A stretch of 64,000 nt of DNA from assembly GCF_014235185.1 (NCBI RefSeq), contig NZ_CP060131.1:2673501-2737500 (forward strand), read 5' to 3'. The notes under the pieces were generated by a model. That model was not told the DNA's origin, made no database searches, and worked only from the letters and a program-made list of their open reading frames with translations. The stretch's first letter is position 1. Each line of letters starts with the position of its first letter. The stretch is from Pseudonocardia petroleophila (GTDB lineage: Bacteria; Actinomycetota; Actinomycetes; Mycobacteriales; Pseudonocardiaceae). Below, in pieces: positions 1 through 64,000 of this stretch. The position numbers and the translations under genes were made by a program.

Positions 1-1
1 C

Positions 2-988
2 ACGGTGCACGGCCAGCCGGTGCAGATGACCGCGTCGGTGGGGCTGGCCACGCCGGTCCCGCTCGGCGACGTCCGGGCGGCGGACCTCCTGCGGTTCGCC
101 GAGGTCGCGATGCAGGACGCCAAGCGGCGGCAGTGCCGCGGAGGGATCGGCATGGCCACCGACGGCGTCGTCAGCTCCGCCACCCAGGCACTCGCCCTGG
201 AGGCGGAGCTGCGTGCGGCGATCACCGGCACCGGGCTGGTGCTCGAGTACCAGCCCGTTGTCGGTCCGGACGGCACGATCATCTCGGCCGAGGCGCTCGT
301 GCGCTGGCACCACCCCGAGCGCGGGATGATCCCGCCCGGGGACTTCCTGCCGGTCGCCCAGCGCAGCGGCCTGCTGCGCGAGTTGGACCTGTGGGTGCTG
401 CGCACCGCCTGCGCCGAGGCCGCGACCTGGCCCGAGCACCGCGGGCGCCGCCCGTCGGTCGCGGTCAACCTGGCCGGCCTGCTGCCCGGCGACGTCGACT
501 TCCTCACCGTCGTCGACGCGATCGTGGGCGAGTCCGGCCTGGACTGGGACCACCTGGTGCTGGAGCTGGTGGAGACCAGCCTGGTGGCGCTGCCGCCGCA
601 CGCGCTCGCCGCGATGGCCGAGCTCGTCGACCGGGGCGTGCGGTTCGCCGTCGACGACTTCGGCACCGGCTACTCCTCGCTGGCCCGCCTCAAGGACCTC
701 CCGGCGCAGACGGTGAAGGTCGACCGCGCGTTCGTCACCGGGGTGGACGACGACCCCGCGGCGTTCGCGGTGGCGCGCGCCGTGGTCGACATGGCCCGGG
801 CGATGGGCCGCACGACGGTGGCCGAGGGCGTCGAGACCGCGGAGCAGTTCCACGTGCTGCGCGGCATCGGCGTCGACGCCTACCAGGGGTGGCTGTTCTC
901 CCGGCCGCTGCGGACCGACCGCCTGCGCGAGGTCTTCGCGGGTGGTCGGCTGGCGACGCCGGCGGCCGCGGCGGCGCTCGCCGGCTGA
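2..988 (+). CDS. GGDEF-EAL protein, 3' part (c-di-GMP phosphodiesterase)
   Basis: The gene runs off the left edge; the reading frame is open from base 2. The first ~45 residues look like the tail of a GGDEF domain (SVGLATP, then FAEVAMQDAKRR). They are followed by a complete EAL domain at about residues 65-310. The EAL family hydrolyses cyclic di-GMP to pGpG. The residues needed for metal binding and catalysis are visible: AEALVRW, the Asn of VNLAG, ELVE, DDFGTGYSSL, KVDRAF, AEGVET and YQGWLFSRP. The phosphodiesterase half is therefore probably active. Whether the GGDEF half is active, and what sensor lies upstream, cannot be seen here. Confidence 0.93.
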   Translation, partial: TVHGQPVQMTASVGLATPVPLGDVRAADLLRFAEVAMQDAKRRQCRGGIGMATDGVVSSATQALALEAELRAAITGTGLVLEYQPVVGPDGTIISAEALVRWHHPERGMIPPGDFLPVAQRSGLLRELDLWVLRTACAEAATWPEHRGRRPSVAVNLAGLLPGDVDFLTVVDAIVGESGLDWDHLVLELVETSLVALPPHALAAMAELVDRGVRFAVDDFGTGYSSLARLKDLPAQTVKVDRAFVTGVDDDPAAFAVARAVVDMARAMGRTTVAEGVETAEQFHVLRGIGVDAYQGWLFSRPLRTDRLREVFAGGRLATPAAAAALAG

Positions 989-1091
989 GTCTCCGTCAGG
1001 TCACAACGGTCGCGGCCCTCCACTGATCGGGTTAGCCTCTGGCGGTTGCGGCGACCGGCAAGGGGTCGTCCAAGAAGAGGGGGTCCCTCGG

Positions 1092-2189
1092 ATGATCGAG
1101 TTCCGGGGCGTGACCAAGCGGTTTCCCGACGGCACGGTGGCGGTGGACGCCCTCGACCTCACGGTCTCCGACGGCGGCATCACCGTGTTCGTGGGGCCGT
1201 CCGGATGCGGCAAGACCACGTCGCTGCGGATGATCAATCGCATGGTCGAGCCGACAGGTGGCACGATCGAGATCGACGGCGCCGACATCATGGCCGGCGA
1301 CGCCGCGGAGCTGCGGCGGGGGATCGGCTACGTCATCCAGCAGGCCGGGCTGTTCCCGCACCGCACCATCCTCGACAACATCGCCACGGTGCCGATGCTG
1401 CTGGGCTGGAGCAAGGCGAAGGCCCGGACCAGGGCCGGTGAGCTGATGGAGATCGTCGGGCTCGCCCCGGAGATGGCCAAGCGCTACCCCAACCAGCTCT
1501 CCGGCGGGCAGCAGCAGCGCGTCGGCGTGGCCCGCGCGCTCGCGGCCGACCCGCCGATCCTGCTGATGGACGAGCCGTTCAGCGCCGTCGACCCGGTCGT
1601 CCGGGAGAACCTGCAGGACGAGCTGCTGCGCCTGCAGAGCGAGCTGGGCAAGACCATCGTGTTCGTCACCCACGACATCGACGAGGCCGTGAAGCTCGGC
1701 GACAAGGTCGCGGTGTTCCGCACCGGCGGCATCCTCGCCCAGTACGACGAGCCGGGGCACCTCCTCGCGCGCCCCGCCGACGACTTCGTCGACGGGTTCG
1801 TGGGGCGCGACCGCGGCTACCGCGGCCTGGGCTTCCTGCCCGCCGAGGGGCTCCCGGTCGGCGAGCTGCAGACGGTCCCGGCCGGCGCGACCCCCGACCA
1901 GGTCCGCGACGCCGCCCGCGACGGCTGGACCCTCGTCGTCGACGAGGCGCGGCGCCCGCTGGGCTGGGTGCAGGTCAACGGGTCCGCCTCCACCGACGAG
2001 CTCGTCGCCGGCGGGTCGCTCTACGACACCCAGGCCGACTCGCTGCGCGGCGCGCTGGACTCCGCGCTGTCGTCGCCGTCCGGGTTCGGGGTGGCCGTCG
2101 ACGGCTCGGGCGCCGTCGTCGGGTCCGTCACGGCCGACGACGTGCTCACCGCGCTGGCCACCGCGCGCAAGCACGAGGACGCGGCGTGA
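1092..2189 (+). CDS. Osmoprotectant (betaine/choline-type) ABC importer, ATPase
   Basis: This is the cytoplasmic ATPase of a glycine betaine/carnitine/choline-type importer (OpuCA/ProV family), 365 aa. Visible motifs are Walker A GPSGCGKTT (about residues 37-45), the signature LSGGQQQR, Walker B ILLMDEPF and the H-loop THDIDEA. The C-terminal ~100 residues are a CBS-like extension typical of this family, where it senses ionic strength. I chose the ATG at 1092 because it follows a purine-rich ribosome site (AAGAGGGGG) and begins directly with the conserved MIEFRGVTKRF; a much longer frame upstream is not convincing. It is first in an operon with two permeases and a binding protein. Confidence 0.94.
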   Translation: MIEFRGVTKRFPDGTVAVDALDLTVSDGGITVFVGPSGCGKTTSLRMINRMVEPTGGTIEIDGADIMAGDAAELRRGIGYVIQQAGLFPHRTILDNIATVPMLLGWSKAKARTRAGELMEIVGLAPEMAKRYPNQLSGGQQQRVGVARALAADPPILLMDEPFSAVDPVVRENLQDELLRLQSELGKTIVFVTHDIDEAVKLGDKVAVFRTGGILAQYDEPGHLLARPADDFVDGFVGRDRGYRGLGFLPAEGLPVGELQTVPAGATPDQVRDAARDGWTLVVDEARRPLGWVQVNGSASTDELVAGGSLYDTQADSLRGALDSALSSPSGFGVAVDGSGAVVGSVTADDVLTALATARKHEDAA

Positions 2190-2205
2190 TCAGGCGGATC
2201 GTCTC

Positions 2206-2859
2206 GTGATCGACTGGAACTGGATCCCGGCCAACGCCGACCGGCTCGGCCCGGCGATCGTCCAGCACCTGGTTCTGGCGCTGGTCCCGGTGCTGATCGG
2301 GCTGGTCGTCGCGGTGCCGGTGGGCTGGATGGCCAACCGGTACCGCGCCGCGCGCGCCGTGCTGGTCCCCGCGGCGGGGCTGCTGTACACGATCCCGTCG
2401 CTGGTGCTGTTCATCGTGCTGCCCGGCGTCCTCGGCACCCAGATCCTCGACCCGCTCAACGTCGTCGTGGCGCTGTCGGTCTACACGGTCGCGCTGCTGG
2501 TGCGGTCCGTCGCCGACGCACTGGCGGCCGTCCCGGGGATGGTCGTGGCCGCGGCCACCGCGATGGGCTACAAGCCCGCGCGCCGGTTCGCGCAGGTGGA
2601 GCTGCCGCTGTCGCTGCCCGTCCTGATCTCGGGGCTGCGGGTCGCCACCGTCACCAACATCAGCCTCGTCGCGGTCGGCGCGCTGATCGGCATCGGCGGC
2701 CTGGGCTACTTCCTCACCGACGGGTTCCTGCGCAACTCGCAGACCTCGATCATCGTGGGCACGCTGCTGATCTTCGTGATCGCACTGGTCTTCGACTCGC
2801 TGCTCGTGCTGATCGGCAAGCTGGCCACCCCGTGGGTCGGCGCAGGGGGGTCGCGCTGA
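2206..2859 (+). CDS. Osmoprotectant ABC importer, permease 1
   Basis: An integral membrane permease of the OpuCB/ProW type, 217 aa, with about six hydrophobic segments. The family EAA-like loop is at AAATAMGYKPARRFAQVELP, where the permease docks on the ATPase. It starts 17 bp after the ATPase gene and its stop overlaps the start of the second permease (TGATG), so the two permeases are probably translationally coupled and form a heterodimeric channel. The four-gene order ATPase-permease-permease-binding protein matches opuC-type operons; the substrate class is inferred from the family. Confidence 0.92.
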   Translation: MIDWNWIPANADRLGPAIVQHLVLALVPVLIGLVVAVPVGWMANRYRAARAVLVPAAGLLYTIPSLVLFIVLPGVLGTQILDPLNVVVALSVYTVALLVRSVADALAAVPGMVVAAATAMGYKPARRFAQVELPLSLPVLISGLRVATVTNISLVAVGALIGIGGLGYFLTDGFLRNSQTSIIVGTLLIFVIALVFDSLLVLIGKLATPWVGAGGSR

Positions 2860-3623
2860 TGGGCGCGCTGATCGCGGACGTCATCGCCTGGTTCGGCGAC
2901 CCGTCGAACCTCACCGGGTCCACCGGCGTGCCGACGCGGATCGTCGAACACATCCGCTACAGCGGAGTCGCGCTGATCATCGCGGCGCTGATCGCCGTGC
3001 CGATCGGCGCGCTCGTCGGGCACACCGGTCGCGGCGGGTTCGCCGTCGTCGGCGTGGCCAACGGGCTGCGCTCGCTGCCCGAGATCGGTGTCGTGCTGCT
3101 GCTCGTCACGTTCGTCGGCGGCGTCAGCCTCACCCCCGTCACGATCGCGCTGGTCGTGCTGGCCATCCCGCCGCTGCTCGGCGGCACCTACGCCGGGGTG
3201 CGCAACGTCGACCGCGCCACCGTCGACGCCGCCCGCGGCATGGGGATGACCGAGCGCGAGATCCTCACCAAGGTCGAGCTCCCCAACGCGCTGCCGCTGA
3301 TCATCGGCGGCCTGCGCACCGCGACGCTGCAGGTCATCGCGACCGCGGCGGTGGCGGCGCTGGTCGGCGTCGGCGGGCTCGGCCGCTACCTCATCGACGG
3401 TCTCGGCGTGCGCGACTACACGCAGATGGCCGCGGGCGCGCTGCTCATCGCGGCGCTCGCCCTCCTCGCGGAGGCCGTGCTGGCCGGCGTCCAGCGCCTG
3501 GTCGTCTCGCCCGGCCTGCGCACCACGGCGTCGACGGGGCGGCGCGCCGCCGCGCCGCCGTCGGAGCCCGTCGAGGAACCGCAGACCCGTTCCACCCCCG
3601 TCCCGGAACCCGCTAGGAGCTGA
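2859..3623 (+). CDS. Osmoprotectant ABC importer, permease 2
   Basis: The second OpuC-type permease, 254 aa, with a hydrophobic core and the loop DAARGMGMTEREILTKVELP that contacts the ATPase. The ATG at 2859 overlaps the stop of permease 1. An in-frame start 27 bp upstream is possible, but the overlapping ATG is more typical of this operon. The last ~40 residues form a Pro/Thr/Ala-rich hydrophilic tail that is not part of the permease fold and is probably cytoplasmic. The stop is followed 6 bp later by the binding-protein gene. Confidence 0.92.
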   Translation: MGALIADVIAWFGDPSNLTGSTGVPTRIVEHIRYSGVALIIAALIAVPIGALVGHTGRGGFAVVGVANGLRSLPEIGVVLLLVTFVGGVSLTPVTIALVVLAIPPLLGGTYAGVRNVDRATVDAARGMGMTEREILTKVELPNALPLIIGGLRTATLQVIATAAVAALVGVGGLGRYLIDGLGVRDYTQMAAGALLIAALALLAEAVLAGVQRLVVSPGLRTTASTGRRAAAPPSEPVEEPQTRSTPVPEPARS

Positions 3624-3629
3624 CCCCCG

Positions 3630-4553
3630 ATGAAGCACATGACCCGGATCGCAGCCGGACTCGCCGGATTGGTGCTCCTCTCCGCCTGTGGCGGTGGAGG
3701 TGGCGGCAGCAGCGACCCCCTCGCGGGCGGCGGTGAGGCCGCGGCGCCCGCCGACGTCATCCGCGTCGGATCCGAGCAGTTCCCGGAGAACCAGCTGCTG
3801 GGCGAGATCTACGCGCAGGCGCTGGAGGCCAAGGGCGTCACGGTCGAGCGGCGCTTCGCCATCGGCTCGCGCGAGACCTACTACCCGGCCCTGCTCGACG
3901 GCTCGATCGACGTGGTGCCCGACTACAACGGCAACCTGCTGCGCTACGTCGTGCCGGACGCCACCGAGTCGTCCCCCGAGGAGGTCTACGCCGCGCTGCA
4001 GTCGGCCCTGCCGCCCGAGCTGACCCTGCTCGACCAGGCCGCCGCGGAGAACAAGGACGCGTTCACCGTGACCCGCGCCTTCGCCGAGGCCAACAACCTC
4101 ACCTCGATCGAGGACGTCGTGCCGCTGTGCCCGACCATCCAGTTCGGCGGGCCCACGCAGTTCCAGGAGCGCTCGTACGGCATCGAGGGCATGCGCAACA
4201 ACTACGGCTGCGAGTTCAAGGGCTTCACCCCGCTCGACACGGGCGGCCCGCTCACCGTGGCCGCGCTGGCCGACGGCACCATCCAGGGCGCCGACCTGTT
4301 CACCACCGACCCGGCCATCCCCGGCAACGACTTCGTGACCCTCGAGGACCCGAAGAACAACTTCCCGGCGCAGAACATCGTGCCGCTGATCAACGCCTCG
4401 AAGGTCACCCCGCAGGTGGAGGAGGCCCTCAACGGCGTCTCCGCGGCCCTGAGCCTCGACGAGCTGCTCGCGCTCAACGTCACCATCGGTGAGCAGACCC
4501 AGACCGACGCCCAGATCGCCACCGCCTGGCTGCAGAAGGTCGGCCTCGCCTGA
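3630..4553 (+). CDS. Osmoprotectant ABC importer, substrate-binding lipoprotein
   Basis: A 307-aa binding protein of the OpuAC/OpuCC fold. The N terminus is a lipoprotein signal peptide ending in the lipobox LSAC, followed by a flexible Gly/Ser linker, so the mature protein is anchored on the outer face of the membrane and hands substrate to the two permeases. Family features include VGSEQFPEN after the linker and the hinge segment YYPALLDGSIDVVPDYNGN. It closes the operon; a hairpin at 4574-4601 lies just after the stop. Confidence 0.93.
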   Translation: MKHMTRIAAGLAGLVLLSACGGGGGGSSDPLAGGGEAAAPADVIRVGSEQFPENQLLGEIYAQALEAKGVTVERRFAIGSRETYYPALLDGSIDVVPDYNGNLLRYVVPDATESSPEEVYAALQSALPPELTLLDQAAAENKDAFTVTRAFAEANNLTSIEDVVPLCPTIQFGGPTQFQERSYGIEGMRNNYGCEFKGFTPLDTGGPLTVAALADGTIQGADLFTTDPAIPGNDFVTLEDPKNNFPAQNIVPLINASKVTPQVEEALNGVSAALSLDELLALNVTIGEQTQTDAQIATAWLQKVGLA

Positions 4554-4573
4554 CCCGACCCGACCCGTACGTC

Positions 4574-4601
4574 GACGGCCCCGCCCTCCGGGGCGGCCGT
4601 C
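4574..4601 (+). terminator. Hairpin after the ABC importer operon
   Basis: GC-rich inverted repeat with outer arms GACGGCC (4574-4580) and GGCCGTC (4595-4601) and a short internal extension, located 20 bp after the last importer gene. No U-run follows, as is usual for high-GC actinobacteria, so terminator function is inferred. Confidence 0.5.
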
Positions 4602-4630
4602 CGCGTTCCCCGATCCCGAACGAGGTGGCG

Positions 4631-5425
4631 ATGAAGGTCCTGGAGCTGCGGCGGTACCCGGTGAAGTCGATGCTGGGTGTCGTCGTCGACGACGTGGAGC
4701 TCGGCCCGGGCGGGGTCGACGGCGACCGCGCCCTCGCCCTGGTCGACGCCGAGACCGGGCGGGTGGCCACGGCCAAGCACCCGCGGCTGTGGCGCTCGCT
4801 GCTGCGGTGCTCCGCGGCCCGCGACGGGTCCGCGGTGACGATCACCCTGCCCGACGGCCGGACCGTCGCGGCGGCCGACGCCGACGGGCCGCTGTCGGAG
4901 TTCCTCGGCCGCCCCGTGCGGCTGGCCGCCGACCGGCCCGCGGGCGCCGAGGTCGAGCGGCCCGACCCGGAGGACGTGCTGGCCCAGGGGGTGGAGGCCG
5001 AGGTCGAGGCCCCGACGCTGGAGATCGCGCAGGGCACCCCCGGCGGGACCTTCGTCGACCACTCGCCGCTGCACCTGATCACCACCGCGACGCTGGAGCA
5101 CCTCGGTGTGGAGGCCCTGCGCTACCGCCCCAACGTGGTGGTGGCCACGCCGCCGGGCACCGCGCCCTTCGTCGAGAACGACTGGCTGGGCCGGGAGCTG
5201 ACGGTCGGCGGCGTGCGGCTGCGCGTCACCCTGCCCACCCCGCGCTGCTCGGTCCCGACGCTGGAGCACGGCGACCTGCCCCGGGCCCCGCACGCGGTGC
5301 GCGGGCCGATGGCGGAGAACCGGGTGGAGGTCACCGGGTTCGGCGTGCTGCCGTGCGCGGGCGCCTACGCCGAGGTGCTCGACGGCGGCACCGTCCGCAC
5401 GGGGGACGCGGTCGAACTGCGCTGA
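4631..5425 (+). CDS. MOSC domain-containing protein
   Basis: About 264 aa. The N terminus (VLELRRYPVKSMLG) is the beta-barrel domain that precedes MOSC in the MOCOS/mARC family, and the C-terminal half is the MOSC domain, which binds a sulfur- or molybdenum-cofactor-linked group. The conserved Cys of the family is present in TPRCSVPT. Proteins of this class act with molybdenum-cofactor reductases or carry sulfur; the partner is not in this window. ATG 4631 is preferred over GTG 4625 because GAGG at 4622-4625 is placed better for it. It ends in a convergent terminator shared with the SDR gene. Confidence 0.88.
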   Translation: MKVLELRRYPVKSMLGVVVDDVELGPGGVDGDRALALVDAETGRVATAKHPRLWRSLLRCSAARDGSAVTITLPDGRTVAAADADGPLSEFLGRPVRLAADRPAGAEVERPDPEDVLAQGVEAEVEAPTLEIAQGTPGGTFVDHSPLHLITTATLEHLGVEALRYRPNVVVATPPGTAPFVENDWLGRELTVGGVRLRVTLPTPRCSVPTLEHGDLPRAPHAVRGPMAENRVEVTGFGVLPCAGAYAEVLDGGTVRTGDAVELR

Positions 5426-5431
5426 CACCCT

Positions 5432-5473
5432 CGTGCGCGGAAAGGGTCGCCGGGACCCGCTTTTCCGCGCACG
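5432..5473. terminator. Bidirectional terminator between MOSC and SDR genes
   Basis: Inverted repeat with 12-bp arms CGTGCGCGGAAA (5432-5443) and TTTCCGCGCACG (5462-5473), extended inward by GGGTC/GACCC. It sits between two convergent stop codons, and the A/T-rich stretches next to the arms allow it to work on both strands. Confidence 0.72.
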
Positions 5474-5508
5474 GGGGCCGCCGTGCGGTGCGCAGCGGTC
5501 ACCGGCCG

Positions 5509-6444
5509 TCAGCGGTAGCCGGTGGTGTCGGCGGGCAGCCCCGCGTCCTGCACCTCCACCACGTAGCGCCAGGCGTCCGGGCGGGAGCCGTCGACGTCGG
5601 TGAGGCCGTACTCGCGCGCCAGCTCGCCCGACGACGTGCTCGCGCCCTGCCAGCGGGCCCGGGCCGGGTCGGCGGCGAGTGCGGCGATGCCGCGCCCGAC
5701 GAACCGCGGGGACTCCGAGATCGCGAAGTGCGGCTCGCGGACGCAGGCGAGGCGCCAGTCCTCCTCCGTCACCCCGTACTCGTCGAGCATCACCTCCGAC
5801 CGCAGCCAGCCCGGCGTCACGGCCACCGCGGTGGCGCCGTGCGGGCCGAGCTCGTGCGCCCAGCTGCGGGCCAGCCGGATCGGGGCGGTCTTCGCGAGGT
5901 CGTAGAACGCGTTCAGCCGGTAGTGCCGGTCGTTGTAGGCGGCGGTGCCGTCGGTGACCTCGACGACCAGCCCGCCGGGCCGGCGGACCAGCAGCGGGAA
6001 GGCGTGGTGGGCGGTGATCAGGTGGGTGTCGATCGCCAGCCGCAGCAGCGCCAGGCCGTCGGTGAGGTCGTGCTCCCACACCGGGGTGTCCCACTCCGTC
6101 AGGAAGTCGCCGCCGAAGACGTCGTTGACGACGATGTCGAGCCGCCCCCGGTCGGCGTCGATCCGGGCGACCAGCCGGGCCACGGCGTCCGGGTCGAGGT
6201 GGTCGGTGGGCACCGCGATCCCGACCCCTCCCGCGGCCGTGACCAGGTCGGCGGTGTCCTCGATCGTCTCCGGGCGGGGCGCCCCCGGCCTGCCGTACCC
6301 GGACGGACGGCCGCGGGTGCTGCGGCCGGTGCAGTAGACGGTGGCCCCGGCCGCCCCGAGCTCCACGGCGATCCCCCGCCCCGCCCCGCGCGTCGCGCCC
6401 GCCACCAGTGCCACCGTCGCGTCCGGGAGTCCCATGCCGTCCAC
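5509..6444 (-). CDS. Short-chain dehydrogenase/reductase
   Basis: A 311-aa SDR with the Rossmann motif GATRGAGRG near the N terminus and an active-site YDLAK (Tyr-x3-Lys) at about residues 177-181. The usual catalytic Ser segment reads EVTDGTA, so the Ser position is not clear. It carries an insert rich in Arg/Gly after beta-2 (TGRSTRGRPSGYGRPG) seen in the DHRS1-like branch of the family. NAD(P)-dependent; the substrate is unknown. The start could be the first Met or MGLPDATV three codons later. It is probably co-transcribed behind the PadR and membrane-protein genes. Confidence 0.88.
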   Translation of the reverse strand: MDGMGLPDATVALVAGATRGAGRGIAVELGAAGATVYCTGRSTRGRPSGYGRPGAPRPETIEDTADLVTAAGGVGIAVPTDHLDPDAVARLVARIDADRGRLDIVVNDVFGGDFLTEWDTPVWEHDLTDGLALLRLAIDTHLITAHHAFPLLVRRPGGLVVEVTDGTAAYNDRHYRLNAFYDLAKTAPIRLARSWAHELGPHGATAVAVTPGWLRSEVMLDEYGVTEEDWRLACVREPHFAISESPRFVGRGIAALAADPARARWQGASTSSGELAREYGLTDVDGSRPDAWRYVVEVQDAGLPADTTGYR

Positions 6445-6471
6445 GGTGCCGCGCCTCCCTGACAGGACCGG

Positions 6472-7113
6472 TCAGTGATCGGGCCGGACCGCCAGGCGCA
6501 GCGCCCGCGCCGTCGAGACCAGCACGAGGACGAGGGCCAGCGCGCTGAGGACGACCGCGAGCCCGGCGAGCGGGTCGGCGGCGAGCATCTCGGTGGTCCG
6601 GCGGAGGTTCGCGAGGTTCATCGCCACCGCCGTGCCCCCGCACAGCACCGCGCCGAGCGCCCCGAGCCCGCCCGCGGCCAGGGCGAGGCGCCGTTCGTCG
6701 GCCCGGCGGCGCAGCGTCAGGACCAGCAGGACCACGGCCAGCGCCGTGACGCCCCAGCTCGCGGCGTCCTGCACCCCGGCCAGCAGCCGGACGACGGCCG
6801 GCGCGGGCCCGGTCCAGGCGACGCCGGAGGACCACAGCAGGTCCCAGCCCAGGACCAGCGCGGGGAACAGCACCGCGAGCAGGAGCGCGGTGCGCCGGCC
6901 CTGCGCCGCGGTCAGCTCGGCCTGGTAGGCCGGGGCGATCTCGGCGACGGACCCGAACTCGGCCACCGCGGCGGCCGCGTCCCGGTGGGCGGCGGCCGCG
7001 TCGCGCAGGCCCGCGCGGGTCTCGGCCAGCATGCTGCGGCGCAGCCGGGCCGGTCCGCGCAGCGCCCGGGCGAGCGCGGCGACGTGCAGGTCGACGGGGT
7101 CGGCGTCGGTCAC
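6472..7113 (-). CDS. Membrane protein with permease-prefix-like N terminus, PadR partner
   Basis: A 213-aa protein. The N-terminal ~75 residues are a charged helical domain (LRGPARLRRSMLAETRAGL) resembling the 'permease prefix' domain commonly encoded next to PadR regulators, followed by about four hydrophobic segments. The GTG start at 7113 overlaps the PadR stop by 4 bp (GTGA), which indicates translational coupling. A longer frame that reads into the PadR gene is an artefact of overlap. The molecular function is not known; many relatives are induced with their PadR and act in envelope stress or drug response. Confidence 0.8.
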   Translation of the reverse strand: MTDADPVDLHVAALARALRGPARLRRSMLAETRAGLRDAAAAHRDAAAAVAEFGSVAEIAPAYQAELTAAQGRRTALLLAVLFPALVLGWDLLWSSGVAWTGPAPAVVRLLAGVQDAASWGVTALAVVLLVLTLRRRADERRLALAAGGLGALGAVLCGGTAVAMNLANLRRTTEMLAADPLAGLAVVLSALALVLVLVSTARALRLAVRPDH

Positions 7114-7445
7114 GTCGCCTGCTCCTCGGGCCCGCGCAGGATCCCCCCGACGACCCGGCTGAACTCGCCCCACTCGGTGCGCTGGACCGACAGCGCGTGC
7201 CGCCCGGCCCGGGTGAGCGTGTAGGTGCGCCGCTCGCGCCCGCCGACGGTGCTCCACGCCCCGGACAGCCACCCGGCTCGCTCCAGCCGGCGCAGCGCCG
7301 GGTAGACGGTGCCGGTCGGGAGGTCCAGGGCCCCGCCGCTGCCGGCCTGCAGCCCCTCGATCACCGCGTAGCCGTGGCGGGGTCCCGCCTCCAGCACGGC
7401 GAGGATCAGCCCGTCGAGGTGGCCGCGCACGGCGTCAGGTCTCAC
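7110..7445 (-). CDS. PadR family transcriptional regulator
   Basis: A 111-aa PadR-type winged-helix repressor. Family features are LDGLILAVLEAGPRHGYAVIEGL in the first helices, the wing LPTGTVYPALRRLERAGWL, and RRTYTLTRAGR at the end of the DNA-binding domain. The GTG at 7445 has no ribosome site. A TAGAAT box 8 nt upstream suggests a leaderless message. It is divergent from the multicopper oxidase operon, and two palindromes fill the space between them, so it probably controls both directions. Confidence 0.9.
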   Translation of the reverse strand: MRPDAVRGHLDGLILAVLEAGPRHGYAVIEGLQAGSGGALDLPTGTVYPALRRLERAGWLSGAWSTVGGRERRTYTLTRAGRHALSVQRTEWGEFSRVVGGILRGPEEQAT

Positions 7446-7479
7446 AGGTAGGGATTCTACGGTGCCCACCGGGGTTCTG

Positions 7480-7497
7480 ATCAGGGAAAACCCTGAT
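7480..7497. promoter_or_regulatory. Perfect palindrome in the padR/oxidase divergent promoter
   Basis: ATCAGGG-AAAA-CCCTGAT, 7-bp perfect arms with a 4-bp AT centre. It lies between the two divergent starts and directly abuts the second palindrome at 7499-7521. Its shape suits a dimeric regulator; which protein binds is unknown. Confidence 0.6.
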
Positions 7498-7498
7498 G

Positions 7499-7521
7499 TA
7501 TATGTAGCCAGACTACTTATA
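7499..7521. promoter_or_regulatory. Probable PadR operator
   Basis: TATATGTAG-CCAGA-CTACTTATA: 9-bp arms with a single mismatch around a 5-bp spacer. PadR proteins bind long AT-rich dyads, commonly with ATGT/ACAT-like ends. It lies 23-45 bp upstream of the small membrane-protein start, a position that would block transcription. Confidence 0.65.
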
Positions 7522-7544
7522 GCGTCCGGTGTGTGGAGACATCG

Positions 7545-7919
7545 ATGCGGCTGACGCTGTGGCCGCTGCGCCTGCTGGTGACCGGGCACCTCGTCGCGGT
7601 GCTGGCCCAACCCGTCCTCGCCGGGCGGTTCCTCACCGGCGACGTCGACGCGATCGCGGTGCACGGCGCGGTCGGGAGCTCGCTCGCCGCCGCCGGCCTG
7701 GTGCTGGTCGTGGCGGCGTCGGTCTACGTCCTCGCCGGCCGCGGACGCGTGTGGGTGGCGCCGGCGGCGGTCGTGCTGCTCCTCGCCGAGGGCGTCCAGA
7801 TCGGGGCCGGCTACACGCGGAACCTCGCCCTGCACGTGCCGCTCGGCGTGACCGTCGTCGTGGCCTCGGTGCTGCTGGCGATCTGGGTGTGGACCCCGTC
7901 GGCGGGGCGCGTCCGATGA
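7545..7919 (+). CDS. Small four-helix membrane protein upstream of the oxidase
   Basis: A 124-aa protein with four hydrophobic segments and little else. ATG 7545 is preferred because GGAG at 7535-7538 sits 6 bp upstream; the GTG at 7533 would remove that site. The stop overlaps the oxidase start (ATGA), so the two are translationally coupled. I do not recognise a named family. The coupling suggests it helps anchor, deliver or reduce for the exported oxidase. Confidence 0.82.
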   Translation: MRLTLWPLRLLVTGHLVAVLAQPVLAGRFLTGDVDAIAVHGAVGSSLAAAGLVLVVAASVYVLAGRGRVWVAPAAVVLLLAEGVQIGAGYTRNLALHVPLGVTVVVASVLLAIWVWTPSAGRVR

Positions 7920-9436
7920 GGCCGCTGAACCGCCGCGGCTTCCTCGCCCTGCTCGGCGGCGCCGCCGCGGGCGTCGCGCTCGCCGGGTGCGGCCCGGCCA
8001 CCGGCTCGACCGGACGCCAGCTCGTCAGCGCGGTGCCGCTGCCCGAGCCCTACCGGGTGCCGCTGCCGGTCCCGCCCGTGGCCCGCCCGGTCGCGCCGGA
8101 CCGCTACCTGATCACCGCCCGGGTCGCCGAGCAGGAGATCATCCCGGGCTACCGCACCCCGGTGCTCGGCTACGACGGGATCTTCCCCGGCCCGACGGTC
8201 GAGACCCGCTCCGGGCGCGAGGTCGTGGTGCGCCACCGGAACGAGCTGCCCGTGCCGACCGTCGTGCATTTGCACGGCGGGCACACCCCGCCCGAGCACG
8301 ACGGCTGGCCGCTGGACCTCGTGCTGCCCGTCGGGGACACGTCGGACTGGACCGGGCACCACGGGATGCCCGGCGACGTCGTGGCGGGGGAGCGCGACCA
8401 CCGCTACCCGATGGCCCAGCGCGCGGCGACGCTCTGGTACCACGACCACCGCATGGACTTCACCGCTCCGGCCGTCTACCGCGGCCTGGCCGGCTTCCAC
8501 CTCGTGCGCGACGACGTCGAGGACGCCCTGCCGCTCCCGCGCGGCGACCGCGAGCTGCCCCTGATGATCTGCGACCGCTCCTTCGCCGCCGACGGGTCGT
8601 TCGCCTACCCGGGGCTCGACCGCGGGATGCGGGGGCTCCCCGGGGTCGAGGACGCGTGGACGGCGGGGGTGCTCGGCGACGTCGTGCTGGTCAACGGGGC
8701 GCCGTGGCCGGTGCACGAGGTCGACGCCGCGCGCCACCGGCTGCGGATCCTCAACGCCTCCAACGCCCGCCGCTACCGCCTGCAGCTCGACGGCGGCGTG
8801 CGGATCGTGCAGGTCGGCTCCGACGGCGGGCTGCTGGCCGCCCCCGTCGAGCAGGACGCGATCGAGCTGGCCCCCGGCGAGCGGTTCGACGTGGTGGTCG
8901 ACTTCGGGGCGGTGCCGGTCGGCACCGACGTCACGATGACGAACGCGCTGGGCGAGGGCCGCACGCGCGACGTGCTGCGGTTCCGGGTGGTCCGCGCCGC
9001 GCGCGACGACTCGGCGGTGCCCGACGTGCTCTCCGAGGTCGAGCCGCCGACCGTTCCCGCCGACGCCCCGGTCCGGACATTCACCTTCGCCCGCGGAGCG
9101 CTCGGCGACCACCGCGGCTGGACGATCAACGGGGCCGCGTTCGACCCGGACGACGCCCGGTACCGGACCCCGCTCGGTGCGACGGAGGTGTGGCGGTTCG
9201 TCACCGACGTCCACCATCCTGTGCACGTCCACCTCGACCCGTTCCAGGTCGTGCGCCGTGGCGGGTCCGGACCGGGCCCGTTCGACGGCGGCTGGAAGGA
9301 CACCGTCGACGTCCGGCCGGGCGAGGTCGTCGACGTCGCCGTGCGCTTCTCCGACTACCGCGGCCGGTACGTCCTGCACTGCCACAACCTCGAGCACGAG
9401 GACATGGCGATGATGGCGACCGTCCACACTGTGTAG
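7916..9436 (+). CDS. Multicopper oxidase, Tat-exported lipoprotein
   Basis: A 506-aa three-domain multicopper oxidase. The N terminus has a twin-arginine motif (NRRGFLALL) and then a lipobox LAGC, so it is exported folded and anchored outside the membrane. All four copper-binding motifs are present: HLHGGH (about residue 117), WYHDH (about 175), HHPVHVH (about 434) and HCHNLEHEDM (about 488). The enzyme oxidises a substrate by one-electron steps and reduces O2 to water. Relatives act as bilirubin/phenol oxidases or as Cu(I) oxidases in copper tolerance. Its neighbours (DUF5134, PepSY remnant) suggest a role in metal handling, which is inferred. Confidence 0.93.
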   Translation: MRPLNRRGFLALLGGAAAGVALAGCGPATGSTGRQLVSAVPLPEPYRVPLPVPPVARPVAPDRYLITARVAEQEIIPGYRTPVLGYDGIFPGPTVETRSGREVVVRHRNELPVPTVVHLHGGHTPPEHDGWPLDLVLPVGDTSDWTGHHGMPGDVVAGERDHRYPMAQRAATLWYHDHRMDFTAPAVYRGLAGFHLVRDDVEDALPLPRGDRELPLMICDRSFAADGSFAYPGLDRGMRGLPGVEDAWTAGVLGDVVLVNGAPWPVHEVDAARHRLRILNASNARRYRLQLDGGVRIVQVGSDGGLLAAPVEQDAIELAPGERFDVVVDFGAVPVGTDVTMTNALGEGRTRDVLRFRVVRAARDDSAVPDVLSEVEPPTVPADAPVRTFTFARGALGDHRGWTINGAAFDPDDARYRTPLGATEVWRFVTDVHHPVHVHLDPFQVVRRGGSGPGPFDGGWKDTVDVRPGEVVDVAVRFSDYRGRYVLHCHNLEHEDMAMMATVHTV

Positions 9437-9523
9437 CGGTTCCTCCGCGGTGTGGATCCGCGGTGCCGCTGTCACCTATCGTTCGGCCGGATCGTTCGAC
9501 GGGGTGACGACGGGAGGGTCGAC

Positions 9524-10123
9524 GTGCTGATGACGACGCTGGCGGGGGTACTCGCCGTCGCCTGTCTCGCGGTCGGTGCCTTCCACTCCCTGCGCCTGCG
9601 GCTCGACCCCGCCTCCGAGGCCTCGCACGCCGCGATGGGCGTCGGGATGGCCGCGATGTTCTCGCCGTTCGGCGACCCGGTGCCCGCCCCCGTCTGGGCC
9701 GCGGTGTTCACCCTCTGCGGGGCCTGGTTCGCCGCCGACGCCCTGCGCAGCCCGGCCGGCCGCCGCCGCGACGACGCCGTGCACCACGTCATCGGCAGCG
9801 GCGCGATGCTGTTCATGCTGCTCGGCGCGCACGGCGGGGGCGTCGCCGGCACCGGGGCCGCGCACGCCGGCCACGTCGGGCACGGGGGTGGACCGGACGC
9901 CGGGTTCGGCCTGTCCTCGGTCCTCGCGCTGGTGCTCGCCGGGTACTTCGCGTGGCACGTCCTGCGCTGCGCGGACCGGCTCCGGGCCGCCGACGGCGGC
10001 CGCGAGCCCGCCGGGGGGTCCGTCGCCGTGCGCACCGAGGTGCTCCGCGACGTCCGCGCGGTCGCGCGCGCCCACGTCGTCATGGCCGCGGCGACGGCCG
10101 TGATGCTGCTGGGGATGGTCTGA
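9524..10123 (+). CDS. DUF5134 family membrane protein
   Basis: A 199-aa protein with about six hydrophobic segments that matches the actinobacterial DUF5134 pattern. Between membrane segments is a His-rich loop (HGGGVAGTGAAHAGHVGHGG) that could bind copper or another metal. Start GTG 9524 is chosen because GGGAGGG lies 5 bp upstream; ATG 9530 is the alternative. It follows the multicopper oxidase by 87 bp and the next gene starts 2 bp after its stop. The biochemical role of the family is unknown. Confidence 0.85.
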   Translation: MLMTTLAGVLAVACLAVGAFHSLRLRLDPASEASHAAMGVGMAAMFSPFGDPVPAPVWAAVFTLCGAWFAADALRSPAGRRRDDAVHHVIGSGAMLFMLLGAHGGGVAGTGAAHAGHVGHGGGPDAGFGLSSVLALVLAGYFAWHVLRCADRLRAADGGREPAGGSVAVRTEVLRDVRAVARAHVVMAAATAVMLLGMV

Positions 10124-10125
10124 CG

Positions 10126-10630
10126 GTGGCCCGCGGCCGGGTGCTGCGCTCCGGCGCCGCCGCGGCCCTCGCCGTCGTCGTCGCGGTGCTCGCGCACGGG
10201 GGCGCCGGGGGCTCCGTCGACCTCGCGGGGGCCGGGTGGGTGTTCGCCGCGCTGGCCGGTCCCTCCTGGTGGCTGGCCGGCCGCGAGCGCGGCTGGACCG
10301 TGCTCGCCGTCGCCCAGCTCGCGGGGCAGCAGGTCGCGCACACCGCGCTGACCGGCCCCGACCCGTCCCACGTCGGCGGGCTGCTGCCGATGGACCTGAT
10401 GCTGCACGCCCACCTCGCCGCCGCGGCGCTCTGCGCGCTGTGGCTGCGCTGGGGAGCGCCGGGCCCGGGCCGCGGTCCGCGCCGTGGTGCGGACCGTCCT
10501 GCTCGCCGTCGCCGGGCTGCGCGTGCCGCCCGCGCCCGCCCCGCCGCGGCCCACCTCCGAGGTGCCCGTCCGGCCGGTCCTGCTGCTGCGCCACGCCGTC
10601 GCGCGCCGCGGCCCGCCGCTCGCGGCCTGA
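10126..10630 (+). pseudogene. Four-helix membrane protein gene with a +1 frameshift
   Basis: The frame starts at GTG 10126 and encodes about 109 residues with several hydrophobic segments (AAAALAVVVAVLAHG, GWVFAALAGPSWWLAG, MLHAHLAAAALCALWLRW). At the run of four G at 10451-10454 the sensible coding moves to another frame. Deleting one G gives WERRARAAVR and then RTVLLAVAGLRVPPAP, finishing at TGA 10628-10630, for a total near 168 aa. Without the correction the frame runs on as Arg/Ala/Pro-rich nonsense to 10698. It may be a real mutation or a homopolymer sequencing error. It sits immediately after DUF5134 and is probably functionally linked to it. Confidence 0.7.
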
Positions 10631-10742
10631 CCGCCCCCTCCCGGCAGCACGCACCTGCTCCCGGGCACACACCCGTCCTCCCCGCCGCGCTGCCGTGAGC
10701 CCCGCTCCGCAGGCGCGGTCGACACCTGCCTGGAGTCCCCTC

Positions 10743-11113
10743 ATGACCGCCACCGTCGAACCGTCGACGTCCACCGCACCCTCGCGAAGCTCACCTCGAT
10801 CGGGATCCTCGCCCACATGGGCCTGCTCTGGGGCCCGCCCAACCAGCTCGCGCTGGCCGCGCTCGCGGTGGGCCTGCTGTGCGTGCTGTTCTGGGGGTAC
10901 CGCATGGCGTGGCTGCGCCGTCCGGCCCGCGCGTTCGCGCCGAGGGGCGTGTTCCGCGGGCTCAGCCGGCCGGCCGGGTTCGCCGTGGTGCTGATGACGG
11001 TCGACGCGGGCTGGCTGATGCCGGTGTTCGGCGTCAGCCTGGTGGCGTTCCTGCTGGTCGACGCCCTGCTGAGGCGGCGGGCCGCCCGCGGGTCGGTCAG
11101 CCGAACCGGGTGA
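10743..11113 (+). pseudogene. Remnant of a PepSY-associated membrane protein
   Basis: A ribosome site (GGAG) and ATG 10743 open a plausible N terminus (MTATVEPSTSTAPS), but within ~15 codons this frame becomes nonsense. A second frame continues as LAKLTSIGILAHMGLLWG, GYRMAWLRRP and a final hydrophobic segment to the TGA at 11111-11113. That second part looks like the C-terminal ~110 residues of PepSY-associated TM-helix proteins, which are normally ~400-500 aa. So the start and the end of the gene remain and the middle is gone. The 97-aa frame starting at ATG 10817 could still be translated, but it lacks the PepSY domains. Confidence 0.65.
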
Positions 11114-12398
11114 TCAGGTCGATCACCAGCAGGACCACGAAGAGCGCGGCGGCTGCGCCGACCAGGACGTTGGAGAGCCAGCCGCTGCGCCCCTCGGTGA
11201 CGAACCGCCTGGAGTTGAGCAGGATCAGCAGCGTGCCGCCGAGGAACGGCATGAACGCCGCCCCGAGCACGCCGTAGACGAGGGTCAGGGCGAAGGGCTG
11301 GTCGAAGAACAGCAGCCCCATCGGCGGGATCGTCAGCCACAGCAGGTAGCCGCGGAACGGCAGGCTCCGCTCCGCGGCACCCGCCTCGTAGGCGTCGTCG
11401 GGCACGGCGACGTCGGCGCCGCGCCCGTGCGGCAGGCGCAGCGTGCGGACGGTGTCGGCGAACAGCAGGCTCACGCCGTTCCAGACGCCGAGCAGCGAGG
11501 TGGTGGTGACGGCGAGGAAGCCGACGAGGAACAGCACGCGCGCCCAGTCGCCGTAGCGCGCGCCGAGCTCGGAGCCCAGCGTCAGCAGGCCGGTGTCGCC
11601 GGAGGCGAGGTCCTGGCCGAGCAGGATCTCCGCGCCGATGATCAGCATCGCGATCACGAAGATGCCGGTCATGACGTACCCGACCGCGTTGTCCAGGCGC
11701 ATCACCGACAGCCATCCGGTGCCGCGCCAGCCCTTGGCGATCATCCAGTAGCCGTAGGCCGCCATCGTGATCGTGCCGCCGACCCCGCCGATGAGCCCGA
11801 GCACGTAGACGACGGAGCCGTCGGGCAGCGTCGGGACGAGCCCCGTGGCGAGCGCGCCGAGGTCGGGGCCGATCAGCGCCGCCACCGAGACGACGGACAC
11901 GAACTTGATCAGCACCAGCACGGTGATGAACTTCTCGAAGACCGCGTAGCGCTGCGCCCACACCAGCCCGAGCCCGACGACGCCCGCGATCATCGCCCAG
12001 TAGCGCACCGGCAGGCCGCCGAACAGGGCGTTGAGCGGGAGCCCGACGGCCGACATCGCGGTGGCGCCGTAGACGAAGCCCCAGATCACGATGTAGACGG
12101 CGAAGAACGTGGTGGCCCAGCGGCCCAGGCGGCGCCAGCCGTCGAGCAGGGTCGCCCCCGACGCGAGGTGCCAGCGGCCGACGCCCTCGGCGAGCGCGAG
12201 CTTGAGCGCGGTGCCGAGCACGGCGGCCCACAGCAGCGCGGTGCCGTAGCGCGACCCGGCGACCATCGTGGCGACCAGGTCCCCGGCCCCGACGCCCGCC
12301 GCCGCCGCGAGCAGGCCCGGCCCGATCTGGCGCACCCGCGCCCCGATGCCGGTCGGTGGTGCGGTGGTGACGTACCCACCCGGCTCCGCTGTCGTCAT
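11097..12398 (-). CDS. Nramp-like transporter lacking canonical metal-binding motifs
   Basis: A 433-aa protein with about 11 hydrophobic segments and overall Nramp resemblance (IGPGLLAAAAGVGAGDLVATM at the first helix, then KLALAEGVGRW). Canonical Nramp proteins coordinate Mn/Fe through DPGN in helix 1 and a Met-Pro-His motif in helix 6. Here the corresponding stretches read GVGAGDLV and GTITMAAYGYW, so these ligands are missing. It may transport another substrate or use another mechanism. The ATG at 12398 is the start; frames extending further upstream read through the divergent genes. Its 3' end overlaps the PepSY remnant on the opposite strand by 17 bp. Confidence 0.85.
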   Translation of the reverse strand: MTTAEPGGYVTTAPPTGIGARVRQIGPGLLAAAAGVGAGDLVATMVAGSRYGTALLWAAVLGTALKLALAEGVGRWHLASGATLLDGWRRLGRWATTFFAVYIVIWGFVYGATAMSAVGLPLNALFGGLPVRYWAMIAGVVGLGLVWAQRYAVFEKFITVLVLIKFVSVVSVAALIGPDLGALATGLVPTLPDGSVVYVLGLIGGVGGTITMAAYGYWMIAKGWRGTGWLSVMRLDNAVGYVMTGIFVIAMLIIGAEILLGQDLASGDTGLLTLGSELGARYGDWARVLFLVGFLAVTTTSLLGVWNGVSLLFADTVRTLRLPHGRGADVAVPDDAYEAGAAERSLPFRGYLLWLTIPPMGLLFFDQPFALTLVYGVLGAAFMPFLGGTLLILLNSRRFVTEGRSGWLSNVLVGAAAALFVVLLVIDLITRFG

Positions 12399-12554
12399 CC
12401 CCGTGGCCCCCGTCCGGATCGTCCGATCCGCGGGACGGTACCGGCGGGGCGTGACCGGGACCACTGCTGGCGACCGGGGTGGCGGGGCGGCCCGGCGTGC
12501 GGTGCACTGGACGCTAAGGTCCGCGCGGAGTTCCGGGTACGGGAGGGGATCGTC

Positions 12555-12815
12555 ATGGCGAGCGTCGACGAGGTCCGGGCCAGCATGGCCCGCGCCGCCG
12601 AGATCGCGCTGCAGAGCCTCGGGCACCTGCAGCAGGCCCACGACGTGCTGGCCGACGCCCGCGCGGCGACGGTGCAGACGGCCGAGGCCAGCGCGCAGGA
12701 CACCGCGCACGACGCGATCGCGATGCTGTCGAAGGCGATGTCCGACATCGTGGAGGTCCAGCACACCGTCACCGCCGCGACGCAGACCGCGCAGGGCTAC
12801 GCGACCAGCATCTGA
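12555..12815 (+). CDS. Small helical protein, first gene of the FtsK module
   Basis: An 86-aa acidic, Ala-rich protein predicted to be almost entirely helical, with a likely hairpin of two helices (ASMARAAEIALQSLGHLQQA and a second helix from about residue 50). Its size resembles WXG100/ESAT-6 proteins, but no WxG is present. ATG 12555 is preceded by AGGGGA. It is followed 13 bp later by an FtsK/EccC-like ATPase. I do not recognise a named family. Its place beside such an ATPase suggests it is a substrate, partner or recruiter. Confidence 0.8.
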   Translation: MASVDEVRASMARAAEIALQSLGHLQQAHDVLADARAATVQTAEASAQDTAHDAIAMLSKAMSDIVEVQHTVTAATQTAQGYATSI

Positions 12816-12828
12816 GGTCCCTTTCTTC

Positions 12829-15606
12829 ATGGTGGGTGGGCGGGCCGGCCGCAGGCAGCGGATCACCGAGGCCTTCGAGGAGCTCCACGGCGCGATGGCC
12901 GCCGCCCTCGGCGCGGCCGACGGGCTGCAGGACGCCGCCGTGCGCGCGCACGCGGAGACGGTCGTCGAGACCTGGCTGCGCACCGACGGCCTCGACGACG
13001 CCCGCGAGGACCCGGCGCTCGCCGTCCCGCTGGCCAACCCGCAGCTCGCCGACGTCGTCGCGCGCGTCGAGGCCGACCGCGCCGCCGCGTTCGACCCCTG
13101 GCTGCGGACCGGACCCGCGGCGCTGACCGAGCTGATGGACCGCGCCGCCCCGCTCGCCGCCGGGCTCGACCCGGACCGCTGGCTGGGCGAGGTCGGCAAG
13201 GCCGACGGCATCGACGAGGTGCCGGGCCTGTGGCGGATCGGCACGGGGCGGATCGGCACGGGGCGGATCGGCACGGGACGGATCGGCTCCGCCTCCCGGG
13301 CGCCCGGGAAGTCGCTGCGCCGGCCCGTCACCTGGCCGGTCGGGGTGCCGCTGCTCGACGAGTCGCACCTGCAGATCACCTCCTCCGGCGACGGGCGCGC
13401 GCACGCCGAGTCGCTCGTCGAGTCGCTGCTGATGCGGCTGGTCAGCCACTTCACCCCCGGGCTGGTGCGGCTGCACGTGTGGGACGTCGGCCAGTTCACC
13501 GGCGTCGTGCCCGGGCTCTACCCGCTCACCCGCAGCGGGCTGCTCACCGTGCACGACCCGGGACGGCTCTCCCACCTGCTCGAGGAGCTCTCCGACCGGA
13601 TCCGGCGCGTGCACACCCGGCTGCTCATCGACGGCCACCCGACGCTGGCCTCCCACGTCGCGGCGACCGGCACGCGGGTCAAGCCGTGGATCGTCACCGT
13701 CCTCGTCGGGAACGGGCGCCCGCTCGCCGACGAGGACCACTGGCAGGTGCAGCGCATCTCCCGCGGCGGGCTCGCGTCCGGCGTCACGCTGGTGCTGGTC
13801 GACGTGCCGGTCACGATCCAGGCCCCGCACGAGACGGTGCGGCTGCACGACGGCGGTGCCGCGACGACGTCGATGACGGGGGAGCACGTCGTCGTGGACC
13901 TGGACCCGCCGCTGCCCCGCGGGGCGGTCAAGCGCGCCGCCGACGTCCTCGCCGACGCGCACGAGCACGGCCACGCCCGCGCGTTCGCCGACCTGCTGCC
14001 CGCCCCGGGGCGCTGGGGCCGGGAGAGGTCGATCACCGGGCTGCGGGCGCCGATCGGGTTCGCCGACGGGATGCCGCACGACGCCGTCCTCGCCGACGAG
14101 TCGCCGCACGCCCTCATCGGCGGCCCCAGCGGCACCGGCAAGACCAACCTGCTGCTGACGATGATCAGCTCGATGGCGGCCCGGTACGGCCCCGACGAGC
14201 TGGAGTTCTACCTCCTCGACTTCAAGGAGGGCGTGTCCTTCGCGCAGTTCACGCGCGGGCGCCGGGACACCACCTGGCTGCCGCACGCCCGGCTGGTCGG
14301 CGTCAACATCAACACCGACCGCGAGTTCGGGCTCGCGCTGCTGCAGTTCCTCGCCGACGAGATGCGCCGCCGGTCGGAGGCCGCGAAGGACCACGAGGTC
14401 ACCAAGCTGGAGGAGCTGCGCGGCGCCGACCCGGACGGGCGGTGGCCCCGGATCGTCGCCGTCATCGACGAGTTCCAGCTGCTGTTCGCCGAGCGCGACG
14501 ACGTCACCAAGAAGGCCACGGCGCTGCTCGAGGACGTGGCCCGGCGCGGCCGCAGCCAGGGCATCCACCTCGTGCTGGCCAGCCAGGACGTCTCCGGGAT
14601 CGAGGCGTTCTGGGGCCGGCCCGCGGTGTTCGAGCAGTTCGTGCTGCGCATCGCGCTGCCCCGGGCCCGGCGGGTGCTCGGCGAGCTCAACGAGGCCGCG
14701 ATGGACCTCCCGCGCTGGCACGCCGTCGTCAACCACGACTCGGGGGTGCGCCACGGCAACGAGGTGGTGCGCATCCCGGACGCCACCGCCCGCGGCACCA
14801 CCGACGTCGTGCAGCGGGAGCTGCACGAGAGCCACCACGAGGGCCGGTCGGAGCCGGTGCTGTTCGACGGCAGCCGCGCCCCCGCCGTCGCCGACCTGAT
14901 CGGGCTGCTCGCACCGGGCGGTCCGCCGCAGGCGCTGCTCGGGCAGTGCATCGACGTGCGCGGCCGGCCGGCCACCGCGGCGCTCGCCGACACCCCGGGT
15001 CGCAACGTCGCCGTGCTCGGCGCCGACGCCGAGGACGCCGTGCGGGTGCTCGGGGCGGCCGCGGGGTCGCTGGCGGGTCAGTTCGCGCCCGGATCCGTCG
15101 ACGTCGTGGTGGTCCCGCTGCTGGCCCCGGCGACCGACCTGGTCGCCCGCTTCGCCGCCGCGGGGCACACCGCCGAGGTCGTGCACCTCGACGGCGTGCG
15201 CGCCCGGATCGAGGCGCTGGCCGCCGACGTCGTGGCGCGGCTCGCCGGCGGCCCGCGGCGCCCGGTGCTGCTCGTGCTCTACGGCGCCGACGCCGCCGAC
15301 CCGGTGCTGGAGCGCGAGGGCACCGACGCCCTGCGCCGCGTCCTGCGCTCGGGCCCGGAGACCGGCGTGCACGTGCTGGGCTGGTGGCGCAGCGTCGCCC
15401 GCCTGCGCGCCCTGCTCTCGATCAGTGCGGCGACCGACGACGTGGGGGCCTGGGTCGGGCTCGACGTCCAGGGCAGCGAGCTCGGGCAGCTGGCGCCGGG
15501 GATGCTGCTGAGCTGGTCGCCCCGCCCGGGCCGCGGGCTGTTCTACGACCGCGCCCAGCACTCCCGTCCGGAGGTCGTCATCGTGCCGTCGCTGGAGGAC
15601 CCGTGA
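12829..15606 (+). CDS. FtsK/SpoIIIE-like (EccC-like) ATPase
   Basis: A 925-aa soluble protein without membrane segments. After a helical N-terminal region and a short repeat (RIGTG three times, from about residue 136), there is an intact FtsK/SpoIIIE motor. Walker A is GGPSGTGKTN (about residues 431-440), then LLDFKEGVSF, Walker B IVAVIDEFQLLF (about 542-553) and LVLASQD. The last ~250 residues look like a second ATPase-type domain without a Walker A (PGRNVAVLGADAEDAVRVLG). Tandem intact/degenerate motors recall EccC of type VII secretion more than chromosomal FtsK. The ATG at 12829 is used; the frame extends upstream only as nonsense. The stop overlaps the next gene (GTGA). Confidence 0.88.
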   Translation: MVGGRAGRRQRITEAFEELHGAMAAALGAADGLQDAAVRAHAETVVETWLRTDGLDDAREDPALAVPLANPQLADVVARVEADRAAAFDPWLRTGPAALTELMDRAAPLAAGLDPDRWLGEVGKADGIDEVPGLWRIGTGRIGTGRIGTGRIGSASRAPGKSLRRPVTWPVGVPLLDESHLQITSSGDGRAHAESLVESLLMRLVSHFTPGLVRLHVWDVGQFTGVVPGLYPLTRSGLLTVHDPGRLSHLLEELSDRIRRVHTRLLIDGHPTLASHVAATGTRVKPWIVTVLVGNGRPLADEDHWQVQRISRGGLASGVTLVLVDVPVTIQAPHETVRLHDGGAATTSMTGEHVVVDLDPPLPRGAVKRAADVLADAHEHGHARAFADLLPAPGRWGRERSITGLRAPIGFADGMPHDAVLADESPHALIGGPSGTGKTNLLLTMISSMAARYGPDELEFYLLDFKEGVSFAQFTRGRRDTTWLPHARLVGVNINTDREFGLALLQFLADEMRRRSEAAKDHEVTKLEELRGADPDGRWPRIVAVIDEFQLLFAERDDVTKKATALLEDVARRGRSQGIHLVLASQDVSGIEAFWGRPAVFEQFVLRIALPRARRVLGELNEAAMDLPRWHAVVNHDSGVRHGNEVVRIPDATARGTTDVVQRELHESHHEGRSEPVLFDGSRAPAVADLIGLLAPGGPPQALLGQCIDVRGRPATAALADTPGRNVAVLGADAEDAVRVLGAAAGSLAGQFAPGSVDVVVVPLLAPATDLVARFAAAGHTAEVVHLDGVRARIEALAADVVARLAGGPRRPVLLVLYGADAADPVLEREGTDALRRVLRSGPETGVHVLGWWRSVARLRALLSISAATDDVGAWVGLDVQGSELGQLAPGMLLSWSPRPGRGLFYDRAQHSRPEVVIVPSLEDP
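13234..13288 (+). repeat. 15-bp tandem repeat inside the FtsK-like gene
   Basis: Three consecutive copies of CGGATCGGCACGGG(G/A) at 13234-13278 and a partial fourth to 13288. They encode RIGTG-RIGTG-RIGTG-RIGS between the helical N-terminal region and the motor domain. The copy number is likely to vary by slippage without changing frame. Confidence 0.85.
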
Positions 15607-15962
15607 GCGCCGCGCGGGAGTACAAGGCCGTCGTCGAGGGCCTCAGCGCCGCCGCGGCCGAGCTGCGCGAGCAGGACGCCGAGCGGGCCACCGCCCTGGG
15701 GTACCTGCGGGTCACGCAGCACGACGCGATGACCGAGGCCGCGGGCCGCGCCGGACTGACCCGCGCGGTCGTGGCGCTGCACTGGGAGACCGCGCTGGAG
15801 CGGCTGTGGCAGGAGTCCTGGCTGACGCTGCGCCCGCCCCCCGCCCCGACCCCCGGTGTCGACCCGGCCCGCCTCGACGAGCTCGACGCCGAGGTGGCCC
15901 GGTGCGCGGACGTGCTGCAGGAGGTCACGCGCCGCCGCCGCTTCGGCCTGCCGGGCCGCTGA
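15603..15962 (+). CDS. Small helical protein, third gene of the FtsK module
   Basis: A 119-aa mostly helical protein (EYKAVVEGLSAAAAELREQ at the start; LDELDAEVARCADVLQEVTR near the end) with a Pro-rich break (RPPPAPTPG) between two helical parts. The GTG at 15603 overlaps the ATPase stop by 4 bp, so its production is coupled to the ATPase. No family recognised. The strict coupling makes it a probable partner of the ATPase. Confidence 0.78.
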   Translation: MSAAREYKAVVEGLSAAAAELREQDAERATALGYLRVTQHDAMTEAAGRAGLTRAVVALHWETALERLWQESWLTLRPPPAPTPGVDPARLDELDAEVARCADVLQEVTRRRRFGLPGR

Positions 15963-16041
15963 CCCGCCCCCGGCGAGCCACCGGGTCCCCGCCCGCCGGT
16001 CGCCGATCCCGCGACCCCGGTCGGCCGCGGGGTGGGGCGCG

Positions 16042-16218
16042 TCAGTCGTCGGCGTCGTCGTCGCGGGCGAGGAACGTGGACAGGCGCTCGACGGCGTCCT
16101 CGAAGGCCGGGTTGAGGTCGACGAACGCCTGGAGGCGGTCGGCCAGCCACTCGATGCTGACCGACTCGCCCTCCCGGCGCTGCACGAGCTCCTCGATGCC
16201 GCGGTCGGTGGAGTACAC
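16042..16218 (-). CDS. DUF6104 family protein
   Basis: A 58-aa acidic protein starting VYSTDRGIEELVQRREG and containing EWLADRLQAFVDLNPAFE, which matches DUF6104. It is encoded 2 bp after the kgd stop. This kgd-DUF6104 arrangement appears familiar from other actinobacteria, which is from memory and not checked here. The function is unknown; the fixed position suggests a role connected with the 2-oxoglutarate enzyme. Confidence 0.85.
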   Translation of the reverse strand: MYSTDRGIEELVQRREGESVSIEWLADRLQAFVDLNPAFEDAVERLSTFLARDDDADD

Positions 16219-16220
16219 GG

Positions 16221-19200
16221 CTACAGGCCCTCGTAGGCCTCGTCGATGAGCGCGCTCTGCTCGACCTCGTGCACCTTCGACGACCCCGCGGCGGGCGCGG
16301 CCATCCGGCGCCGCGACACGCGCCGGATGCCGACCAGCCGGGGCAGCTTCTCCGGCAGGACCAGCCCGAGGAACGGCCACGCGCCCTGGTTGGCCGGCTC
16401 CTCCTGGACCCAGCGGACGTCCTCGGCGTTGGGGTAGCGCTCCAGCACGGCCGCGAGCTGGCGGTCGGCCACCGGGTAGAGCTGCTCGATGCGGACGATC
16501 GCCACACCGTCGACGCCGCGCTTCTCGCGCTGCGCCGCCAGCTCCCAGTAGATCTTGCCGCTGCACAGCAGGACGCGCCGCACGTCGCCGGCCACGCCGT
16601 CGTTGCCGCGGTAGCGGGGGTCGTCGATGACCGAGCGGAACCGGCCACCGGTGAAGTCGGAGACCGGGCTGACCACCGCGCGGTTGCGCAGCATCGACTT
16701 GGGCGTGAAGCAGATCAGCGGGCGCTGCATCCCGTCCATCGCGTGGCGGCGCAGCAGGTGGAAGTAGTTGGCGGGCTCCGACGGCACGGCGACCGTCATC
16801 GACCCCTCCGCGCACAGCGTGAGGAACCGCTCGATGCGGCCCGAGGAGTGGTCGGGGCCCTGGCCCTCGAGGCCGTGCGGCAGCAGCAGCGCGACGTCGG
16901 AGGTCTGGCCCCACTTCGCCTCGCCGGAGGAGATGAACTCGTCGATGATCGATTGCGCGCCGTTGACGAAGTCGCCGAACTGCGCCTCCCACGCCACGAA
17001 CGCGCTGGGGTTGGCCACCGAGTAGCCGTACTCGAACCCGACGGCGGCGAACTCCGAGAGAGCCGAGTCGTAGGGCAGGAAGCGCTCCTGGTCGGTGCTC
17101 AGGTTGCGCAGCGGGTAGTACTCCTCGCCGGTCTTGCGGTCGATCACGACCGAGTGCCGCTGGACGAACGTGCCCCGGCGGCTGTCCTGCCCGGACAGGC
17201 GCACCAGCTTGCCGTCCATCACCAGCGCGCCCATCGCGATGAGCTCGGCGAAGGCCCAGTCGATGTCGCCCTCGCGGGACATCTTGAGCCGCTTCTCCAG
17301 CACCGGCTTGACGCGCTGGTGCACGGTGAAGCCCTCGGGCAGCTCGACGTGCGCGTCGCCGATGCGGTGCAGCACCTCCAGCGGGATCGAGGTGTCGAGG
17401 TCGGTGGGGATGGACTGCTCGTCCTCCACCGAAGGCGACGCGACGGCCGGGGTCTTCTCCAGCTCGCGGACCTCGTTGAACACGTGGTCGAGCTGGTTGG
17501 AGAAGTCCTTGAGCGCGTGCTCGGCCTCCTCCATGGAGATGTCGCCGCGGCCGATCAGCGACTCGGTGTAGATCTTGCGGACGCTGCGCTTGGCGTCGAT
17601 CACGTCGTACATCGCGGGCTGCGTCATCGACGGGTCGTCGCCCTCGTTGTGGCCGCGGCGGCGGTAGCAGATCATGTCGATCACGACGTCGTTGTGCCAG
17701 CGCTCGCGGTACTCCACGGCCAGCTTGGCCACCCAGACGCAGGCCTCGGGGTCGTCGCCGTTCACGTGGAAGACCGGGGCGTCGATCATCTTCGCGACGT
17801 CGGTGCAGTACTGCGAGGACCGCGAGTGCTCCGGGGCGGTGGTGAAGCCGACCTGGTTGTTGACGACGACGTGCACGGTGCCGCCGGTGCGGTAGCCGCG
17901 CAGCTTCGCGAGGTTGAGCGTCTCCGCGACGACGCCCTGGCCGGCGAACGCCGCGTCGCCGTGCATCATCAGCGGCAGGACGGTGAAGCCGCCCTCGCCC
18001 TTGTCGAGCAGGTCCTGCTTCGCGCGGACCAGGCCCTCCAGGACGGGGTCGACGGCCTCGAGGTGCGAGGGGTTGGACGCCAGCGACACCACGGTCTCGC
18101 CGTCGCCGAACATCCGGAAGTACTTGCCCTCGGCGCCCAGGTGGTACTTCACGTCGCCGGAGCCGTGGGCCTGGCCCGGGTCGAGGTTGCCCTCGAACTC
18201 GCGGAAGATCTGGCTGATCGGCTTGCCGACGATGTTGGCGAGCACGTTGAGGCGGCCGCGGTGCGGCATGCCGACGACGACCTCGTCGAGCTCGTGCTCG
18301 GCGGCCTTGTCGAGCACGGCGTCGAGCAGCGGGATGACGGTCTCGCCGCCCTCGAGGGAGAACCGCTTCTGCCCGACGTACTTGGTCTGCAGGAACGTCT
18401 CGAACGCCTCGGCCGCGTTGAGCTTGGACAGGATGTACTTCTGCTCGGCGGCGTGCGGCTTCTGGTGCGGCACCTCGATCCGCTCCTGCAGCCAGGTGCG
18501 CTGCTCGGGGTCGGCGATGTGCATGTACTCGGTGCCGACGGTGCGGCAGTAGGAGTCGCGCAGCAGGCCCAGGACGTCGCGGAGCTTCATCCGCTCCTTG
18601 CCGCCGAAGCCGCCGACGGCGAACTCGCGGTCGAGGTCCCAGAGCGTGAGGCCGTGGCTCAGGACGTCGAGGTCGGGGTGGCGGCGCTGCCGGTAGTTCA
18701 GCGGGTCGGTGTCGGCCATCAGGTGACCGCGGGTGCGGTAGGCGTCGATCAGCTCGATGACCCGCGCGGTCTTGTCGACGGCGTCGTCGGGCAGGTCCTG
18801 CACCCAGCGGACGGGCTCGTAGGGCACCCGCAGCGCGCGGAAGATGTCGTCGTAGAAGCCCTCCTCACCGAGGAGCAGCGCGTGGATGCGGCGCAGGAAG
18901 TCGCCGGACTCGGCGCCCTGGATGATCCGGTGGTCGTACGTCGACGTCAGCGTGATGATCTTGCTGATGCCGATCTGGGCGAGTCGCTCGTCGCTGGCGC
19001 CCTGGAACTCCGCCGGGTACTCCATCGCCCCGACGCCGACGATCGTGCCCTGGCCCTGCATGAGCCGCGGCACCGAGTGGTTGGTGCCGAGCGTGCCCGG
19101 GTTGGTCAGCGAGATCGTGGTGCCGGCGAAGTCCTCGCCGGTCAGGCCGCCGCTGCGGGCCTTGTGCACGATCGCCTCGTAGGCCGACCAGAACTGGGCG

Positions 19201-20039
19201 AAGTTCATCGCCTCGCAGCCCTTGATCGAGACGACGACGAGCGAGCGCTGGCCGCCCTTGCCGGGCAGGTCGATCGCGAGGCCGAGGTTGACGTGCTCGG
19301 GCTGCACCACGGTGGGCTTGCCGTCGGTCTCGACGAAGTGCCGGTTCATCACCGGGAAGTCGGACAGCGCCTTGACCACGGCGAACCCGATCAGGTGCGT
19401 GAAGCTGATCTTGCCGCCGCGGGTGCGCTTGAGCTGGTTGTTGATCACGACCCGGTTGTCGGCGAGCAGCTTCGCCGGCACCGCGCGCACGCTCGTGGCC
19501 GTGGGGACGGCGAGCGAGGCGTTCATGTTCTTGACGACGGCGTTGGCGGCGCCGCGGATCGGCATGGTCTCGCCGCCGCTGTCGACCGGGGCGGCGGGCT
19601 TCGCGGCCTGCGACGACGAGCCGGCGGCCGGCTTGCTGGCGGCGGGCTCCGGCTTCTTCTCCGGCGCCTTCTTCTCCTGCGCCTTCGCGGCGGGCTTCTC
19701 CTCCGGGTCGGACCCGGTCCCCGCGGGGTCGGCCTTCGACGCGGCGCCGTTCGCGGCGGTCGGCGTCATCGCGGCGCGGTCGGCGGTGCGGCGCTCCTCG
19801 GTGGGCTCCGCCGGCTCGGCGGCGGGCGTGGGGGCCGGGCCGGGGGCCGTCGGGGGCGCGGCGGCCGCCCCGTTGGTGTTGGCGGGAGTGCCGTCCCCGG
19901 GACGGTAGTCGGCGAAGAACTCGTGCCATGCCGGGTCGACCGTGGCGGGGTCGTCGAGGAAGCGCTGGTACATCTCCTCGACGAGCCATTCGTTGGGACC
20001 GAAGTCGCTGGCCGGGTTCGAGGTACTGCTGCTGGACAC
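16221..20039 (-). CDS. kgd: Multifunctional 2-oxoglutarate decarboxylase/dehydrogenase E1 with succinyltransferase domain
   Basis: A 1272-aa single-chain enzyme of the actinobacterial KGD/OdhA type. The order is: an E1 N-terminal segment ([14 protein letters not shown]), a long Ala/Pro/Lys-rich linker, an E2-like acyltransferase domain with the catalytic DHR of [14 protein letters not shown] (about residue 368), then the thiamine-diphosphate E1 domain with [13 protein letters not shown] and GDAAFAGQG. It decarboxylates 2-oxoglutarate and, with the pyruvate dehydrogenase partners, feeds succinyl-CoA into the TCA cycle. The N-terminal segment is the region regulated by GarA/OdhI in relatives. 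The GTG at 20039 is used; it begins [18 protein letters not shown]. The DUF6104 gene follows. Confidence 0.97.
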
Positions 20040-20192
20040 GCTGAGGACCGCCTTGATCGGATCGCGTCTTCGCCGGGACTGCGTGTCAGGTTAGTCCCCG
20101 TCGCGAAGTCGGTGTATCGCGGCGGACGGACGTCCGTCACACGTCACCCACTGCGATGATCGACCGCACCCGTCCGATGCGAGGAGTCACCG

Positions 20193-20651
20193 ATGTCCCG
20201 ACCGCCGCTGCCCCCGTTCGACGCCGAGACCGCCGCCGCGAAGGTCCAGGCCGCCGAGGACGCCTGGAACACCCGCGACCCCGAGAAGGTCGCCGCCGCC
20301 TATAGCGAGGACTCGGTGTGGCGCAACCGCGACCGGTTCGTCACCGGCCGCGCCGAGATCGCCGAGTTCCTGCGCGGCAAGTGGGACCGCGAGCTCGAGT
20401 ACGCGCTGCGCAAGGACCTCTGGGCCTTCGCGGGCGACCGGATCGCGGTGCGGTTCCAGTACGAGTGCCGCGACGTCGACGGGCAGTGGTGGCGCTCCTA
20501 CGGCAACGAGCTGTGGGAGTTCGACGAGCAGGGGTACATGCGCCGCCGCGAGGCCAGCATCAACGACGTGCCGATCGAGGAGTCGGAGCGCCGCATCCAC
20601 GGCCGCCGGCCCGACGCCGAGCGCGGGGGAGCCGAGCAGCCGCTGCGGTAG
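20193..20651 (+). CDS. NTF2-like protein (DUF1348 type)
   Basis: A 152-aa protein of the SnoaL/NTF2 fold as found in DUF1348: [23 protein letters not shown], then [21 protein letters not shown] and [20 protein letters not shown]. These small cone-shaped proteins bind or transform small ligands; the ligand here is unknown. ATG 20193 follows GAGGAGTC. It is divergent from kgd, 153 bp away, and convergent with the next gene (3 bp between stops). Confidence 0.9.
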
Positions 20652-20654
20652 CCG

Positions 20655-21530
20655 CTAGTGGTCGGGGTGCTCGCCCAGCTCGCCGACCACCGCGGTGTGC
20701 ACGGCCGTCTCGCCGATCAGGGTGTCGGCGGGCAGGCCGCACCGGGAGTCGATGCGGGTCGTGTCGCGCTCGCCGGCGAACTGCCCGTCGGCGATGTCGA
20801 TCATCAGCTCGGTGCGGGTGCGGCCGGCGTCGTGGACGAGGACGACGCACTCGCGGCCGTCGAAGGCGGCCGTGTGGTCCTCGACGGTGACGCCGGGCAG
20901 GCCGGTGAGCGCGCGGTAGAGCGCGGCGCGCAGCTCGGCGGGCACGAGGCAGGTGCGCAGGGCGTCGACCGCCCCGCTGAACGGGGCGGCCCAGCGGCCG
21001 GGGTGGTCGGACTCCAGCCGCTCCAGCAGCGCGGCCGGGTCGCGGGGCAGGCGCTCGAGGAACTCCGGCGTCGGGACCTGCCAGCTGCCGCGGCGGCGCT
21101 CGGTGGGCTCGACGCAGCGGCCCTCGCGCTCGCGGTGGAACTCCCCGAAGGGGGCCCGGAACAGCCCGGTCGGCGCGACGTCGTGCAGCTCGAAGCCGTC
21201 CTCCTTCGCCTCGTCCAGCGAACCGGTGAGCCAGCGCTGGCGGCCGGTCAGGGACCGGTCGAGCAGCCAGTCACGCTCGGGCCGGGCCGGGATCCAGGTG
21301 CGCAGGCGGTGCTCGGTGAGGTGCTGGTGCGGGCCGAAGCTGCCCAGCCACCACGCGTCCGTCGCGACGAACCGGTACTGGTCCGGCTCCATCGGATCGT
21401 CGGACGTGGCGATGACGAGGTCGAGCAACGCACGCTCCCGCGGGTCGGTGACGAGGGCCGGTACACCACAGAGTGTGATGCGGTCACCCGACGTCACCGA
21501 CACGGGCCCCCCGTCACCTACTGCAGCCAC
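20655..21530 (-). CDS. CU044_5270-like protein, N-terminally truncated
   Basis: A 291-aa protein whose body resembles the extracytoplasmic part of CU044_5270 family proteins (RFVATDAWWLGSFG, the GLPGVTVEDHTAAFDGREC segment, and a final IGETAVHTAVVGELG). Full-length relatives carry a cytoplasmic N terminus, a transmembrane helix and a neighbouring ECF sigma factor. Here the helix and the sigma factor are both absent. The start is uncertain: GTG 21530, overlapping the upstream gene, GTG 21503 or GTG 21497. It may be a decaying copy or a soluble derivative. Confidence 0.65.
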   Translation of the reverse strand: MAAVGDGGPVSVTSGDRITLCGVPALVTDPRERALLDLVIATSDDPMEPDQYRFVATDAWWLGSFGPHQHLTEHRLRTWIPARPERDWLLDRSLTGRQRWLTGSLDEAKEDGFELHDVAPTGLFRAPFGEFHREREGRCVEPTERRRGSWQVPTPEFLERLPRDPAALLERLESDHPGRWAAPFSGAVDALRTCLVPAELRAALYRALTGLPGVTVEDHTAAFDGRECVVLVHDAGRTRTELMIDIADGQFAGERDTTRIDSRCGLPADTLIGETAVHTAVVGELGEHPDH

Positions 21531-22549
21531 TCCTTCACCTGCGACAACACCTTCTGCGGGTCCGAGCTGATCGGGTTGACGTGCAGGTGCGTCACACCGG
21601 CCTCACGCAGCGCAGCGATGCGCTCCTTGACGAACGACGGCGGCCCGACGAGCGAGGTGTGCGCGAGGAACTCCTCGGGCAGCGACGCCGCCGCCTCCTC
21701 CTTCTTGCCGTCGAGGTAGAGGTCCTGCACGACCTTGGCCTCGTCGGCGTAGCCCTGGCGCTGGAAGACGGTGTTGTAGAAGTTCTTGCCGCGCGCGCCC
21801 ATGCCGCCCAGGTACAGGGCGCTCATGTGCCGGTGGATCTGGCGGGCGCCGTCCATCATGTCGTCCTCGATGGCGAGGATGCCGCCGCCGGTGATCTGCA
21901 GCGGGCCGAGCTCGGGGGCGCGCTTGGCGGTGCCGGCGTCGAGGGCGGCGCCGAACGTCTCGCGCATCCGCTCCGGGAGCACGACGTGCGGCAGCCAGCC
22001 CTGCGCGATCTCGGCCGTCAGCTCGACGTTCTTGTCGCCCAGCGCGGCGATCCAGATCGGGATGTCGGAGCGCTTCGGGTGGTTGATCAGCTTGAGCGGC
22101 TTGCCGAGCCCGGTGCCCTGCCCCTCGGGCAGCGGGATCGTGTAGAGCCCCTCGTGCTGGACCTTCTCGCGGCGCCACACCTGCCGGCAGATCTCGACGA
22201 TCTCGCGCGTGCGGGCCAGCGGCTTGTCGTAGGGCACGCCGTGGAAGCCCTCGATGACCTGCGGGCCGGACGCGCCGAGCCCGAGGATCGCGCGGCCGTT
22301 GGACAGGGCGTCGAGCCCCGCCGCCGTCATGGCGGTGAGCGTGGGGGTGCGGCTGTAGATCGGCAGGATCCCGGCGCCGATCTGGACGCGCTCGGTGCGG
22401 GCCGCGAGGTAGCCCATCAGGGAGACGGCGTCGAAGCTGTAGGCCTCGGCGACCCAGACGACGTCGAGCCCCGCCTTCTCCAGTCCGACCACCGCCTCGG
22501 CGTTGTTGATCGGGTCGTCGCCGTACTGGAGTTGAGTCGACAGCAGCAT
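21518..22549 (-). CDS. LLM-class F420-type oxidoreductase
   Basis: A 343-aa luciferase-like (beta/alpha)8 barrel protein. Features include EKAGLDVVWVAEAYSFDAVS, ILPIYSRTPTLTAMTAAGLD and LGLGASGPQVIEGFHG, typical of the F420-dependent glucose-6-phosphate dehydrogenase/mer-like branch in actinobacteria. Binding of F420, rather than FMN, is inferred from this branch. The start ATG is clear. Its 3' end overlaps the possible start of the CU044_5270-like gene by 13 bp. The substrate is unknown. Confidence 0.9.
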   Translation of the reverse strand: MLLSTQLQYGDDPINNAEAVVGLEKAGLDVVWVAEAYSFDAVSLMGYLAARTERVQIGAGILPIYSRTPTLTAMTAAGLDALSNGRAILGLGASGPQVIEGFHGVPYDKPLARTREIVEICRQVWRREKVQHEGLYTIPLPEGQGTGLGKPLKLINHPKRSDIPIWIAALGDKNVELTAEIAQGWLPHVVLPERMRETFGAALDAGTAKRAPELGPLQITGGGILAIEDDMMDGARQIHRHMSALYLGGMGARGKNFYNTVFQRQGYADEAKVVQDLYLDGKKEEAAASLPEEFLAHTSLVGPPSFVKERIAALREAGVTHLHVNPISSDPQKVLSQVKEWLQ

Positions 22550-22574
22550 GGGGCGATGTTACCGACGGGTCACG

Positions 22575-23391
22575 TCACGTCCAGGGGGAGACGGGTCGCG
22601 TCACGTCGGCGCCGTCGAGGCGCAGGTCGACGTGCTCGGTGAAGAACGAGACGAGCCCGGCGAGCGCCTCGGAGCCCGGCAGCGGCTCCGGGTAGCGCCA
22701 GGCGATGTCGCGGCCGCCGGCGGCGTCGTAGCGGGCGACGCCCTTGTAGGCGCACTCGGTGACGGTGGCGCTCGGCGTCAGCAGGTCGGTGCGGACGTCC
22801 TCGGGAGGGAGGTACCAGCGCACCGGCAGCCAGGTCTCGGTGACCAGCACCGGGCGCCGGCTCTCGGCGAGGACCCTGCCCGTCCAGCGCGATCCGGACG
22901 TGCCGCGAGGACCGCCGGGCGTCGACGCGGTGGAAGGGGTCGCGGGGATGGCCGACGACCGGCTCGTCCTCCTCGGTCCAGTCCAGCGCCGTGAAGTCGA
23001 CGAACACGTAGCCCGCGAGCCCGGGGTCGGCGGGGCGGAACGCGGCGCCCACGCGCTCGGTGCCGCCGAGGCGGATCGTCAGGGGCTCGCCGTCGCTGGT
23101 GTGCACGCCGAAGCCGGTGTCGGGCGTCAGCACCGTCCGGCCCCCGGGGCCCAGCGGCTGGGCTCCCGGACCGTGGCGGGGCCCGTCGCCGCCGGGCAGG
23201 AGCTCGGCCAGCACGTCCGCGTCGGGCACGGCGTACTGCGGCACCACCCGTCCGGGCTCCCAGACGAGCAGGGCCCCGGTCGTGTCGAGGGCCGGCACAC
23301 CGTCGAGGGCGGCCCGCAGCCGCACCGGGGTGGGCTCGAACCGCAGCTCGTCGAAGGACCCCGCCACGTGCTCCGCCATCCGCACCGCCAT
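22575..23391 (-). pseudogene. DUF427 protein gene with a +1 frameshift
   Basis: Two frames together give one DUF427 protein of about 272 aa, the usual length for the two-domain form. The first frame runs from ATG 23391 (or 23379) through WEPGRVVPQYAVPDADV and HVRIALDG. One extra base at 22878 (GACGGG-C-AGGGTC on the minus strand) then breaks it. Removing that base continues as RVLAESRRPVLVTETWLPVR and YKGVARYDAAG to TGA at 22575. It could be a recent mutation or a sequencing error in a GC-rich run. DUF427 folds as a small beta-barrel of unknown function. Confidence 0.78.
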
Positions 23392-23426
23392 GGGACGACT
23401 GTCCTCCGCCGCGCAACCCCCCGGCG

Positions 23427-23447
23427 CGCACACGGTGCCCGTGTGCG
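23427..23447. repeat. Stem-loop in the DUF427/NUDIX intergenic region
   Basis: Arms CGCACACGG (23427-23435) and CCGTGTGCG (23439-23447) around a 3-nt loop; a second copy of CCGTGTGCG at 23459-23467 allows an alternative pairing. Located between divergent genes, it could act in the NUDIX leader. No known riboswitch is recognised. Confidence 0.4.
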
Positions 23448-23502
23448 GGTCCCGCGGCCCGTGTGCGAGCCCGGGTGCGGAGGCCCGGGTAGGGTCCCGC
23501 CC

Positions 23503-23961
23503 GTGGGGTTCCGGGTCGTGCCCGCCGCGTACGTGCTGCTGATCGACGCCGAGGAGCGCGTCCTGCTGCAGCTGCGCCAGGGCACCGGCTACCGCGACGG
23601 CTTCTGGGCCGCTGCGGCCGCGGGGCACGTCGAGGCCGACGAGCCGGTGTTCGCGGCGGCGTGCCGGGAGGCCGTCGAGGAGCTGGGGATCGTGGTCGAG
23701 CAGCGCGACCTCGTCCCCCTGACGACCATGCACCGCACGCACGCCAACGGCCTGGAGATCGACGAGCGGGTCGACTTCTTCTTCGCCTGCCGCCGCTGGA
23801 GCGGCGAGCCGCGCACGATGGAGCCCGAGCGGAGCGCCGGGCTGGGCTGGTACCCGCTCAACGCCCTGCCCGACCCCGTCGTCCCGCACGAGCTGTTCGT
23901 CCTCGACGGACTGCGCCGCGGCGACCTGCCGGTGATCACCGCCTTCGGCTTCGCGGCCTGA
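23503..23961 (+). CDS. NUDIX hydrolase
   Basis: A 152-aa NUDIX protein. The Nudix box is complete in GHVEADEPVFAAACREAVEE-LG (G-x5-E-x7-REUxEExG) at about residues 40-62, so it should hydrolyse a nucleoside-diphosphate-X substrate with Mg2+. The start GTG 23503 is supported by GGAGG at 23478-23484 and an AGGG closer in; GTG 23518 is possible. It is divergent from the DUF427 gene across 111 bp that contain a stem-loop. The specific substrate cannot be told from sequence. Confidence 0.9.
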   Translation: MGFRVVPAAYVLLIDAEERVLLQLRQGTGYRDGFWAAAAAGHVEADEPVFAAACREAVEELGIVVEQRDLVPLTTMHRTHANGLEIDERVDFFFACRRWSGEPRTMEPERSAGLGWYPLNALPDPVVPHELFVLDGLRRGDLPVITAFGFAA

Positions 23962-23987
23962 CGGGGTGACGGCGTGGCCGCCGGGCG

Positions 23988-25562
23988 TCAGACCACCTGC
24001 CGGTCCTTGCCCTCCCAGTACGGCTTGCGCAGGTCCTTCTTGAGGATCTTGCCGGTGGGGTTGCGGGGCAGCTCGTCGAGGACGTCGACGGACCGGGGGC
24101 ACTTGAAGGACGCCAGGTGCTCGCGGCACCAGGCGAGCAGAGCCTCCTCGTCGATCTCCGCGCCCGGCGCCGCGACGACGACCGCCTTGGGCGTCTCGCC
24201 CCAGCGCTCGTCGGGCACGCCGATCACGGCGACGTCGCCGACGCTGGGGTGCTCGGCCAGCACGCGCTCGATCTCGGCCGGGTAGATGTTCTCCCCGCCG
24301 CTGATGATCATGTCCTTGATCCGGTCGGTGACGTAGACGTAGCCGTCGGCGTCGACGTGCCCGCCGTCGCCGGAGCGCAGCCAGCCGTCCTCGGTGATCG
24401 CCTCGGCGGTGGCATCGGGCCTGCCCCAGTACCCGCCCATCACCTGGGCCGAGCGGACCCAGATCTCGCCGGGCTCGCCCGTCGGCACCGGGTCGCCGGT
24501 GGCGGGGTCGCGGATCTCGATCTCGACGCCGTGGATCGGCGTGCCCGCGGAGATCAGCCGGTGCTCCTTCGACGGGTCGGAGTGGTCCTCCGGCCCCAGC
24601 GAGCTGACGACGCCGCACTGCTCGGTCATGCCGTAGACCTGGTGCATGACGTCCGGGAAGAGCTTGAGGCAGCCGCGCATGACCGGCAGCGGCATCGGCG
24701 ACGCGCCGTAGGACAGGGCCTTCACCGAGGAGTAGTCGCGGTCGGCCGCCCCGGGCACCTGCAGCATCGCGCCCATCAGCGCGGGCACGTAGAAGGTGTG
24801 GGTGATCCGCTCGCGCTCCAGCATCTCCAGCGCCGCGGCCGGGTCGGGCAGCCGCATCATGTGGATGTGCGCGCCCGCGGTGATCGCGAGCAGCGCGTAG
24901 CTCGTGCCGCCGACGTGGAACAGCGGCATCGCGACCTGCACGCGCGAGTCGGCGTCGACCGCGAAGTCGGCCATCACGTTCGTCGAGTGGGCGGCCATCC
25001 CGCTGTGGGTCAGCATCGCGCCCTTGGGGAAGCCGGTGGTGCCCGAGGTGTAGAGCTGCACGAAGCAGTCGCCGGGCTCCGACGGGTGCACGACGGGGTC
25101 GGGCTCGTGCGCGGCGATCCACGCCTCGTACTCGTCGCCGTCGCCGCCGACGTGGACGACCTGCTCCACCGTCGGCAGCTTGTCGCGGACCTGCGCGACC
25201 GCGCCCGCGAACTCCGGGCCGACGAACAGGATCCGGGCCTTCGAGTCGTTGACGACGTACACGATCTCGGGCGGCGCGAGCCGGAAGTTGACCACCGCGT
25301 TGGCCGTGCCGACCTGCGCGCAGGCGAGCGTCAGCTCGACGCACGACGGGTGGTTGAGGTCGAGCACGGCCACCCGGTCGCCGGGCCGCAGGCCGGCCGC
25401 GCGCTGGGCGGCGGCGTTCTGCCGGATCCGCCGCGCGAACTCCGCCCAGGTGCGGGTCGTGCCGGCGAAGGTGATGGCGGGCGCGTCGGGGCGCACGGTC
25501 TCCCAGTGGCCCACGATCGCGGTGAAGTCGGCGGCCCCGGTCGAGAGATCGAGCGTGGTCAT
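23988..25562 (-). CDS. Acyl-CoA synthetase (AMP-binding, FadD-like)
   Basis: A 524-aa ANL-family ligase. Motifs: the P-loop LYTSGTTGFPKGAMLTH (about residues 170-186), YGMTEQCG, the hinge GWLRSGDGGHVDADGYVYVTDR and the catalytic Lys region RNPTGKILKKDL near the end. It activates a carboxylic acid to an acyl-adenylate and then to an acyl-CoA. Substrate type (fatty or aromatic acid) cannot be decided. The ATG at 25562 begins MTTLDLSTG; the longer frame upstream is not supported. It is divergent from the esterase gene (134 bp between). Confidence 0.92.
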   Translation of the reverse strand: MTTLDLSTGAADFTAIVGHWETVRPDAPAITFAGTTRTWAEFARRIRQNAAAQRAAGLRPGDRVAVLDLNHPSCVELTLACAQVGTANAVVNFRLAPPEIVYVVNDSKARILFVGPEFAGAVAQVRDKLPTVEQVVHVGGDGDEYEAWIAAHEPDPVVHPSEPGDCFVQLYTSGTTGFPKGAMLTHSGMAAHSTNVMADFAVDADSRVQVAMPLFHVGGTSYALLAITAGAHIHMMRLPDPAAALEMLERERITHTFYVPALMGAMLQVPGAADRDYSSVKALSYGASPMPLPVMRGCLKLFPDVMHQVYGMTEQCGVVSSLGPEDHSDPSKEHRLISAGTPIHGVEIEIRDPATGDPVPTGEPGEIWVRSAQVMGGYWGRPDATAEAITEDGWLRSGDGGHVDADGYVYVTDRIKDMIISGGENIYPAEIERVLAEHPSVGDVAVIGVPDERWGETPKAVVVAAPGAEIDEEALLAWCREHLASFKCPRSVDVLDELPRNPTGKILKKDLRKPYWEGKDRQVV

Positions 25563-25696
25563 GCGGTCCTCCCTGTGGTCCCGCGGCGCGCCCGCGAGCG
25601 TGCGGATCCTAGCGATCCGGACATCCGGGGAGAAGGCGTTGACGTATAGGGCGCGACGGTGTTGCGTGCGACCCACACGATCCGCGAAGGAGAGCG

Positions 25697-26629
25697 ATGA
25701 CGCTCGATGCACAGGCCAGGGGACTGCTCGACGCGATGGCGGCGCAGGGGGCCAAGGACTTCTCCGAGATGACCGTGGCGGAGGCCCGCGAGATGGGCCT
25801 CGCGTTCATCGACCTCCAGGGCGAGCCCGAGCAGGTCGCCGACGTCGCCGACCGCACGGTTCCCGGCCCCGCGGGCGAGGTCCCCGTGCGGGTCTACCGG
25901 CCCGCGGGCGACGGCCCCAAGCCGGTGATCGTGTACTTCCACGGCGGCGGCTGGGTCATCGGCTCGATCGAGGTGGCCGACAAGCCGTGCCGCACGCTGG
26001 CGAACACCGTCGACGCCGTGGTGGTGTCGGTGGGCTACCGCAAGGGCCCCGAGGACCTCTACCCGGCCGCGCCGGAGGACTGCTACGCCGCCACCGCGTG
26101 GGTGGCCGAGCACGCGGCCGAGCTGGGCGCCGACCCGGCGCGGCTCGTCGTGTCCGGTGACAGCGCGGGCGGCAACCTCGCCGCGGTCGTCACGCTGATG
26201 GCGCGCGACCGGGGCGGCCCCGCGATCGCCCACCAGCTGCTCATCTACCCGGCGGTCGACGCGGGCGGGGAGTACGCCTCGCGCGTCGAGAACGGCGAGG
26301 GGTACCTGCTCACGAAGAGCGCGATGGACTGGTTCTACGCCCACTACCTCGCCGGGCCCGCCCAGGTGGAGGACCCGTACGTCTCGCCGCTGCGGGCGGA
26401 CAGCCACACCGGCCTCCCGCCCGCCACGGTGATCACCGCAGGCTACGACCCGCTGCGCGACGAGGGCGACGCCTACGCCGCCGCCCTCACCGCGGCCGGC
26501 GTGCCGGTGACGCACCTGCGGAACCCGTCGATGATCCACGGGTTCTGGTGGCTGCTGGGCGCCGTCGGGCACACCCGCGCCTCCTACGACGAGGCGGGGG
26601 CCGCGCTCCGCGCCGCGCTCGGGAGCTGA
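25697..26629 (+). CDS. Alpha/beta hydrolase (HSL family)
   Basis: A 310-aa hydrolase of the hormone-sensitive-lipase type. It has the oxyanion-hole HGGGW at about residues 81-85 and the nucleophile elbow GDSAGG at about 153-158, with the Asp/His of the triad expected in DPLRDEG and IHGFWW. It should cleave short acyl esters. ATG 25697 follows AAGGAGAG. Next to a divergent acyl-CoA ligase, it may work in the same acyl metabolism, which is inferred. The stop is 18 bp before the following ABC gene. Confidence 0.92.
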   Translation: MTLDAQARGLLDAMAAQGAKDFSEMTVAEAREMGLAFIDLQGEPEQVADVADRTVPGPAGEVPVRVYRPAGDGPKPVIVYFHGGGWVIGSIEVADKPCRTLANTVDAVVVSVGYRKGPEDLYPAAPEDCYAATAWVAEHAAELGADPARLVVSGDSAGGNLAAVVTLMARDRGGPAIAHQLLIYPAVDAGGEYASRVENGEGYLLTKSAMDWFYAHYLAGPAQVEDPYVSPLRADSHTGLPPATVITAGYDPLRDEGDAYAAALTAAGVPVTHLRNPSMIHGFWWLLGAVGHTRASYDEAGAALRAALGS

Positions 26630-26647
26630 TCGGGCAGGATCGGTGCC

Positions 26648-27562
26648 GTGACTTCTCGGCGGGGGGACGACGGCAGCGGGCGGATCACCGTGCACGGGCT
26701 GACGAAGCGGTTCGGGCCGGTGAGCGCCGTCGAGGACCTGTCCTTCGCGGTGGAGCGCGGCACCGTCACCGGCTTCCTGGGCCCGAACGGGTCGGGCAAG
26801 ACCACGACGCTGCGGATGCTGCTCGGGCTCGTCACGCCCACCGCGGGGGAGGCCCGGATCAGCGGGTCGCGCTTCGGTGAGCTGCCGTACCCGGCCCGGG
26901 TCGTCGGGGCGGTGCTGGAGGCGCAGGGCTTCCACCCGGCGCGCACCGCGCGGGCCCACCTCGCGGCGTGCGCGGCCGCGATCCGGGTGCCGGACGTCGC
27001 GGTCGGGCACGTGCTGACGGCCGTAGGCCTCGACACGGCGGCGACCCGGCCGGTCGGCGGGTTCTCGCTGGGCATGAAGCAGCGCCTCGCGCTGGCGACC
27101 GCGCTGCTCGGCGACCCGCAGGTCCTCGTGCTCGACGAGCCGGCCAACGGGCTCGACCCGGAGGGCATCGCCTGGCTGCGCGCGTTCGTCCGCGGGTTCG
27201 CGGCGCAGGGGCGCACCGTGCTGGTGTCGAGCCACGTCCTCGCGGAGGTGGAGCAGACCGTCGACCACGTCGTCGTGATCAGTCGGGGACGGTGCGTGCA
27301 CCAGGGCCCGCTCGCGCGGCTGCGCGGCCGCCCGCGGGTGCTGGTCGCCTGCCCGGACCCCGCCCGGTTGGCCGAGGCGCTGACGAAGGCGGGGCTCGGC
27401 GAGATCGAGTCGCGGCGCGACGGGCGGCTCGCCGTCACCGGGGCCGACCCGGCGCGCGTCGGGGACGTCGCGCTGGCCGCTGGCGTCGCGGTGCACGGCC
27501 TGGAGGCCGAGCGCGTCGATCTCGAGCAGCTCTACTTCGGCCTGACGGCGGGTGCGCGGTGA
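26648..27562 (+). CDS. ABC exporter ATPase
   Basis: A 304-aa ATPase of the CcmA/drug-export family: Walker A GPNGSGKTTT, signature FSLGMKQRLALA, Walker B LVLDEPANGLDPEG and the H-loop SSHVLAEV. The C-terminal ~80 residues are the variable region that pairs with the permease. The GTG start at 26648 begins VTSRRGDDGSG. The stop overlaps the permease start by 4 bp, so the two make one exporter. The substrate is unknown; relatives export antibiotics or lipids. Confidence 0.92.
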   Translation: MTSRRGDDGSGRITVHGLTKRFGPVSAVEDLSFAVERGTVTGFLGPNGSGKTTTLRMLLGLVTPTAGEARISGSRFGELPYPARVVGAVLEAQGFHPARTARAHLAACAAAIRVPDVAVGHVLTAVGLDTAATRPVGGFSLGMKQRLALATALLGDPQVLVLDEPANGLDPEGIAWLRAFVRGFAAQGRTVLVSSHVLAEVEQTVDHVVVISRGRCVHQGPLARLRGRPRVLVACPDPARLAEALTKAGLGEIESRRDGRLAVTGADPARVGDVALAAGVAVHGLEAERVDLEQLYFGLTAGAR

Positions 27563-28389
27563 TCGCGTCGCTGCTCCGCTCGGAGCTCCGCAAGACGACG
27601 TCCACGAAGCTGTGGTGGGGGCTGCTGGTCCCAATCGCCGCGCTGGCGCTGCTGGTCAACCTGTTCGGCGGGGTGTTCACCCTCGCGCTGGGCGCGGGCC
27701 CCGACGCCGAGGACCGCCTCCCGCTGCTGCTCGCCTCGCTGGCCTACTCCCTGGCGCTGACGGCCACGTTCTCCGCCGTGCACGGGGCGATCGCGACGGC
27801 GGGGGAGTTCCGGCACCGCACGATCACCACGACCTACCTCACCGCGCCCGGCCGCGGCGCCGTCCTCGCCGCGAAGACGCTGGTGGCGGCGGGGGTCGGC
27901 GTCGTCTACGCGGCGACGACGGCGGTGGTCGGCGTCGTCGGCGGGCTGATCGGGCAGGAGAGCACGCAGTTCCCGGAGGCGGGCGCGCTGCTCGGCGTCG
28001 TCGGGATCGGGGCGGCGGTGTGCGCGCTGTGGGGGGCCTTCGGCGCGGCGCTGGGCACAGTGCTGACCAACCAGGTCACCGTGCTCGTGCTGCTGCTGGT
28101 CTACGTGCTGCTCGGGGAACCGCTGCTGTCGCTGCTGCTCACCGCGGACGACTCGCCCGCTGTGGCCGGGATCAGCGCGTACCTGCCCGTCAACGCGGGG
28201 GAGGTGGCGCTCTACGACGTGCCGGCCCGGGTGCTCGTCGGCCCCGCCGACGGCACCGACCTGCTCGGGCTGGCGGCCGGGGTGTCCGGGCCGCCGCCGT
28301 GGTGGGGCGGGCTGCTGATCCTCGTCGGGTGGACGGCGGTCGGGGCGGCGCTGGGCGGGTGGCTCGGGACCCGGCGCGACATCACCTGA
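27559..28389 (+). CDS. ABC exporter permease (ABC-2 type)
   Basis: A 276-aa ABC-2 type permease starting VIASLLRSELRKTTSTKLWW, with about six hydrophobic segments and the GEFRHRTITTTYL motif typical of this class. The GTG at 27559 overlaps the ATPase stop. It is followed by a perfect inverted repeat that probably ends the transcript. The substrate is unknown. Confidence 0.9.
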   Translation: MIASLLRSELRKTTSTKLWWGLLVPIAALALLVNLFGGVFTLALGAGPDAEDRLPLLLASLAYSLALTATFSAVHGAIATAGEFRHRTITTTYLTAPGRGAVLAAKTLVAAGVGVVYAATTAVVGVVGGLIGQESTQFPEAGALLGVVGIGAAVCALWGAFGAALGTVLTNQVTVLVLLLVYVLLGEPLLSLLLTADDSPAVAGISAYLPVNAGEVALYDVPARVLVGPADGTDLLGLAAGVSGPPPWWGGLLILVGWTAVGAALGGWLGTRRDIT

Positions 28390-28411
28390 GCTGAGCGGCG
28401 CCCCCCGGGAC

Positions 28412-28464
28412 TGCAGCATGGCCACCTTCACGCGACGACGTGGCGTGAAGGTGGCCATGCTGCA
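28412..28464. terminator. Perfect 22-bp inverted repeat after the ABC exporter operon
   Basis: Arms 28412-28433 and 28443-28464 are exact reverse complements (22 bp) around a 9-nt loop. The core reads GCATGGCCACCTTCACGC. It lies 23 bp after the permease stop and 42 bp before the next gene. The stem is much longer than needed for a terminator, and no U-run follows, so it may be a dispersed repeat used as one. Confidence 0.7.
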
Positions 28465-28505
28465 ACGGCGGGGCGCGAGTCCCGGCCGCGACGTAGCGTG
28501 GTCCG

Positions 28506-31500
28506 GTGCCCGAGAACGCTCCCCCCACCGGCTGGATCCGCCGGCTCACCGGCGCCTGCCTGCGCCACCGCGGCGTCGCGATCGGCGCGCTCGTCGCATC
28601 CGCCCTCGGCGTCAGCCTGGAGGCGGTCGGCCCGCTCCTGACGCGCGTCGCCGTCGACGACGCCGTGGCCGGGTCCACGGCCGTGCTCGGCACCGTCGTG
28701 GCCGCGATCGCCGGGCTGGCGCTGGTGCGGTTCGCGGCGTCGTTCCTGCGCCGGTTCCTGGCCGGGCGCCTCGCGCTCGACGTGCAGCACGACCTGCGCC
28801 GCCAGGTGTTCGCCGCGGTCCAGCGCCTCGACGGGCAGCGCCAGGACGCCATGCGCACCGGGCAGGTCGTGTCGCGCTCGATCACCGACCTGCAGCTCGT
28901 GCAGTCGCTGCTGTCGATGGTGCCGCTGGCGCTGGGGTCGGTGGTGCTCGTCGTCGCGTCGATGGCGGCGATGCTGTGGCTCTCGCCGCTGCTCACGCTC
29001 GTCGCGCTGATCCTGCTGCCGGTCGCCGGGTTCGTCACCGCGCGGGCGAGGGCGTCGCTGTTCCCGGCGACGTGGTCGGCGCAGCAGCGCGCGGCCGACG
29101 TCGCGCAGCAGGTGGAGGAGACCGTCACCGGCGTCCGCGTGGTGAAGGGGTTCGGGCAGGAGACGCGCGAGGTCGGGGCGCTGGAGGGCCGCGCCCGCAC
29201 GCTCTACGCCGAGCGCATGCGCGCCGCCCGCCTCACCGCGCGGCTCAACCCGACGCTGCTCGCGCTGCCGACGCTCGGCCAGGTCGGCGTCATCGGGCTC
29301 GGCGGGTACCTGGCGCTGACCGGTTCGATCACGCTGGGCACCTTCCTCGCGTTCACGACGTACGTGGCCGGGCTCGTCGGGCCCGCGCGGCTGCTCGGGT
29401 CGCTCGTCGTGAGCGCGCAGCTCGCGCGTGCGGGCGTCGAGCGGGTGTACGACCTGGTCGACTCGCAGCCCGACGTCACCGACCCGCCCGTTCCGGCGAC
29501 GCTGCCCGACGGGCCGCTGTCGGTGGAGCTCGACGGCGTGCGGTTCGGCTACTCCCGCAAGGAACCCGTCCTCGACGGGGTCTCGCTGACCGTCGCGCCG
29601 GGCGAGACGCTCGCGCTCGTCGGCACCGCAGGCTCCGGCAAGTCGACGGTGGCGCTGCTGCTCCCGCGCTTCTACGACCCGCAGGACGGACAGCTGCGCC
29701 TGGGCGGCGTGCCGCTGCCCGACCTGCGGCTGGCCGACCTGCGCCGCGAGCTCGGCGTGGTGTTCGAGGAGGCGTTCCTGTTCTCCGACACCGTGCGCGC
29801 CAACATCGCCTACGGCTGCCCCGACGCCTCCGACGACGAGGTCCGCGCCGCGGCGGAGGCGGCGCAGGTGCACGAGTTCGTCGAACGCCTGCCCGACGGC
29901 TACGCCACGATGGTCGGCGAGCGCGGTCTGACCCTGTCCGGCGGGCAGCGCCAGCGGATCGCCCTGGCCCGCGCGGTGCTCACCGACCCCCGCGTCCTCG
30001 TGCTCGACGACGCCACCTCGGCCGTCGACAGCGCCACCGAGGCCGCCATCCACGACACCCTGCGCACGCTGACGGCCGGGCGCACGACCCTGCTCGTCGC
30101 GCACCGCCGCTCCACCCTCGCCCTCGCCGACCGGATCGCCGTGCTCGACGCGGGGCGGGTCGTCGACGTCGGGACCGAGGCCGAGCTGACGGCCCGCTGC
30201 GGGCTGTTCCGCGAGCTGCTCGCCGTCGACGACGCCCCGGCGCCGGTGGCGGCGTCGACCGGACCGGGCGGGACCACCCCGGAGCTGTGGCCCGCGCCGG
30301 AGAGCGTCCCGGGGTCGGACGCGGCGCTGCGGGTCGCCGTCGCCGCCTCGGGGGTCCCGACCGGGCGGCCGTCGGGCGTCGGGGGGCCGTCGGCGATGGC
30401 CGGGGCGATGCCCGTCACCGCGGCGCTGGCCGCGTCCGTCGCCGCGCTCCCGCCCGCCGCGGAGCAGCCGCGCCTGGGCGACGAGGAGCCCACCGCGCCC
30501 GACCCCGGCTTCCGGCTGGCCCGGCTGCTGCGGCCGGTCCGCTGGCTGATCGTGGCGACGATCGGGCTCGTCTCGGTCGACGCCCTCACCACGCTCGCGT
30601 TCCCGACCGTCGCCCGCCTCGCCGTCGACGGCGGGATCACCGCGGGCTCCACCACGACGCTATGGACGGCGACGCTGCTCGGCGTCGGGGTGGTGGCGGT
30701 GGGCTGGCTGGTCGTCGCGCTGCAGACCGTCACCACCGCGCGGGCCGGGGAGAGCCTGCTCTACCTGCTGCGCGTGCGCAGCTACGCGCACCTGCAGCGG
30801 CTCGGGCTCGACTTCTACGAGCGCGAGGTCTCCGGCCGGATCATGACGCGGATGACCACCGACGTCGACGCGCTGTCGGTGTTCCTGCAGACCGGGCTCG
30901 CGCAGGCCGTGGTCAGCCTGCTCACCGTCGTCGGGGTGGCGGTGGCGCTGCTGCTCACCGACGCCGCGCTCGCCGTCGTCGCGCTCGCGGTGCTGCCGGT
31001 GCTGATCCTCGCGACGGTGATCTTCCGGCGGCTGTCGTCGCGGGCGTACGCGGAGGCGCGGGAGAAGGTCGGCGCGGTCAACGCCGACATGCAGGAGAAC
31101 GTCTCCGGCGTGCGCATCGCGCAGGCCTACGTCCGGGAGGAGCGCAGCGCCGCCGCCTTCTCCGACCGCAGCGAGGCCTACCGCCGCACCCGGATGCGCG
31201 CCCAGCGCTACATCGCGACCTACTTCCCGTTCGTCGCGCTGCTCTCGGACGTCTCGCAGGTCGCGGTGCTCGGCGTCGGGGCCGCGCGGGTGGCGGCAGG
31301 CGACCTCACCCCGGGCGTGCTCACCGCGTTCCTGCTCTACCTGGGCCTGTTCTTCGCCCCGGTGCAGCAGCTCTCGCAGGTGTTCGACGCCTACCAGCAG
31401 GCGCGCGTCGGGCTGACCCGGATCGCCGACCTGCTGCGCACCCCGACCTCGGAGGCCCCGGCCGTCGACCCGGTCCCGGTGCCCGCCCGGCTGCGCGGCG

Positions 31501-32234
31501 AGGTCGAGCTGCGCGACCTGTGCTTCGCCTACCCCGGTGCCCCGGCGCCGGCCCTGGACCACGTGTCGCTGCGCGTCGCGCCCGGCGAGACGGTCGCGCT
31601 GGTGGGCGCGACGGGTGCGGGCAAGTCGACGCTGGTCAAGCTGCTGGCCCGGTTCTACGAGGCCGGGTCGGGCGCGGTGCTGGTCGACGGCGTCGACGTG
31701 CGGCGGTTCGCCCTGGCCGACTACCGGCACCGGCTCGGGATCGTGCCGCAGGAGCCGCACCTGTTCACCGGCGACGTCGCCGCCAACATCGCCTACGGCC
31801 GCCCGTCGGCGACGCCGGCGGAGATCGAGGCGGCGGCGCGAGCGGTCGGGGCGCTGGACCTGGTGCGCACGCTGTCCGGCGGGTTCCGGCACCCGGTCGG
31901 GGAGCGCGGCCAGGGCCTCTCGGCGGGGCAGCGCCAGCTCATCGCGCTGGCGCGGGCGGAGCTGGTCGACCCCGACCTGCTGCTGTTCGACGAGGCCACC
32001 GCCGCGCTGGACCCCGCCACCGAGGCCGCCGTCCTCGCGGCGGGGGACCGGGTCGTGTCGCGGCGCACCGCGTTCGTCGTGGCCCACCGCCTCGCCACCG
32101 CCGCCCGCGCCGACCGGATCGTGGTGCTCGAGGGCGGCCGGATCGTGGAGGAGGGCCCGCACGCCGAGCTGCTCGCGGCGGGCGGCCCCTACGCCCGCCT
32201 GTGGCGGGCGGGAGAGCTGGAACCCGCCGCCTGA
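28506..32234 (+). CDS. Fused two-half ABC exporter (TMD-NBD-TMD-NBD)
   Basis: A 1242-aa ABC exporter with two complete half-transporters in one chain. NBD1 has Walker A GTAGSGKST and signature LSGGQRQR, but its Walker B ends LDDATS, with Asp at the catalytic Glu position. NBD2 has GATGAGKST, the altered signature LSAGQRQL and Walker B LLFDEATAALD with Glu. One ATP site is therefore degenerate and one is not, as in heterodimeric exporters such as TM287/288. An Ala/Pro-rich linker of about 90 residues joins the halves. GTG 28506 begins VPENAPPTGW. The exported substrate is unknown; multidrug or lipid export is the family expectation. Confidence 0.93.
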   Translation: MPENAPPTGWIRRLTGACLRHRGVAIGALVASALGVSLEAVGPLLTRVAVDDAVAGSTAVLGTVVAAIAGLALVRFAASFLRRFLAGRLALDVQHDLRRQVFAAVQRLDGQRQDAMRTGQVVSRSITDLQLVQSLLSMVPLALGSVVLVVASMAAMLWLSPLLTLVALILLPVAGFVTARARASLFPATWSAQQRAADVAQQVEETVTGVRVVKGFGQETREVGALEGRARTLYAERMRAARLTARLNPTLLALPTLGQVGVIGLGGYLALTGSITLGTFLAFTTYVAGLVGPARLLGSLVVSAQLARAGVERVYDLVDSQPDVTDPPVPATLPDGPLSVELDGVRFGYSRKEPVLDGVSLTVAPGETLALVGTAGSGKSTVALLLPRFYDPQDGQLRLGGVPLPDLRLADLRRELGVVFEEAFLFSDTVRANIAYGCPDASDDEVRAAAEAAQVHEFVERLPDGYATMVGERGLTLSGGQRQRIALARAVLTDPRVLVLDDATSAVDSATEAAIHDTLRTLTAGRTTLLVAHRRSTLALADRIAVLDAGRVVDVGTEAELTARCGLFRELLAVDDAPAPVAASTGPGGTTPELWPAPESVPGSDAALRVAVAASGVPTGRPSGVGGPSAMAGAMPVTAALAASVAALPPAAEQPRLGDEEPTAPDPGFRLARLLRPVRWLIVATIGLVSVDALTTLAFPTVARLAVDGGITAGSTTTLWTATLLGVGVVAVGWLVVALQTVTTARAGESLLYLLRVRSYAHLQRLGLDFYEREVSGRIMTRMTTDVDALSVFLQTGLAQAVVSLLTVVGVAVALLLTDAALAVVALAVLPVLILATVIFRRLSSRAYAEAREKVGAVNADMQENVSGVRIAQAYVREERSAAAFSDRSEAYRRTRMRAQRYIATYFPFVALLSDVSQVAVLGVGAARVAAGDLTPGVLTAFLLYLGLFFAPVQQLSQVFDAYQQARVGLTRIADLLRTPTSEAPAVDPVPVPARLRGEVELRDLCFAYPGAPAPALDHVSLRVAPGETVALVGATGAGKSTLVKLLARFYEAGSGAVLVDGVDVRRFALADYRHRLGIVPQEPHLFTGDVAANIAYGRPSATPAEIEAAARAVGALDLVRTLSGGFRHPVGERGQGLSAGQRQLIALARAELVDPDLLLFDEATAALDPATEAAVLAAGDRVVSRRTAFVVAHRLATAARADRIVVLEGGRIVEEGPHAELLAAGGPYARLWRAGELEPAA

Positions 32235-32389
32235 CCCCCTCGCGGGTCCCGGGATCGCGCGCGTGAGTCGCCGGGGTTCGGGGCGGCCGGACCCTCGCAC
32301 CGGCGCACCACCGGCAGGACGACCGGTCCGCTGCGGGCCGGATCGGTCTGCCACCGGCCCCGTGCAGGACGACCGACCGGCCGGGCGTC

Positions 32390-32450
32390 GGCGGCACACT
32401 CGCCGGGCGGCGGCGGCATACTCGCCGGGGTGAGCGGCAAACTCGCCGGG
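32390..32450 (+). repeat. Three imperfect 18-bp direct repeats
   Basis: Copies at 32390-32407, 32412-32429 and 32433-32450 share GGCGGCAnACTCGCCGGG (third copy AGCGGCAAACTCGCCGGG), spaced 21-22 bp. They lie in the 275-bp gap between the ABC exporter and the small conserved gene; apart from these repeats I see nothing in that gap. A 12-base core (CGGCAAACTCGC) recurs in the coding repeat at 45078-45140. Confidence 0.7.
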
Positions 32451-32509
32451 TCTGCCCGAAATCGGGCACGGGTTTGGCGTTCGCCCGCGCATCCGGCACC
32501 ATCTGACGG

Positions 32510-32776
32510 GTGCCCGGCCCGTACGACGACCTCGTCGACCATCTCGTACGCAGCTCACCGTTGAGCGCGAGCGAGGCGACGCGGGTGGTCGCCGAGGTCG
32601 TGGCCTACTTCGCGGAGCCGGTGCAGGACTACGTCCGCCGCCGGCACACCGAGCTCCGGAACCGCGGATGGCACAACGACCGGATCTTCGCGGCGCTCGG
32701 CACCGAGCTGGCCACGCGGCGGGTGGCCCCGCCCGCGCTGTCGGCCCGGCAGCTGCGCCGACTCGTGTACGGCTAG
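32510..32776 (+). CDS. Small conserved protein upstream of glmS
   Basis: An 88-aa mainly helical, basic protein with RRRHTELRNRGWHNDRIFAAL in the middle and the ending SARQLRRLVYG. Similar endings (RQIRRLIYG-like) occur in short hypothetical proteins of other bacteria, which is from memory and not checked. The function is unknown. The GTG at 32510 is used. The stop is 16 bp before glmS, so the two are probably co-transcribed. Confidence 0.8.
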   Translation: MPGPYDDLVDHLVRSSPLSASEATRVVAEVVAYFAEPVQDYVRRRHTELRNRGWHNDRIFAALGTELATRRVAPPALSARQLRRLVYG

Positions 32777-32792
32777 AGAACAGGACACGCCC

Positions 32793-34619
32793 ATGTGCGG
32801 AATCGTCGGGTACGTCGGGCCGCAGGACGCGGCCCCGATCCTCGTGGAGGGTCTGGGCCGGCTGGAGTACCGCGGCTACGACTCCGCGGGCCTCGCCGTG
32901 ATGACGAAGGCCGGGCTGAAGGTGCGCAAGGTGAGCGGCCGGGTCGCGGCGCTGGCCGCCGACCTGCCCGCCCGATTCAAGGGCGCCCCCGGCATCGGGC
33001 ACACCCGCTGGGCCACCCACGGCGGCCCGACGCCGGAGAACGCCCACCCGCACACCGACGGCAGCGGCCGCATCGCGGTGGTGCACAACGGCATCATCGA
33101 GAACGCCGAGGAGCTGCGCGCGAAGCTCACCGCCGACGGCGTGGAGTTCGTCAGCCAGACCGACACCGAGTGCGTCGCGCACCTGGTCGCCGCCGCGTTC
33201 ACCGCGGGCGCGGGCGACCTGGAGCAGGCCGTGCGCTGGGCCCTGCGGCAGGTGGTCGGCGCGTACGGCCTCGCCGTCGTCGACGCCGAGCACCCCGACC
33301 GGATCGTCGTCGCCCGCAACGGCAGCCCGGTGCTGCTCGGCGTCGGGGAGAAGGAGATGTTCGTGGCGTCCGACGTCGCGGCGCTCGTCGGCTACACCCG
33401 CCAGGTCGTCTACCTCGACGACGGCGAGCTCGCCAGCCTCACCGCGGGCGGCTACCGCACCTTCACCCTCGACGACACGTCGACGGCGAAGAGCCCGTCC
33501 ACGATCGACTGGGACGTCGTCGGCGCCGAGATCGGCGACCACGCGCACTTCCTGATCAAGGAGATCGAGGAGCAGCCCGCGACGATCACCCGCGCGCTGG
33601 CCGGCCGCCTCGACGAGCGCTTCTCCACCGCGCACCTCGGCGGGCTCAACCTCAGCGTCCGCGAGGCCCGGGAGTTCCGCCGGGTGAAGATCCTCGGCTG
33701 CGGCAGCGCCTGCTACGCGGGTGACCTGGGCGCCCAGCTCATCGAGGACCTCGCCCGGCTGCCCGCCACGAGCGAGGCGGCCAGCGAGTTCCGCTACCGC
33801 AACCCGGTCGTCGAGCCCGACACGCTCTACGTCGCGGTCAGCCAGTCCGGCGAGACCGTCGACACCCTCGCCGCGGTGCAGGAGCTGCAGCGCAAGGGCG
33901 GCCGCGTCATCGGCATCATCAACGTGGTCGGCTCGACGATCGCGCGCCAGGTCGACGGCGGCATCTACCTGCACGCCGGCGCGGAGATGTCGGTGGCCGC
34001 CACGAAGTCGTTCACCTCGACGGTCACCGCGTTCGCCCTGCTCGCGCTGCACCTGGGCCGCATCCGCGACCTCTCGCCGACCGACGGCACCCGGATCATC
34101 AACGGCCTCGCCGCGCTGCCCGAGCAGGTCCGCGAGATCCTCAAGCTCTCCGACGAGATCGCCGAGGTGGCCCGGGAGATCGCGCCGAGCCCCAGCATGA
34201 TGTTCGTCGGGCGCCGCCGCGGCTGGCCGGTGGCGCGCGAGGGGGCGCAGAAGCTCAAGGAGATCTCCTACATCCACGCGGAGGCGTACCCCTCGGCCGA
34301 GCTCAAGCACGGCCCGCTCGCGCTGATCAGCCCGGAGATGCCGACGGTCGCGATCGTCCCCGACGACGACCTGCTCGACAAGAACACCTCCACGCTCTCG
34401 GAGATCAAGGCCCGCAGCGGCCCGGTCATCGCGCTCGCGCACCGGCAGCTGCCGGCGGAGCTGGCCGACCGCACCATCGTGATCCCGCGCAACGAGCCGG
34501 AGCTCGACCCGATCCTGCTCTCGATCCCGCTGCAGCTGCTGGCCTACCACGCCGCGGTGGCCCTGGAGCGCGACGTCGACAAGCCGCGCAACCTGGCGAA
34601 GTCGGTCACGGTCGAGTGA
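32793..34619 (+). CDS. glmS: Glutamine-fructose-6-phosphate aminotransferase
   Basis: A 608-aa enzyme making glucosamine-6-phosphate, the first committed step to UDP-GlcNAc and peptidoglycan. The N-terminal glutaminase starts MCGIVGYVG with the nucleophile Cys2. The two SIS sugar-isomerase domains occupy about residues 290-600, with CGSACYAG and SQSGETVDT in the first and the conserved C-terminal end KPRNLAKSVTVE. Length is normal. ATG 32793 is the only possible start. It is followed directly by a perfect palindrome that should stop transcription. Confidence 0.98.
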   Translation: MCGIVGYVGPQDAAPILVEGLGRLEYRGYDSAGLAVMTKAGLKVRKVSGRVAALAADLPARFKGAPGIGHTRWATHGGPTPENAHPHTDGSGRIAVVHNGIIENAEELRAKLTADGVEFVSQTDTECVAHLVAAAFTAGAGDLEQAVRWALRQVVGAYGLAVVDAEHPDRIVVARNGSPVLLGVGEKEMFVASDVAALVGYTRQVVYLDDGELASLTAGGYRTFTLDDTSTAKSPSTIDWDVVGAEIGDHAHFLIKEIEEQPATITRALAGRLDERFSTAHLGGLNLSVREAREFRRVKILGCGSACYAGDLGAQLIEDLARLPATSEAASEFRYRNPVVEPDTLYVAVSQSGETVDTLAAVQELQRKGGRVIGIINVVGSTIARQVDGGIYLHAGAEMSVAATKSFTSTVTAFALLALHLGRIRDLSPTDGTRIINGLAALPEQVREILKLSDEIAEVAREIAPSPSMMFVGRRRGWPVAREGAQKLKEISYIHAEAYPSAELKHGPLALISPEMPTVAIVPDDDLLDKNTSTLSEIKARSGPVIALAHRQLPAELADRTIVIPRNEPELDPILLSIPLQLLAYHAAVALERDVDKPRNLAKSVTVE

Positions 34620-34665
34620 CCCGTGAGCGGATACGGCTGCCCGGGCAGCCGTATCCGCTCACGGG
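34620..34665. terminator. Perfect 46-bp palindrome after glmS
   Basis: Every base from 34620 to 34665 is symmetric: the left half begins CCCGTGAGCGGATACGGCTG and the right half is its exact reverse complement, with no loop. It starts at the base after the glmS stop. As RNA it would form a very strong hairpin; as DNA it could extrude a cruciform. Confidence 0.75.
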
Positions 34666-34694
34666 CGCCGGAGACGCCCGGATACCGTCGGCCG

Positions 34695-36002
34695 GTGCTC
34701 GACTCCACCGCCGCCGTCCTGCTCGCCCGCACCGCCCGCGCCCAGCGCGACGGCCGCGTCCCGTCACTGGTGGCGGGGGTGGTGCGCGACGGCGGGCTGG
34801 TGTGGTCGGCGGGTCGCGGGGCGATCGAGGAGCCGCACCGGGACGTCCAGTACCGGCTGGGCTCGATCAGCAAGACGGTCACGGCGATCACGGTCCTGCG
34901 CCTGCGCGACGAGGGGCTGCTCGACCTCGGCGACCCGCTGGAGCGCCACCTGCCCGGCACCCCGCTGGGCGACCGGACCCTGGGGCAGCTGCTCAGCCAC
35001 CTCGCCGGAGCCGGGTCGGAGAGCCCGGGGCAGTGGTGGGAGCGCACGCCCGGCACGACGCTGGAGGGCCTCGCCCTCTCCGACGCCGACGTCGTGCTGC
35101 CCGCCGCCCGCCGCTTCCACTACTCCAACCTCGGCTTCGGCCTGCTCGGGGAGCTCGTCGCCCGGGCGCGCGGGCGCAGCTGGTCGGAGGTCGCGCGCGA
35201 CGAGGTGCTGCTCCCGCTCGGGATGCGCCGCACGACCCCGCGCCCCGACGGCCGCGCCGCCCAGGGGTACGCCGTGCACCCGTGGGCCGACGTGACGCAG
35301 GTCGAGCCCGAGCACCACGCCGAGGTCATGGCCCCGGCCGGGCAGCTCTGGGCGACCGCCGACGACCTCGCCCGGCTCGGTGCGTTCCTGCTCGGCGACA
35401 CCGGGGACGTCCTCTCGCCCGACACCGTCGAGGAGATGACGCTGCCGGCCGGGATCGACTCCTCGGCGCCCGGCTGGTCGTCCTACGGACTGGGCGTGCA
35501 GGTGCAGCGCACCGCCGACGGGACCGTGCTGGTCGGCCACGGCGGCTCGATGCCCGGCTTCCTCGCCGGGCTGTGGGTCGACCGCGAGGAGGCCACCGGG
35601 GCCCTCGCGATGGGCAACACCACCTCCGGCCTCGACGGCGGGCTGCCGGCGGGGCTGCTCGCCGACGTCCGCGCGGCCGAGCCCCGCGTCGTCGACGCCT
35701 GGGAGCCCACCCCGTCGCCGGTGCCGCTGGAGCTGCTCGGGCCCTGGTACTGGGGCCCCTCGCCGTACGTGCTGCGCGCCGTGCCGGGCGGGCTGCTGCA
35801 CCTGGGCGGGCTCGGGCGGCCGGGCCGGTCCAGCCGCTTCCGCCCCGGCCCGGACGGCACCTGGACCGGCCTCGACGGCTACTTCGCGGGCGAGACCCTG
35901 CGCCTGGACCCGGTGGCGCTGAACCTGGCCACGTTCGTCCTCACCCGCACCCCGTACGACCCGACCGCGCCGGTGCCCGGCGGCGCGGGCGACTGGGCCT
36001 AG
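34695..36002 (+). CDS. Serine hydrolase (class C beta-lactamase/esterase fold)
   Basis: A 435-aa penicillin-binding-protein-like hydrolase. The three active-site motifs are SISK (about residues 57-60), YSN in HYSNLGF (about 143) and HGG in GHGGSMPG (about 281), matching SxxK, YxN and HxG. The family includes beta-lactamases, D-aminopeptidases and esterases, so the substrate is open. There is no signal peptide, so it is cytoplasmic. GTG 34695 was chosen because the longer frame starting at 34623 would begin inside the palindrome. Its stop overlaps the stop of the convergent GAF regulator. Confidence 0.9.
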   Translation: MLDSTAAVLLARTARAQRDGRVPSLVAGVVRDGGLVWSAGRGAIEEPHRDVQYRLGSISKTVTAITVLRLRDEGLLDLGDPLERHLPGTPLGDRTLGQLLSHLAGAGSESPGQWWERTPGTTLEGLALSDADVVLPAARRFHYSNLGFGLLGELVARARGRSWSEVARDEVLLPLGMRRTTPRPDGRAAQGYAVHPWADVTQVEPEHHAEVMAPAGQLWATADDLARLGAFLLGDTGDVLSPDTVEEMTLPAGIDSSAPGWSSYGLGVQVQRTADGTVLVGHGGSMPGFLAGLWVDREEATGALAMGNTTSGLDGGLPAGLLADVRAAEPRVVDAWEPTPSPVPLELLGPWYWGPSPYVLRAVPGGLLHLGGLGRPGRSSRFRPGPDGTWTGLDGYFAGETLRLDPVALNLATFVLTRTPYDPTAPVPGGAGDWA

Positions 36003-37489
36003 TCCTCGGCGAGAAGCCGGGCCCGGCGGGCCAGCACCTCGGGCCGGCGCCGGTCGTCGGCGGGCAGGCGCTCGGCGAGCAGGTCGTGCACCTCGAGCTC
36101 GTCGCGGCCCAGCGGGTGCGCGGCGAGCTCGGCCAGCAGGTCGACGTCGTCGGCGTCGAGGACGGCGCGGCGCAGGCCGACCTCCAGCTGGTCGCGCAGC
36201 TCCCGGATCTCCGGGGCGTCCGAGCGCGGCAGCAGGGGCCCGGCGCACGCGCGCAGGGCCTCGGCGGCGTTCCCCTTGCGCAGCGCGGTGCGGACGGCGT
36301 CGAAGTCGGTGTCGACGGCGGCGTCGAGGCGGTACGGGCGGGTGCGCAGGACGTCGGCCCCGATCAGGCCGCGCAGCCGCAGGATCTCCCCGCGGACGGT
36401 GGTGGGGTTGCCGTCGTCGCCGTAGAGCAGCAGGGCGAGGCGCTCGGCGGTGAGGCCGTCGGGGTGCAGGGCGAGCGCGGTGAGGATCTCGGCGGGCCGC
36501 AGGGTGACCTGCACCGTCTTGCCGTTGAGCACCACGCGCGGGCCGGCCTCGCCCATGAACCGCAGCGACAGCGCGCTGCGCCGGGCGGCGCGGGCGGGGC
36601 GCGGCGTGCGCAGCAGGTACCCCTCGGCGAGCGGCTCGACCACCATCTCGCGGCCGTCGTCGAGCAGCACGCGGTCGGACCCCTGCGGCAGCGCGACCCG
36701 CTCGGGCCACGTGCCGTACGGCTCGCCCGCGACGATCCGGCCGGTCGGGGTGACGAGCGCACCCTGCCCCCGCAGGCTCGTCAGGTGCGGCATGTTCCGC
36801 ACGCGCAGCCGCTCGTCGGCGATGGCCAGGCGCACGCGCAGCTGGTTCTCCGCGAGCTGCGCGGTGGCCGACACGAGCTGCACCATCGCCGGGTGCACGG
36901 TGTGCAGCGGCCCGGAGATGTCGATGGCGCCGAGGATCGCGCCGGTGTCGGGGTCGTGCACGGGGGCGGCCGCGCAGGTCCACGCGTGGAACGCGCGCAC
37001 CAGGTGCTCGGCGGAGTGGATCTGCACCGGGGCGTCGATGGCGAGGGTGGTGCCCATGGCGTTGGTGCCGATCGCGTCCTCGGACATCTTGAACCCCGGC
37101 GACAGGCCGGTGTCGTCGGCGATGTGCAGCAGCCGGGCCGCGCCCTCGCGCCACAGGATGGTGCCGTCGGCGTCGGTGACGAGCATGACGTGCATGGCCT
37201 CGTCGGCGATGCTCACGAGCGTGCTGCGCAGCAGCGGCAGGACGTCGTTGAGCGGGTGCGTCTCGCGCACCTCGGACAGGTCGTCCTCGGCGAACACCGC
37301 GGGCGGGGTGTGCCGGTCGGGGTCGACGTGCGCGGCGAGGCTGCGCTGCCAGCTCGCGGACACCAGCGACCGCGGGGCCCGCCCACCGGACCCGCCGGTC
37401 AGGGCACTGTCGTAGATCCCGTGCAGCACGCGGGCGTGCTCGACGGGATCGTGCACGGGCGTCGTGCCGTGCTCTCCGCGCGTCGTCAT
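35999..37489 (-). CDS. GAF-domain transcriptional regulator (AcoR N-terminal type)
   Basis: A 496-aa protein. The N-terminal ~330 residues resemble the sensor part of AcoR-like regulators, with a GAF domain containing MSEDAIGTNAMGTTLA and AFHAWTCAAAPVHDP. There is no AAA+ sigma-54 domain and no Fis helix. The C terminus instead has a winged-helix-like region (PAEILTALALHPDGLTAERL, NPTTVRGEILRLRGLIG), as in actinobacterial versions usually found near aldehyde or alcohol dehydrogenases. No such enzyme is adjacent here. It is divergent from a response-regulator gene across 174 bp. Confidence 0.85.
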   Translation of the reverse strand: MTTRGEHGTTPVHDPVEHARVLHGIYDSALTGGSGGRAPRSLVSASWQRSLAAHVDPDRHTPPAVFAEDDLSEVRETHPLNDVLPLLRSTLVSIADEAMHVMLVTDADGTILWREGAARLLHIADDTGLSPGFKMSEDAIGTNAMGTTLAIDAPVQIHSAEHLVRAFHAWTCAAAPVHDPDTGAILGAIDISGPLHTVHPAMVQLVSATAQLAENQLRVRLAIADERLRVRNMPHLTSLRGQGALVTPTGRIVAGEPYGTWPERVALPQGSDRVLLDDGREMVVEPLAEGYLLRTPRPARAARRSALSLRFMGEAGPRVVLNGKTVQVTLRPAEILTALALHPDGLTAERLALLLYGDDGNPTTVRGEILRLRGLIGADVLRTRPYRLDAAVDTDFDAVRTALRKGNAAEALRACAGPLLPRSDAPEIRELRDQLEVGLRRAVLDADDVDLLAELAAHPLGRDELEVHDLLAERLPADDRRRPEVLARRARLLAED

Positions 37490-37570
37490 CCGTAGCTCCG
37501 AGCGTCATCGCCCCAGGACATGCCCCGCGGCCATCATCGCCCAGGCCCCCGAACGGGGCAAGCCGATCGT

Positions 37571-37586
37571 CGTTGCGCGTGCAACG
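37571..37586. promoter_or_regulatory. Palindrome in the GAF/response-regulator divergent region
   Basis: CGTTGC-GCGT-GCAACG, 6-bp perfect arms, with a further half-site GGCAAC at 37591-37596. It lies 82 bp upstream of the GAF regulator start and 78 bp upstream of the response regulator, so it could serve either gene. Confidence 0.45.
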
Positions 37587-37663
37587 TCGAGGCAACGCGG
37601 CGGTGCCTAACGTCGCACCCCAGTGATGCGAGACACGCCCGACGGCCCCAAGGAGGTTGGTCC

Positions 37664-38389
37664 GTGACCATCGATGCCGTGCTCGAGCCGGACGTGGCTC
37701 CGTTCGACCGCTCCGCCGCCGGGCGCCCGACGGCGCGCCGCACCGCCCGCCTGCTGATCGTCGACGGCGAGGCGATCGTCCGCTTCGGCCTGCGCCAGCT
37801 CGTGGCTCCCGACCCCGAGCTGGCCGTCGTCGGCGAGGCCGCGTCCCCGCGCGACGCCCTCGTCGTCGCCGACCGGTGCCCGCCCGACCTGGTGATCCTC
37901 GACGTCGACCTGGGCCGCGGCGACTCGGCGGGCGTCGAGCTGGCCCGGATGCTGCTCGAGCGCCACCGCGGCGTGCGGGTCCTCGTGCTGACGAGCTGTC
38001 GCGACCGCGAGGTCATGCGCCGCACCGTGCGCCTCGGCGTGCACGGCTACCTGCGCAAGGGCGCCGAGACCGCCGACATCCTGCGCGCGATCCACGCCCT
38101 GCTGCGCGGCGAGAGCGTCTTCGACTCCCGCGGCCCCGGCGCGGTCACCGACGTCGTGCGCGAGGAGGACCGCCCCGCCGTCCGCCAGCTCGGCGGCGCG
38201 ATGCTCACCGACCGCGAGAACCAGGTGCTGCGCCTGCTCGCCGTGGGGATGTCCAACCGCGAGATCGGCGTGCGGCTGCTGATCAGCGAGGCCACGGTCA
38301 AGTTCCACGTGCGCAACCTGCGCGACAAGCTCGAGGTCCGCCGCCGCACCGAGATCGTCTACACGGCCACGCGGCAGGGCATCGTCTGA
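37664..38389 (+). CDS. LuxR/NarL-type response regulator
   Basis: A 241-aa response regulator. The receiver domain (about residues 29-145) has the phosphoacceptor Asp in LVILDVDLG, a Lys in GYLRKGAET and only a partly acidic pocket (IVDGEAIVR). The C-terminal LuxR helix-turn-helix is LTDRENQVLRLLAVGMSNRE followed by ISEATVKFHVRNLRDKL. GTG 37664 follows a strong AAGGAGG. No histidine kinase is adjacent, so it is an orphan, or its kinase is elsewhere. The first ~28 residues precede the receiver and are unusual. Confidence 0.92.
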   Translation: MTIDAVLEPDVAPFDRSAAGRPTARRTARLLIVDGEAIVRFGLRQLVAPDPELAVVGEAASPRDALVVADRCPPDLVILDVDLGRGDSAGVELARMLLERHRGVRVLVLTSCRDREVMRRTVRLGVHGYLRKGAETADILRAIHALLRGESVFDSRGPGAVTDVVREEDRPAVRQLGGAMLTDRENQVLRLLAVGMSNREIGVRLLISEATVKFHVRNLRDKLEVRRRTEIVYTATRQGIV

Positions 38390-38409
38390 CCCTGCTCTAC
38401 CCTGCTCCG

Positions 38410-39003
38410 ATGGAGCTGGTGCCGGCCGTGCTGGCCAGCGGGTGGGCGAGCGGCGTCAACGCCTACCTCTGCGTGGTCGTGCTCGGCGTGCTGGGCCGCT
38501 TCGGCGGGATCGAGGCGGTGCCCGAGGCCCTGACCCGCACCGACGTGCTCGTCGTCGCCGCGGTGCTCTACCTGCTGGAGTTCGTCACCGACAAGATCCC
38601 CTACGTCGACTCGCTGTGGGACGCGGTGTCCACCGCGATCCGGCCGACGGCGGGCGCGGTGATCGGGCTGCTCCTCGCCGGCGACGCGTCCTCGCTGGAG
38701 CAGGCGGTGCTGGCCGCGAGCGGTGGGGCGGCGGCGCTGGTCAGCCACCTCGTCAAGGGCGGGCTGCGGCTGATCGTCAACACCTCGCCCGAACCCGTCA
38801 CGAACATCGGGGTGAGCCTCGGCGAGGACGTCGCGGTGGCCGGGGTGGCGACGCTCGTCGTCGTCGCCCCCGTGGTGGCGTTCGGGATCGCCGCGGTGCT
38901 GCTGGTGATCGGGCTGATCCTGCTGGTGCTGCTCTGGCGGAACGTGCGGCGCGGGTACCGCCGCTACCGCGCCTGGCGGGAGCGGCGGCTCGCGACCGCG
39001 TGA
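38410..39003 (+). CDS. DUF4126 family membrane protein
   Basis: A 197-aa membrane protein with about five hydrophobic segments, matching DUF4126: LASGWASGVNAYLCVVVLGVLGR at the start, FVTDKIPYVDSLWDAVSTAIRP, and a segment containing SPEPVTNIGVSLGED. ATG 38410 starts 20 bp after the response-regulator stop. Function unknown. Convergent with the phosphofructokinase gene with 3 bp between stops. Confidence 0.9.
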   Translation: MELVPAVLASGWASGVNAYLCVVVLGVLGRFGGIEAVPEALTRTDVLVVAAVLYLLEFVTDKIPYVDSLWDAVSTAIRPTAGAVIGLLLAGDASSLEQAVLAASGGAAALVSHLVKGGLRLIVNTSPEPVTNIGVSLGEDVAVAGVATLVVVAPVVAFGIAAVLLVIGLILLVLLWRNVRRGYRRYRAWRERRLATA

Positions 39004-39006
39004 GGC

Positions 39007-40032
39007 TCAGCCGAAGAAGACCTCGGCCTCGGCGTAGAGCGCGGGGTCGACGACCTTGAGCTCCTTCGTCGCCTCGCTCAGCGGCACCATCGTGATGTCG
39101 GTGCCGCGCAGCGCCGTCATCTGGCCCCAGGCCCCGGCGTGCACCGCGTCGATCGCGTGCAGGCCGAAGCGGGTGGCGAGCCAGCGGTCGCGGGCGGTCG
39201 GGGTGCCGCCGCGCTGCACGTGCCCGAGCACCGTCGTGCGGGCCTCCTTGCCGGTGCGCGCCTCGATCTCCTTGGCCAGCCAGTCGCCGATGCCGCCGAG
39301 GCGGACGTGGCCGAACGCGTCCTTCTCCTCGTTGAGCAGCGACTCGTCGCGGTCCTTCGGCTTCGCGCCCTCGGACACGACGATGATCGGCGCGTAGTCG
39401 AGCCGGAAGCGCGACTCGACCCAGGTGCAGACCTGCTCGATGTCGAAGCGCACCTCGGGGATGAGGATGATGTTGGCGCCGCCCGCCATGCCGGCGTGCA
39501 GCGCGATCCAGCCCGCGTGCCGGCCCATGACCTCGACGATGAGCGCGCGGTGGTGCGACTCGGCGGTGGTGTGCAGCCGGTCGATGGCCTCCATCGCGAT
39601 GTTGACCGCGGTGTCGAAGCCGAACGTGTAGTCGGTGCCGGACAGGTCGTTGTCGATCGTCTTCGGCACCCCGATGACGTTGACGCCGATCTCGTGCAGC
39701 TTCGTCGCGACGCCGAGGGTGTCCTCGCCGCCGATCGCGATGAGCGCGTCGACGCCGAGGTTCTGCAGGTTGGTGCGGATCTTCTCGACACCGCCCTCGA
39801 TCGCGAACGGGTTGGTGCGCGACGAGCCGAGGATCGTGCCGCCGCGGGGCAGCAGGCCCCGGACGGCGGGGATGTCCAGCGGCTTCGTCAGTGCCTCGAG
39901 CGGCCCGCGCCAGCCGTCGCGGAAGCCGACGAACGAGTAGCCGTACTCGGGGACGCCCTTGCGGACGATCGCCCGGATGACCGCGTTCAGTCCGGGGCAG
40001 TCGCCACCACCGGTGAGCACGCCGACGCGCAT
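39007..40032 (-). CDS. pfkA: 6-phosphofructokinase, probably PPi-dependent
   Basis: A 341-aa phosphofructokinase of the actinobacterial branch: [13 protein letters not shown] at the N terminus, GGEDTLG, PKTIDND, MGRHAGW and PEVRFDIE. It phosphorylates fructose-6-phosphate. Two positions that decide the phosphate donor point to pyrophosphate. The ATP-type GGDGS is GGEDT here (Asp at the E. coli Gly104 position), and PGTIDND is PKTIDND (Lys at Gly124). If so the reaction is reversible and serves both glycolysis and gluconeogenesis, as shown for the Amycolatopsis methanolica enzyme. Confidence 0.93.
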
Positions 40033-40109
40033 GTGAGAGGCCTCTCCATCGATGCAGAAGTGGGCACACGCTAGCGTCGCCGGTCCGGGCGGGTGCGAGG
40101 AGGTGGGCG

Positions 40110-40883
40110 GTGCGCGAGCTGACGGCCGACTGCGCGCGCTGCACGGCGCTGTGCTGCGTCGTCCCCGCGTTCGCCGCGTCGGCCGACTTCGCGATCGACA
40201 AGCCCGCCGGGACCCCGTGCCCGAACCTGCGCCCCGACCACGGCTGCGGCATCCACCCCTCGCTGCGGGAGCGGGGCTTCCCCGGCTGCACCGTCTACGA
40301 CTGCTTCGGCGCGGGCCAGCAGGTCGTGCAGGTGACGTTCGGCGGGCACCCCGACACCCGGGTCGCCGCGGTGTTCCCGACGATGCGGGTGCTGCACGAG
40401 CTGCTCGCGTTCGAGACCGCCGCGCTGGCGCTCGGCACCGCGCTGGACGGCGACCTGCGCCGCGCCCGCGACGAGACGCTGCGCCTGTCCGGCGGCACCC
40501 CGGACGCGCTCGCCGCCCTCGACCCGTCGGCGCACCGGGCGGAGGTGGCGGGGCTACTGCGGGCGGTCAGCGCGCTGGTCCGCGACCCGGCCGGCCCCGA
40601 CCACGCGGGCGCCGACCTCGTCGGGTCCCGGCTGCGCGACCTGCGCCGCGGCTGCCTGCGCGGGGCGGTGCTGCTGGGGGCCGACCTGCGCGGGGCGGAC
40701 CTGCGCGGCGCCGACCTGCTGGGCGCCGACCTGCGCGGCGCGGACCTGTCGGGGGCCGACCTCACCGGTGCGCTGTTCGTCGTGCAGGCCCAGCTCGACG
40801 CGGCCCGCGGCGACGCGGCGACCGTGGTCCCGGCGGGCCTGCGGCACCCGGCGCACTGGCCCTCGGGCGGCGGGCGCGGCTGA
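40110..40883 (+). CDS. Cysteine-cluster/pentapeptide-repeat fusion protein
   Basis: A 257-aa protein in two parts. The first ~75 residues contain a Cys cluster (CARCTALCC at residues 8-16, then further Cys in CPNL, CGIH and GCTVYDC) like YkgJ-type metal-binding domains. The C-terminal ~80 residues are pentapeptide repeats ([20 protein letters not shown] and more), which form a right-handed beta-helix. The middle is helical. It is cytoplasmic with no signal peptide. GTG 40110 follows a GAGGAGG-like site. Some pentapeptide proteins mimic DNA and bind gyrase; the Cys-cluster half could sense or carry a metal. Confidence 0.88.
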
Positions 40884-40901
40884 CGCCCCGGTGCGGCCGG
40901 C

Positions 40902-41492
40902 TCACACCACCGCGTCCACCAGCCCGTACGCCACGGCCTCGGCGGCGGTGAACCAGCGCTCGGCCGCGGTGTCGGCCGCGACCTCCGCGGCGTCGCGCCC
41001 GCTGCGGGCCGCGGTCACGGCGACGGCCTCCCGCCGCTGCGCCCCGGACACCGTCGCCGGGGCCGGGTCCGCCGCCGGGGTGCGCAGGGCCAGCCGGGCG
41101 TGCCGGGCGGCCGTCCGCCGCCCGGGCGCCCCCGCGGTGACGACCAGCTGCCCCACCCCGGCCACGGCGCCGACGGCGCAGGTCGCGACCTCGGGCCCGA
41201 CCAGCGCCATCGTGTCGACGACGGCGAGCCCGGCTCCCGCCGTCCCGGCGGTGCAGGACACGGTCAGCGTGATCTCCGCCCGCGGGTCGCGGGCGGCCAG
41301 CAGCCGCAGCCGCGCGCACACCCGGTCGGCGGCGTCGGCGTCGAGGACCCCGCCGACGTGGACGATCCGCACGTCGAGCAGGTGCTCGGCCACCGGGTCG
41401 GCGCCCGCCACGAGCAGCGTCGAGGTGAACGAGGGCTGCGGGGGCTGCGGCGGGGGCAGCGGCACGACGGTGGGGCGGTGGGGTTCGGGCAC
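40902..41492 (-). CDS. ClpP-like protein without catalytic residues
   Basis: A 196-aa ClpP homologue by overall pattern: RIVHVGGVLDADAADRVCAR, GLAVVDTMALVGPEVATCAVG and ERWFTAAEAVAYGLVDAVV. The nucleophile Ser of AASMG is replaced by Gly (VAGVG), the catalytic His of the RxxxHQP segment is replaced by Arg (LALRTP), the catalytic Asp of RDRWF is replaced by Glu (AERWF), and the NSPGGS oxyanion loop reads SCTAGT. It cannot be a normal peptidase. A role as an inactive ring subunit or regulator of ClpP is possible. GTG 41492 follows GAGGAGC. The first ~25 residues are Pro-rich. Confidence 0.88.
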   Translation of the reverse strand: MPEPHRPTVVPLPPPQPPQPSFTSTLLVAGADPVAEHLLDVRIVHVGGVLDADAADRVCARLRLLAARDPRAEITLTVSCTAGTAGAGLAVVDTMALVGPEVATCAVGAVAGVGQLVVTAGAPGRRTAARHARLALRTPAADPAPATVSGAQRREAVAVTAARSGRDAAEVAADTAAERWFTAAEAVAYGLVDAVV

Positions 41493-41607
41493 GGGAGCTC
41501 CTCGGGTCGGGCGGTCCCGCCGACGCTAGGACGGCCGGGCCCGCCCGGCGGCCGCGTTCGCCGTGGGCCCGCGTTTGCGCCGTGGGCGAACGGGCAAACC
41601 CGCGGCC

Positions 41608-42036
41608 GTGGAACACCTCGACGACGCCCACGCCCGGCCCGCCGGCGCCTCCGACGCACTCGTCTCCGCGGTCGGGACCCTGTCCGAGGCGCTGGAGCGG
41701 ATCGAGCGCGCCCGCGGCGCGCTCTACGAGTTCCACCAGCTCACCGGCGGCGCCGACGCGCTCCTCGACGACGTCGTCGACGGGCTGCGGGCCGAGGGCC
41801 ACGGCGATCTGGCCGACCGGATCTCCGAGGAGCTCATCGGGCTCAACGCGATCGCGGGGCGCTGGACGTTCCAGATCGTCGAGGAGTTCGACGACGGCTA
41901 CTACGCGACCTGGCGGGAGCTGGAGCGCACCGTCCGCGACGCCACGATGGGCGGGCGCCGGCACGTCCTGGAGGCGGAGATGAAGGCACGTCGGCGCACG
42001 GCGGGCCGCGCAGGTCACGAGGCCACTCCGGGCTGA
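41608..42036 (+). CDS. Conserved helical protein of unknown function
   Basis: A 142-aa protein, largely helical: TLSEALERIERARGALYEFH, a segment with FQIVEEFDDGYY, and a basic tail. No known domain recognised. GTG 41608 is used because it begins the helical body; the frame continues upstream without clear coding character. It is divergent from the ClpP-like gene, and the intervening 115 bp contain nested repeats. A role in a small regulatory complex is possible but unsupported. Confidence 0.75.
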   Translation: MEHLDDAHARPAGASDALVSAVGTLSEALERIERARGALYEFHQLTGGADALLDDVVDGLRAEGHGDLADRISEELIGLNAIAGRWTFQIVEEFDDGYYATWRELERTVRDATMGGRRHVLEAEMKARRRTAGRAGHEATPG

Positions 42037-42133
42037 TCGGGGGATTCACCTCACGTCCATCCGGAGGCCACCGGCTCCTCGATCGGGCTACCTAGTGTCG
42101 GAGCGTTCCCGAGCGCCCACCAGGAGGATGACC

Positions 42134-44269
42134 GTGGCAAAGCCCTGCCCGGATGCCGACCCCACCACCCGGCCCGGCACCGTCGCGCTGCCGTTGCTGT
42201 CCGACCAGCACCGCTCCGACCAGCACCGCCCCGGCCGCCTCTACACCTGCCGCTACCGCTGCGGCGACGCCTGCGCGCAGCCCGTCCCGAACCGCTCGGA
42301 GAACGAGTACTTCGGCACGATCCTGCAGCGGGCGATCTCCCGCCGCGGGGCGCTGCGCGCCGGGGCCGTGATCACCCTGGCCGTCGGCGCGTCCGGGGCG
42401 CTGGCCGCGTGCGCCCCCGCGGCCCCCGGCGCGCCCGAGGGCACGGGCGGCGGCCTGCCCGTCGGCCTCGACTACGAGACCGTGCCCGTCAACAACACCG
42501 ACGCGATCACGGTGCCGCCGGGCTACCGCAGCAACGTCGTGATCCGCTGGGGCGACCCGATCGTCGACGGCGCGCCGGAGTTCGACTTCGCGAACCAGAC
42601 GCCGGAGGCCCAGGCGCAGCAGTTCGGCTACAACAACGACTTCTGCGGCGTGCTGCCGCTCGACGGCGACCGCCTCGTCATGTTCAACAACCACGAGTAC
42701 ACGATCGAGCCGCTGATGTTCGCCGGCTACGACGAGGAGAACCCCACCGAGACGCAGGTGCGGATCGGGATGGCCGCGCACGGGCTGTCGGTGCACGTGG
42801 TGGAGCGCGACCCGGCCACCGGCGAGATGCGCGCGGTCCTCGACCCCCTCAACCGCCGCTACACCGCCACCTCGGAGTTCCGGCTGACCGGGCCCGCCGC
42901 CGGGTCGGCGCTGCTGCAGACCTCCGCCGACCCCACCGGCACCCGCGTGCTCGGCACGCTGAACAACTGCGCGGGCGGCGTCACGCCGTGGGGCACGTTC
43001 CTGTCCGGCGAGGAGAACTTCAACCAGTACTTCGCCAACGCAGCGTCGGTCGTCGACCCCGCGGTGCTGGCCCGGGCCGAGCGCTACGGGATCACCGAGG
43101 AGGCCTCGGAGCGCAAGTGGGAGCGCTTCGACCCGCGCTTCGACATGCTCGCCGAGCCCAACGAACCCAACCGGTTCGGCTGGATCGTCGAGGTCGACCC
43201 GCAGGACCCGACGGCCACCCCGGTCAAGCGGACGGCGCTGGGCCGGTTCAAGCACGAGGGCGCCACCATCCACCTGGCCGCCGACGGCCGCGCCGTCGCG
43301 TACATGGGCGACGACGAGCGCTTCGACTACGTCTACAAGTACGTCTCGAACGCCGCGGTGCGGGAGGGCAACACCCGCGCCGCCCGCGAGGCCAACGCCA
43401 CCCTGCTCGACGACGGCACCCTCTACGTCGCCCGCTTCACCGGCAACAGCCCGGCCACCGAGATCACCGGCGACGGCGCCCTGCCCGCCGACGGCGCGTT
43501 CGACGGCACCGGTGAGTGGATCAAGCTGGCGGCGGGCACGGAGTCGTTCGTGCCGGGGATGTCGGCCGAGGAGGTCTACGTCTTCACCCGCCAGGCCGCC
43601 GACGTCGTCGGGGCCACGAAGATGGACCGCCCCGAGGACGTCGAGGCCAACCCGGTGACCGGGCGCGTCTACATCGCGCTCACCAACAACACCGACCGCG
43701 GCACCGAGGGCGCGGCCGGTCCCGACGAGGCGAACCCGCGCACCGAGAACGCGCACGGGCACGTCGTCGAGTTCGAGGAGGACGGCGGCGACGCGGCGGC
43801 CGGCGCCTTCTCCTGGCGGATCCTGCTGGTCTGCGGGGACCCGGAGGACCCGAGCACGTACTTCGCCGGGTTCGACAAATCGCAGGTCAGCCCGATCACC
43901 TCGCCGGACAACCTCGCGTTCGACGGCCACGGCAACCTGTGGATCTCCACCGACTCCGGACGCGCGCTGGAGGTGGCCGGCACCCCCGCGGGCATCAACG
44001 ACGGGCTCTACGGGGTGTCGCTGGAGGGGGAGACGCGCGGGCGCACCGCGCTGTTCGCGACCGTGCCGAACGGGGCGGAGTGCTGCGGGCCCGTCGTCAC
44101 CGACGAGTTCGTGCTGATCTCGCCGCAGCACCCGGGCGACCTCGACGGCGCGAGCACCGAGACCCCGCAGTCGACCTGGCCCGACGGACCGGGCAGCCAG
44201 CCGCGGCCGTCGGTCGTGAACATCTGGCGCGAGGGCGAGGGCGGGCGCCCCGGCCGGATCGGCGAGTAG
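42134..44269 (+). CDS. PhoX-family alkaline phosphatase (DUF839)
   Basis: A 711-aa protein of the PhoX/DUF839 family, calcium/iron-dependent exported phosphatases. The twin-arginine motif is not at the very N terminus: about 65 residues precede SRRGALRAG, which is followed by a hydrophobic stretch and LAAC. Family segments include NNHEYTIEPLMF, LSGEENFNQYF, MDRPEDVEANP and DNLAFDGHGNLW. GTG 42134 is preferred because AGGAGG at 42122-42127 leaves 6 bp; the ATG at 42128 abuts that site. The unusual N-terminal extension may delay export or be cytoplasmic. Confidence 0.9.
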   Translation: MAKPCPDADPTTRPGTVALPLLSDQHRSDQHRPGRLYTCRYRCGDACAQPVPNRSENEYFGTILQRAISRRGALRAGAVITLAVGASGALAACAPAAPGAPEGTGGGLPVGLDYETVPVNNTDAITVPPGYRSNVVIRWGDPIVDGAPEFDFANQTPEAQAQQFGYNNDFCGVLPLDGDRLVMFNNHEYTIEPLMFAGYDEENPTETQVRIGMAAHGLSVHVVERDPATGEMRAVLDPLNRRYTATSEFRLTGPAAGSALLQTSADPTGTRVLGTLNNCAGGVTPWGTFLSGEENFNQYFANAASVVDPAVLARAERYGITEEASERKWERFDPRFDMLAEPNEPNRFGWIVEVDPQDPTATPVKRTALGRFKHEGATIHLAADGRAVAYMGDDERFDYVYKYVSNAAVREGNTRAAREANATLLDDGTLYVARFTGNSPATEITGDGALPADGAFDGTGEWIKLAAGTESFVPGMSAEEVYVFTRQAADVVGATKMDRPEDVEANPVTGRVYIALTNNTDRGTEGAAGPDEANPRTENAHGHVVEFEEDGGDAAAGAFSWRILLVCGDPEDPSTYFAGFDKSQVSPITSPDNLAFDGHGNLWISTDSGRALEVAGTPAGINDGLYGVSLEGETRGRTALFATVPNGAECCGPVVTDEFVLISPQHPGDLDGASTETPQSTWPDGPGSQPRPSVVNIWREGEGGRPGRIGE

Positions 44270-44274
44270 GGGCC

Positions 44275-45303
44275 CTACGAGCAGGCCGCGGCGAGCGGGC
44301 CGCCCGACCCGCCGCCGCGCTCGAACGACACGTGCACGTGGTCGAAGTGGTTCTCGGTCACGCCGCCGCGGTCGGACATGGGCTCCCAGCCCTCGCCGTA
44401 GTTGACGCGCTGGCGCCAGATCACGTAGCTGATCCCGAGCGCCTCCTGGTTGGCCAGCGCGCAGTCGGCGATCCGGTCGCCGCGCTCCCGCTCGGTCATG
44501 AAGTCGATCGCCAGGCCTCGGGGGTGGTCGGAGACGCGGGCGCGCCCGGCCACCCCGATCAGCGTCGGCGACTCGTAGAGGCAGGAGATGAAGCGGGCCG
44601 CGTCGCGGACGAAGTCCTTGACGGCGCCGAGCCCGCGCAGCGGCACGTCGCAGTTCGCGGCGGCCTCGCGGGCCAGGCGGGCCTCCTCGGCCGCGCGGGC
44701 CTCCTCGGCGAGTCCGGCCGCCTTGAGCAGCGACTCCGCGTCGGTGACGGGCGCCGCGGCCTCGTCCCGGGCCAGCACCGGCAGGATGCTCGCGGCGAGC
44801 AGCCGCCCGTCGACGAGCTGGCCCTCGACGGGTGCGGCCGCCGCCGGTGGCGCGGCGAGCAGGGGCGCCGGGGCGCTCGCGGCCCGGGCCGACTCGGCGG
44901 CCAGCGCCAGTGCCGCGGTGTCGTCGGGGTCGGCCGGGAGCGCCGGGACGAGCGGCGCGGCGACCGACAGCAGGCCCGCGGTGGCGGCCGCGGCCACCAA
45001 CCCGTTGCGGACGGCCGGGGCGGCGTGGCGGGGGCCGACGCGCGGGGCGACGGCGGGCCCGGCCGGGCGGACGTCGTCGGCGAACTCGCGCGGCGGGGCG
45101 GCAAACTCGCGCGGCGGGGCGGCAAACTCGCGCGGCGGGGTGGGCTCGGGGGCGGGTCGTTCGAGCAGGGCGACCCCGCCGCCGCCCGCGTACGGGGTGG
45201 GCGGCGCGTCGGCGCGACGCGACGCCGCACCGGTGACCGCGACCGCCTGGGGAGCGGACCGCTGGTGCGTGCGCCGGCCGGCGGGGGAGCGGTGCCGGGA
45301 CAC
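44275..45303 (-). CDS. Membrane-anchored LAS-type peptidase-like protein (copy 1)
   Basis: A 342-aa protein: a basic N terminus (VSRHRSPAGRRTHQRS), a Pro-rich part with the heptad PPREFAA repeated three times, one hydrophobic anchor (RNGLVAAAATAGLLSVAAPL), a helical Ala/Glu-rich spacer and a C-terminal domain with SDHPRGLAIDF and FDHVHVSF. These His/Asp positions match the zinc-binding pattern of LAS/M15-like cell-wall peptidases. It is probably anchored in the membrane with the catalytic domain outside. GTG 45303 is used because it begins the part homologous to its neighbour. It is a paralogue of the next gene. Confidence 0.82.
   Translation of the reverse strand: MSRHRSPAGRRTHQRSAPQAVAVTGAASRRADAPPTPYAGGGGVALLERPAPEPTPPREFAAPPREFAAPPREFADDVRPAGPAVAPRVGPRHAAPAVRNGLVAAAATAGLLSVAAPLVPALPADPDDTAALALAAESARAASAPAPLLAAPPAAAAPVEGQLVDGRLLAASILPVLARDEAAAPVTDAESLLKAAGLAEEARAAEEARLAREAAANCDVPLRGLGAVKDFVRDAARFISCLYESPTLIGVAGRARVSDHPRGLAIDFMTERERGDRIADCALANQEALGISYVIWRQRVNYGEGWEPMSDRGGVTENHFDHVHVSFERGGGSGGPLAAACS
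45078..45140 (-). repeat. Three 21-bp tandem repeats inside LAS copy 1
   Basis: A 21-bp unit containing AACTCGCGCGGCGGGGCGGC on the plus strand is repeated three times; the AACTCG cores begin at 45083, 45104 and 45125. On the coding strand each unit gives the heptad PPREFAA. Confidence 0.85.
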
Positions 45304-45472
45304 GTCTACCTCTTCGTCGGGCCCTCCGGCGTCCGGTTCGGGGACCGGCCGGGGCGGGGACCCCGGTGCCGTACGGGCTCTTGCGCGGCCGACGATAGCG
45401 GTTAGGTCACGGATCGGAGTCAACCGTCACTCCGCGTGAGTCGGGCGTGTCGCTGCGCGCGACGAGCGGCGA

Positions 45473-46345
45473 TCAACACCCGGAGAGGCTGCCGCCGCCA
45501 CCGGAGTCGAACGAGACGTGCACGTGGTCGAAGTGGTTGGCCGTGACACCGCCCCGGTCCTCCATCGGCTCCCAGCCGCTGCCGTAGTTGATCCGCTGCT
45601 CCCAGATGACGTAGCTGATGCCGAGGGAGTCCATGTTGCGCAGCGCGCAGGCGGCCAGGCCGTCGCCGGTGGCGCTGTCGACCATGAAGTCGATGGCCTT
45701 GCCCGACGGGTGGTCCGACGTGCCGGCGCGCCCGGCGACACCGTGCATGGTCGACACGTCGTAGAGGCAGCCCAGGAACTCGGCGGCCTCGCGCACGAAG
45801 TCCTTCACGGCGCCCAGCTGCCCGGTGTTCAGCCCGCAGTCGGCGCCGACCGAGGACCGGCGCTCGGCCTCCGCCGCCTCGGCGGCGGCCCGCTCGGCCT
45901 CCTCCGCGGCGCGCGCCTCGGCGGCGACGCGCTCCTCCTCGGCCCGCGCGATCTGCTCCTCGGCCATCTGCACGGCCTTGACGAGCGGGGCGGGGTCGTC
46001 GAGCACGTCGGTGTCGGGGACGACCGGCTGCACCGCCGGGACCATCAGCACCTCGGGCACGGCGGCCTGGACCGGGAGGTCGGAGCGCGCCGCGACGTCG
46101 GCGATCTCCGGGGTCGCGGCCGGCGCGGCCGCGCCCATCAGGGACAGCGCGCCACCGGCGACGGCGACGACCGCGGCGCCGCGGCGCACCGGCGTGGAGC
46201 CCAGTGGTCCGGGGAACGCCGGGACCACGGGGGTGGAGACGGAGTCCGGCCGGCGCGTGGAGGGCCATCCGGTCGCCCGGCGCAGCGCCGGGGACGGAGT
46301 GCTCTCGTGCGCGCGGCGGCCTCGGGGGGAGCGATGCCGAGCCAC
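45473..46345 (-). CDS. Membrane-anchored LAS-type peptidase-like protein (copy 2)
   Basis: A 290-aa paralogue of the preceding gene with the same plan: VARHRSPRGRRAHES, a hydrophobic anchor (RRGAAVVAVAGGALSLMGAA), a coiled-coil-like spacer of Ala/Glu (AEEERVAAEARAAEEAERAA) and the C-terminal domain with SDHPSGKAIDF and FDHVHVSF. It lacks the PPREFAA repeats. The predicted role is cell-wall cleavage or binding outside the membrane. GTG 46345 is supported by the paralogue. Both genes share a GC-rich stem-loop leader containing CCGAACCGGACG. Confidence 0.84.
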   Translation of the reverse strand: MARHRSPRGRRAHESTPSPALRRATGWPSTRRPDSVSTPVVPAFPGPLGSTPVRRGAAVVAVAGGALSLMGAAAPAATPEIADVAARSDLPVQAAVPEVLMVPAVQPVVPDTDVLDDPAPLVKAVQMAEEQIARAEEERVAAEARAAEEAERAAAEAAEAERRSSVGADCGLNTGQLGAVKDFVREAAEFLGCLYDVSTMHGVAGRAGTSDHPSGKAIDFMVDSATGDGLAACALRNMDSLGISYVIWEQRINYGSGWEPMEDRGGVTANHFDHVHVSFDSGGGGSLSGC

Positions 46346-46568
46346 GTTGAACCTTCCGGGCCGACGGTGCGGCTGGACGTCCGGTTCGGGGGGAGCCGGT
46401 CGGGTGGGGAGTCCCGTGTCCAGTTCGTGACCGTGCCGTCATTGACCCGGAACCGAAACTAGGCAACCTCCCCGCGTTCCGCTCGCTCGGACGCGCTCCG
46501 CAACGACGACCGTCACTCGGCGTGCGACGAACGGTGCCCGGTTGGCCCGTTCGTCGTACGCGGCGGGC

Positions 46569-47408
46569 TCACTGCTCGCGCAGTCGGACCACCCGGCCGT
46601 TGAGGGGCTGCAGGTCCCGGGCGTCGCCGTCGGGGAAGAGCTCGCGGACCTCGGAGATGGTCTCGTCGGCGACCGAGCCGGGGGTGCGCAGCACCAGCCA
46701 CGACACGCCCTCGGTGTTGGGCTTCGTGGTGAGCGACCCGGGATAGCGCAGGGTCGACAGGTCCGCGGGCAGGTCGCCGGCCAGGTCCGCCCCGGCGATC
46801 GCGATCTCCTCGCCGCACTCCTCGGGCAGGTCGTCGAGGACGCGGTCGGCCGTGGTTCCCCCGGGTCCGCCGCCGTCGAGGAACCGCCCGATGACGAGCG
46901 TCTCGCCGTTCGGACCGGCGTGCACGAAGTGCTGCTCGACCGCGTACCGGCGCCCGTCGAGCGTGTGCTCGGAGGCGGTGTGGAAGTGGAACTGCTTGAG
47001 CTCGTAGCGGACGCCGTCCAGCGAGATGCCCGCCGCGCCCGCGGGGACCTCGGCCTCGATCGTCTCCTCGCGCCCGCGGGTGGTGCAGCCGGTCGGGTCG
47101 TCGGGGTCGCGGCTGACGTAGCGGACGGACAGGTCGACCGACCGCGGGTAGTCGACGACGAGCTCCGGCAGCTCCGGGGCCGGGACCGCGTCCGCCGTGC
47201 TCAGGGCGACCGGGCTCTGCTGCGGTCCCGCGGGGGGTGCGGGGCTCGTCGACGCCGCTCCGGACGGCGCGGTGCCCGGCGGGGCCGGTGACGGGTCGGT
47301 GGCGCAACCGACCAGCCCGGGGGTGAGGAGGAGGGCGGGGACGGCGGTCAGGAACGAACGGCGGGTGGGCACGACGTCGAGCTCCGGTTCCAGGTCGGTG
47401 TCACTCAT
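46569..47408 (-). CDS. Alpha-carbonic anhydrase, exported lipoprotein
   Basis: A 279-aa alpha-class carbonic anhydrase (reversible CO2 hydration). A Tat-type motif RRSFL and lipobox LVGC mark it as an exported lipoprotein. The zinc-site region LKQFHFHTASEHTLDG and EQHFVHAG gives the three His ligands. QSPVAL and RYPGSLTTKPNTEGVSW are further family motifs. It would act on the outside of the membrane. ATG 47408 is used. Located beside cell-wall genes but without an evident operon. Confidence 0.93.
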   Translation of the reverse strand: MSDTDLEPELDVVPTRRSFLTAVPALLLTPGLVGCATDPSPAPPGTAPSGAASTSPAPPAGPQQSPVALSTADAVPAPELPELVVDYPRSVDLSVRYVSRDPDDPTGCTTRGREETIEAEVPAGAAGISLDGVRYELKQFHFHTASEHTLDGRRYAVEQHFVHAGPNGETLVIGRFLDGGGPGGTTADRVLDDLPEECGEEIAIAGADLAGDLPADLSTLRYPGSLTTKPNTEGVSWLVLRTPGSVADETISEVRELFPDGDARDLQPLNGRVVRLREQ

Positions 47409-47708
47409 TCCGGTGATCCGGAAGCTACGCTCGGATGTGGATCGTTGCCAGTGCTAAGCGTATGTCGTCCCCGATGTCCGGATCCGGCCCGAGACCGCGG
47501 ATGAGCAGCCCGAATCCGGGGTCGGATCGACCCGTGTAGGGTTCGTGGTGTTCGTCCGTCGGTTTCGGTGTTCGTGTGATGCACGCCCGCAGGAACAAGT
47601 TGTCGGGGACAGCCCGGTCCACAGAGGTCCGGGGGGTCGCCGTCAGGGACGGTCGGTCGGGTGGTCGCGCAGTGCGACCCCCACCACCATCTGCTAGGAG
47701 CTCATCGC
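47409..47708 (+). promoter_or_regulatory. 300-bp gap: cold-shock gene promoter and leader
   Basis: The gap between the carbonic anhydrase start and the cold-shock gene has no coding frame of note. It contains a small dyad GGGTC-GGATC-GACCC (47519-47533) followed by TAGGGT at about 47537, a plausible -10 box. If so, the cold-shock message has a leader of about 160 nt ending in TAGGAG. Long leaders that act as thermosensors are common for cold-shock genes; structure here was not computed. Confidence 0.4.
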
Positions 47709-47912
47709 ATGGCGCAGGGAACTGTGAAGTGGTTCAACGGGGAGAAGGGCTTCGGCTTCATCTCCGTCGACGGGGGCGGCGCTGACGTCTTCGTGCACTA
47801 CTCCGAGATCGACGCGGGCGGCTTCCGCTCGCTCGACGAGGGGCAGCGCGTGGAGTTCGAGGTCGGCCAGGGCGCCAAGGGGCCGCAGGCCACCGGCGTT
47901 CGCGTCGTCTGA
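47709..47912 (+). CDS. cspA: Cold shock protein (CspA family)
   Basis: A 67-aa single cold-shock domain: [14 protein letters not shown] (RNP1), DVFVHYSEI (RNP2) and the end [10 protein letters not shown]. It binds single-stranded RNA/DNA and melts structure in mRNA. ATG 47709 follows TAGGAGC. The stop is followed by a strong hairpin. Confidence 0.97.
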
Positions 47913-47926
47913 CCCACCTCTCTTCG

Positions 47927-47964
47927 CGGAAGCCCGTCACCCCCTCGGGGGTGGCGGGCTTCCG
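47927..47964 (+). terminator. Terminator after the cold-shock gene
   Basis: Hairpin with GGAAGCCCGTCACCCC pairing with GGGGTGGCGGGCTTCC (one G-T wobble), starting 15 bp after the stop and followed by TCGTTC. A typical strong actinobacterial terminator. Confidence 0.85.
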
Positions 47965-48073
47965 TCGTTCCGGGGCCCCGACGGCGCAGACCGAGAGGTC
48001 ACCGCGCAGACCGCCGGCGGCCTGCGCGGTGCACCCGGGTCTGCGAGGTCGGTCGCACGTGGCCCGGCGGCGC

Positions 48074-48349
48074 TCATGCGGCCGGCGGGTCGTCCAGCAG
48101 GTACCAGGGCACCATGTTGATCGCGCCGTTGAGGCCGGGCATGGGCACGCCCTGGGCCGTCAGGTCGCGCTCCTCGTCGCGCGCCACCACCATCCACCGC
48201 CCCGCGGTGTCGCGGCTGAGTTCGAGCTCGACCGTCTGGTCCTCGCCGTCGGCGCGGGAGCGGTAGATGCGGCACCGCGAGGCGATCTCCCAGAGCTGGG
48301 CCTCGACGAGGAACGGCACCTTCTCCAGGATGGGGAGCACGTCGTCCAT
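48074..48349 (-). CDS. Small protein of unknown function
   Basis: A 91-aa acidic protein (DDVLPILEKVPFLVEAQLWEI, then a central strand-rich segment with VELELSRDTAGRWMVVA). No domain recognised. ATG 48349 is the start, and the stop is 161 bp from the convergent cold-shock gene. It lies 9 bp after the VOC gene and may be co-transcribed with it. Confidence 0.75.
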   Translation of the reverse strand: MDDVLPILEKVPFLVEAQLWEIASRCRIYRSRADGEDQTVELELSRDTAGRWMVVARDEERDLTAQGVPMPGLNGAINMVPWYLLDDPPAA

Positions 48350-48358
48350 GGGCGCACG

Positions 48359-48865
48359 CTATCGGGACGACGCCCGCGGGGATGTCTCAGATCGCGCCTG
48401 CGCGCGCCGCGCCGCCGACTCGCGGGGATCGTGGACGGTCGCGACCGCGTCGACGTCGGTGTGGTGCTCGACGGTGTAGAAGCGCACCTCGTGGCCGTCG
48501 GGGTCGTGCAGCAGCGGCAGGATCCAGCCGAACGTCGCGACGTGCACCCCCGCGTGGGTCTCGCCCAGCGCGGAGAGCCGGGCGGCCAGTGCCTGGATGG
48601 ACTCCTGGTCCGGCACCCCGATGGAGAAGTAGTCGAACCCGGCGGCCGCCTCGGCGCGGGCGGGGTCCAGGCGCAGGGCGAGGTCGGGGCCGCCCCGCGG
48701 GTGGGTCAGGCCGATCCCGACGAGCGTGCCTCCCTCGATCCACTCCTGCGCCTGCTCGTAGCCCAGCCGGCTCGTGTACCAGTCGCGCGAGCGCTCCAGG
48801 TCCCGGACCGGGAGCTTGAGGTGGTGGACGCCGGCCAGCGCCGGTGCGGTCCCCGTGGATCCCAT
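48359..48865 (-). CDS. VOC family (glyoxalase-like) protein
   Basis: A 168-aa protein with one complete vicinal-oxygen-chelate fold: GVHHLKLPVRDLERSRDWYT at the start (metal ligand His) and DPDGHEVRFYTVEHH at the end of the fold (Glu/His ligands). Likely metal-dependent; could be a dioxygenase, isomerase or a resistance binding protein. ATG 48865 is preferred over the longer frame. It is divergent from a TetR gene with two operator copies between, so it is probably the repressor's target. Confidence 0.88.
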   Translation of the reverse strand: MGSTGTAPALAGVHHLKLPVRDLERSRDWYTSRLGYEQAQEWIEGGTLVGIGLTHPRGGPDLALRLDPARAEAAAGFDYFSIGVPDQESIQALAARLSALGETHAGVHVATFGWILPLLHDPDGHEVRFYTVEHHTDVDAVATVHDPRESAARRAQARSETSPRASSR

Positions 48866-48879
48866 GACGGCCTCCCGTT

Positions 48880-48910
48880 GCAGTACCACTGCATGATGCA
48901 GTTAGACTGC
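48880..48910. promoter_or_regulatory. Two tandem TetR operator copies
   Basis: GCAGTACCACTGC (48880-48892) and GCAGTTAGACTGC (48898-48910): the same GCAGT-N3-ACTGC palindrome twice, with centres 18 bp apart. They occupy the gap between the divergent VOC and tetR starts, and the second overlaps a TAGACT -10-like box of tetR. Confidence 0.78.
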
Positions 48911-48915
48911 AACCT

Positions 48916-49545
48916 GTGACCCCGCCCGTCAAGGCCCGTCCGCGGGCCGCGCAGATCGCCGAGACCGAACGGCGGGTGGTCGGGGCCGCGGCCCGGCTGT
49001 TCGTCGCCGACGGCTACGCGGCCACGACGCTCACCGCCGTCGCCGACGCCGCCGGGGTGGGGGCCCGCACGATCTACGTGCGCTTCGGCTCGAAGGCGGC
49101 CCTGCTCAAGCGCGTCGTCGACGTGGCGATCGTGGGTGACACCGAACCCGTCGACGTGCTGGGCCGGGACTGGATGCGGGCCGCGCTGACCGCGGCGACC
49201 GCCGACGAGCGGCTCGCCGCGGCCGCCGCAGCGGGCCGCCGGATCATGGAACGGGCCGGACCGGTGTTCGCCGTGGCCCAGCAGGCCGCGGCGGTCGAGC
49301 CGCTGATCGAGGCCTACTGGGACGAGGGCCGGGCGCAGACCCGGCACACCGGGCGGGTGTTCTGGTCCCGGATGGCGCAGGACGGCCTGCTCGACCCGGC
49401 GTGCGACCTCGACCGGATCGTCGACAGCGCGGCCGTCGTGTGCGCCGCCGAGACCTACCTGCTCGGCCGACGGATGCTCGGCTGGTCGCCCGCCGACTAC
49501 GAGGCCTGGCTGCTCCGGACGACGACGTCGCTCACGCGGCCCTGA
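48916..49545 (+). CDS. TetR family transcriptional regulator
   Basis: A 209-aa TetR-type regulator. The N-terminal helix-turn-helix is ETERRVVGAAARLFVADGYA followed by AVADAAGVGARTIYVRFGSK; the C-terminal ligand domain is not classified. GTG 48916 has no ribosome site and TAGACT lies about 8 bp upstream, so the message is probably leaderless. The twin operator next to it indicates autorepression and control of the divergent VOC gene. Confidence 0.92.
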   Translation: MTPPVKARPRAAQIAETERRVVGAAARLFVADGYAATTLTAVADAAGVGARTIYVRFGSKAALLKRVVDVAIVGDTEPVDVLGRDWMRAALTAATADERLAAAAAAGRRIMERAGPVFAVAQQAAAVEPLIEAYWDEGRAQTRHTGRVFWSRMAQDGLLDPACDLDRIVDSAAVVCAAETYLLGRRMLGWSPADYEAWLLRTTTSLTRP

Positions 49546-49554
49546 GCCGCGGGC

Positions 49555-52882
<3,328 letters not shown>

Positions 52883-52886
<4 letters not shown>

Positions 52887-53479
52887 CCCGCACGGTCGTC
52901 CTCGACGTCGGCGACGTGCTGATCCCCACCGGCCCGCTGCACGAGTCGGTGGGGGCGGGGCTGGGGCTCGACGCGGAGACCTTCCGCGCCGGGTTCGGCA
53001 CCGGCCGCGCCGGCTACGACCTCGGCGGGCCGGCCGGGGAGTACTGGTCCGGGGTCGTGCGCGCGTGGGGCCGCGACCCGGAACCGGCCCTGCTCGCCGA
53101 GCTGGAGCGCCGCGACGCCGAGCGCTGGACGGCCCTGCCGCCCGGCGAGGCGGAGCTGGTGGCCGAGCTGGCCGCCGCGGGCGACCGGCTCGCGATCCTG
53201 TCCAACGCGCCCGCGCCGCTCGCCGCCGCGGCCCGCGCCGCGTCCTGGACCGACCCGTTCGAGGTGATCGTGTTCTCCGCCGAGGTCGGGCTGGCCAAGC
53301 CCGACCCGGCCGTCTTCGCCGCGGTCGAGGCCCGGCTCGGGCCCACCGGGGGGATCGTGTTCCTCGACGACAAGCCGGCCAACGTCGAGGCGGCCCGGGC
53401 CCACGGCTGGGCCGCCCACGTCTTCGTCGACGTCGCCACGGCCCGGCGCGACCTCAGCCGTCGCGGTGGAACGCGGTGA
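52883..53479 (+). CDS. HAD family hydrolase
   Basis: A 198-aa haloacid-dehalogenase-type hydrolase, starting MTRTVVLDVGDVLIPTGPLH. The first motif supplies the catalytic Asp. Motif II is LAILSNAP, and motif III/IV is KPDPAVF and IVFLDDKPANVEAA with the metal-binding Asp pair. It is most likely a small phosphatase. The ATG overlaps the transporter stop (ATGA), so it is coupled to it. Its last 26 bp overlap the convergent next gene. Confidence 0.9.
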
Positions 53480-54500
53480 GCCGGTCGGCCTCCGCCTCGA
53501 CGTCGTCCCGGACGGCGGGCGGCAGGGCCTCGAACGGCGCGGTCCGCACGCGCCCGTCGGCGTAGCGCCAGGTGCCCGCCACCCGCCCGTCGACGAGGAA
53601 CGTCGGTGCCGACTGCGGCTTGCGGACGTGGAACACCTCGTGCCGGTGCTCGGCCGGGACGAGCCGCGCGCGGGTGGCGTGGCCGAGCAGCAGCGCGCCG
53701 TCGAAGGTGCCGAGGAACCGCACGGGGGCCGGGGCGTCGGCCTCCGGCAGCGCGGCGCGCGGCAGGTCGTACAGCAGGGCGCCGTCGGGGTCGCGGAAGG
53801 TGCGCAGCGCGAGGCGGTCGAGCACCGTCCTCGTGTGCGTGATCGTCCAGCCGGCGTAGCGGCCGAGGTCGCCGGGGGTGGCGGGGCCGTAGCCGCGCAG
53901 GTAGCGGCGGGCGAGCAGCTCCTCGGCCGCGGCGAGGTCGACGGGGGCGCGGGGGGTCCGCGCGAGCCCGTAGACGTGGGCGCGCGGGCGTTCCCAGGTG
54001 CCCGCGGGCGGCACGCGCACCAGGTCGAGCCACAGCTGCACCCCGGTGAACGCGTCCTTGCCGAACCCGGCCGCGAGCAGCCCGTCGACGATCGCGGCCT
54101 GCGTCAGCGGCCCGGCGGCCAGCAGGTCGCGGACGACCTCGGCCGCGGCCGGCATGTCGATGCCGGCGCTGCGGGGGTCCCGGGTCCACCACACCCGGCG
54201 GTGCGCGCGCACGGCCTCGGTCAGCGGCGGGTGGTCGGCCGCGGACACCATGTGGATCGTGCAGCGCATCACCCAGCCCTGGACGATCCGGCCGCGGGTC
54301 AGGGCGTCGGTGAGGTCGGCGCGGCGGAACCCGGCCAGTCGCGACCACAGGCCGATGTAGGCCGACGGGCTGTACTGCGTCTGCAGCCCGCCCACCCGCT
54401 CGACGGCCGCGACGGGATCCAGGTCGGCGCGCTCCAGCAGCAGCTGGCGGGCCAGCAGCGCGCGGTTGAGTCGCGCCCACGACAGCTCCCGCTCCGCCAC
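53454..54500 (-). CDS. Winged-helix DNA-binding protein (YcaQ/AlkX-like)
   Basis: A 348-aa protein with the actinobacterial winged-helix architecture: LLLERADLDPVAAVERVGGLQTQYSPSAY, WVMRCTIHMVSAADHPPL, and a middle region with RYAGWTITHTRTVLDRL. Some members (YcaQ, AlkX) are DNA glycosylases for interstrand crosslinks; others have no known activity. QTQ/QTQYSPSAY may correspond to the QxQ-like motif of that family, but this was not checked. The start is ATG 54500. It overlaps the HAD gene 3' end. Confidence 0.85.
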   Translation of the reverse strand: MAERELSWARLNRALLARQLLLERADLDPVAAVERVGGLQTQYSPSAYIGLWSRLAGFRRADLTDALTRGRIVQGWVMRCTIHMVSAADHPPLTEAVRAHRRVWWTRDPRSAGIDMPAAAEVVRDLLAAGPLTQAAIVDGLLAAGFGKDAFTGVQLWLDLVRVPPAGTWERPRAHVYGLARTPRAPVDLAAAEELLARRYLRGYGPATPGDLGRYAGWTITHTRTVLDRLALRTFRDPDGALLYDLPRAALPEADAPAPVRFLGTFDGALLLGHATRARLVPAEHRHEVFHVRKPQSAPTFLVDGRVAGTWRYADGRVRTAPFEALPPAVRDDVEAEADRLTAFHRDG

Positions 54501-54512
54501 GGCCCCATCCTG

Positions 54513-55997
54513 CTACCCGGAGAACGCCGCCAGGAAGCGGTCCCGGAAACCCTCCATCGGCCAGACCGGGGCGTCCGGGGCGGGTCGCAGGCCCGGCGTC
54601 CAGTCCCAGGAGGCGACGCGGTCGAGCACCGCGGCGTCGCGGGTCACCACCGAGATCGGGACGTCCGCCGTCGCGCCACCGCCGGTGACGGCCGCGGACG
54701 GCTGGTGGTCACCGAGCACGAGGAGCACGAGGTCGTCGTCGCCGTGGGTCCGCACCCAGGACACGATGCTGTCGAGGGAGTAGGCGATCGCCCCGGCGTA
54801 CTCCGCGGGCCCGGGCGGCACGCCCCGGTAGACCGACCCGTCCCCGACGGCCGCCCAGTCCAGCACCGGCGGCACGTACGCCCACGGCGCGTGGCTGCTG
54901 ACCAGCGCGATCTCGGCCATCAGCGGGGCGTGCGCCGCGTCGAGCTCGGCGCGCTGGAACGCGGCGAGGGTGTACTGGTCGGGCACCGTGGCCCAGCCGT
55001 GGTCCGGCCCGCGGTAGCCCAGTGCGGCGAAGTCGTGGACGGTGTCGTAGCCGTAGAAGCCGGCCTCGGGCCACTCCCGGGTCGTGCCTGGCATGACCCC
55101 GACCGTCCGCCAGCCGGCGTCGCCGAACGCGCTGCTCAGCGTCATCCGGTCGCTGCCGACGAGCGCGGCGTGGCGCCGCTGGTCGTCGACGCGCAGGCCG
55201 GAGAGGAACGTGGCGTGGGCGAGCCAGCTGTTGCCGCCCACCACCGGTGAGGTGAGGAAGCCGCTGCGGGTGGCGAACCCGGCGGCGGCGAGGTCGCGGG
55301 TGCCGGCGTCGAGGTGCGGGCCGACGAGGTCCACGGCGTCGCGGCCGTAGCTCTCCACGAACGCGACGACGACGTCCTTGCCCGCCAGCGCCGCGAGCAG
55401 CCCGTCGGCGCCGCGGTAGGGGTCGGCGGCCAGCTGCGCGGCGAAGACCTCGGCGTCGGCGAGGCCGTCGCGGACCTGGACCGCGTGGTCGCGGACGAGC
55501 ACCGCGGCGCCCGCGGAGGCGACCGGGGCGCCGAGCAGCGCGGCGACCACCCAGACCGGCGTCAGCACGGCGACCGCGCGGGCGGCGGTGCGCCGGTGCG
55601 CCACGGCGAGCCGGGCCAGGTGCCGCACGGCCAGCGCGACGCCGACGACCAGCGCCAGCGCGGCGACGGCCGCCGCCGTCGCGACCCCGACCGCCGCGGG
55701 CACCCCCGCCGACCCCGCCACGAACTCGACGCCCGCCGCGACCGAGGTGGCGTCGAGCAGCGGGTCGAACGGGCGGGCCAGCACGGCGCGGAACCCGGCG
55801 TCGAGGACGGCCAGCACGGCGACGACCCCCAGCACGGTCCCGGCGACGGTCGCCGCGGGCCGCACCGCCCTGGCCGGGAGCAGCAGCGCCACGGCGAGCA
55901 GCGCCAGCCCCTCGACGGGCAGCCGCAGGATCCCGAGGGCGTCGCGCGGCACGACCATCGCGGCCAGCACCACGACCGCGGCGAGCGCGGTCCTCAC
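54513..55997 (-). CDS. Membrane sulfatase/phosphatidyl-transfer-like enzyme
   Basis: A 494-aa protein with about five hydrophobic segments in the first ~180 residues and an extracellular alkaline-phosphatase-fold domain after. The metal/catalytic elements are VAFVESYGRD, the likely nucleophile segment GGNSWLAHATF, VSSHAPW and LGDHQP. The plan resembles LTA-synthase/phosphoethanolamine-transferase enzymes, which act on lipids outside the membrane; whether this one transfers or hydrolyses is not clear. GTG 55997 overlaps the stop of the preceding gene by 4 bp, so it is coupled to the CDP-alcohol phosphatidyltransferase. It forms the minus arm of the divergent cluster. Confidence 0.87.
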   Translation of the reverse strand: MRTALAAVVVLAAMVVPRDALGILRLPVEGLALLAVALLLPARAVRPAATVAGTVLGVVAVLAVLDAGFRAVLARPFDPLLDATSVAAGVEFVAGSAGVPAAVGVATAAAVAALALVVGVALAVRHLARLAVAHRRTAARAVAVLTPVWVVAALLGAPVASAGAAVLVRDHAVQVRDGLADAEVFAAQLAADPYRGADGLLAALAGKDVVVAFVESYGRDAVDLVGPHLDAGTRDLAAAGFATRSGFLTSPVVGGNSWLAHATFLSGLRVDDQRRHAALVGSDRMTLSSAFGDAGWRTVGVMPGTTREWPEAGFYGYDTVHDFAALGYRGPDHGWATVPDQYTLAAFQRAELDAAHAPLMAEIALVSSHAPWAYVPPVLDWAAVGDGSVYRGVPPGPAEYAGAIAYSLDSIVSWVRTHGDDDLVLLVLGDHQPSAAVTGGGATADVPISVVTRDAAVLDRVASWDWTPGLRPAPDAPVWPMEGFRDRFLAAFSG

Positions 55998-56695
55998 CGG
56001 GCGCGCCACAGGAACACCACGCTCTGCCCGAACGACCACACGAGCAGCACCAGCGCCGCCGCGACCACCCAGCCCGGCGCCCCGGCGACCGCCGCCACCA
56101 GCACGATCCCCTGCACCGCGGCCACGGCCTTCGCCGAGTACCGCACCGGCAGGGCCCCGCGCAGCCACGGCAGCAGCCGGCCCGCCGCCGCGTACGCGTA
56201 GCGCATCAGCCCGATCGCGAGCACCCACGGGCCGAGCAGGACGGCGACGTGCGCGCTGAGCACGAGCAGCAGGACCGCGTCGACCTCCATGTCGAACCGG
56301 GCCCCCAGCGCCGAGGCCGTCCCGGTGCGCCGGGCCACCCGCCCGTCGACGGCGTCCAGGGCCAGGGCGACCGACGCGACGGCGACGATCGGCACCGGTC
56401 CCGCCCCGTCGACCACCAGGGCCAGCACCCCTCCGACCAGTGCGGCCCGCGCGAGCGTCACCAGGTCGGCCGGCCCGAGCGCGTCGGTGCCGGCCCGGCG
56501 GGCCGCGGTGTCGAGCAGGGTCCACAGGCCAGCGGCGAAGAGCAGCCCGGCGGCCCACCCGACCGGGCCGAGGCCGGTGAGCGCCGTCAGCAGCGCGAGC
56601 AGCACGACCTGGGCGGCGGCTCCGCACGCCTGCTGGGTGGGTCGCTGCCGGGATACGGTCGTCGCGGCTCGGGTGTGCACACCAGGGACACGCAT
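55994..56695 (-). CDS. CDP-alcohol phosphatidyltransferase family protein
   Basis: A 233-aa membrane protein with six or so hydrophobic segments and the complete signature D-x2-DG-x2-AR-x8-G-x3-D-x3-D: DAVDGRVARRTGTASALG followed by ARFDMEVDA (both final Asp present). The family attaches an alcohol headgroup to a CDP-lipid. Which alcohol is unknown. ATG 56695 is used. Only 30 bp separate it from the divergent dehydrogenase start, so promoters must lie inside the opposite coding regions. It makes one operon with the sulfatase-like gene. Confidence 0.92.
   Translation of the reverse strand: MRVPGVHTRAATTVSRQRPTQQACGAAAQVVLLALLTALTGLGPVGWAAGLLFAAGLWTLLDTAARRAGTDALGPADLVTLARAALVGGVLALVVDGAGPVPIVAVASVALALDAVDGRVARRTGTASALGARFDMEVDAVLLLVLSAHVAVLLGPWVLAIGLMRYAYAAAGRLLPWLRGALPVRYSAKAVAAVQGIVLVAAVAGAPGWVVAAALVLLVWSFGQSVVFLWRAR
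56672..56683. promoter_or_regulatory. Perfect palindrome GGTGTGCACACC in the divergent start region
   Basis: 12 bp, fully symmetric, inside the first codons of the phosphatidyltransferase gene and 43 bp upstream of the dehydrogenase GTG. A TACGGT box at 56654-56659 could be the -10 for the plus operon. A single operator could therefore control both arms; this is inferred. Confidence 0.5.
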
Positions 56696-56725
56696 CCGGG
56701 GCCGCCGGAGTTCAGAGGAGATCGG

Positions 56726-57700
56726 GTGGACCGCAGTGCTCGGGCCTTCTGGGTCGCCGCGCCGGGCCACGGGGAGATCCGCGACGTCGAGCTGACGCCC
56801 CCCGGACCGGACGACGTGCTCGTCCGCACGCTGACCTCCGGCGTCAGCCGCGGCACCGAGACGCTGGTGTTCCGCGGCGGCGTGCCGCACAGCCAGCACG
56901 CGGTGATGCGCGCACCGTTCCAGGACGGGGAGTTCCCCGGGCCGGTGAAGTACGGCTACCTCAACGTCGGCGTCGTCGAGCTGGGCCCGCCCCACCTGCT
57001 CGGGCGCACCGTGTTCGGCCTGTACCCGCACCAGACCCGCTGGGTGGTCCCGGCCGGTGCCGTCACCGTCGTCCCCGACGACGTCCCGCCGGCCCGTGCG
57101 GTGCTGGCCGGCACCGTCGAGACCGCCGTGAACGCGCTGTGGGACGCCGCGCCGCTGGTCGGCGACCGGATCGCCGTCGTCGGGGCCGGGATGGTCGGCT
57201 GCTGCGTGGCCGCGGTGCTCGCCGGGTTCCCGGGCGTGCGCGTCGAGCTGGTCGACGTCGACCCCGCCCGCGCCGCGATCGCCGACGCGCTGGGCGTCGG
57301 CTTCGCCGCCCCGGCCGCCGCCGCGGGGGAGTGCGACCTCGTGGTGCACGCGAGCGCCACCGACGCGGGGCTCGCGCGGAGCCTGGAGCTGCTCGCCGTC
57401 GAGGGGGAGGTGCTGGAGCTGAGCTGGTACGGCGACCGCGCCGTCACCGTCCCGCTGGGCGCGGGCTTCCACTCCCGCCGGCTGAGCATCCGCAGCAGCC
57501 AGGTCGGGATGGTCGCGCCCGCCCGGCGCGGCCGCCGCGGCTACGCCGACCGCCTCGCGCTGGCGCTGCGCCTGCTCGCCGACCCGCGCTACGACGCGCT
57601 CGTCGCCGACGCCGTGCCCTTCGAGGAGCTCCCGCGGCTGCTGACCCGCCTCGCCGCCGGTGAACCGTTCGCGCCGTGCGTCCGTGTCCTCTACGGCTGA
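56726..57700 (+). CDS. Zinc-type alcohol dehydrogenase-like protein
   Basis: A 324-aa member of the medium-chain dehydrogenase superfamily. The catalytic domain is short, with [16 protein letters not shown] and [11 protein letters not shown]. The Rossmann domain has [15 protein letters not shown]. The typical catalytic zinc ligands of alcohol dehydrogenases (Cys-x-GxHE) are not visible, so it may use another chemistry. GTG 56726 follows AGAGGAG. It is the first gene of a six-gene plus-strand run. A substrate cannot be assigned. Confidence 0.85.
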
Positions 57701-57729
57701 GTCCTTCGGCCGCACGGAAGGGGCAACCG

Positions 57730-58128
57730 TTGTTCAGCATCACCGTCCGCGACCACGTGATGGTCGCGCACAGCTTCCGCGGCGCGGTCTTCGGACCCGC
57801 GCAGCGCCTGCACGGCGCCACGTTCGTCGTCGACGCCACGTTCCGCCGGCCCGACCTCGACGCCGACAACATCGTCGTCGACATCGGGCTGGCCACCACC
57901 GAGCTCAAGGCCGTCCTCGCCGACCTCGACTACCGCAACCTCGACGACGAGCCCGCCTTCGCCGGGATCAACACGTCCACGGAGTTCCTGGCGAAGGTCG
58001 TCGCCGACCGGCTGGCCGACCGCGTCCACGCCGGCGCGCTCGGCGAGGGCGCCCGCGGGCTGGCCGGGATCACCGTCGCGCTGCACGAGTCGCACGTGGC
58101 CTGGGCGAGCTACGAGCGGTCCCTGTGA
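57730..58128 (+). CDS. 6-carboxytetrahydropterin/pyruvoyl-tetrahydropterin synthase-like protein, altered active site
   Basis: A 132-aa PTPS/QueD-fold protein: [15 protein letters not shown] at the start, [13 protein letters not shown], and [12 protein letters not shown] at the end. Two changes stand out: the Cys of the usual C-x2-LHGH is Ala (AQRLHG), and the second His of LHGH, a zinc ligand, is Ala (LHGAT). The first His and the C-terminal Glu/His are kept. Normal PTPS or QueD chemistry is therefore unlikely. TTG 57730 is the likely start, after GAAGGGG. It overlaps the glycosyltransferase by 4 bp. Confidence 0.85.
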
Positions 58129-59168
58129 GGGTCCACGTCGTCGTCCCCGGCGACGTCGACGACGCCGGTCGCCCCAGCGGCGGCAACACCTACGACCGCC
58201 GCGTGATCGCCGGGATGCGGGCGGCCGGGGTCGCGGTGGAGCAGATCGCCGTCGCCGGGCGGTGGCCGCGGCCGTCGGTCCCCGAGCGCGGCGCGCTGCA
58301 GCGCGCGCTCGCCGCCCTGCCCACCGGGTCGACGGTGCTGATGGACGGCCTCGTCGCGTGCAGCGTGCCGGACGTCGTCGTTCCGCAGTCGCGCCGCCTC
58401 GAGATCACGGTGCTCGTGCACCTGCCGCTGGGGGACGAGGTGGGCGCCGCCGATCTCGCCCACCGCGAGCGCGAGGCGCTGCACGCCGCGGCCGCCGTCG
58501 TCGCCACCAGCCCGTGGACGGCGCGGCGGCTGCGCGAGGTGCACGACCTCGGGTCCGTCGAGGTCGTCACCCCCGGCGTCGACCCGGCCCCGGCCGCGGC
58601 CGGCACCGACGGCGTCGGCCGGCTGCTGTGCGTCGGCTCCGTGACGCCGACGAAGGGCCAGGACCTGCTGGTCGAGGCGCTCGCCGACGTGGCCGACCGG
58701 CCGTGGAGCTGCGACCTCGTCGGCCCGCTCGACCGGGCCCCCGCGCACGTCGCCGACGTCCGCGCGGCGATCTCCCGGTACGGGCTCGACGGCCGGGTCC
58801 GGATGCCGGGGGCCCTGGTCGGGGCCCCGCTCGCCGCCGCGTTCTCCGGGGCCGACCTGCTCGTGCTGCCCTCGCGCGTCGAGGCCTACGGGATGGTCGT
58901 GACCGAGGCGCTGGCCCGCGGCATCCCGGTGCTCGCCACCGACGTCGGCGGGGTCCGGTCCGCGCTCGGCGGCACCGGCCTGCTCGTCCCCGCCGCCGAC
59001 GCCATGGCCCTGTCGATGGGCCTGATCCGCTGGTTCGGCCGGTCCGACCTGCGCGCGGAGCTGCGCGCGGGTGCGCAGGCCCGCCGCGCCGAGCTGACCG
59101 GGTGGGAGGTGACGTCCCGATGCCTGATCACGATCCTGGACCGCGCGCGGAGTGGGACGCCCGCCTGA
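58125..59168 (+). CDS. Glycosyltransferase family 4 protein
   Basis: A 347-aa GT-B glycosyltransferase: [17 protein letters not shown] in the acceptor domain, [20 protein letters not shown] in the donor domain and the EX7E region [20 protein letters not shown], typical of GT4. It transfers a sugar from a nucleotide or lipid donor. GTG 58125 overlaps the preceding stop (GTGA). Its last 49 bp overlap the methyltransferase start. The acceptor is unknown. Confidence 0.9.
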
Positions 59169-59953
59169 GCGACGCGGGCTCGCCGGTCTGCACCCCGGAC
59201 TGGCTCGCCCTGCGCGAGCCCGCCGACGCCGACGCCCGGTCGGCGGAGCTGGCCGGCCGCGCCGCGGCGCTCGCGCCGACCGTCGTCCGCGACCTGGGGT
59301 GCGGCACCGGCTCGATGGCCCGCTGGCTCGCGCCGCTGCTGCCCGGGTCGCCGCGCTGGGTCCTGCACGACCGCGACCCCGCGCTGCTGGCCAGGGCCGT
59401 CGCCGACACCCCGTCGGCGGAGGGCGCCGCGGGCGACCTCACGACCCTGCGCGCCGCCGACCTCGCCGGGACGTCGCTGGTCACCGCCTCGGCGCTGCTC
59501 GACCTGCTCACCGCCGACGAGGTCGACGCGCTGGCCGCCGCGTGCGCGGGTGCCGGGTGCGCGGCGCTGCTGGCCCTGTCGGTGACGGGGGAGGTCGGGA
59601 TCGTCCCGCCGGACCCGCTCGACGCCGTCGTCGCCGCCGCGTTCGACGCCCACCAGCGCCGGACCGTCGACGGGCGCACGCTGCTCGGGCCGGACGCCGG
59701 GCCCGTCGCCGCGGCGGCGTTCGCCCGGCACGGCATGACCGTGCAGACCCGACCCAGCCCGTGGCGGCTCGGGGCGGACCGGGCCGAGCTGGCCGAGGAG
59801 TGGCTGCGCGGCTGGATCGCCGCCGCGGTCGAGCAGCGGCCCGACCTCGGCCGGGAGGCGGGCCGCTACCTGCGGCGCCGGCTGGTCGCGCGGGCGGCCG
59901 GGGTCCTGCGGGTGACCGTCGGGCACGTCGACGTGCTGGCGGTCCCGTCGTGA
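59120..59953 (+). CDS. SAM-dependent methyltransferase (class I)
   Basis: A 277-aa class I methyltransferase with motif I VVRDLGCGTGSMARWL (about residues 55-70). ATG 59120 overlaps the glycosyltransferase by 49 bp and is preceded by GGGAGG. The N-terminal part is short and the C terminus is helical and basic. It could methylate the lipid or sugar made by its neighbours; this is inferred. Its stop overlaps the next start by 4 bp. Confidence 0.88.
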   Translation: MPDHDPGPRAEWDARLSDAGSPVCTPDWLALREPADADARSAELAGRAAALAPTVVRDLGCGTGSMARWLAPLLPGSPRWVLHDRDPALLARAVADTPSAEGAAGDLTTLRAADLAGTSLVTASALLDLLTADEVDALAAACAGAGCAALLALSVTGEVGIVPPDPLDAVVAAAFDAHQRRTVDGRTLLGPDAGPVAAAAFARHGMTVQTRPSPWRLGADRAELAEEWLRGWIAAAVEQRPDLGREAGRYLRRRLVARAAGVLRVTVGHVDVLAVPS

Positions 59954-60804
59954 AGGTGCTGCTGGGGGCCGTGGTGCTGGTCGCGGTGCTGGTGTGGGCC
60001 GGCACCGACGCGGTGCTCACCGGGCTGGCCGCGATCGACGCCCCCGCCGTGCTCGCCGCACTGGCCGTCGGGCTGCTCGGGGCGCTCTGCGCGGGCGCCC
60101 GCTGGTGCCTGGTCGCCCGCGGCCTGGGGCTGCGGCTGCCGTTCGGCACCGCCGTCGCCGACACCTACCGCGCCGTCGCCCTCAACTCCGTCCTGCCCGC
60201 CGGCGTGCTCGGCGACGTGCACCGCGCCGTCGCCCACGGCCGCACCGACGCCCGCGGGCTGCGCGCCGTCGTGCTGGAGCGGACGGCGGGACAGGCGGTC
60301 GTCGTGGTCGCCGGGCTGCTGGTGCTGCTCGGGCACCCCGCGCTGCTCGGGGGGCTGCTGCCCGGGCTCGGCGTCGGGGCCGTACTCCTGCTGGTGGCGT
60401 CCCGGATCCCGAGGGTCCGGTCGCTGCTGGCCCCCTTCCTCGCCGACGCCCGGCGGCTCACCCGTCGCACCGCCCTCGCGGTCGTCGCGCTGTCGCTCGC
60501 GGCCACGGCCGGGTACCTGGTGCTGTTCGTCGTCGCCGCGCGGACCGCGGGCGTGACCGCGCCGGTGGGCGAGCTGCTGCCGCTGCTGGTGGTGGCCCTG
60601 CTGGCGATGGTGCTGCCGCTGGGTGTCGGGGGGTTCGGGCCGCGCGAGGCGGCCGGCAGCGTCGCGTTCGCCGCGGCCGGGCTCGGCGCCGCGCAGGGCC
60701 TCACCACCGCCGTCGTCTACGGGGTGCTCGCCACCATCGCCTGCCTGCCCGGGCTCGCGGTCCTGCTGCGGCCCGCCGCCCGGGCCGAACCGGTCCCGTG
60801 CTGA
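59950..60804 (+). CDS. LPG-synthase TM-type membrane protein (UPF0104 family)
   Basis: A 284-aa polytopic membrane protein with about 8 hydrophobic segments, matching the lysylphosphatidylglycerol-synthetase N-terminal/UPF0104 family: RWCLVARGLGLRLPFGTAV, NSVLPAGVLGDVHRAV and a helix pair with LPLGVGGFGPREAAGS. The family includes flippases and related lipid-handling proteins. The soluble aminoacyl domain of MprF is absent, so lipid flipping or binding is the likely role. GTG 59950 overlaps the preceding stop (GTGA). Confidence 0.88.
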   Translation: MKVLLGAVVLVAVLVWAGTDAVLTGLAAIDAPAVLAALAVGLLGALCAGARWCLVARGLGLRLPFGTAVADTYRAVALNSVLPAGVLGDVHRAVAHGRTDARGLRAVVLERTAGQAVVVVAGLLVLLGHPALLGGLLPGLGVGAVLLLVASRIPRVRSLLAPFLADARRLTRRTALAVVALSLAATAGYLVLFVVAARTAGVTAPVGELLPLLVVALLAMVLPLGVGGFGPREAAGSVAFAAAGLGAAQGLTTAVVYGVLATIACLPGLAVLLRPAARAEPVPC

Positions 60805-61361
60805 TCCTCGTCCGCCACGGGCAGACCACCGCCAACGCGCGCGGCCTGCTGTGCGGGCGCGCCGACCCGCCGCTGACCGACCTCGGCTGCCGGCAGGCCC
60901 GCGCGCTGGCGGCGGCACTGCCGCGGCCGGTCCGGGTGGTGTCGAGCCCGCTGGGCCGGGCCCGCGCGACCGCCGCCGCGTTCGCCCCGTCGGCCGTCGA
61001 GGTGGACGAGCGCTGGACCGAGATGGACTACGGCCGCCTCGACGGCGCCGCACCCTCCGACGTCGACGCGGCGACCTGGCGGCGCTGGACGACCGACCCG
61101 GACTTCGTGCCCGCGGGCGGGGAGTCGCTCACCGCCGTCGGGATCCGGGTGCGGGAGGCGTGCCGGGAGCTGGCGGCCGACGCCGCCCGGGGCGACGTCG
61201 TGGTCGTCAGCCACGTCTCGCCGATCAAGGCGGCGGTGGCGTGGGCGCTGGGCGTCGACGACACCGCGGCGTGGCGGCTGTACCTCGCCGACGCCGGCGT
61301 GTGCCGGATCGACACCCGCGGCGAGCTCCCGCGCCTGCTGACCTTCAGTGATCCGGGCTGA
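60798..61361 (+). CDS. Histidine phosphatase family protein
   Basis: A 187-aa histidine phosphatase: LVRHGQTTANARGLLCGRAD supplies the catalytic His (RHG motif), and the second His is in VVSHVSPIKA. The Arg pair and Glu of the active site are present (SSPLGRARAT, EMDYGRLDG). The family dephosphorylates small metabolites such as sugar phosphates. GTG 60798 overlaps the previous gene by 7 bp. It ends the six-gene operon and overlaps the convergent FkbM gene by 17 bp. It could remove the phosphate from a pathway intermediate. Confidence 0.9.
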   Translation: MLILVRHGQTTANARGLLCGRADPPLTDLGCRQARALAAALPRPVRVVSSPLGRARATAAAFAPSAVEVDERWTEMDYGRLDGAAPSDVDAATWRRWTTDPDFVPAGGESLTAVGIRVREACRELAADAARGDVVVVSHVSPIKAAVAWALGVDDTAAWRLYLADAGVCRIDTRGELPRLLTFSDPG

Positions 61362-62115
61362 GCCGCGCGTAGACGTCGCCGGAGCGGCCGAGCGGGCGGA
61401 ACCGGTCCAGCAGCGCGCGCAGGCCGTCGGCGTCGAGCCACTCGTCGGAGGCGAGGGTCATCGTCTCGACGGGGGAGTAGTTGTAGGTGTACGCGCCCCC
61501 GTGCCGTCGGCCCAGCGCGTCGACGAGGTCGAGCGCGGCCAGCGCGGCGTCGTGCGCGGGCGGCAGGTACTCGAACGACAGCGCGCGCACCGGCCGGCCC
61601 AGCCCGCGCAGCACGTCCAGCTCGAACCCCTCGACGTCGATCTTCACGAACGCTGGCTCGCCGTGCTCGGCGATCAGGGCGTCCAGCGTCGTCACCGGGA
61701 CCTCGACGGAGCGGTCCCAGCGCACGCGGGCGAACCCGCGGTCGGCGCCGACCGTTCCGATCCACTCCGGCGACATCGACGACACCGTCGGCGTGGCGCT
61801 GGACAGGCCCAGCCGTGCGGTGCCCACCTGCGCGCCGACGGCGACCGGGGCGATCACGACCCCGTCGTCGCGGCCGAAGAGCAGGCGCAGCACCGTGAGG
61901 CAGTCGGGCTGCGGCTCCAGCGCGACGACCCGCACCCCCAGCTTCCGCCACGCGCGGACGCGGCTCCCGACGTGTGCGCCGACGTCGAACGCGATGTCGC
62001 CGGGCCCCAGGAACCGCCCGTAGAACGCGACGATCCGGCGGTGCCGCCCGGGGATGCCGTGGTACATCGCGAGCGAGCGGACGACGCCCCGCACCCGGGC
62101 GAGCCGGCTAGCCAA
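61345..62115 (-). CDS. FkbM-family methyltransferase
   Basis: A 256-aa class I methyltransferase of the FkbM family: motif [17 protein letters not shown] (about residues 44-59), and [18 protein letters not shown] near the middle, the conserved Asp/Glu of this family. FkbM proteins methylate O-atoms of sugars or antibiotics. The start is TTG 62115, overlapping the upstream stop, or GTG 62094. It is convergent with the six-gene operon, and its product could act on the same molecules. Confidence 0.87.
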
Positions 62116-62554
62116 CGACGTCGCCCCACACCGCGGCGGCCCCGCTGTGCCCGGCGAGCACCACGGCCACGACCGCGACCCCCCCGGCGACCGCGGCCAG
62201 CGCCCAGGCGATCCGCCCGCGGTCGCGGCGGGCCAGCAGGAACGCCGCGACGGCGAGCACCGCGAACGGCCACGCGGCGAACACGGTGAAGGTGCCGAAC
62301 CGCTCGTGCTGCTCGATCACCGGCTCGAAGCCCGGGGTGATCTCGATGGCGTCCTCCAGCTGCTCGCCCGCCACCCGGGCCAGCAGCGCGGTCACGGCGC
62401 CAGCGAGCGCCCCCGCCGCGACGAGCGGGCCGTACGGCCGCGCCCACGCCGGCCGCACCGCGACGGCGACCGCCCCCAGTGCGGCCAGCGGGAGCAGGAC
62501 GACGACGGCGTGCACGAGCAGCGGATGGGCGGGGACGCCAGCGACGGAGAGCAC
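62108..62554 (-). CDS. DUF2231 family membrane protein
   Basis: A 148-aa membrane protein with about four hydrophobic segments: [22 protein letters not shown] at the start (His-Pro-Leu typical of DUF2231) and a last segment ending [15 protein letters not shown]. The His residues near the membrane may bind heme or metal in this family, which is inferred. GTG 62554 is the start. Divergent from msrA with 79 bp between. It overlaps the FkbM gene by 8 bp if TTG 62115 is used there. Confidence 0.86.
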
Positions 62555-62633
62555 CGCGGCATTGTCCTACGGAACATCGCCCGCTCCCGGGGCGTTCGGA
62601 GTAGAGGTTCTTCGACATCTGGAGGTTCGCACC

Positions 62634-63143
62634 ATGTCCGAAACGGCCATCCTCGCCGGCGGCTGCTTCTGGGGCGCCCAGGAGCTGCTGCGCAAGCGGC
62701 CCGGCGTCCTCTCGACGCGCGTCGGCTACTCCGGCGGCGACACCCCGAACGCCACCTACCGCAACCACGGCGACCACGCGGAGGCCGTCGAGGTCGTCTT
62801 CGACCCCGAGGTCATCTCCTACCGCGCGATCCTGGAGTTCTTCTTCCAGATCCACGACCCGTCGACGAAGGACCGGCAGGGCAACGACATCGGTCGCAGC
62901 TACCGCTCCGCGATCTACTACACCAGCGACGAGCAGAAGCAGGTCGCGCTCGACACGATCGCCGACGTCGACGCCTCGGGGATCTGGCCCGGCCGCGTCA
63001 CCACCGACGTCGAGCCCGCCGGCCCGTTCTGGGAGGCGGAGGAGGAGCACCAGGACTACCTGCAGAAGTCGCCCTACGGCTACACCTGCCACTACGTCCG
63101 CCCCGACTGGGTCCTGCCTCGCCGCGAGGCCACGGCCCGCTGA
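62634..63143 (+). CDS. msrA: Peptide methionine (S)-S-oxide reductase
   Basis: A 169-aa MsrA, repairing oxidised methionine. The catalytic motif GGCFWGAQ (Cys at residue 11) is at the N terminus, and [12 protein letters not shown] is conserved. The length is normal for the short cytoplasmic form. ATG 62634 follows GGAGG. The gene has its own short promoter region, divergent from DUF2231. Confidence 0.97.
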
Positions 63144-63157
63144 CGTCGGCGCCGCGC

Positions 63158-63979
63158 TCAGAGGAGACCGGCGGCCCGGGCGGCCACCACCGCCCGGCCC
63201 CGGTTGTTCACCCCGAGCTTGCGCATGGCGTTGTGCAGGTACGCCTTCACGGTGACGACGCCGATGCCCATCGCGACGGCGATCTCGGCGTTGGTCGATC
63301 CGACGGCGACCAGCCGCAGCGCCTCCCGCTCCCGGGGTGACAGCGCCGGGGCCCCGGCGGCGGGCTCCACCGGCCCTCCGGCCAGGTCGGTGTGGATGCG
63401 GGCCAGCCGGGCCCGCAGCAGCGGGTCGGCCGTGGAGCGGGCGAGCTCGGCGAGCTCGGCGAGCGCCGCTCCGGCGGCGTCGACGCGGCGGGCGGCTGGG
63501 GCCGGTGTCCCGGCCAGTGCCGCCAGGTCCCGCGCGAGGTGCGCGGCGACGACCCCCGCGTTGCGGACGGCGACGTCGCCGATGCGCCGGCTCTCGCGCG
63601 CCGCGCCGTAGAGGACCCCGCGCACCGCGCCGTGGACGACGACCGGGTACGCCATCACCGACGCCAGCTGCTCGCGCTCGACGACGGCCTGGTCGTAGTC
63701 GTGGGTGATGCCGGGCGTCGAGGCGTAGTCGCTGACCCGGCACGGGGCCGACCGGGCCATCGCGGCGCCGCCCAGCCCCCGCCCGGTGACGACGCGGACG
63801 CGCCGCAGCGAGTCGCCGAAGGTCCCGACCGTCCGGCTGATGGACAGCTGCAGCGCGCCCTGCTCCGACCGGGTGCTGCCCCCGAACACGACCGGCAGCC
63901 CGGTCGCGCTCCGGAGCTCGGCCAGGCGCCGGGGCAGGGCCGCGTCGAGGGCCCGGGACAGCGCGTCGTCGTCGATCAC
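63158..63979 (-). CDS. GAF-LuxR type transcriptional regulator
   Basis: A 273-aa regulator with a GAF-like sensor in the N-terminal ~150 residues (GLGGAAMARSAPCRVSDY, then ESRRIGDVAVRNAGVVAAHL) and a C-terminal LuxR helix-turn-helix (LSPREREALRLVAVGSTNAE, MGIGVVTVKAYLHNAMRKLG). It is not a response regulator since there is no receiver. GTG 63979 is used. Convergent with msrA. Its target genes are probably beyond the right edge of the window. Confidence 0.88.
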   Translation of the reverse strand: MIDDDALSRALDAALPRRLAELRSATGLPVVFGGSTRSEQGALQLSISRTVGTFGDSLRRVRVVTGRGLGGAAMARSAPCRVSDYASTPGITHDYDQAVVEREQLASVMAYPVVVHGAVRGVLYGAARESRRIGDVAVRNAGVVAAHLARDLAALAGTPAPAARRVDAAGAALAELAELARSTADPLLRARLARIHTDLAGGPVEPAAGAPALSPREREALRLVAVGSTNAEIAVAMGIGVVTVKAYLHNAMRKLGVNNRGRAVVAARAAGLL

Positions 63980-64000
63980 GGACTCCTTCGTCCTGACCAG

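Follow-up and report, generated by a model that had tools for sequence, protein, structure and literature searches.

Gene content of the locus

Open reading frames and Pfam matches in the window (the whole 64,000-nucleotide stretch of Pseudonocardia petroleophila DNA that was analysed) confirmed that all eight genes of a compact divergent cluster are present at positions 54513–61361, where a preliminary description of this DNA had placed them; start codons were picked by eye on the basis of overlaps and homology. The minus strand carries genes coding for a sulfatase/LTA-synthase-like membrane enzyme (54513–55997; PF00884, 8.9e-8) and a CDP-alcohol phosphatidyltransferase (55994–56695; PF01066 (CDP-OH_P_transf), 1.5e-12). 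The plus strand codes for a BchC-like dehydrogenase of the MDR family (ADH, 56726–57700; best NCBIfam match TIGR01202 BchC, 46 bits against a cut-off of 291.25), a catalytically altered PTPS-fold protein of the SCO6650 type (57730–58128; PF01242, 1.1e-22), a GT4 glycosyltransferase with an E-x7-E motif (58125–59168; PF13692 (Glyco_trans_1_4), 3.2e-25), a class I SAM-dependent methyltransferase (59120–59953; PF13649 (Methyltransf_25), 3.8e-6), an LPG_synthase_TM/UPF0104 flippase-like membrane protein (59950–60804; PF03706, 1.3e-24) and an alpha-ribazole-phosphatase-like histidine phosphatase (60798–61361; PF00300 (His_Phos_1), 5.2e-47). A ninth gene, coding for an FkbM-family methyltransferase on the minus strand (61345–62115; PF05050, 7.6e-17), adjoins the end of the cluster and is likely a further member that had been overlooked before. 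The tight packing described earlier was found at five of the seven junctions, which overlap by 4, 4, 49, 4 and 7 bp, and at the divergent starts of the CDP-alcohol transferase and ADH genes (30 bp between them), but the ADH and PTPS genes are separated by a 29-bp gap. Pfam backed seven of the eight family names given previously, the exception being "zinc-ADH", as no zinc-ADH family of Pfam matched the window protein at E 0.001.

Altered active sites of the PTPS homologue and the dehydrogenase

The closest solved relative of the PTPS homologue was SCO6650 of Streptomyces coelicolor (PDB 3d7j; 1.6e-70 across the full 132 aa). The two proteins belong to the same family and both have HGA in place of HGH, and the GPAQ..HGAT signature of SCO6650-type homologues is present in the window protein; GPAQ was found in 112 of 124 copies, the remaining 12 being four bacterial variants and eight haloarchaeal copies. 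The paper describing the SCO6650 structure is said to report that PTPS activity, zinc and the catalytic triad are all absent. With a structure already solved for this homologue, the earlier designation of the system as undescribed is only partly right, although SCO6650 is listed as an uncharacterised protein and the cluster-wide, cross-domain reading is new here. SCO6650 itself probably sits in the same kind of cluster, as Streptomyces loci do.

With QueD and 6-pyruvoyltetrahydropterin synthase the window family shares the PF01242 fold and, in 124 of 124 copies, the Glu by which the 2-amino-4-oxo ring of the pterin is anchored. The catalytic Cys ahead of HGH, however, was present in 0 of 124 copies, and the Asp-His pair was nearly absent from the 116 bacterial copies (Asp in 4, His in 1), compared with 20 of 20 for each of Cys, Asp and His in the canonical PTPS set. 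The third zinc-binding His was replaced by Ala or Val in all 116 bacterial copies, including that of the window, and was retained in all eight haloarchaeal copies. The QueD equivalog model scored 36.7 bits on the window protein (cut-off 89.25). Because the catalytic Cys has been lost though the Glu is kept, the homologue is not QueD, and it lies outside the canonical PTPS/QueD enzymes.

Among 121 copies of the ADH, no Cys was conserved at ≥93%, and in an alignment with 4cpd a Ser stood opposite the Cys of GICGSD, in a weakly scoring stretch. A zinc-dependent alcohol dehydrogenase was rejected on the grounds that the Cys ligands of the catalytic zinc are not conserved among these 121 copies. 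In plasmid records, these PTPS and ADH proteins are mostly labelled as 6-carboxytetrahydropterin synthase (queuosine) and zinc-binding alcohol dehydrogenase, respectively; such automatic labels are unsupported by the active sites. E253 and E261 of the GT4 glycosyltransferase were invariant in 10 aligned copies and conserved in 114, and neither the GT4 nor the methyltransferase profile matched a substrate-specific relative.

Conservation of the cluster in bacteria and haloarchaea

Gene neighbourhoods were compared for the 80 most similar actinobacterial loci (the best PTPS matches), with partner genes scored within 10 kb of the PTPS gene. The ADH was found in 80 of these loci, the GT4 glycosyltransferase and the methyltransferase in 78 each, the CDP-alcohol transferase in 74, the LPG/UPF0104 protein in 73 and the sulfatase in 14. 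FkbM was present in two, both from Pseudonocardia (L007 and L030), and the histidine phosphatase gave tblastn matches in three, in one of them at the cluster position (L030, P. eucalypti, 66% identity). AlkZ, an unrelated window neighbour used as negative control, was found in 0 of 80. By these counts, the arrangement is not due to chance and the core genes are those for PTPS, ADH, GT4 (not found in some clusters) and methyltransferase; the LPG/UPF0104 gene is frequent, while the sulfatase, an optional member, and the histidine phosphatase, a local one, do not belong to the core. Most of the eight genes originally grouped together thus recur, the last two being the exceptions. The PTPS gene was present in 57 of 394 genomes sampled from the class to which the window belongs, the genome under study included.

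The order ADH–PTPS–(GT4)–methyltransferase was also found in alphaproteobacteria, one gammaproteobacterium and haloarchaea, where the methyltransferase gene lies immediately downstream of the PTPS gene. Four window proteins have relatives in the cluster of Rhizobium sp. SL42: the sulfatase (39% identity across 500 aa, E 1.8e-86), the CDP-alcohol transferase, the flippase-like LPG_synthase_TM protein (35%, E 8.4e-25) and the FkbM methyltransferase (41%, E 1.3e-56; 43% and 3.6e-55 for the Palleronia cluster). Since the neighbourhoods recur well beyond Pseudonocardiaceae, the objection that the genes might not co-occur elsewhere, raised in the preliminary description, falls away. The same data bear on the view that the cluster is of a common glycolipid or teichoic-acid-like kind, in which the PTPS gene would be a misleading and metabolically meaningless relic. 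This would account for the CDP-alcohol transferase, LTA-like, GT4 and flippase-like genes, and a RibA search of the genome gave no match inside the window, but with the ADH beside PTPS in 120 of 123 loci (all picked via PTPS), PTPS identities of 79–90% among the 80 best matches from several genera, and RibA-type genes linked in most loci (see below), we consider it very improbable.

Linkage to early riboflavin-type genes

Genes coding for RibA, RibD, creatininase or GTP cyclohydrolase (GCH) III were linked to the cluster in 71/80, 15/20, 10/15 and 4/8 loci of four sets. No first-step gene was seen in the stretch at 9/80, 5/20, 5/15 and 4/8 loci, respectively, where some stretches end at contig ends and three of the five loci in the third set are stand-alone PTPS paralogues. 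The window cluster contains no RibA, RibD or creatininase gene, and elsewhere the same genome codes for three Tyr-type RibBA proteins and for a RibD reductase that shares 52% identity with one from a cluster. The suggestion that the PTPS-fold protein handles an unusual precursor has therefore gained support from linked genes that lie outside the window.

None of the 28 linked RibA copies with the active-site Tyr (IRAY motif) was accompanied by a creatininase gene, and a RibD reductase was present in all 28 clusters; the Tyr is replaced in 55 of the 83 linked copies, all 55 of which had a linked creatininase, and RibD was not found in 48 of these clusters. C62, C73 and C75, which we take to be zinc ligands, were present in ≥93% of the 83 copies. 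Spoonamore is said to have reported in 2006 that replacement of the Tyr in RibA leaves a formylaminopyrimidine product that is not deformylated, as in GCH III. The RibA type changed at least four times on the best ADH+PTPS tree, two of these changes being on supported branches, versus once on the RibA tree, so that the 83/83 pairing represents one event there; an independent-pairs sign test on the ADH+PTPS tree rested on two supported pairs (p 0.5). Because of this difference between the trees, RibA paralogues have probably been exchanged between clusters, with the creatininase travelling along. The one creatininase scored matched MftE best (141 bits, cut-off 172; ArfB 37 bits), and in Sinorhizobium a creatininase-family protein has been demonstrated to be a formamidase for the formylaminopyrimidine intermediate (accessible part of PMC9478397). 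In three Haloarcula clusters, a gene for GTP cyclohydrolase IIa/III, which is unrelated to RibA, immediately precedes ADH–PTPS–methyltransferase (PF05165, 3.4e-81 for the copy in L133). The best solved matches of the RibD profile (8 copies) were the diaminopyrimidine phosphate reductases 6p8c (3.1e-40) and 2azn (1.5e-39), and the Rhizobium copy, the one scanned with Pfam, had the RibD_C domain only and no deaminase domain.

By family, these first enzymes are those of the early riboflavin pathway (RibA, archaeal GCH III/ArfB, RibD reductase and the bacterial formamidase BrbF, as far as the accessible part of PMC9478397 describes them), but here they are linked to PTPS, ADH, GT4, methyltransferase and CDP-alcohol transferase genes instead. 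The linked RibA and RibD-type reductase genes would also be in line with a second route to riboflavin or deazaflavin (F420), which might for instance supply secreted flavins; such a route is hardly credible given the lack of a deaminase domain in the scanned RibD, and neither lumazine or riboflavin synthase nor RibB, RibH, RibE or an F420 ring-synthase was named near the plasmid clusters in their incomplete gene table.

A candidate GTP-derived pyrimidine/pterin pathway

On balance we favour the view that the cluster serves an uncharacterised GTP-derived pyrimidine/pterin pathway, of which the window would hold the decorating and membrane half. The pathway looks primarily like a pyrimidine/pterin route to which glycosylation, methylation and lipid steps have been joined, rather than like the lipid pathway containing one unusual pterin gene that was proposed previously. 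A gene set common to bacteria and haloarchaea thus probably uses early vitamin B2 steps to feed a sugar-bearing, perhaps membrane-attached pterin-like compound, the pathway probably starting with the conversion of GTP to a diaminopyrimidine. Judging from the enzyme families, GTP would be opened to a formylaminopyrimidine nucleotide and then deformylated to 2,5-diamino-6-ribosylaminopyrimidinone phosphate, either by Tyr-type RibA alone, by non-Tyr RibA together with a creatininase-family formamidase or, in some haloarchaea, by GCH III. A deaminase-less RibD-type reductase would then turn the ribose into ribitol, and because the 2-amino group would be retained, this second step is where the pathway would depart from riboflavin. 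In the window's genome, both steps may be supplied in trans by the RibBA proteins and RibD reductase encoded elsewhere.

For the third step, we infer that the Glu of the PTPS-fold protein grips the 2-amino-4-oxo ring and that the protein aids a pterin-like ring closure without the Cys or the usual metal site, the MDR dehydrogenase working on the ribityl or a carbonyl partner. Alternatively, the PTPS-fold protein might act on the unreduced diaminopyrimidine, carrying out an Amadori rearrangement and closing the ring to give a pterin of the dihydroneopterin type, in which case RibA (with the formamidase) and PTPS would replace GCH I. PTPS and GCH I have a common T-fold, the Glu anchor is retained with the Cys lost, and the ribose may stay intact in the 48 creatininase-type clusters in which no RibD reductase was seen. 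The reductase found in every Tyr-type RibA cluster, however, would remove the ribose carbonyl that the rearrangement needs, which makes this alternative doubtful.

Following ring closure in the favoured pathway, sugar and methyl groups would be attached by the GT4 glycosyltransferase and the methyltransferase(s). As with cyanobacterial BGluT and Chlorobium PGT, the sugar would be transferred to a pteridine by a GT-B enzyme, but the substrate of those enzymes, biopterin, is made via GTP cyclohydrolase I, whereas the cyclohydrolases linked here are RibA or GCH III. The CDP-alcohol transferase would finally attach a lipid, phosphatidyl or archaetidyl, at a hydroxyl of the ribityl or sugar part (or at the corresponding phosphate), with the flippase-like protein plus, where present, the sulfatase-like enzyme acting at the membrane. 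The catalytic motif of CDP-alcohol phosphotransferases, D-x2-DG-x2-AR-x8-G-x3-D-x3-D, is complete in the window protein (residues 114–139) and conserved across 9 aligned copies; it is shared with PssA, PgsA and the inositol-phosphate CDP-alcohol phosphatidyltransferases, but the NCBIfam equivalog models scored far below cut-off for the window protein.

The product is best read as a glycosylated, methylated ribityl-pyrimidine or pterin that is probably attached to a lipid, although such attachment may not be universal, as the CDP-alcohol transferase, LPG and sulfatase genes are missing from some clusters. Another reading is that the cluster makes a pterin or pyrimidine glycoside that is soluble and exported, comparable to the pterin glycosides of cyanobacteria or green sulfur bacteria, and that the sulfatase, the CDP-alcohol transferase and the flippase-like protein serve a neighbouring lipid function; this would be consistent with the clusters in which no CDP-alcohol transferase was seen (6/80 loci and Methylosinus L090). 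Both glycosides of pterins and the glycosyltransferases for them have been described (accessible parts of PMC13259868 and PMC5683033), and the GT4 profile matched tetrahydrobiopterin glucosyltransferase at 2.3e-17, ranking below 23 other GT-B enzymes among the matches listed. We regard a soluble product as rather unlikely in view of the complete catalytic motif, the frequency of the CDP-alcohol transferase in the 80 loci, its presence in proteobacterial and haloarchaeal clusters as well, and the overlap of its gene with the RibD gene in Thiodictyon.

That actinobacteria, proteobacteria and haloarchaea have all kept this gene set together indicates a genuinely useful metabolite, whose structure seems not to have been described. 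With a probable start, a probable intermediate and a short enzyme list at hand, the role of SCO6650-type PTPS homologues, an old puzzle, becomes directly testable. As a tentative and more specific proposal, which we hold with limited confidence, at least two bacterial phyla and haloarchaea might make a lipid in which an N8-ribityl-pterin (or ribityl-pyrimidine), carrying sugar and methyl groups, is anchored in the membrane. Its synthesis would involve a PTPS-fold enzyme that lacks the normal catalytic site, and the CDP-alcohol transferase would use the ribityl group as its alcohol; it would be a third end-use of GTP opening, beside flavins and deazaflavins. If the product is a pterin lipid, it would represent a class of membrane cofactor not seen before. 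On this proposal, the cytochrome b561 genes found linked in five proteobacterial clusters would suggest that the cofactor is redox-active.

Gene content of the cluster

All eight packed genes of the preliminary description were found in the window, and the family names given to them were borne out by Pfam and NCBIfam, except that the 'zinc-ADH' (hereafter ADH) is a distant MDR protein. Its top NCBIfam match was BchC (46 bits, cut-off 291.25), no conserved Cys was found in the ADH family, and an identity as zinc alcohol dehydrogenase was rejected, as the metal ligands give it no support. The motif of the CDP-alcohol transferase (CDP-OH) is complete and the E-x7-E motif is kept in GT4, while searches of solved structures with the methyltransferase and GT4 returned generic relatives only. 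A ninth gene, coding for an FkbM methyltransferase (61345–62115), lies head-on to the cluster end. Elsewhere in the window, an alpha (eukaryotic-type) carbonic anhydrase is encoded at 46569–47408 on the minus strand (PF00194, 6.3e-22).

Recurrence of the cluster

GTDB species genomes were scanned with the PTPS protein, yielding at least 385 confirmed candidates, of which the best 80, all close actinobacterial relatives (PTPS identity 79–90%), were taken. Gene presence was scored by tblastn with the window proteins and the relatives' cluster proteins as named queries instead of by open-frame clustering, in which shadow frames in high-GC DNA blurred the clusters. Among these best 80 of at least 385 loci, ADH was present in 80, GT4 and the methyltransferase in 78 each, CDP-OH in 74, LPG (UPF0104, flippase-like) in 73, the sulfatase in 14 and FkbM in 2, all of which are lower bounds because contig ends cut some loci. 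The counts were unchanged with the window queries alone, and the negative control AlkZ, the gene of which flanks the cluster in the window, was found in 0 of the 80. Histidine phosphatase was present in three of the same best 80 relatives, in one of them at the cluster, and was rejected as a core member.

In an even sample of the class, 57 of 394 genomes, the window's own included, carried PTPS. A divergent set of 20 stretches from 19 of these 57 genomes, mostly more divergent hits, contained ADH and GT4 in 20 each, CDP-OH in 14, LPG in 13, the methyltransferase in 12 and the sulfatase in 10, counted anywhere in the stretch; a few methyltransferase hits are far from PTPS and may be other proteins. 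The plasmid set (20 of 25 hit records plus three further haloarchaeal ones, L137 and L194 being records without annotation) comprised 15 bacterial and 8 haloarchaeal loci, with ADH in 12 and 8, respectively. The three bacterial loci without ADH are stand-alone Streptomyces PTPS paralogues (L088, L129 and L138), beside which no cluster gene was found and which form a second, separate context for the PTPS family. These paralogues adjoin genes coding for MBL-fold, cupin and BTAD-regulator proteins, and in two of the three a YbaB-like gene is also nearby. Over all 123 loci (including the best 80 of at least 385), ADH was present in 120, GT4 in 113, the methyltransferase in 109, CDP-OH in 100 and LPG in 92. 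The genes do co-occur outside the window, and the proposal of a common pathway, for which a lack of co-occurrence elsewhere had been named as refutation, is not refuted. Unlike most other clusters read, L060 and L187 have approximately 2.4 kb and 6.6 kb, respectively, of extra DNA between ADH and PTPS.

The PTPS protein has an altered active site

Among the 116 bacterial PTPS copies, including that of the window, Ala stands in place of the catalytic Cys and Ala or Val in place of the third zinc His, and most have Asn/Thr-Tyr where the Asp-His pair would be. The eight haloarchaeal copies (L133, L134, L189–L192, L195 and L196) keep the three-His (HSH) site and have Glu for Cys, indicating that loss of the Cys is general and loss of the His bacterial; all 124 copies retain the Glu anchor. 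Canonical PTPS proteins of the same phylum (those 20 of 30 fetched that have HGH in the central open frame) showed the Cys, the three His, the Asp-His pair and the Glu in 20 of 20, and on a tree the cluster and canonical proteins are split by one change. A role in QueD or biopterin synthesis was rejected on these active-site residues. The closest solved structure to the window PTPS is that of S. coelicolor SCO6650 (3d7j), for which PTPS activity, zinc and the triad are all reportedly absent according to the structure paper. In a paper on this family (PMC5041015), the PTPS-V subfamily is described as being of unclear function. In our literature search, no listed title or opening of an abstract described the cluster, which is weak evidence of absence with subscription papers mostly outside its scope; PMC2853524 and PMC3610822 each name SCO6655 or SCO6652 once.

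Candidate genes for the first pathway steps

Among the best 80 of at least 385 loci, 65 contained a RibA-type GTP cyclohydrolase II, 52 a creatininase-family protein and 26 a RibD-type reductase, with at least one of the three in 71. At least one of these or a GTP cyclohydrolase III (GCH III) was found in 15/20 divergent, 10/15 bacterial plasmid and 4/8 haloarchaeal loci. In three Haloarcula clusters a GTP cyclohydrolase IIa/III gene immediately precedes ADH-PTPS-methyltransferase (PF05165, 3.4e-81 for the L133 copy, the sole one scanned); this protein family is unrelated to RibA and has the same first reaction. In Haloarcula sinaiiensis, a creatininase-family gene lies approximately 6 kb from PTPS, and no first-step gene was seen in the stretch read of the other four haloarchaeal loci.

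We read the system as a GTP-derived pyrimidine/pterin pathway with a product that bears sugar and methyl groups and is often attached to a lipid. The first two steps are predicted from family function and co-occurrence; how the ring forms, what ADH does and the attachment to a lipid are inferred. The earlier idea of an unusual lipid pathway linked to pterins is thus partly supported.

The Rhizobium cluster RibD protein consists of RibD_C alone, without a deaminase domain, and the top matches of a profile of eight cluster RibD copies were diaminopyrimidine phosphate reductases (6p8c, 3.1e-40; 2azn, labelled putative phosphoribosylaminouracil reductase, 1.5e-39). If the intermediate were reduced but not deaminated, its 2-amino group would be retained and could be held by the PTPS Glu. 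A duplicate flavin or F420 route was rejected, as the RibD protein tested has no deaminase, and RibB, RibH and RibE were not named among the annotated neighbours read.

RibA type is paired with the creatininase

At the position that is Tyr in classical (E. coli) RibA, the 83 linked RibA proteins have Tyr (28), Met (42), His (10), Leu (2) or Cys (1); a Tyr/Met rule for RibA type was reportedly set out by Spoonamore et al. 2006, a work cited in PMC3509567. All 28 loci with Tyr-type RibA contain RibD and lack the creatininase in the stretch, whereas all 55 non-Tyr loci contain the creatininase, seven of them together with RibD, a pairing first apparent in 67 loci. On the RibA tree, RibA type and creatininase change once each, and the pairing is therefore one ancient event; it is strong, yet statistically not independent. 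On the ADH+PTPS tree (FastTree), RibA type changes at least four times, two of them forced by supported branches, and a sign test on the two supported pairs was not significant (p 0.5). Comparison of the two trees suggests that RibA paralogues were probably swapped among clusters, the formamidase candidate probably moving with the RibA type that would need it. A Sinorhizobium creatininase-family protein is a demonstrated formamidase for the formylaminopyrimidine intermediate (PMC9478397). The one cluster creatininase scanned scored 141 bits against MftE, below the cut-off of 172, versus 37 bits against ArfB, which counts against the formamidase assignment.

Membrane-type genes in proteobacterial clusters

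On a plasmid of Rhizobium sp. SL42, one side of the cluster holds sulfatase, LPG, FkbM, CDP-OH and ribA and the other side ADH-PTPS-GT4-methyltransferase-RibD-cytochrome b561. The window proteins are 39% (sulfatase, E 1.8e-86), 40% (CDP-OH, E 3e-32), 35% (LPG, E 8e-25) and 41% (FkbM, E 1.3e-56) identical to these copies. The clusters of Peteryoungia and Rhizobium SSA_523 resemble that of SL42, as does that of Agrobacterium, in which only FkbM is missing. Of the genes searched for, Neorhizobium L193 contains ADH-PTPS-GT4-methyltransferase alone, and CDP-OH, LPG and sulfatase were not seen in the Methylosinus L090 and SC52 L131 loci. Lipid-type genes thus accompany the PTPS block in two phyla, although some clusters lack them. 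An MdoH-like membrane glucosyltransferase adjoins the L090 and L193 clusters, where it perhaps substitutes for other sugar or membrane parts.

The genome of the window and sister clusters

A search of the window found no RibA, RibD or creatininase in its cluster. The genome encodes three full RibBA proteins, each of the Tyr type. It also has one creatininase-family protein with 39% identity to a cluster copy and a stand-alone RibD reductase (C1:3040473, L092) that shares 52% identity with a cluster copy from Micromonospora. The sister cluster of a Pseudonocardia MAG (L007) carries RibA and RibD directly after LPG, and together with the genomic RibBA and RibD reductase this makes a supply of the first-step enzymes in trans plausible. 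In P. eucalypti (L030), histidine phosphatase follows LPG, as in the window. By eye, the L092 reductase is followed by an apparently separate deaminase-domain gene, a split RibD. Two further RibBA-like genes of the genome (G000:C1:3951124, L005, and G000:C1:1680066, L006) match the cyclohydrolase model over its first half only, come after a frame resembling, by eye, a flavin reductase, and may code for RibB-only or regulatory proteins.
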